Source: Candidatus Hydrogenedentota bacterium
Lineage (GTDB): Bacteria > Hydrogenedentota > Hydrogenedentia > Hydrogenedentiales > CAITNO01
Direction of reading: 5' to 3'
DNA length: 19,959 nucleotides
Assembly (NCBI GenBank): GCA_903922535.1
Contig: CAIXUF010001028.1
Coordinates: 1 to 19,959, forward strand
Every line of letters begins with the position of its first letter. Position 1 is the first letter of the stretch. The position numbers and the translations under genes are program-made. Positions 1 to 19,959 of the stretch are shown piece after piece. The notes beneath the pieces were generated by a model. That model saw only the letters and a list, made by a program, of their open reading frames with translations. It did not search any database and was not told where the DNA came from.

Positions 1-656
1 CAGGCGTTCTTGATGCGCTCCATGTTGGCGTAGTCAAAACTCCACGGCGTTGGCACGAGCCCGCTCCAATTGCCCATCGTGTCCGGCGTCTCATGGTTGT
101 GCAGGCATGCCACGATCACGTGGTCTACCTTCAGGCCCGGATTGATCCGCTTGCGGATGTCGATAACCTTCTCGTGGAACAGGCCGATGGCGTCGAGCGT
201 GACCATGGCCACAGTCACGCCGTTGTTGCGGAAGGCGATGGCGCGCGCCCAGAGGGGATCATGCACGCCCTTCGCCGGGCGGTCATTGCCGAAGCCCGCC
301 ATCCACACGGGATCGAATTTGCGGTTGCCGTTGCGATCCACATAGGTGTCGGGACCCTTCGCCGCCTCGATATGGCTCAGCAGCCCCGTGCTTGGCCGGT
401 ATTTGTTGTCCTTGTCAACGTCGTTGAAGAGGTCGTACAGGTCCAAATTCGGGGTGATGTCCCGCTTGGCCACGCCCACTTCGAGCACCCCGGGTGTGCC
501 ATTGCCGGTGTTCACGAAATCGATCCGGTACGAACGATATGGGCCGTACATGCGCCAGACGAGGAAACCGGCCAGGGACACCACGAAAACGACAAGGAGG
601 ATCCCCAAAGCGGAGAGGATTTTGTGGCGGCGAAGATACGATTTGTCAGAGGACAT
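1..656 (-). CDS. Neutral/alkaline ceramidase-like protein, N-terminal part (cut by window edge)
   Basis: The first 218 residues are in the window and the C-terminus lies beyond base 1. The start ATG (654-656) has a GGGAG ribosome-binding site 7 nt upstream. Residues 12-35 (ILSALGILLVVFVVSLAGFL and flanks) form one hydrophobic segment after a basic N-terminus, so the protein is probably a signal-anchored membrane protein with its catalytic part outside the cytoplasm. From about residue 58 the text VGVAKRDITP, WMAGFGNDRPAKGVHDPLWA, VTLDAIGL and VACLHNHETPDTMG follows the N-terminal domain of neutral/alkaline non-lysosomal ceramidases. In that family the His of the (T/N)H(N/T)H-like segment helps bind zinc and N-acyl-sphingoid amides are hydrolysed. 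Many environmental proteins of this fold have no proven ceramidase activity, so the substrate is open. It is divergent from the acyltransferase across a 349-base gap. Confidence 0.8.
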   Translation of the reverse strand, partial: MSSDKSYLRRHKILSALGILLVVFVVSLAGFLVWRMYGPYRSYRIDFVNTGNGTPGVLEVGVAKRDITPNLDLYDLFNDVDKDNKYRPSTGLLSHIEAAKGPDTYVDRNGNRKFDPVWMAGFGNDRPAKGVHDPLWARAIAFRNNGVTVAMVTLDAIGLFHEKVIDIRKRINPGLKVDHVIVACLHNHETPDTMGNWSGLVPTPWSFDYANMERIKNA

Positions 657-812
657 TGCGGACTCCCGGGTATGCGCTGAAGAAGCGGTTCAAGTTTTGA
701 CGCTGATAATCATAGCAGACGGGAACAGCCGCATGCTGATTTCTTTGAGGTAACGGGAGAAGCGCAACGGGGGGGGGCCTTTGGGGGAAGGGCGTGGCAG
801 TTAAGGAAAAAC

Positions 813-945
813 AGGAGAAATGAGAAGTATGGGAGGTGTGGGATTGGGACAGCGGCATGCTTCATAAAACGTCGAAGCCGGAAGCGACGGGATTTCTCAT
901 CACTTCCGTTCTTCCCATGACTCCCATTACCACATCCCCCATCGG
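813..945. repeat. Degenerate palindromic repeat of 9-nt ATGGGAnnn-type units
   Basis: This sits in the 349-base gap (657-1005) between two divergent genes; I see no gene in that gap. The left arm (about 813-850) reads in 9-nt steps as ATGAGAAGT, ATGGGAGGT, GTGGGATTG. On the opposite strand the right arm (about 893-942) reads ATGGGAGTC, ATGGGAAGA, ACGGAAGTG, ATGAGAAAT. The arms are therefore complementary in register and could form a long imperfect hairpin. The middle contains a smaller hairpin, CGTCG...CGACG (871-890). A run of nine G (769-777) followed by G5 and G3 lies just upstream. The architecture matches the elements at 7515-7583 and 19542-19651. Confidence 0.5.
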
Positions 946-1005
946 TTTTGCCCGGATGGCCCGTGCATAGTACCATGCGCTCCGGTTCAAGGTGGAGTCT
1001 CGGGC

Positions 1006-2112
1006 ATGAATGAACGGCGGTATGACATAGACTGGCTGCGTGTTTTCGCAACCTATCTGCTTTTTCCCTTCCACATCGGCAAGGTGTTTGACGTGCCGCC
1101 CTACTATCCCATCAAGAGCCCGGACCTGTCGCCGTTGCTTGGAAACTTCACCGGCTTCATCCATTTGTGGCACATGCCGCTCTTCTTCCTGCTTGCGGGT
1201 TGGTCGCTCCATGCATCCATCGCGCTGCGTGGTGAGCGCGTTGCCATGCGCGAGCGCGTGGACCGGATTCTCGTCCCCTTTCTGGCGGGGACGGCCACGC
1301 TGTGCGTGGTCGTCGGTTACTATGAGCGTGTGCTGATGGCCGGGCAGACGCTGACGTTTTGGCAGTACGCGCCCAAGTTCTTCACCAGCCTCGACTACTT
1401 CACCTGGAGCCAACTGTGGTTCCTGATCTACCTGTTTGTCTTCACGCGGCTTTGGATGCCGCTGTTTCGCCGGCTTCTGGCGATGGAAGGCAAGTTCATC
1501 CTGCGCCATTCATGGCACATTTACCGCCCCATTCCGGCGCTGATCCTGATGCAGGGCGTGCTGCGCATCTGGTGGCCCGGCTACCAGAACCTTTACAACG
1601 ACTGGGCGAACTTCTTCTACTACAGCACCATGATGATATTCGGTTTCATTCTGGGCAGCCAGCCCGCCGTCGCCGAAGCAATACAGCGCGAATGGCGCCG
1701 TGCCGCGGTGTTCGGCGCGTTGCTTGCGGCGCTGACCATCTGGGGTTGGTCTCACCCGGAATGGTCGGGCGAGATGCGGCACATCGCCTATTATGTGCCT
1801 GGCACCGCGGCGGGCTACTGCATCCTCATCGGCATGCTCGGTTTCGCCCGGGAGCACATGAATCTCCGCAACCGCGCGCTGGATTATCTGGCGGAGTCGG
1901 CGCTGCCAGTATATATCCTGCATCAGGCCGGCATCGTGGTTCCGGGGTGGTATATCATCCACCTCGATCTCCCCCTGGCCGCGCGGTTTGCGCTGCTGCT
2001 CGCGGTTTCAGTGGCTGTAACGATGGCCGTGTACCACTTCCTCGTGCGGCCTTTTCCTCTCACGCGACGGCTTACGGGCATGAAAGCCCGCCGGGTCCCG
2101 CCGTCGGCGTAA
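1006..2112 (+). CDS. Membrane acyltransferase, acyltransferase-3 family (OpgC/MdoC-like)
   Basis: This is a 368-residue polytopic protein with about ten hydrophobic segments. The N-terminus carries the family signature: D9-x-x-R12 followed by a His in FPFH (residue 23), then HLWHMPLFFLLAGW around residues 53-66. The conserved ALPVYILHQ segment is near the C-terminus. These are hallmarks of Acyl_transf_3 proteins, which transfer acyl groups (acetyl, succinyl) from the cytoplasm to extracytoplasmic glycans, sterols or peptidoglycan. The overall look is closest to the OpgC/MdoC branch (glucan succinylation), but no glucan synthesis genes are nearby, so the acceptor is unknown. The start is fixed by GGTGGAG 8-9 nt before the ATG. 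The gene is convergent with the VIT gene, with only 5 bases between the stops. Confidence 0.85.
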   Translation: MNERRYDIDWLRVFATYLLFPFHIGKVFDVPPYYPIKSPDLSPLLGNFTGFIHLWHMPLFFLLAGWSLHASIALRGERVAMRERVDRILVPFLAGTATLCVVVGYYERVLMAGQTLTFWQYAPKFFTSLDYFTWSQLWFLIYLFVFTRLWMPLFRRLLAMEGKFILRHSWHIYRPIPALILMQGVLRIWWPGYQNLYNDWANFFYYSTMMIFGFILGSQPAVAEAIQREWRRAAVFGALLAALTIWGWSHPEWSGEMRHIAYYVPGTAAGYCILIGMLGFAREHMNLRNRALDYLAESALPVYILHQAGIVVPGWYIIHLDLPLAARFALLLAVSVAVTMAVYHFLVRPFPLTRRLTGMKARRVPPSA

Positions 2113-2117
2113 CGGTT

Positions 2118-2813
2118 CTACGAAATCATCCGCGCGATGACAAAGGCGGCCGCCGCCGCAAGTCCGCCGACGACCACGGTCTGCACCGCGCTGCGCGGAA
2201 CGGGCACGCCGCTGAAGTGGCCCTTGACGCCGCCGAACAGGGCCAGCGCCATGAGCGTCACGGCCACGGATACCCAGAGTGCCGCGTGGGCGGTGGGCAT
2301 CACCATGTAGGCGCTCAGCGGGATGAACCCGCCCACGATGTACGCCCCGGCGATGGTGAGGGCGCTGCGCCATGCGCGTTTGGGGTCGGGCTCTTCCAGG
2401 CCCAGTTCAAAGCGCATCATGAAGCGGACCCAGTCCTTGGGCCGCTGCCGCAGCGACTCGACCACTTTCTCGCTTTCCTGATCGGTCAGACCGTAGGTTT
2501 TGAAGATTTCCCGGACCTCTTCCGCCTCCGTGTCGGGCAGGGTGATGATTTCCTCCTCCTCGCGGGCCAGTTCGCTGTGGTAGTGCTCCGCGTCGCCGCG
2601 CGCGGCGAGATAGCCGCCCAGTCCCATGGCTATCGATCCGGCGGCAATCTCGGCCAGCCCGGCCGTCACAATTACGTGCGTTTGCGACACCGCGCCGGTC
2701 AATCCGGCCGCAAGCGCGAAGGGAACCGTCAGCCCGTCCGACATCCCAATCACCACGTCGCGCACGGCTTCGCCCGCGGTGAAATGTTTTTCCATGTGTG
2801 GGGTCACGGGCAT
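2118..2813 (-). CDS. VIT1/CCC1-family iron/manganese transporter
   Basis: This is a 231-residue protein with the VIT family opening VRDVVIGMSDGLTVPFALAA (about residues 17-36), which forms the first transmembrane helix with its conserved Met, Asp and Gly. A second helix follows (IVTAGLAEIAAGSIAMGLGG), then an acidic cytosolic metal-binding region rich in Glu and His (AEHYHSELAREEEEI and on to about residue 130). Three C-terminal hydrophobic helices follow. Family members move Fe2+ or Mn2+ out of the cytosol. I chose the ATG at 2811-2813 because AAGGAG lies 6 nt before it. In-frame ATGs at 2828 and 2891 exist, but their ribosome-binding sites are poor and the last overlaps the upstream gene. 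It is probably co-transcribed with the membrane protein at 2873-3415. Confidence 0.88.
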   Translation of the reverse strand: MPVTPHMEKHFTAGEAVRDVVIGMSDGLTVPFALAAGLTGAVSQTHVIVTAGLAEIAAGSIAMGLGGYLAARGDAEHYHSELAREEEEIITLPDTEAEEVREIFKTYGLTDQESEKVVESLRQRPKDWVRFMMRFELGLEEPDPKRAWRSALTIAGAYIVGGFIPLSAYMVMPTAHAALWVSVAVTLMALALFGGVKGHFSGVPVPRSAVQTVVVGGLAAAAAFVIARMIS

Positions 2814-2872
2814 CTCTTTCTCCTTCATTGCGCGGCGTGCCCTGTTTCCTGCGCGCGTTTGCGGCGGTGCCG

Positions 2873-3415
2873 TTACTTGCTGGTCTCCCACGACTTTGAA
2901 GCCGGGTCAAGACTGTAGTGTCCCGACGTGATGGGGCAGTACACCGAAATCCGGAAACTGCTCCGCTCGTTGAACACCGAATAGGAGCCCCATTGCCCGA
3001 GGATCAGCGGCATGACTTTTTCGCCCGTTGTGATTTCATCCAGCGTCCCCGGGTAGCAGCCCCTGCTCTGGTGGAATGCCTCCAAGTGCGGCAGCTTGTG
3101 CTCGACATACCTTCGGGCCGTCCAGGAAAACACGCCATTGAAAAGGAAGTGCAGCGGCAGCTGAGCCAAGAACACGCAGGCAATGATGATTTGCACCCTG
3201 ATCGCCCTTCGGGGCAGCCGCCTTTTGACAAAGTATACCAGCCCGCCTGAAACCAGCGCGGTCATTAAGAACAGGCCAAACCCGCCCCCCATGATCAACA
3301 CCCAGTACTGTGTCACCGCCACCCAGTTGAGCCCGCTCACCGCCAGTGTGAACAGCGTCAGTAGCAGCACACCCAGTCCACCCAAGATCCGCAGCAGTAT
3401 CCGGATAATCTTCAT
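2873..3415 (-). CDS. Small membrane protein of unknown function
   Basis: This is a 180-residue protein that I do not recognise as a named family. It has three predicted transmembrane segments (about residues 5-28, 37-62 and 71-94) and then a soluble C-terminal half. That half contains RRYVEHKLPHLEAFHQSRGC, YPGTLDEI and SGHYSLDP, which recalls the C-terminal region of type II secretion pseudopilins (a helix, then 'yP.tLdel', then a small beta region). The normal prepilin cleavage motif is absent, so this is only a resemblance. A GGGAA lies about 7 nt before the ATG. It is the first gene of a likely two-gene unit with the VIT transporter. The 160 bases upstream (3416-3575) carry two near-copies of TGATACAAYGG, one of them resembling a -10 box, but no convincing -35. 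Confidence 0.65.
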   Translation of the reverse strand: MKIIRILLRILGGLGVLLLTLFTLAVSGLNWVAVTQYWVLIMGGGFGLFLMTALVSGGLVYFVKRRLPRRAIRVQIIIACVFLAQLPLHFLFNGVFSWTARRYVEHKLPHLEAFHQSRGCYPGTLDEITTGEKVMPLILGQWGSYSVFNERSSFRISVYCPITSGHYSLDPASKSWETSK

Positions 3416-3575
3416 GGCTGTTTCCCTTTGATTATTCCACCATCATAACCCAACGCCGCCATTGTATCACCCAATGCGCTTCACATTCGTCCACGCCAAT
3501 ACCCGGCAATTCCACACCTGTTTTCGTTCATTTCCATGCCAAACGACGGCGCACCGTTGTATCAATGGGAGATTC

Positions 3576-4046
3576 TCAGGGCTGTGGGGGGCACAGGGGC
3601 TCCCCGCAATTCTTGCAGAACCGCGCGTCCCTGTCATTGGGTTTGCCGCAGGCACCGCATCTCATACCCCCCGGCACCCACTGCGGCTGCGCCTTTCCCA
3701 GATTCACCTGCGCCGCCTCCAGGGCATTCCTCACCGTTCCGTCTGCCATGCGCGATGACGGTTCCGTCTCTTTTCGTGCCCGCTTCGGGTCCAGAATCAT
3801 GCCCGCCCCGGTCAGCCCAAGCAGGCCCATCCGCCAGAGCACGCCCCCCACAAGGATTAGCCCAAATCCAACGAAGGCACACACCGCCGCCGTGGCCATG
3901 TTGGAGACCGCGTCGCGTCCGGGTTCGGCAACATTGGAAATGACACTGACAAAGAATGAGGCAAAGAGGATGAGTCCCAGCGTGCTCAGCGCCATGCCCG
4001 TATAATAGACTGTTTTTTGTCCTTCCGGCACCTTCCGCCTGGCCAT
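3576..4046 (-). CDS. Two-TM membrane protein with C-terminal zinc ribbon
   Basis: This is a 156-residue protein. Two hydrophobic segments (about residues 15-38 and 52-70) are followed by a charged linker and a C-terminal zinc ribbon with Cys130, Cys133, Cys144 and Cys147 (CGAC...CKNC). This 'membrane hairpin plus cytoplasmic zinc ribbon' layout is common in bacteria and has no general function; adaptor or protein-interaction roles are usual guesses. The start is well supported by AAGGAGGG 5-6 nt before the ATG. It starts 16 bases after the end of the hicB remnant on the same strand. The decayed toxin-antitoxin pair therefore once lay directly upstream of it, and any promoter for this gene probably sits inside the remnant. 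Confidence 0.75.
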   Translation of the reverse strand: MARRKVPEGQKTVYYTGMALSTLGLILFASFFVSVISNVAEPGRDAVSNMATAAVCAFVGFGLILVGGVLWRMGLLGLTGAGMILDPKRARKETEPSSRMADGTVRNALEAAQVNLGKAQPQWVPGGMRCGACGKPNDRDARFCKNCGEPLCPPQP

Positions 4047-4062
4047 GTTTCCCTCCTTGTCT

Positions 4063-4269
4063 CTAACGTGTCAAAACTGTCTGTGCGGCGGCACGCCTTT
4101 TGCACAAGACAATGCACCCGGCCTCCGACGCGTGAAACTCCTCGACAGGCCCTCTTGCCGAGTCACTATCGACGGTGACCGCGTCGCGTATATTGATTGC
4201 CCGCCCGTGAAACACGTTCATCGTTGTGTCGTACTCCACCCGTGCGACATATTCCTTGCATACCGTCAA
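4063..4269 (-). pseudogene. hicB: HicB-family antitoxin remnant (frameshifted, C-terminus lost)
   Basis: The open frame from the TTG at 4267-4269 reads KEYVARVEYD, then VFHGRAINIRDAVT, then EEFHAS. This matches the N-terminal half of HicB antitoxins (typical text: Y.A.VEYD....FHG.VINIRDVITF....EEL..AFH.S). After EEFHAS the match jumps to another reading frame, where CAKGVPPHRQF and a stop appear. This corresponds to the HicB stretch 'CA.RG.eP.rpFSG', so there is a frameshift, and the whole C-terminal DNA-binding half is missing. The start codon overlaps the stop of the hicA remnant (TTGA at 4266-4269), the usual hicAB coupling. Recognition rests on motif memory without a database search. The gene cannot make a full antitoxin as it stands. 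Confidence 0.65.
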
Positions 4270-4474
4270 TATCCTACTACAGTCGCCATCAAGAAATCCC
4301 GCACAGCTCCACCAGCAGCCCTCCGGCGATTCGGCCCATATGCGGCCGGTGGGAAACGGCGCGTTTTCCGTCCCGAAGCCCTCACGGACGCGAACCGTTG
4401 CCTTCTTCGTTGTCCGTACCCGGGGTGCCGGGCAACGACTCGATGTCGCGCCACCGAAGCTCCGCCCGCGTCAT
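4266..4474 (-). pseudogene. hicA: HicA-family toxin remnant (premature stop and frameshift)
   Basis: From the ATG at 4472-4474 the frame reads MTRAELRWRDIESL, then EEGNGSR. In HicA mRNA interferases of the 'WRDIESLl.alGAev.eg.GSRv' subgroup this is the N-terminal part. The same frame then has a TGA (4382-4384) and continues with GKRAVSHRPH, matching HicA 'g.RavFHRPHP' with exactly the right spacing, so the TGA is an in-frame nonsense codon. The final part (GGAVRDFLMATVVGY and stop) lies in a different frame and fits 'KGAV..vR.FLe.aGv'. One stop, one frameshift and a small deletion make a functional toxin unlikely. The size (about 70 codons) and the position immediately before hicB support the identification. 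Confidence 0.65.
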
Positions 4475-4740
4475 TCCTTTGCCGCGCGCCACCATGTCCC
4501 CGGCACATGCGCCGTCATTGCGATTCAACAAGCCGGCTTCTTTCCCTCCGGCACTCGCCGCGGGGTTGTGCGCATGAAAACGGCCGTGATAGACTCTCCA
4601 CGAGGGTTGTTGCAGCAGATTGGCTCTTCCGCGGATGGCCGCGATCACAGCGTTTTTCCTGATGCTGACGGGGTGGGGGCCGCCGTTCCCAGGCCGCACG
4701 ACAAGACAGATTCAGCAGTTCTGCCGACGGAGTTTTCTTA
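4475..4740. other. Gap between hicA remnant and radical SAM gene, no gene seen
   Basis: This stretch separates the leftward toxin remnant from the rightward radical SAM gene. Several open frames cross it but none has protein-like composition together with a good ribosome-binding site. I see no convincing promoter pair. The only supported element is the GGAG ribosome-binding site 8-9 nt before the ATG at 4741. Confidence 0.4.
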
Positions 4741-6156
4741 ATGAGACTTACACTGGTTCTTCCACCCTTTGACCTGATAAACGCATACAGTGCCGGCACC
4801 GGCATAAAGCGGGGCAATCTTCCCCCGCTGGGGGTGGGTTATCTGGCGGCGGCGGCGGCGCAGGCGGGCCATGAGGTAAGCTTTGTGGACCCCGCCATCC
4901 AGGGACTGGACGTGGAGGGAACGGCAGCCGGGGTGCTTGAGCATTGTCCGGACGTGGTGGGCATTTCCTGCGTGACCAAGCTGGCCCGGCCGGCCTATGC
5001 CCTCGCGGCGGCCATCAAGAAAGCCGTCCCGTCCGTTTGGGTGATCATGGGCGGCCCGCATGTGACGTCTTTTCACGAGCAGGTCCTTCGGGATTGCGCA
5101 AGCATTGATGCGGCGGTTCCGGGCGAGGGCGAAATTGTGCTGCCCAGACTGCTGGCGGCGCTGGAACAGGGGACGCCGCTTGAGGAGGTTGCGGGCATCA
5201 TTTACCGGGATGCTGCGGGCGCGCCGCGGGCGACCGGGAAGGCGCCGGTGATTCAGAATCTGGACGAGATGCCTTTTCCCCTGCGCCGCATCTACCGGCA
5301 GGAGGCCTACATACCGCTTCCCAACCAGTACCACAGCCTTCCGGTCACCACCATCATCACGGCGCGGGGCTGTTCGTACGGCAAGTGCAAGTTCTGCTAT
5401 CAGGGCGGGGAATACGCGCCGTCCTACCGGCGCCGTTCCCCCGAGAACGTGCTGGAAGAGGTGAAGGAGCTGGTGCGGGACTACGGCATCCGTGAACTGA
5501 TCTTTTGGGATGACAATTTCTGCATCAACTACCCGTGGATCAAGCGGTTCTGCGACCTGCTGGACGAGGCGCGCATCCGGGTGTCCTGGACGGTCCAGGG
5601 ACGGGTGAATTCGGTTTCGCCGGAAATGCTCAACCGGATGGCGGCGTCCGGCTGCTACAACGTTTATTACGGGCTGGAATCGGGAAGCCAGTTTCTGTTG
5701 GATTCGGTCCAGAAGGGGACCAATCTTGACCAGGCGCGGAATGCGGTGCGCTGGGCGCGAAAGGCAGGTCTGGAAATTCGTGCGTCGGTCATCTTCGGTC
5801 TTCCGTACGACACGCCGGAACTGGCCGAACAGACCTTCCGTTTTGTCTGTGAACTGAACGTGGACTGGCTCATCTTTTATCCCTACCATGTCAAGGCGGG
5901 GACGGCGCTTGCGGCCATCGCGGCCCAGGAAGGGGTGATTCTGGAACAGGAGGAGGATGACATGATGCGCCCCTCCTATGTTCCCAAGGGCTACCGGGAT
6001 GCGGATCATCTTGCGGAAACGGTGAAGTCCGCCTACCGGCGCTATTACCTGCGGCCCCGGTACATTCTGCGCACGCTGTGGAGATTGCGCAATCCGCGCC
6101 TGTGGGGGAACTATTGGTACGCGTTCCTGTACTGGCGGTCATATACATCGGCGTGA
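4741..6156 (+). CDS. B12-binding-domain radical SAM protein
   Basis: This is a 471-residue, two-domain enzyme. Residues 1-140 have the fold text of a cobalamin-binding Rossmann domain (LPPLGVGYLAAAAAQAGHEV, VVGISCVTK, VIMGGPHVTS, GEGEIVLPRLL). Residues about 200-400 are the radical SAM barrel, with TARGCSYGKCKFCYQ giving cluster ligands Cys211, Cys216 and Cys219 (spacing CX4CX2C, one residue longer than the classical CX3CX2C). Downstream come FWDDNFCIN, YYGLESGSQ and SVIFGLPYDT, typical of the BchE/HpnP/MiaB-like B12 radical SAM group. Such enzymes methylate or rearrange unactivated carbons. No scaffold, peptide or hopanoid genes adjoin it, so the substrate is unknown. Neighbours on both sides are oriented the other way, so it appears to be transcribed alone. 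Confidence 0.85.
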   Translation: MRLTLVLPPFDLINAYSAGTGIKRGNLPPLGVGYLAAAAAQAGHEVSFVDPAIQGLDVEGTAAGVLEHCPDVVGISCVTKLARPAYALAAAIKKAVPSVWVIMGGPHVTSFHEQVLRDCASIDAAVPGEGEIVLPRLLAALEQGTPLEEVAGIIYRDAAGAPRATGKAPVIQNLDEMPFPLRRIYRQEAYIPLPNQYHSLPVTTIITARGCSYGKCKFCYQGGEYAPSYRRRSPENVLEEVKELVRDYGIRELIFWDDNFCINYPWIKRFCDLLDEARIRVSWTVQGRVNSVSPEMLNRMAASGCYNVYYGLESGSQFLLDSVQKGTNLDQARNAVRWARKAGLEIRASVIFGLPYDTPELAEQTFRFVCELNVDWLIFYPYHVKAGTALAAIAAQEGVILEQEEDDMMRPSYVPKGYRDADHLAETVKSAYRRYYLRPRYILRTLWRLRNPRLWGNYWYAFLYWRSYTSA

Positions 6157-6193
6157 AGGGCGGGAGAATCAGGCAAATCGGCGGTGCGCGTTT

Positions 6194-6219
6194 GCGGTTC
6201 GGGCTGGACAACCGAACGC
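6194..6219. terminator. Possible shared stem-loop between convergent genes
   Basis: GCGGTTCGG (6194-6202) can pair with CCGAACGC (6212-6219), with one bulged G and a 9-nt loop. It sits in the 63-base gap between the convergent radical SAM and GHKL ATPase genes, ending next to the latter's stop codon. There is no U-run on either side, so intrinsic termination is doubtful. Confidence 0.3.
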
Positions 6220-7497
6220 TTAGGGCAGGTGTGGCCCGTCCGCCACGCCCACAATGCCCATGATTTCCTCTTCCGTCTCTTCGGGGAACTGGAGGAGTTC
6301 ATCCAGGACGCGGGCGATGCGGATGGGTTCGAGGTGGACGAGTTCCTGCATGAGCTTGAGGGTGAGGCGCTTGTGGCGGGGGCGGGCGTTGGCGAAGTCG
6401 GTGAAGATGCGGTGGAGATGGGTGGCGTAGATGTCGAAGATGCGCCGTTCGTTTGTCTCGCCGTCGGTGCGGGGGGCGCTCTCGTAGGGGTAGAGGCCGG
6501 TCTGTTTCCAGAAGGCGAGCAGGTCCTGGGCCTCTTCGGCCTCGCGCAGGGCGAAGTGCTCGCGCAGTTGGCCGCGGGCCGCGTCGAGCAGTTGCCGGAC
6601 GTCGGGGCAGAGGTCGCCGGCTTCCAGCAGCCCCTCGCGGTCAAGGGTGGCGACGTGGGCCGACTTGAGGTAGGCGGTGTAGCTGAAGCCGCGGAAATGC
6701 AGCCGCGGCAGCGCGTTGAAACGCATGAAGCCGTCCTCGTCGCACAGGATGACGCCGCGCTTTCCGGGCCTGCTCCACTCGACGACGGTCAGTTCGGCGT
6801 TGACGCGCTCGCCGTTTTCCATGACCATTTCTTCGAGGGGGTAGCTGGAGTAGCGGGACTCGGCGTTGGCCGGGTCGACGGGCACACCGTCGTAGATGAT
6901 GCGGGTGTCGGGATACTGGCGCAGGTAAAGGGCGAAGATGTTGGTGATCTCCTCCTGCGCCTTGACGCCGCGCAGCAGGGAGGCGCCGTCGTACACGTCG
7001 CTGATCTCGACCGTCATGCCGGCGGCGTCGCCGGGGACGGGGCGGCGGTCATGAATGGAGAACTCGCCGAGCCGGTCGGCCCGGCCTTCGATGCCATAGG
7101 CGAAGGTTTCGCCGGTGCTGTCGGTGTAGACCGTGTTCCAGGCGACGTGGTTGCCCAGGGAGAAGGCGCGGAAGCGGCCCTTGCCGTACTTTCCGTGCAA
7201 CATGCGTCGGCGTTCGGCGCTGCGCCGGTTGTCGCGCTTCCAAGAGCCGCCGAGGTTGCGGAAAACGAGAAACGCCTCGTCGTAGTCGAGCCCGTGGCCG
7301 TTGTCGGTGATGCGGATGCGGTCCGTGCCGCCCATTTCATTCTGCCCGAAATCGACGCGCACACTGGTTGCCTCGGCATCCAGCGCGTTCCACACCAGCT
7401 CGGCCAGCGCGGTCATCGGCTTGGTGCGCGCGAGTGTTTCAAGATGGTCTTCGCGCACTTCGACGGTGATGGTCTTCACGTCAGGGTTCTCCAGCAT
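6220..7497 (-). CDS. GHKL ATPase, MutL/MORC-like
   Basis: This is a 425-residue protein. The N-terminal GHKL ATP-binding fold is clear: Glu33, Asn37 and Asp40 in AELVWNALDA (N box, catalytic Glu and Mg-binding Asn), DNGHG at 65-69 (G1), and HGKYGKGRFRAFSLG at about 101-115 (G2 lid). The wording ELvxNAlDA...DNGhGl is closer to MutL and MORC ATPases than to histidine kinases or gyrase. A transducer-like beta/alpha region follows (about 200-300) and the last 130 residues look helical. There is no endonuclease, HTH or zinc motif that I can see. Bacterial MORC-like ATPases have been described near restriction-modification genes, but here the neighbour is hisS. The ATG at 7495-7497 is chosen over an upstream frame extension that crosses a palindromic repeat; its ribosome-binding site is weak. 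Confidence 0.75.
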   Translation of the reverse strand: MLENPDVKTITVEVREDHLETLARTKPMTALAELVWNALDAEATSVRVDFGQNEMGGTDRIRITDNGHGLDYDEAFLVFRNLGGSWKRDNRRSAERRRMLHGKYGKGRFRAFSLGNHVAWNTVYTDSTGETFAYGIEGRADRLGEFSIHDRRPVPGDAAGMTVEISDVYDGASLLRGVKAQEEITNIFALYLRQYPDTRIIYDGVPVDPANAESRYSSYPLEEMVMENGERVNAELTVVEWSRPGKRGVILCDEDGFMRFNALPRLHFRGFSYTAYLKSAHVATLDREGLLEAGDLCPDVRQLLDAARGQLREHFALREAEEAQDLLAFWKQTGLYPYESAPRTDGETNERRIFDIYATHLHRIFTDFANARPRHKRLTLKLMQELVHLEPIRIARVLDELLQFPEETEEEIMGIVGVADGPHLP

Positions 7498-7514
7498 TGA
7501 ACAGAAAGAAATTG

Positions 7515-7583
7515 AACATGGATATACAGGATGCACAGGATAATGCAAGACTGCGTTATTCTTTTGTCCTGTTCATCCATGTT
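7515..7583. repeat. Palindromic repeat of 9-nt ACAGGAT/ACATGGAT units
   Basis: The left arm runs in 9-nt steps: AACATGGAT, ATACAGGAT, GCACAGGAT (7515-7541). The right arm carries GTCCTGTTC and ATCCATGTT (7566-7583), which is their complement. AACATGGAT/ATCCATGTT pair perfectly (7515-7523 with 7575-7583). The ACAGGA core pairs next, and a terminal hairpin ATAATGCA-AGAC-TGCGTTAT (7540-7559) closes the structure. It fills most of the gap between hisS and the GHKL ATPase gene. On the minus strand it is followed by a T-rich stretch (ATTTCTTTCT), so it may terminate or process the hisS transcript. Confidence 0.7.
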
Positions 7584-7614
7584 AAACAAAAATCGGCCAT
7601 GTGGGGCCGGACGT

Positions 7615-9075
7615 TTATGCTTCGAGCATTTTCCGGATGGCGGATTCCATCTCAGCCCGGGGCACGGTGATCTGGGTCTGGCGGCCGGCGCTGCGGTAGG
7701 CCTCGCGGTCGATGATGCCCTCGCGGATGGCCTTTCCGGCGATGAGGTCCTTGACGGACACGAGACTGTTGGACAGCTCGTCCTCGCCGAGGATGACGGC
7801 CACGGGGATCTCGTAGCGGTCGGCGTCGGAAAGCTGGGCACTCATGTTCTTCTTGCCGCCCAGGTAGGTGAGCGTGTTGAAGCCGAGGGTGCGCAGTTCG
7901 GCGGCGAGGCGGAAGACCTCCTCGCGCGGGACCTTGCCGACGGTGGCGATGCTGACCTGCACGTTCGTCTTGGGCTTTTTCACGATGCCCAAGTGCGCCA
8001 GCGCGGCGATGAGCCGGTCAAGGCCGATGGACGCGCCGGTCGCGGGCACGCGCTCCTCCAGGAAGCGCGTGCACAACTCGTCGTAGCGGCCGCCACCGCC
8101 GACGGAGCCGAATTCGGGCGCGGCGGGCAGGCCCATCTCAAAGACGGGGCCGGTGTAGTAGTCGAGCCCGCGTGTGAGACTGGGGTCGTAGGGGGCCTCG
8201 TCCTCGGCCACGCCGACTGCGTCGAGATAGCGGGCCAGTTCGGCCATTTCGTCGAGGGCCTGGGCGCTTTGCTCGTTGTGCGGCAGGTATGCGGCGAGCG
8301 CCTCGATCAGTCCGGTGCGCGTGGGCGCGGAGACGGCAACGAACGCGGTGATTCGTTCGATGATGTCCTCGGGGAGGTGAACGCCGACGATGGGTGCCCC
8401 GGACTCGTCGACGCGGCCGGAGCCCAGTTCCTCGCGCATTTTGTCGATGCCGACTTTCTGGAGCTTGTCCATGACGCGTAGGACGTGTTTGATGGTTTCG
8501 GGCTTGGTGATGCCGTTGCCTTCCAGCAGCGCATCGACCAGCCGGCGGTTGCTGATGCGCATTTCAAAGATGGGCCGGACGCGGGAGCCGTCCTCGGCCG
8601 TTTGCGCGCCCAGTCCCAGCGCACGCATGGCGTCGCACATGACGGCGATGACTTCGGCGTCCGCGGCGAGGGTGTCCGCTCCGGCGATGTCAACGTCCAT
8701 CTGGGTGAACTGGCGGAACCGGCCCGGTCCGGGCTTGTCGGCGCGGAACACGGGGCCCATGGCGTAGCGGCGGAAGGGAAGCTTCATTTCCTCACGGTAC
8801 TGGCTGATGAGGCGGGCGAAGGGAACCGTGAGGTCAAAACGCAGCGCGGCGGGTTCCTCCTCGGGGGTGGAAAGCTCGAAAATCTGCTTGTTTGTGTCGC
8901 CACCGGCAGTGCCGGTGAGGATGTCCATTCTTTCGAGGATGGGCGTGTCGATGGGCAGGAACCCGTAGCGCTCGTAGACGCGTCGCACGGTCTCGACGAC
9001 CGCGGCCCGGGCAATCATGTCGCCCGGGAGCAGGTCCTGAAACCCCTTGAGGGCTTGTGGTTCGATCTTCTCCAT
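7615..9075 (-). CDS. hisS: Histidyl-tRNA synthetase
   Basis: This is a 486-residue class II synthetase that charges tRNA-His in the cytoplasm. Landmarks are the N-terminal GFQDLLPGD, motif 1 region YGFLPIDTPILE (37-48), RFDLTVPFARL (79-89), motif 2 GPVFRADKPGPGRFRQFTQ (107-125), the HisA signature R302-GLDYYTG, and motif 3 ASIGLDRLI. The C-terminal anticodon-binding domain contains LGGKKNMSAQLSDA. It is longer than the roughly 424-residue E. coli enzyme. Motif 2 has KPGPGRFRQF where E. coli has RPQKGRYRQF; the former wording is the one I associate with alphaproteobacterial HisRS. The start ATG is at 9073-9075, with AAGGAATGAGG upstream. The gene lies 101 bases after tRNA-His on the same strand, probably in one transcript. 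Confidence 0.95.
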   Translation of the reverse strand: MEKIEPQALKGFQDLLPGDMIARAAVVETVRRVYERYGFLPIDTPILERMDILTGTAGGDTNKQIFELSTPEEEPAALRFDLTVPFARLISQYREEMKLPFRRYAMGPVFRADKPGPGRFRQFTQMDVDIAGADTLAADAEVIAVMCDAMRALGLGAQTAEDGSRVRPIFEMRISNRRLVDALLEGNGITKPETIKHVLRVMDKLQKVGIDKMREELGSGRVDESGAPIVGVHLPEDIIERITAFVAVSAPTRTGLIEALAAYLPHNEQSAQALDEMAELARYLDAVGVAEDEAPYDPSLTRGLDYYTGPVFEMGLPAAPEFGSVGGGGRYDELCTRFLEERVPATGASIGLDRLIAALAHLGIVKKPKTNVQVSIATVGKVPREEVFRLAAELRTLGFNTLTYLGGKKNMSAQLSDADRYEIPVAVILGEDELSNSLVSVKDLIAGKAIREGIIDREAYRSAGRQTQITVPRAEMESAIRKMLEA

Positions 9076-9176
9076 GGCCTCATTCCTTCCGGAAGTGCGC
9101 GGCACGTCGGCCCCATAAAAAGAAACCGAGCCCCCATCCCCGTCGGGGAGGACGCCCGTGGCGCGATTCTGAACTA

Positions 9177-9253
9177 TGGTGCCGGGGCTGGGGGTCGAAC
9201 CCAGCACCTCTGGATCCACAATCCAGCGCTCTAACCAACTGAGCTACCCCGGC
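9177..9253 (-). tRNA. tRNA-His (GTG), A73 and no encoded G-1
   Basis: Read on the minus strand, this is a 77-nt cloverleaf. The acceptor stem is GCCGGGG/CCCCGGC, with T8-A9, a D-arm GCTC..GAGC and an anticodon stem CTGGA/TCCAG. The anticodon loop is TTGTGGA (anticodon GTG), the T-arm is CTGGG-TTCGACC-CCCAG, and an encoded CCA ends the gene. Position 73 is A, and the base before G1 (window position 9254) reads T. The usual bacterial G-1:C73 pair is therefore absent. It lies directly upstream of hisS. A small CCCC-GAC-GGGG hairpin (9138-9148) and a T-rich stretch lie between them. Confidence 0.96.
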
Positions 9254-9273
9254 ACCGAAAGAGAAGCGGCGGA

Positions 9274-9303
9274 AGTATACAAAATACACTCTGCCTTACG
9301 CAA
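9274..9303 (-). promoter_or_regulatory. Sigma-70-type promoter for tRNA-His/hisS
   Basis: On the minus strand TTGCGT (9298-9303) and TATACT (9274-9279) are separated by 18 bases and end about 20 bases before the tRNA 5' end. The -10 matches the consensus in five of six positions. The location fits a stable-RNA promoter that also serves hisS. Confidence 0.65.
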
Positions 9304-9370
9304 ACGCAGTGGACGGTAGACAGTTGACAGGCGACCGTTGGCGCTGCTTTGGGGGGGACGGACGGTCTGA

Positions 9371-9411
9371 ATAAAAGAAGCGCCGGGAGCGCTTAACGTG
9401 TCTCCCGGCGC
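9371..9411 (-). terminator. Rho-independent terminator of the 72-residue gene
   Basis: A perfect 10-bp stem GCGCCGGGAG/CTCCCGGCGC (9402-9411 with 9380-9389) has a 12-nt loop. On the minus strand it is followed by TTCTTTTATT. It lies 40 bases past the stop of the small gene at 9452-9670 and separates that gene from the tRNA-His promoter. Confidence 0.85.
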
Positions 9412-9451
9412 GAACTTGTGACTTTACAAAAATGCCGCTTTGCGGCGAAGC

Positions 9452-9670
9452 TCAGGTGGCCGCAGGTTGCGCGACGACCAACACTTTCACCACGTTCTCC
9501 GCCACCACCACATTGGCGCGGTTGATGATGGCGTATTTACCGAATCCCCGCTCACGTGCCTCGTCCTCGACATAGGCCTCCATGGCGACACGCCATCCCT
9601 TGAGTTCTGTGCTGTCCCAGAGCTTCTGCTCTTGGGCCGTCATTGTGTACCGCCAAATGCCTTTAGCCAT
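9452..9670 (-). CDS. Small protein of unknown function, 72 residues
   Basis: I do not recognise this protein. It is treated as real because it has a strong ribosome-binding site (AAGGAG 8 nt before the ATG), a consensus promoter upstream and an intrinsic terminator downstream, so it is a complete one-gene unit. The sequence is soluble-looking, with aromatic and charged residues in the first half (WRYTMTAQEQKLWDSTELKG) and a hydrophobic, valine-rich end (ANVVVAENVVKVLVVAQ). There is no signal peptide, cysteine or membrane segment. The leader between promoter and start is about 115 nt. Confidence 0.65.
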   Translation of the reverse strand: MAKGIWRYTMTAQEQKLWDSTELKGWRVAMEAYVEDEARERGFGKYAIINRANVVVAENVVKVLVVAQPAAT

Positions 9671-9793
9671 TCTTAAAGCTCCTTATGCAGCCGTAAACCC
9701 TCTTAAGCCCACAAATACAAACGAAAAAATAGAAGAATATGAATTCAGATCGCTGCCACGCAGGAGTACTTCACCTTCTTGGCCCGGAGGGTT

Positions 9794-9822
9794 ATTATAC
9801 CATTTTCCACCTTGAGGTTCAA
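9794..9822 (-). promoter_or_regulatory. Sigma-70 promoter for the 72-residue gene
   Basis: On the minus strand TTGAAC (9817-9822) and a perfect TATAAT (9794-9799) are separated by exactly 17 bases. It points at the small gene starting at 9670 and lies downstream of the fprA stop, so the small gene can be expressed independently. Confidence 0.75.
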
Positions 9823-9887
9823 GAGGTGATTTTCGGGACGTGGAAGCGGGACTCTCTTTTGGCCACAATCGAAACGTGTGGAGAGGG

Positions 9888-11252
9888 CTAGCGGATGACG
9901 GCGAGCATATCTTCGATGCGGGAAAAGCGCTCGCGGGGTTTGCCCGTGAGAGCCCCCCGGGCCTTCTCGGCGGCGTCGATGCACCGCCAGTCGTCGAGGG
10001 AAACCACGCGCACACCGCGCGCGTGAAGCAATGTTTTCAGGGGCTGTGTGTGGGGTTCGGGGCAGGGGGGAAGCGTGGCGGTATCGGCCAGGATCGCCTT
10101 GGCGGTTTCATGACCGTCGGGTTTGTTGGTGCCAATTTGGCCAGAGGGGCCGCGTTTGATCCAGCCCGCCACATAGAAGCCGGGCATGGGACGGCCGTTG
10201 TGCTCGACCCGCCCGAGGGTGTTGGGGACGATGCCTTCCCGTTCCGCGAAGGGCAGGCCGGGAATGGGCACGCCCCGGTAGCCGATGCTTCGGAAAAGGA
10301 TTCCGCAGGGTATTTCGACACTGTCGCCGGTTCCCTGCGGGTGCTGCCGGAATGGGGGACCGACGAGCCGGTTTTTCTCGAAGACGGCGGAATGGACCCT
10401 ATCCACGCCCCGAACCGTCTGCGGGCTGAGCAGGAAGCGGAAGACAACTTTGCGGCCGCACGGGTTGGGGGACCGTGATGCATAGTCACCGAAGACCTGC
10501 ATGATGCGCTGCAAGTCAGGGGTGTCTATTTCCCGTGTGGAGGCGTCATCAAGCAGAAGTTCTTCTGCTCGGGCCACGGGTGTGCAGCCGGGGATGGCTC
10601 CCATTTCCTTCAACTCAGGCAGCGCAAACTTCACTTGGGCGGGACCGCGGCGTCCCACAATATGCACTTCTCGGACGCGGCTTTCGGCGAGTGCGTCCAG
10701 GGCGTGCCGGGCGATGTCGGTGTGGCGCAGGCGCTCCACGGGCGTGAGCAGGATGCGGGCCACGTCGAGGGCGACGTTGCCCGCGCCGACGATTACGGCC
10801 GTTTCCTGCGACAGGTCGAAGGTGCAGTCGGCGAAATCGGGGTGGGCGTTGTACCAGCCCACGAAGGAGAAGGCCGAATGGCAGCCGGGCAGGTTTCCAC
10901 CGGGGATGTCCAGGGGGCGGTCGGCCTCTGCCCCGGTTGCCAGCACGACGGCATCGTAGAAACGGCGCAGTTCGTCGAGCGAGACATCCCGGCCAACGGT
11001 CACATTGCCGAGGAAGGCGAAGCGCGGGTTTTCCGCAAGTTTTTCAAAGGTGCGTGCGGCACCGCGAATCTTGGGATGGTCCGGCGCGACCCCGCCGCGC
11101 ACAAGGCCAAAAGGCACGGGCAGCCGGTCGAACATATCCACCGTGCAGTGCAGGTGCGATTTGAGCAGCGGTTCGGCGGCGAAGAAGCCCGCCGGGCCGC
11201 TGCCCACAACGGCGACCCGCAGGGGGCGGTCCGGTGTTCCCAGGAGGTGCAT
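9888..11252 (-). CDS. fprA: FprA-type ferredoxin/adrenodoxin--NADP reductase
   Basis: This is a 454-residue two-dinucleotide-binding flavoprotein. The FAD site is VAVVGSGPAGFFAAEPLL (GxGPAG at 17-22), followed by FDRLPVPFGLVRGGVAPDHP, which is characteristic of the adrenodoxin reductase/FprA family. The NADP site is VIVGAGNVALDVARIL (about 154-169), and VGRRGPAQVKFALPEL follows. The C-terminal signature GWIKRGPSGQIGTNKPDG is present. These enzymes pass electrons between NADPH and ferredoxin. No ferredoxin or P450 gene is adjacent, so the partner is elsewhere. Length is that of the mycobacterial enzyme. AAGG lies about 9 nt before the ATG. The gene is divergent from the zinc-ribbon membrane protein gene. 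Confidence 0.92.
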   Translation of the reverse strand: MHLLGTPDRPLRVAVVGSGPAGFFAAEPLLKSHLHCTVDMFDRLPVPFGLVRGGVAPDHPKIRGAARTFEKLAENPRFAFLGNVTVGRDVSLDELRRFYDAVVLATGAEADRPLDIPGGNLPGCHSAFSFVGWYNAHPDFADCTFDLSQETAVIVGAGNVALDVARILLTPVERLRHTDIARHALDALAESRVREVHIVGRRGPAQVKFALPELKEMGAIPGCTPVARAEELLLDDASTREIDTPDLQRIMQVFGDYASRSPNPCGRKVVFRFLLSPQTVRGVDRVHSAVFEKNRLVGPPFRQHPQGTGDSVEIPCGILFRSIGYRGVPIPGLPFAEREGIVPNTLGRVEHNGRPMPGFYVAGWIKRGPSGQIGTNKPDGHETAKAILADTATLPPCPEPHTQPLKTLLHARGVRVVSLDDWRCIDAAEKARGALTGKPRERFSRIEDMLAVIR

Positions 11253-11419
11253 TGGACAGGTACCTTATTGGGGTGGGGCGAAGCCGGTGTTTCTATTGAG
11301 AGTGCGGGCGGCCATGCCGCCGCATTCAAAAGAGAACGACCCACGTGCCGCCCATTGGGGCATCATAACAAATGCGGAGACATTTGCATTCGCGCTGCGG
11401 CGGGGGCTATCCGCGATTA

Positions 11420-11450
11420 TTGATGCATGGGAAGCCCGTTCCGGTATAAT
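11420..11450 (+). promoter_or_regulatory. Possible promoter for the zinc-ribbon membrane protein gene
   Basis: TTGATG (11420-11425) and a perfect TATAAT (11445-11450) are separated by 19 bases, slightly long. The predicted leader is about 155 nt and includes the hairpin at 11528-11563. This lies in the roughly 320-base gap between fprA and the downstream gene, which holds no other gene that I can support. Confidence 0.5.
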
Positions 11451-11527
11451 GTTTGCAGTTAAACGGACATCACACTCCCGGGCAGGGATGAGGATGCTGC
11501 ACGGGAAGGTGTCTGAGGCCGTGGGTT

Positions 11528-11563
11528 GCCGGAGTTTGGGCTGGATGGCCCGACGCCTCCGGC
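11528..11563 (+). promoter_or_regulatory. 5'-leader hairpin abutting a ribosome-binding site
   Basis: GCCGGAG (11528-11534) pairs with CTCCGGC (11557-11563), and inside it GGGC pairs with GCCC. The stem ends directly against GGAG (11564-11567), the ribosome-binding site of the 14-codon leader frame. A role in controlling translation or message stability is an inference. Confidence 0.35.
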
Positions 11564-11573
11564 GGAGATACGC

Positions 11574-11618
11574 ATGACCGGCAAGTCCAAGAACGGGCAC
11601 GGGGAGTGCCGCGCGTGA
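11574..11618 (+). CDS. Possible 14-residue leader peptide, coupled to the next gene
   Basis: ATG at 11574 opens a frame encoding MTGKSKNGHGECRA. Its TGA overlaps the GTG start of the next gene (GTGA at 11615-11618). GGAG lies 6 nt before the ATG. The 4-base stop/start overlap and the separate ribosome-binding site suggest translational coupling. It could instead be the true N-terminus of the large protein broken by a one-base sequencing or real frameshift. No amino-acid run suggests classical attenuation. Confidence 0.35.
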   Translation: MTGKSKNGHGECRA

Positions 11619-13966
11619 GAACCGTACCGCGGGAAATTCGCCTGTACTGCCTTTGCGGGACGAAAATGCGCATCACCGCCGAGATGTACGGCAAGCCGGG
11701 CAAGTGCATCTCCTGTCGACAGAAATTCTGGGTGCCCAAACCGGAGGAACTGCCCGAAGACGACAACGCGCTCCGTTTGGCGGACCATCCCGAACTGCTG
11801 CGGCGCGCGGGGGATCGCGTCCGCCCGGGCACCCATGGGGCTGACAAGAACAGCCCGAACGCTCCGATTCCACCCTTCCCCGAGGTGACACCGGAAATCG
11901 TTCCCAAGGATTCTTCGGGCAGGTCAGGGCGCATGGCAGGAGCCCCCGCGGAGGAGAGGCCGGTCTCCGGGATGGACACCCCGTCCGGCGGACAAATGGA
12001 GGAGCCGACGGCGCCGCTGGACGATCTGGAGCCGCTGCGCCTGCTTCTGGCATACCAGTATCTTGTGGAGCACCAGCCCCGGGTTGCCGGATCGAAGAAG
12101 ACCGCCGGTCAGGCGGACACCGACACCCGCCTCGCCTACCGCCGGGTGATTGAACGCGCCCGCACCCGGGTGGAACAGCGGCTGCGGGAACTGCTCTACG
12201 ACACCGGCCGTCGGATCGTGGAGTTACTGGGCGAGATCGCGCAGACCACGCTCAAGTTCCGCGTGGGCGAAATGGATCCGGACGCCTATTTCGAGGCCGT
12301 CGGCAAACTGCGACGGCACCGGGAATGGCTTGACCGGCAGCGCGTCAACCTGAAGAACTGGCTGCGCGCGGAAGATGTGCATTTGCTCGGGGGGCCGGGC
12401 GGCCTGACGCTGGAGGACATGGACCTCAGCCGCGTCGAGGTGTCCCTGCCAGCCGAGGACAAGGATGACCGCACACTCCTGAAGAAGTACATTGACGAAT
12501 TGCGCGAGGCCTTTGACGCCCACTCGGTGGCGGAGCGGCGGCGCACCGAATGGCGGCGCATGGTCCGCGAGGGGGAAGTGCCCGGGGAGGCGCTGCGCGA
12601 CGGGCCGCTGCAGGCCGCCGCCGACGCGCAGCGGGCCAAGGCGCGCATCATGCACGGCCGCACGCGGCTGCACCAGGTGGTGAAGGACTGCGACACCGAC
12701 ATCAGCGCCCTCCAGACCTACCAGCAACTGCTGGCGAAAGGGGTTCTGCCGCGCCGCCGGGGAGAACTGACGCAGGAAATCGTCTTGGCCGAGGCACACA
12801 CGATTTCCCGGGCGCTGGCCGATTTGCGCCTGTGGCGCAACTGGGCCTCCAACGCGGCCGTCGCCGAGGACCCGGGCGACTTGCCGCTCAGCCCGCCGAC
12901 GCTCTTCCGCCGGCTCGCGGAGCCCAACGAGCTGCGCCGCTTCGCCCGCGAGTCCGTGTCCGCCTACGCTGCCGCGCTGTGCCTGATGCTGCTGGCGCTG
13001 CTGCCCGTGCCCGCCGTCAAGACGGGATTCCTGGCCGGCATGGTGTTGATGGCGGTTGTCCCCGCATTCAGCAGCCGCGCGCGGCGCGGTTTCTTCTACG
13101 CCGCCCTCTGGATCATTGAGGCGTTTCTCACGGGACTTGCTTGGCGCTTCGCCGCAACCGGGACCGACGCCCAAAGCTACCTGGCCAATCCCTTCCATCT
13201 GGCATTGATGATTGCGGCTTCGGTCGGTGCCTGGGTCGCCATGGGTGTCAGCGCCACGATGGTCCTGCGCAAACTTGCCGGAGGGGTTGTGTGGGCAGCC
13301 CCCGCCGCAGGCACGGCGGCGGCGGCGCTGTTGCTGTTGGCCGTGCTGTTCCCGACGGCCACGCCCGCCCCTGTTCCGCAACCCGCCGCAACGCCGATGG
13401 CAGCCGGTGCAGCATCCGCTCCGACCGGAGAACCTGCTGCAAGCACGGCATCCAAGACCACCGGCCCCGGTGCAGCAGAGCCCTCACCATCAATACCGAT
13501 TTCCATTGCCGCAAAACCAGCCCTTGAGGAAACTCCTCCCGTCACTGCTCCGCCCGCCGTTGCGCCGGCCAAGACGGCCCTGCCTGCAGTATTTCCCGCA
13601 GCCGAGCCGGTCACGCAGAAAAACCCGGCGGAAAACGCCGTGCCGAAGGAGGCTCCCGCAGAATCGAGCCTTGCGGACGGGGAAGGCGCTGAGCCATCCG
13701 CCGCCGCAAACACCCCGTCACGACCGACCGGAGCTTGTGTGGAACTGCGCGGGGTAATGCGGAAAGAGGGTTCCCCGCCCAGGTTTCGCGTCATTGTCAA
13801 CGTGCCGGGCGGCCGCAACCGCACGGTGGATCTTGATCTCGGAGACACGGTCTTCGGCCCCTGGAAAGCCCTCGAGTACAGTGCGGTGTCCAAGAAACTG
13901 ACCCTGTCCAATACCAAACGGCTGGTCGTGCTCAACACCGGCGAGACCGTTGACCTGCCGGAGTAG
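11615..13966 (+). CDS. Large zinc-ribbon/membrane protein with C-terminal beta domain, unknown function
   Basis: This is a 783-residue modular protein of no family I can name. Residues 6-40 form an N-terminal zinc ribbon with Cys12, Cys14, Cys31 and Cys34 (YCLCG...GKCISC). About 60-130 is polar and low in order. About 130-440 is helix-rich with coiled-coil-like charged stretches (RVEQRLRELLYDTGRRIVEL). About 446-580 is hydrophobic with four or five membrane segments. About 582-708 is an Ala/Pro-rich, probably extracytoplasmic linker. The last 75 residues (ELRGVMRKEG...VDLDLGDTVFGPW...LTLSNTKRLVVLNTGE) look like a small beta domain similar to the PilP/GspC homology region of type IV pilus and type II secretion proteins; this is an inference. 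GTG 11615 was chosen because GGGGAG lies 8 nt upstream. GTG 11606 is an alternative. Confidence 0.75.
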   Translation: MRTVPREIRLYCLCGTKMRITAEMYGKPGKCISCRQKFWVPKPEELPEDDNALRLADHPELLRRAGDRVRPGTHGADKNSPNAPIPPFPEVTPEIVPKDSSGRSGRMAGAPAEERPVSGMDTPSGGQMEEPTAPLDDLEPLRLLLAYQYLVEHQPRVAGSKKTAGQADTDTRLAYRRVIERARTRVEQRLRELLYDTGRRIVELLGEIAQTTLKFRVGEMDPDAYFEAVGKLRRHREWLDRQRVNLKNWLRAEDVHLLGGPGGLTLEDMDLSRVEVSLPAEDKDDRTLLKKYIDELREAFDAHSVAERRRTEWRRMVREGEVPGEALRDGPLQAAADAQRAKARIMHGRTRLHQVVKDCDTDISALQTYQQLLAKGVLPRRRGELTQEIVLAEAHTISRALADLRLWRNWASNAAVAEDPGDLPLSPPTLFRRLAEPNELRRFARESVSAYAAALCLMLLALLPVPAVKTGFLAGMVLMAVVPAFSSRARRGFFYAALWIIEAFLTGLAWRFAATGTDAQSYLANPFHLALMIAASVGAWVAMGVSATMVLRKLAGGVVWAAPAAGTAAAALLLLAVLFPTATPAPVPQPAATPMAAGAASAPTGEPAASTASKTTGPGAAEPSPSIPISIAAKPALEETPPVTAPPAVAPAKTALPAVFPAAEPVTQKNPAENAVPKEAPAESSLADGEGAEPSAAANTPSRPTGACVELRGVMRKEGSPPRFRVIVNVPGGRNRTVDLDLGDTVFGPWKALEYSAVSKKLTLSNTKRLVVLNTGETVDLPE

Positions 13967-14098
13967 CCATTCCCCTGACCCTGCCTTCCCCATTCTGGAA
14001 ATACACCGATAGAGACAGGTTGTTCCTTGTGACATCGTGTTGTTGACAGAAACGGTCCGGATCATCAGAACCTGGCCAGAAAAAAGAGGTATGGGAAA

Positions 14099-14716
14099 AT
14101 GAAGAGTGACTTTGTGAAGATATTCGTCTTTGTGGTGCTGGTCATGGCGGCGCAGACCACCGCATTTTGGTTGCAGGCTTCCGGGAACCCGGCGTTCGCC
14201 GAGGCAACGGTCGGGCAAACCATGCCCGGATTTGCTTTGCCTGACCTGGACGGCAAAAGTTTTTCGCTTGCCCAGTATGCGGGCAAGATTGTGATGATAG
14301 AGTTTTGCAACATTGGCTGCCCCTATTCGCGCGGCACCGACCCCGATCTCATCGCCCTGGCGAAAAGCTACGCGTCCAAGGGCGTTGTGGTGCTGGGCAT
14401 CGACTCGAACACGACCAACGCGCCCGCGGACATCAAGAAATACGCCACCGACAAGGGCAAGATCTATCCCATCCTGAAGGATCAGGACAACAAGTACGCC
14501 GACGCGGTGGGCGCAAAGACCACCCCGGAAGTCTATGTCATTGACAAGGACGGCAAGCTGGCCTATCACGGCGCTTTTGACAACCGCGCCCAGCCCGACA
14601 AGAAGGGAAACACCCCCTACGCGGAGAACGCCGTCAAGGCGCTTCTGGACGGCAAGGCCGTTGATCCCAAAGAAGTGAAGTCCTGGGGCTGCGGAATCAA
14701 GCGCGTGTCGAAATGA
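14099..14716 (+). CDS. Membrane-anchored or secreted AhpC/TSA-type thioredoxin-fold protein
   Basis: This is a 205-residue protein. Residues 5-24 form a signal peptide or signal anchor. The rest is a peroxiredoxin/TlpA-like fold: VGQTMPGFALPDLDGKSFSL, then the active-site region IEFCNIGCPYSRGTDPDL with Cys70 and Cys74, then the cis-Pro loop TTPEVYVIDKDGKL. A late Cys198 (SWGCGIKR) is shared by this subgroup. The active site is CNIGC (CX3C), not CXXC, so peroxidatic or metal-handling chemistry is as likely as disulfide reduction. GAGG precedes the ATG. A TTGACA (14043-14048) upstream lacks a good -10. It leads a two-gene unit with the lipoprotein thioredoxin: the stop TGA overlaps an ATG in the next frame and the preferred start is 26 bases further on. 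Confidence 0.8.
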   Translation: MKSDFVKIFVFVVLVMAAQTTAFWLQASGNPAFAEATVGQTMPGFALPDLDGKSFSLAQYAGKIVMIEFCNIGCPYSRGTDPDLIALAKSYASKGVVVLGIDSNTTNAPADIKKYATDKGKIYPILKDQDNKYADAVGAKTTPEVYVIDKDGKLAYHGAFDNRAQPDKKGNTPYAENAVKALLDGKAVDPKEVKSWGCGIKRVSK

Positions 14717-14742
14717 GCGGCGGGGCCTGCAGGGACCAACAC

Positions 14743-15273
14743 ATGCCGTTGACACGTCTGGCCTGCGGGTGTGTGGCTGCCGGTGTGTTGGTGCTGATCA
14801 CCGCGTGTGGAAATGTCCCGGTAGGCAACAGCACAGCCGCCTCCAGTCCGGCTGTAATATCCACCGTGGACGCTGCCAAAATGGGTGAGAGCATCAAGGC
14901 GGCCCACGGCACAGTGACAGTGGTGAACCTGTGGGCGACCTGGTGTCCGCCGTGCGTGGCGGAGATGCCCGAGTTTGCGAGGTTCTACACCGAGACCAAG
15001 CGAACCGACGTGACCTTCATCAGCGTGAACGCAAACGCCCCGGAAACGATTGCCGGCGAGGTCAAGCCGTTCATCGAGAAGAACAAATTGCCCTTCCCCG
15101 TGTCCGTGCTGTCCAATGCCGATCCCGAAGCGATAGGCAAGGCCACCGGCGCCGAAGTCAGCGGGGCGCTGCCCCTTACCCTCATTTACGATCGTGCGGG
15201 AAAGCTCCAAAAGACGCTGGAAGAGCCCGTCACCTTCGACATCCTGACCGCTCTGGTCAAGCCGCTACTGTAG
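14743..15273 (+). CDS. TlpA-like thioredoxin lipoprotein
   Basis: This is a 176-residue protein. The N-terminus is a lipoprotein signal (MPLTRL, hydrophobic core, lipobox LITAC with Cys22 lipidated). After a Ser/Ala-rich linker comes a thioredoxin fold with WATWCPPC (Cys68, Cys71). The cis-Pro segment GALPLTLIYDRAGKL follows. TlpA/ResA-type proteins reduce disulfides outside the cytoplasmic membrane, for example in cytochrome c or metal-centre assembly. An ATG at 14713 overlaps the previous stop (ATGA) and would add ten residues. I prefer 14743 because AGGGA lies 7 nt before it and the signal peptide starts cleanly there. It pairs with the upstream CX3C protein as a likely redox couple. Confidence 0.85.
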   Translation: MPLTRLACGCVAAGVLVLITACGNVPVGNSTAASSPAVISTVDAAKMGESIKAAHGTVTVVNLWATWCPPCVAEMPEFARFYTETKRTDVTFISVNANAPETIAGEVKPFIEKNKLPFPVSVLSNADPEAIGKATGAEVSGALPLTLIYDRAGKLQKTLEEPVTFDILTALVKPLL

Positions 15274-15350
15274 CATCGTCAGTGCGGATCCCGTCACCGC
15301 GAGTAATTCACTGCTTAGGGTCAAGCCGGGATTAGGTGCTGAAAAATCCA

Positions 15351-15522
15351 GGGGGAGGATGCATGTTTCCGTCCACGATTTGAGTCTGCCAACACCCGCC
15401 TGCACCGGAAACAGATCCTGTAACCGATCCTTGCGAATAAACCCGGGCACAGGTATCTGTTCCCAGGCCGGGCGAATGTTGGCATGGGACGGGTTTGGGC
15501 GGGAACAGGATGCCAGTCCCCC
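15351..15522. repeat. Large imperfect inverted repeat between convergent genes
   Basis: The arms are 15351-15421 and 15449-15522, with a 27-base spacer. The inner part pairs from TGCCAAC (15387-15393, with GTTGGCA 15478-15484) through GGAAACAGATCCTGT (15407-15421, with ACAGGTATCTGTTCC 15449-15463). A symmetric 11 x 11 base internal loop follows. Then TGTTTCCGTCCA (15364-15375) pairs with TGGGCGGGAACA (15496-15507), and GGGGGA pairs with TCCCCC at the base. It occupies the 274-base gap between the thioredoxin lipoprotein gene and the response regulator gene, which has no gene. It could be a bidirectional termination or RNA-stability element, a small structured RNA, or a decayed mobile repeat. 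Confidence 0.6.
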
Positions 15523-15547
15523 GGCGGGTCCCGGCGGGAGTTCTGGG

Positions 15548-16909
15548 TTATTCCGGATCGACCGGGTAGCCCTGCTGGCGGTAGGTCTGGAGGCGGTAGG
15601 TGAGGGTACGGCGGCTTATGCCGAGAGCGCGGGCCGTCTCGCTCCGGTTGAACTGGTGCTCCTGCAGGACCTGGAGGATGGTGGCGCGCTCGACGTCGTC
15701 CATATAGGTGCCCGTTGCGGGTTCGTCGTGCGTTGTCTCCGTTGCGGGCTGCGCCTGCTGCATGCGCTTGGGAAGGTGTTCGGTCAGAATGACATCGCCG
15801 CGGGCAAGGAGGACGGCGCGCTCGATGACGTTGCGCAGTTCGCGCACGTTTCCGGGCCAGTCGTGGAGTTCCATGCAGGCGATGGTGCCGGGGGAAAAAC
15901 GCGGCTTGCCCTTGCTGAACTCGGCCGCGAACTGGCGGGCAAGCGGGGCAATGTCGGCCTTGCGTTCGCGCAGCGGCGGGACGTGGATTTCCATGACGTT
16001 AAGCCTGTAGAAGAGGTCCTCGCGAAAACGTCCCGCCTCGACTTCCCGCTCCAGATTGCGGTTGGTGGCCGCGAGTATTCGGACGTTTGTCTGTATCTCG
16101 GTGTTGGATCCGACGCGGTTAAAGCTGCCGTCCTGGGTGACGCGCAGCAGCTTTGCCTGCAATGCGGGGGACATTTCGCCGATCTCATCAAGCAGCAGCG
16201 TGCCCTTGTCGGCCTCCTCAAAGCGGCCGATGCGCCTTCCGAGCGCGCCGGTGAAGGCACCCTTTTCATGGCCGAAGAGTTCGCTTTCGAGCAGGTTCTC
16301 GGGGATGGCGGCGCAGTTCACTTTCACCAGGGGCCCGGCAGCACGGGCGCTCCAGCGGTGAAGGAGGTCGGCGACGACTTCCTTGCCGGTGCCGCTTTCG
16401 CCGGTGATGAGCAGGCGCGTGTCGGAGGGCGCGGCCAGCGCGGCGTCGCGCAGCACCTCCAGCATGGCCGCGCTTTGGGCGACGATGTTTTCGGGTATCT
16501 TGAAGCCTTCCGGGGCCGGTGCGGGACCGCTGTCGGCCAGGACCAGGGCGCGGCGCACGGTGGCAAGCAGTTCGTCGAGGTCGATGGGCTTTTCCAGGTA
16601 GTCCACGGCGCCGCCGCGGATGGCGCCGACGGCGTCGAGTATGTCGGCGTAGGCGGTGACGAGCAGCATGGGCAGGCCGGCGTATTTTCCGACGACGCTG
16701 TCCAGCAACTGCAATCCTGTCATGCCGGGCATGCGCACGTCGGAGATGAGCATGTCCGGGCGGGCCGCGGCGAGACGCTCCAGCGCGTCGTGCCCGGACA
16801 CAGCCGTGATTACGGAAAAGCCCTGTCCGGAGAGGAAGGACTCCAGCAGGCTGCGCTGTCCCGGATCGTCATCGACGACGAGTATGTTCTTTCCGAGCGG
16901 TTTGTTCAC
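15548..16909 (-). CDS. Sigma-54-dependent response regulator, NtrC/ZraR type
   Basis: This is a 453-residue activator with three domains. The receiver (8-120) has VVDDD at 11-15, phosphoacceptor Asp57 in SDVRMPG, Thr85 and Lys107 in YLEKP. The AAA+ domain (about 140-370) has Walker A GESGTGKE, the sigma-54-contacting GAFTGA loop (GHEKGAFTGALG) and Walker B GTLLLDEIGE. The Fis-type HTH at the C-terminus ends in NRSETARALGISRRTLTYRL. On phosphorylation such proteins bind an upstream dyad and open sigma-54 promoters. The start is the GTG at 16907-16909, 2 bases after the kinase stop, with AAGGA overlapping the kinase's last codons. The likely target is the sigma-54 promoter at 19445-19459. Confidence 0.93.
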   Translation of the reverse strand: MNKPLGKNILVVDDDPGQRSLLESFLSGQGFSVITAVSGHDALERLAAARPDMLISDVRMPGMTGLQLLDSVVGKYAGLPMLLVTAYADILDAVGAIRGGAVDYLEKPIDLDELLATVRRALVLADSGPAPAPEGFKIPENIVAQSAAMLEVLRDAALAAPSDTRLLITGESGTGKEVVADLLHRWSARAAGPLVKVNCAAIPENLLESELFGHEKGAFTGALGRRIGRFEEADKGTLLLDEIGEMSPALQAKLLRVTQDGSFNRVGSNTEIQTNVRILAATNRNLEREVEAGRFREDLFYRLNVMEIHVPPLRERKADIAPLARQFAAEFSKGKPRFSPGTIACMELHDWPGNVRELRNVIERAVLLARGDVILTEHLPKRMQQAQPATETTHDEPATGTYMDDVERATILQVLQEHQFNRSETARALGISRRTLTYRLQTYRQQGYPVDPE

Positions 16910-16911
16910 GT

Positions 16912-18549
16912 TCAGTCCTTCGCGCCGTTTTTGTCCAAGGCAATGCCACGCACCACAAACACGGCCCCGTTTCCGCCGGATTCGCAGGCCACCTCCCAAT
17001 GGTGGGCGAGCGCGATTTGGCGCACCACGGCGAGGCCGAGTCCCGTGCCGTGTTCCGAGGCGGTGACGTAGGGGCGGAACACCTCTTCGCGATCCTTCTC
17101 GGGAACACCGGGGCCGTTGTCACGGACTTCCATGCGCGCGGTCTTGTCCGATTCGGCAGCCAGACGCACTTCGACATGCCCATGGTTGGACACGGCCTGC
17201 ACGGCGTTGATCAGCAGGTTAAAGAGGGTCTGGCGCAGCATGTCCTCGTCGGCGATCACATGAAGTTGCGGTCCGGTCAGCACAAGGGAAACGCCTTTCT
17301 CTTCCCGGTCGACGGCGAGCACATCGAACATCGACTGCACGAGCGCGTTGAGGTCAACCCGTTTGGGGGCCGGCTGCACGGGCCGGGCGTAGGCGAGAAA
17401 CTGGTTGAGCCTTCCGGCCACGCGGTCGGCCTCTTCGGTAATCTTTTCGGCGGTGTCGCGCACTTCCATGGGGACGCCCACGCCGCGCCCGATCATCTGC
17501 GACATGCCCCGGATCAGGTTGAGCGGATTCTTTGTCTCATGAACCAGGCCGGCCGCCGTGACATTTAGTTCCTGCAGGCGGGTGGAGATTTCCTGGGCGC
17601 GCACAAGCTGGACCGCCAGATCGGAGGAGCGCCGGAAGGAGCGCCATGCCAGGGCGAGGGCCATGCAGGCCAGCAGGGCGCCGCCGAGCACAATGCCGCG
17701 CAACCGCAGGTCGGCGGCCACTTCGGCGCGCAGCGCGTCCGTCGGAATGGTGACCAGGAACCAGTGCACGCCGTGTTCCTGCACCAGCCGCTCATACTCG
17801 GGCCGGTTCATCCAGGGCGGTTGTTCGGGCGGCGGACCGGACGGCGGGCCCAGCGCCATCATGAGCAGGTCTCTAAGCATCTCCTCGGTCAGCGGGCGGC
17901 CCACCAGCGAGCGGCGCAGTGTTTCGGCGCGGCCTTCATTGACGGCCCCCTCCCGAAACATGCCGAGTATGGTGTCCACCTGTTCCGCGCTCAAAGGGCT
18001 GTCGCCGACCATGCCGAGCAGCGTCTTGCGGTTGGCCTCGCTGATGAGGGGCGCGACAAAGGGGCTGTTCAGGAAATCCTGCACGGTTCTTGCCTCGCCG
18101 TGCCCGTTGGGGTCGCGCGGCGCGTCCAGCGGCAGGATGGCGGGAGAATTTGCGTTGCCTTCCGTGCCGGGGCCCAGTGCGACGAGGTTGGCGAAAGAGG
18201 CGGTGTCGCGCGTCCAGTATTCATGGGTGCGCAGCAGCATGGCCGCGTCGACAACCATGGGGCGTCCCGCCTTGGCGACCACCTCGCCGGCGGCGTTGAG
18301 CAGCATGACGGACCGAAGTTCAGTTGAGTTGGTGAGTTCGCTGAGTGCCGCCTCCAGGCGGGGTTTGGGGATGATCGCGGTTCTTCCCTGGGAACGGATG
18401 ACCACGCTGAGCGCGGCGGAAAGATCGTGGGCGCGGTTTGCCAGATTCTTCCTGGCCAACTCACCCGCCCTCTGGTGTTCGAGAAGCTGCCAGCCTGCAA
18501 AAGCCAGCCACGTGATCACGAGCAGCGCGTAGGTCAGGTTTCGGCGCAT
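16912..18549 (-). CDS. Membrane sensor histidine kinase, partner of the sigma-54 regulator
   Basis: This is a 545-residue kinase. TM1 is at about 5-22. A large extracytoplasmic sensor region (about 23-284) includes a proline-rich stretch GPPSGPPPEQPPW shortly before the second membrane segment. TM2 is at about 285-302. The cytoplasmic dimerisation domain has the H box AAGLVHETKNPLNLIRGMSQ with His337. The catalytic GHKL domain has the N box NLLINAVQAV, G1 VRDNGPGVP, F box VFRPYVT and G2 GTGLGLAVV. The H-box wording (HEtkNPLnli.G) is that of NtrB/ZraS/AtoS-type kinases that serve sigma-54 regulators. The ATG at 18547-18549 puts the membrane helix right at the N-terminus; an upstream in-frame start at 18609 is less likely. 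It is tightly coupled to the regulator gene. Confidence 0.9.
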   Translation of the reverse strand: MRRNLTYALLVITWLAFAGWQLLEHQRAGELARKNLANRAHDLSAALSVVIRSQGRTAIIPKPRLEAALSELTNSTELRSVMLLNAAGEVVAKAGRPMVVDAAMLLRTHEYWTRDTASFANLVALGPGTEGNANSPAILPLDAPRDPNGHGEARTVQDFLNSPFVAPLISEANRKTLLGMVGDSPLSAEQVDTILGMFREGAVNEGRAETLRRSLVGRPLTEEMLRDLLMMALGPPSGPPPEQPPWMNRPEYERLVQEHGVHWFLVTIPTDALRAEVAADLRLRGIVLGGALLACMALALAWRSFRRSSDLAVQLVRAQEISTRLQELNVTAAGLVHETKNPLNLIRGMSQMIGRGVGVPMEVRDTAEKITEEADRVAGRLNQFLAYARPVQPAPKRVDLNALVQSMFDVLAVDREEKGVSLVLTGPQLHVIADEDMLRQTLFNLLINAVQAVSNHGHVEVRLAAESDKTARMEVRDNGPGVPEKDREEVFRPYVTASEHGTGLGLAVVRQIALAHHWEVACESGGNGAVFVVRGIALDKNGAKD

Positions 18550-18597
18550 GGTTGATTTGTTTCCTCTGTCTTCCGGGGTGGTTCCCGGCGCGCATCG

Positions 18598-18603
18598 ATT
18601 ATA
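18598..18603 (-). promoter_or_regulatory. Possible -10 box for the kinase-regulator genes
   Basis: A perfect TATAAT on the minus strand lies about 50 bases before the kinase ATG, but no good -35 sits at 16-18 bases. It could give basal expression of kinase and regulator independent of the sigma-54 promoter. Confidence 0.35.
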
Positions 18604-18651
18604 TGTCATCCGGGCATTGCGGGCAGCATTGACAACGGGGCAAGGCAGGGT

Positions 18652-18685
18652 GGCGGCGCACCGGACCAGTTTCCGATGCGCCGCC
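18652..18685. terminator. GC-rich stem-loop between EF-hand gene and kinase gene
   Basis: GGCGGCGCA (18652-18660) pairs perfectly with TGCGCCGCC (18677-18685), and CGG/CCG extend the stem inward past a one-base bulge. It lies 20 bases after the EF-hand stop on the minus strand. There is no U-run, so it more likely reduces read-through or protects the EF-hand message than terminates fully. Confidence 0.5.
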
Positions 18686-18704
18686 TGTGTTCGGCCGATA
18701 TGAA

Positions 18705-19370
18705 TTACTGTCGGGGCGGGCCGTCACCGGGACCAAAGGGACCGCCCGGGCCGCCGTGTCCGGGTTCAGGACCGCGGGCCTTCTTCATTTCTTCCCTGCT
18801 CAGGCTCCCGTCCTTGTTGGTGTCGATTTCGTCAAACTGCCGCTGGACGATCTTTGCCCAGGCGGTGGTGTATTCCTCCTTGGTGACTTTGCCGTCCTTG
18901 TTGGCGTCGAGCTGTTCGGCTGTGGGATGCGGCGGCCTCATGGGCGGGCGCCTTCCACCGGCCTGGCCATCGGGTGGTGGTGGGGGACCGCCTGCGGTGT
19001 CACCGGTGCCGTGGTCACCGCCGCGCGGACCGTGTTCGGCGCTGTCGGTCTTCTCAAGTTCTTTCTTGCTTAGGCTGCCGTCGCTGTTGGTGTCCAGTTT
19101 CTTGAACTGTTCCTGGATGAACTTGTCCCATGCCGCAGTGTATTCCTCGTTGGTGATCTTGCCGTCGTGATTGGCGTCCAACTGGTCGGGGGAGGGGCCG
19201 AAGTGGCCGGGTCCGCCGCCGGGACCACCGGGCGGCGGCATCATGCCACCGGGTCCTCCGGGGGGTGGACCATAACCGTCACCGGGGCCGCCCTGGGCCA
19301 AAGCCGGGGCCAAAATGAGCACTGAGGCGGCCAGGGCCATACAGCCCGTTAATAGCAGCGTGGTTTTCAT
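18705..19370 (-). CDS. Secreted EF-hand protein with two tandem EF-hand pairs
   Basis: This is a 221-residue protein. Residues 1-25 are a signal peptide ending in ALA before Gln26. Gly/Pro-rich stretches (27-61 and 113-150, and the C-terminal tail) separate two EF-hand pairs. The calcium loops are at 65-76 (DANHDGKITNEE), 93-104 (DTNSDGSLSKKE), 155-166 (DANKDGKVTKEE) and 183-194 (DTNKDGSLSREE). All have the canonical D-x-N/D-x-D-G-x-hydrophobic-x-x-x-E pattern, so all four should bind Ca2+. The second pair repeats the first at a 90-residue offset, which is an internal duplication. The start ATG 19368-19370 has AAGGAG 8 nt upstream. A consensus sigma-54 promoter precedes it and the kinase/regulator pair follows on the same strand. 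It probably acts outside the cytoplasmic membrane. Confidence 0.9.
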   Translation of the reverse strand: MKTTLLLTGCMALAASVLILAPALAQGGPGDGYGPPPGGPGGMMPPPGGPGGGPGHFGPSPDQLDANHDGKITNEEYTAAWDKFIQEQFKKLDTNSDGSLSKKELEKTDSAEHGPRGGDHGTGDTAGGPPPPPDGQAGGRRPPMRPPHPTAEQLDANKDGKVTKEEYTTAWAKIVQRQFDEIDTNKDGSLSREEMKKARGPEPGHGGPGGPFGPGDGPPRQ

Positions 19371-19444
19371 TGCCGCGTCTCCTTCTTTGTTCTGCATTCA
19401 GTTTGTGGCCGCGTCCTGCACGGGGACGTTTCGATTGGGACAAG

Positions 19445-19459
19445 GCAAGGTTCGTGCCA
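19445..19459 (-). promoter_or_regulatory. Sigma-54 (-24/-12) promoter of the EF-hand gene
   Basis: On the minus strand the sequence is TGGCAC-GAACC-TTGC. This matches the sigma-54 consensus TGGCAC-N5-TTGC exactly over these bases and keeps the required GG-N10-GC spacing. The predicted start of transcription is near 19433, giving a leader of about 63 nt before the EF-hand ATG. An NtrC-type activator is encoded downstream in the same direction. Confidence 0.8.
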
Positions 19460-19502
19460 TGCGGCGAAGATGGGTGCGGGGAGAGATTCAGTCGAGAGGA
19501 TG

Positions 19503-19540
19503 TTTTGGGGGTGTTGCGAGTCTGGACAATACCCAAAAAA
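19503..19540. promoter_or_regulatory. Dyad upstream of the sigma-54 promoter, candidate activator site
   Basis: TTTTGGGGGTGTTG (19503-19516) and CAATACCCAAAAAA (19527-19540) are an inverted repeat matching at 11 of 14 positions with a 10-base spacer. Its centre is about 90 bases upstream of the predicted sigma-54 start, the usual position of enhancer sites for NtrC-family activators. No U-run follows on either strand, so a terminator is less likely. Confidence 0.45.
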
Positions 19541-19541
19541 C

Positions 19542-19651
19542 ATGGACAATATGGACAGTATGGACGAAATGGACAATATGGACAATATGGACGGGTTGCC
19601 GCACAGATCTTGGCGCGGGTCCATACCGTCCATACCGTTCATTTCGTCCAC
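19542..19651. repeat. Palindromic array of 9-nt ATGGACnnn units
   Basis: Six perfect head-to-tail units ATGGACnnn (AAT, AGT, GAA, AAT, AAT, GGG) run from 19542 to 19595. After a 26-base loop, four complementary units (GTCCATACC twice, GTTCATTTC, GTCCAC) run from 19619 to 19651. The 33-base arms 19560-19592 and 19619-19651 pair in register with six differences. On the minus strand five of the six become G-U wobble pairs, so the hairpin would be strongest in minus-strand RNA. That RNA would be the 3' trailer of the SAM hydroxide adenosyltransferase gene. The gap 19371-19751 contains this array, the dyad and the sigma-54 promoter, and no gene. Confidence 0.85.
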
Positions 19652-19751
19652 GAGTTCTATTATGGCGGTCAGGCTAAATGCGGGTCTCCGCTGCGTAATC
19701 TTTGCCTGTGCAGGAGATCGGGGCTGCGCAGAATCTGCGCAGGGCGGAACC

Positions 19752-19959
19752 TCAGGCGGTGCGGATGGTGTAGCCGCGATGCAGGCCTAGGGTGACGGCG
19801 GCGTTACCGTCGCGCACGGCGATTTCTATACGTCCAGTGCTGCCCGCGAGCGCCAGTGCCGCTCCGGGCGCCACATCCCCATAGGTGCCGCGCAGGGGCA
19901 CGGTGTGCTGGCCGTTTTGAATTACGGCCGAGCGTGCCGGCCCGGCCGTGCCGAAGAGG
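19752..19959 (-). CDS. SAM hydroxide adenosyltransferase (DUF62 family), C-terminal part
   Basis: The last 69 codons are in the window and the gene enters from the right edge. The readable C-terminus, with LRGTYGDVAPGAALALAGST followed by GRIEIAVRDGNAAVTLGL, matches the C-terminal beta domain of S-adenosyl-L-methionine hydroxide adenosyltransferases (SAM_OH_AdoTrfase, formerly DUF62), typical text 'TYaDvapGe.valigSsGrLEIAvrnGnAa..lgl..Gd.v.v'. These enzymes hydrolyse SAM to adenosine and methionine; chlorinase and fluorinase relatives use halide. The catalytic N-terminal domain is outside the window, so hydroxide versus halide use cannot be judged. Confidence 0.82.
   Translation of the reverse strand, partial: LFGTAGPARSAVIQNGQHTVPLRGTYGDVAPGAALALAGSTGRIEIAVRDGNAAVTLGLHRGYTIRTA

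Follow-up and report, generated by a model that had tools for sequence, protein, structure and literature searches.

The DNA analysed here (the window; 19,959 nt from a Candidatus Hydrogenedentota bacterium) carries three co-oriented genes on the minus strand, which encode a secreted EF-hand protein, a sensor histidine kinase and an NtrC-type response regulator (Table 1). A first-pass annotation had described the three genes as lying in one direction, which Pfam confirms, and the order EF-hand/kinase/regulator is conserved among the loci of relatives. Cleavage of the Sec-type signal peptide was placed by eye after PALA and before Q, and the predicted starts of homologues mostly match the ATG at 19370, not the upstream ATG at 19397. 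According to Pfam and homologues, the protein consists of two compact EF-hand pairs within Gly/Pro-rich sequence. The four canonical loops noted previously are indeed present, as D-x-N-x-DG...E motifs with 28 residues between the loop starts of each pair; they score above the Pfam cut-offs, and the protein is predicted to bind Ca2+. The regulator, which likely starts with the GTG at 16909, combines a Response_reg receiver, a Sigma54_activat AAA+ domain and an HTH_8 Fis-type HTH (Pfam), i.e., the architecture of an NtrC-type activator.

Table 1 Features of the operon and its upstream region (window coordinates)
Feature	Position	Strand	Basis or remark
Putative activator site 1, TGCGCAGATTCTGCGCA, exact TGCGCA-N5-TGCGCA	19725..19741		282 nt upstream of box
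Putative activator site 2, CAGGCAAAGATTACGCA, weaker, score 10.7	19692..19708		33 nt from site 1
Inverted 9-bp (ATGGACNNN) arrays	19523..19650		between putative activator sites and promoter
Sigma-54 -24/-12 box TGGCACGAACCTTGCC	19444..19459	-	73 nt from box end to EF-hand ATG 19370
EF-hand protein, secreted, 221 aa, Sec-type signal peptide	18705..19370	-	Pfam and homologues
Sensor histidine kinase, HisKA/HATPase, 545 aa	16912..18549	-	Pfam, homologues, structure models
NtrC-type response regulator	15548..16909	-	Pfam, NCBIfam, nearest solved NtrC-family/ZraR

Pfam returned only EF-hand and related Ca2+-binding families for the output protein, and its best NCBIfam match, XopAW, scores 65.4 against a cut-off of 120, which is far below. 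Scavenging of lanthanide-type metals by a LanM-like protein would be in line with the compact spacing of the pairs (28 residues), a weak PDB match to lanmodulin (6mi5, E 5.5e-4) and an NCBIfam LanM score of 38.6 bits; it is nevertheless very unlikely, as the cut-off of 135 is not reached, other Ca2+-binding proteins match equally well or better in the PDB comparison, and loop position 2 lacks the Pro that is a feature of LanM. EfhP of Pseudomonas aeruginosa, an EF-hand protein with two EF-hands and Ca2+ regulation (PMC9132961, PMC11559002), is likewise a bacterial EF-hand protein, and the excerpts of these reports note no comparable sigma-54 operon.

The kinase core is ZraS-like, with ZraS (9jfj) as the nearest solved core by profile, and ZraR (1ojl) ranks fifth among the nearest solved regulators. 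To this extent the ZraPSR likeness put forward in the annotation stands, and it includes the general design of a sensor kinase, an NtrC-type regulator, a sigma-54-dependent output and, as proposed here, self-regulation; in enterobacteria the regulator acts on its own genes and the output is sigma-54-dependent, according to the excerpted text of PMC7657598. Membership in the family does not stand. Among the NCBIfam models the kinase matches ZraS best, yet the score of 149.9 bits lies below the cut-off of 479, and the regulator stays below the cut-offs of both ZraR (400.3 bits, cut-off 760) and AtoC (470.9, cut-off 714), with the AtoC and NtrC models outscoring ZraR. Furthermore, the output is an EF-hand protein and not ZraP, the same promoter element is found before a MacAB-TolC-type operon in some relatives, and the modeled sensor of the kinase, an alpha/beta extracytoplasmic domain with a helical insert between two long helices, gave no match to solved structures at E < 0.001 in Foldseek, where KinD and DctB sensors (E 0.14-2.6) and CitA (2.7) recur as weak matches. 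A zinc-responsive ZraPSR orthologue, for which the kinase core, the best NCBIfam match and the sigma-54 output would speak, is extremely improbable, since it fails at the level of the NCBIfam cut-offs and the output protein; the comparison indicates analogy, not membership.

The box upstream of the EF-hand gene corresponds to the sole exact TGGCAC-N5-TTGC in the whole window, TGGCACGAACCTTGC, and the annotation had recognized it correctly but placed it about 63 nt from the start, where we measure 73 nt. With up to two mismatches, 22 matches were found in the window against 27.4 expected, so that weak matches carry no meaning, and none of 300 shuffles of the 200 nt preceding the EF-hand ATG yields a box of equal quality. 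The box end lies 55-77 nt before the ATG in all EF-hand promoters with upstream DNA (n = 14, window included), and the RpoN DNA-binding domain was found in 18 of 18 genomes. Upstream of secretin genes, one of 62 regions has a box score of at least 13. Similar boxes occur elsewhere in the genomes examined, as would be the case for a chance box, with an EF-hand gene encoding an ordinary secreted protein beside an unrelated regulator; this reading is disfavoured and carries hardly any probability, because the position of the box and the gene order are conserved and the putative activator sites are paired.

Site 1 scores 20.6 with a matrix that was made without window DNA and includes the identical site of L001. 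Paired sites 32-34 nt apart are also present in nine relatives (L001, L002, L005, L007, L008, L009, L031, L109 and L110), where the second copies score 9.8-18.3. A putative site (score at least 14) and a box within 330 nt were found in 13 of 14 EF-hand promoters, a count that is partly circular because the motif was chosen by eye from these promoters; in the stretches compared, none of the 63 secretin-type loci and none of the 7 unclassed ones has this arrangement. The fourteenth EF-hand promoter, that of L003, has a site pair 33 nt apart at 522-555 nt upstream. The recognition helix of the regulators is similar in the EF-type and secretin-type. The distance from site to box is unusually long in the window; a scan of 260 nt gave only a weak copy and its extension to 420 nt the exact site, upon which a degenerate palindrome at 19600-19619, the first candidate, was dropped.

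The region assigned to regulator binding in the annotation, 19503-19540, coincides with a dyad described as lying about 90 bp upstream of the promoter. The dyad exists (arms 19500-19516 and 19527-19543, 82% complementary) and is inside or adjoining the block of inverted arrays, with a 9-bp minisatellite array at 19542-19592 beside it; compared with the corresponding stretch in L001 and L002, the block is longer by about 136 nt, and similar arrays occur in 10 of 12 genomes. Our data do not lend support to the dyad as an activator site, and it was rejected as such for its position within a block that is missing in L001 and L002. Conservation in related loci, proposed at the outset as a check, is found for the -24/-12 box in the 14 promoters and, with L001 and L002 as the comparison, not for the dyad. 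The activator sites of the window are likely the conserved pair farther upstream (sites 1 and 2), beyond the coordinates covered by the annotation.

In the kinase scan, 80 of 300 confirmed stretches were kept, and 19 of 68 genomes of the phylum have a kinase match at 1e-60; the genomes compared are mostly metagenome-assembled. A pattern was matched by 46 stretches of viral contigs, none of which was a relative, and in 46 plasmid records the best place covers 4% of the query. Exact sites number 17 in the 15 EF-clade genomes and 22 in 15 genomes without a strong kinase match, whereas a box accompanies 8 of the 17 as compared with 2 of 16 loci scanned in the latter genomes, both at the threshold of 13.0. 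With exact sites at similar frequency, only box linkage separates EF-clade genomes from the others. A text search of a Desulfovibrio sigma-54 paper (PMC4641369) did not find the motif core.

Exporter operons and T2SS operon promoters are targets outside motif building. Site and box occur upstream of an exporter operon of OEP/HlyD/ABC/MacB type in 6 of the 15 EF-clade genomes, with adjacent OEP, HlyD, ABC and MacB genes in G002, G006 and G022 (Pfam) and G021 (tblastn), HlyD-ABC-MacB and no OEP seen beside them in G004, and a sequence that stops after OEP in G005. OEP matches lacking the site-box element were found in G003, G010, G012, G013, G018, G020 and G055, there is no OEP match in G007, and the G001 contig ends before the exporter promoter. 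The presence of OEP, HlyD, ABC and MacB/FtsX in one operon is shared with tripartite exporters of the MacAB-TolC type; the window differs in that no exporter operon lies within it, and in the relatives the regulator would control theirs.

In secretin-type relatives, site and box precede a T2SS operon that ends in a homologous kinase and regulator, in the order element, small Sec-exported Gly-rich helical protein, gspE...secretin-kinase-regulator. In L236, a single operon comprises gspE, gspF, pseudopilins and secretin by Pfam, together with the homologous kinase and regulator; L237 and L238 have this order by resemblance, as does L239 up to the kinase, and secretin identities are 29-39%. G011 has a site before its T2SS operon with only a weak box (12.5), and G078 has none near. 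In contrast to these operons, the interval from promoter to kinase is free of gsp genes in the EF-type loci, the window included. Kinship of the small T2SS-linked protein with ZraP/Spy, to which it may bear a general likeness, was rejected, as Pfam gave no such match even at E 10 (three sequences) and NCBIfam none at all (one sequence). In the kinase tree, built by a quick method without bootstrap and with L046 left out as too short, the EF-linked kinases group in a single branch nested within the secretin-linked family (SH-aLRT 96), with one change between EF and secretin labels; L050, L009, L010 and L079 have long branches. The first T2SS gene of G008 and G055 encodes a fusion of an EF-hand pair with the helical domain, plausibly an evolutionary intermediate.

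We consider it likely that the locus is a self-activating sigma-54 two-component operon that has T2SS-operon ancestry and, in some of the relatives, controls an exporter as well; the sigma-54 output, self-regulated operon and secreted EF-hand protein of the annotation find support at the level of sequence. The kinase would sense an envelope or export-related condition and phosphorylate the regulator, which would bind the TGCGCA-N5-TGCGCA-type dyad pair, about three helical turns apart, and activate RNA polymerase-sigma54 at the EF-hand promoter box, and the levels of EF-hand protein, kinase and regulator would rise together. In some relatives the response would comprise export as well as the secreted EF-hand protein, since the same element precedes the MacAB-TolC-type exporter. 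The kinase/regulator pair would descend from a T2SS operon, the EF-hand protein having taken first place in the EF clade.

Alternatively, as put forward in the annotation, the Ca2+-loaded EF-hand protein may modulate the kinase in the periplasm, the operon answering Ca2+ or envelope stress. This is possible, though on balance doubtful: the four canonical loops and the conserved EF-hand/kinase/regulator linkage are in agreement with it, as is a precedent in Caulobacter vibrioides, CaBP-SigV, in which a periplasmic EF-hand protein is looped with a sigma factor (PMC13171946, abstract); that system, compared by description and not by sequence, differs in its ECF sigma factor, and the abstract mentions no kinase/NtrC pair. 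However, L007, L008 and L009 have one strict loop each by pattern scan, and the kinase family also occurs in T2SS operons whose first gene lacks an EF-hand, hence the ancestral kinase signal need not be Ca2+.

The first-gene protein could also be export cargo, handled after Sec export by a transporter under the same control (originally the T2SS, and one of MacAB-TolC type in some members of the EF clade), and inform the kinase through its periplasmic level. A small, exported-looking Gly-rich protein that has its element in common with a transporter in the operons examined, and the fusions in G008 and G055, point this way, but the protein is not known to carry a secretion signal for either machine, and of the 15 EF-clade genomes only 6 were found to have an exporter with the element; we hold this to be unlikely. 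A rather improbable extension is a transferable module of cargo plus exporter, in which one kinase/NtrC pair with a single DNA site at first controlled a small exported protein together with its T2SS, an EF-hand pair was fused to that protein (G008, G055), an EF-hand head gene came to stand by the kinase, a MacAB-TolC-type exporter was recruited into the regulon, and the head protein reports export capacity to the kinase from within the periplasm; bacteria would then gauge secretion through a dedicated tracer protein.

Searches of open-licence PMC literature gave no description of an EF-hand, kinase and NtrC sigma-54 combination, which is weak evidence of absence, and nothing on Hydrogenedentes with sigma-54 or on ZraP with EF-hand. 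Returning to the preferred reading of a self-activating operon, it provides a concrete regulator, a putative DNA site and a target list for uncultured phyla, and presents a two-component system that has apparently switched its output and of which intermediates are still living. Should the link to secretion be true, the tuning of secretion machines to load and the purpose of secreted bacterial EF-hand proteins would become testable. Caution is also advised in naming such kinases ZraS; ZraSR genes have been reported in Hydrogenedentota and Sumerlaeota MAGs (PMC10866078, excerpt), and these may or may not be the present family.

Pfam backs each of the three genes that the first-pass annotation had read in one direction, those for the EF-hand protein, the histidine kinase and the NtrC-type regulator, all on the minus strand, and the consensus sigma-54 −24/−12 element (the box) that it had placed ahead of the EF-hand gene is an exact TGGCAC-N5-TTGC, the only one in the window. 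Two thioredoxin-fold genes (AhpC-TSA/Redoxin; 14099–15273, plus strand) converge on the regulator gene's end.

Features of the EF-hand locus in the window
Feature	Position	Strand	Evidence or remark
EF-hand protein	19370–18705	minus	Pfam
Histidine kinase	18549–16912	minus	Pfam
NtrC-type regulator	likely 16909–15548	minus	Pfam
Sigma-54 box TGGCACGAACCTTGCC	19444–19459		exact TGGCAC-N5-TTGC; ends 73 nt ahead of EF-hand ATG
Putative activator site TGCGCAGATTCTGCGCA	19725–19741		matrix match
Putative activator site, weaker copy	19692–19708		matrix match; 33 nt from the 19725–19741 copy
Inverted 9-bp (ATGGACNNN)n arrays	19542–19650		

The box is kept in relatives. Upstream DNA is present for 14 EF loci, i.e., fetched loci in which the kinase follows an EF-hand gene (L051 is cut off), and in 14/14 the best box within 200 nt of the ATG ends 55–77 nt before it, with scores of 13–15.5 of 15.5 and a fraction of equally good shuffles of 0 to 0.043 (300 shuffles). 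Ahead of secretin genes, the other common neighbor of this kinase, a box of at least 13 is found in 1 of 62 upstream regions (Mann–Whitney p = 2.6e-9, a guide only, because related rows are not independent). The dyad at 19503–19540, previously proposed for regulator binding, fares differently from the box, as it sits in a block that is extra to the related loci L001 and L002.

A recurrent dyad, TGCGCA-N5-TGCGCA (variant TGSGCAA-N3-TTGCSCA), lies upstream of the EF-hand boxes, with a second, often weaker copy 31–34 nt off in most EF loci. The matrix built from 14 such sites, to which the window contributes none, finds the window's pair at 282 and 249 nt from the box, compared with 146 and 112–113 nt in L001 and L002; the spacing is longer because of a ~136-nt block with the inverted arrays, and the dyad at 19503–19540 falls inside this block. 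In L003 (L218 8611–9166) the pair is 522–555 nt from the EF-hand box, and a hairpin-type repeat stands between them. Similar 9-bp arrays are present in 10 of the 12 related genomes scanned (reversed control pattern, 0 matches), with 221 matches in genome G021, and stand as inverted pairs in several places.

The combination of site (at least 14) and box (at least 13) within 330 nt is found by script in 14/15 EF loci, L003 being counted via another place, which leaves 13/14 EF-hand promoters; it is absent from 63 secretin-type loci and 7 unclassed ones. Exact sites alone are not enriched, with 17 in 15 EF-clade genomes (G020 placed among them on its kinase) versus 22 in 15 genomes of the phylum where the kinase has no strong match. 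A box lies no more than 320 nt away from 8/17 EF-clade sites versus 2/16 control sites (16 of the 22 had loci), and both control boxes score just 13.0. Five of the eight boxed EF-clade sites are EF-hand promoters, and three lie ahead of genes for a MacAB-TolC-type exporter.

The exporter promoters, which played no part in building the matrix, carry site plus box ahead of the OEP gene (G002) or HlyD gene (G004) directly after the regulator, and ahead of an OEP gene away from the regulator locus in G006. The G002 OEP protein as query gave 31 matches in 18/19 genomes, 30 with loci, and site plus box at 4/30 (G022, G006, G021, G005); these four make up the top five matches together with G001, whose OEP gene (L189) is cut short by the contig end. 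The remaining 25 are without site plus box, including those in G003, G010, G012, G013, G018, G020, G055, G014, G015 and G059. Gene order is OEP-HlyD-ABC-MacB in G002, G006 and G022 (Pfam) and G021 (tblastn), HlyD-ABC-MacB in G004, and just OEP in G005, whose contig stops there, so that 6/15 EF-clade genomes have an exporter with site plus box. In G003 and G018 the upstream operons start at a contig edge; that of G003 encodes an OEP and a large protein that looks RND-like by eye, that of G018 a MacB-OEP pair.

The operating mode is probably sigma-54 activation from the dyad pair: the phosphorylated regulator would bind the pair and loop to RNA polymerase-sigma54, and the activated promoter would raise the EF-hand protein, kinase and regulator together, and in some relatives the exporter. 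The RpoN DNA-binding domain is present in 18/18 genomes tested, and regulators of the two types, EF and secretin, have similar recognition helices (13 EF and 39 other rows), which fits one shared site for both. The sensor is predicted to fold as an alpha/beta domain that carries a helical insertion (mean pLDDT 84 alone, 77 for the whole kinase), and its model had no match under E 0.001 among solved structures. Buffer, sensor partner and exported cargo are candidate roles for the EF-hand protein. The likeness to ZraPSR (PMC7657598) lies in circuit logic; CaBP-SigV (PMC13171946) is an analogue in which an EF-hand protein takes part in a sigma-factor circuit, and a further one is the described role of sigma-54 in governing the bacterial exterior.

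The top eight genome loci for the kinase are Hydrogenedentota records (51–84% identity), and matching sizes (22378, 16922, 12236) suggest that kinase and EF-hand relatives share contigs. Among the best 80 of 300 loci from the genome scan plus the window, the gene directly ahead of the kinase is an EF-hand ORF in 12, a secretin ORF in 62 and unclassed in 7 (L004, L026, L029, L033, L046, L057, L077; several stop at a contig edge). With L109, L110, L111 (EF) and L113 (secretin) added from phylum genomes, a quick, unbootstrapped tree search placed the 15 EF rows and unclassed L004 on one branch (SH-aLRT 96) nested in the secretin-linked family, with one change for EF against secretin labels, or two for the EF group if L004 counts as 'other'. 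The EF-hand gene of L001 (4856–5841) is broken across two frames, by assembly error or real decay. The kinase/regulator pair behind secretin genes is widespread (Verrucomicrobiota, Omnitrophota, Sumerlaeota, Lentisphaerota and Hydrogenedentota records among L010–L080), and a few of these loci read as whole type II secretion (T2SS) operons. The G009 secretin found only distant matches in 12 EF-type genomes (29–39% identity among matches listed), and kinase-linked secretins in G009 (100%, self) and G059 (56%); G055, outside those 12, has a T2SS operon with secretin.

A set of 15 secretin-type genomes holds 14 exact sites, spread over 10 genomes, and 7/14 lie ahead of the gene for a small, Gly-rich, helical protein that looks exported (G009, G011, G070, G072, G074, G076, G078). 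Boxes score at least 14.5 at five of the seven; the best in G011 scores 12.5, and none lies within 200 nt in G078. The small protein is followed by gspE to secretin, then kinase and regulator, in G009, G011 and G072, by the same order up to the kinase, where the fetched stretch ends, in G074, and by partial operons in G070 and G076; Pfam identifies T2SSE, T2SSF, GspH, T2SSJ, T2SSK, Secretin_N and Secretin in G009, gsp genes elsewhere being named by resemblance. A small-protein profile (A4; rows from G009, G011, G072, G074, G076) matches 10/26 genomes, 9/11 secretin-type (two through their own rows) and 1/15 EF-clade. Site plus box is found at 7 of 12 small-protein loci scanned, including G078, a doubtful case with its box (13.0) 297 nt away, and not in G011, G073 or three of G079. 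L234 (G076 C203) has an exact site and a box of 13.5 ahead of an ORF that is neither small protein nor EF-hand gene.

The first T2SS gene encodes an EF-hand pair fused to the small protein's helical domain in two genomes, G008 (L249/L256), which is sister to the EF clade, and G055 (L248/L255), which carries an EF-type kinase; the G008 operon ends in kinase and regulator, and neither lies within the fetched stretch of G055. From the small-protein operons and these fusions we infer an order of events from T2SS operon to EF-hand operon. Near the EF-type locus L009, a Lentisphaeria record, a small protein (10065–10511) that drew no match in Pfam and NCBIfam searches is helical, with a hydrophobic start and a Pro-rich stretch.
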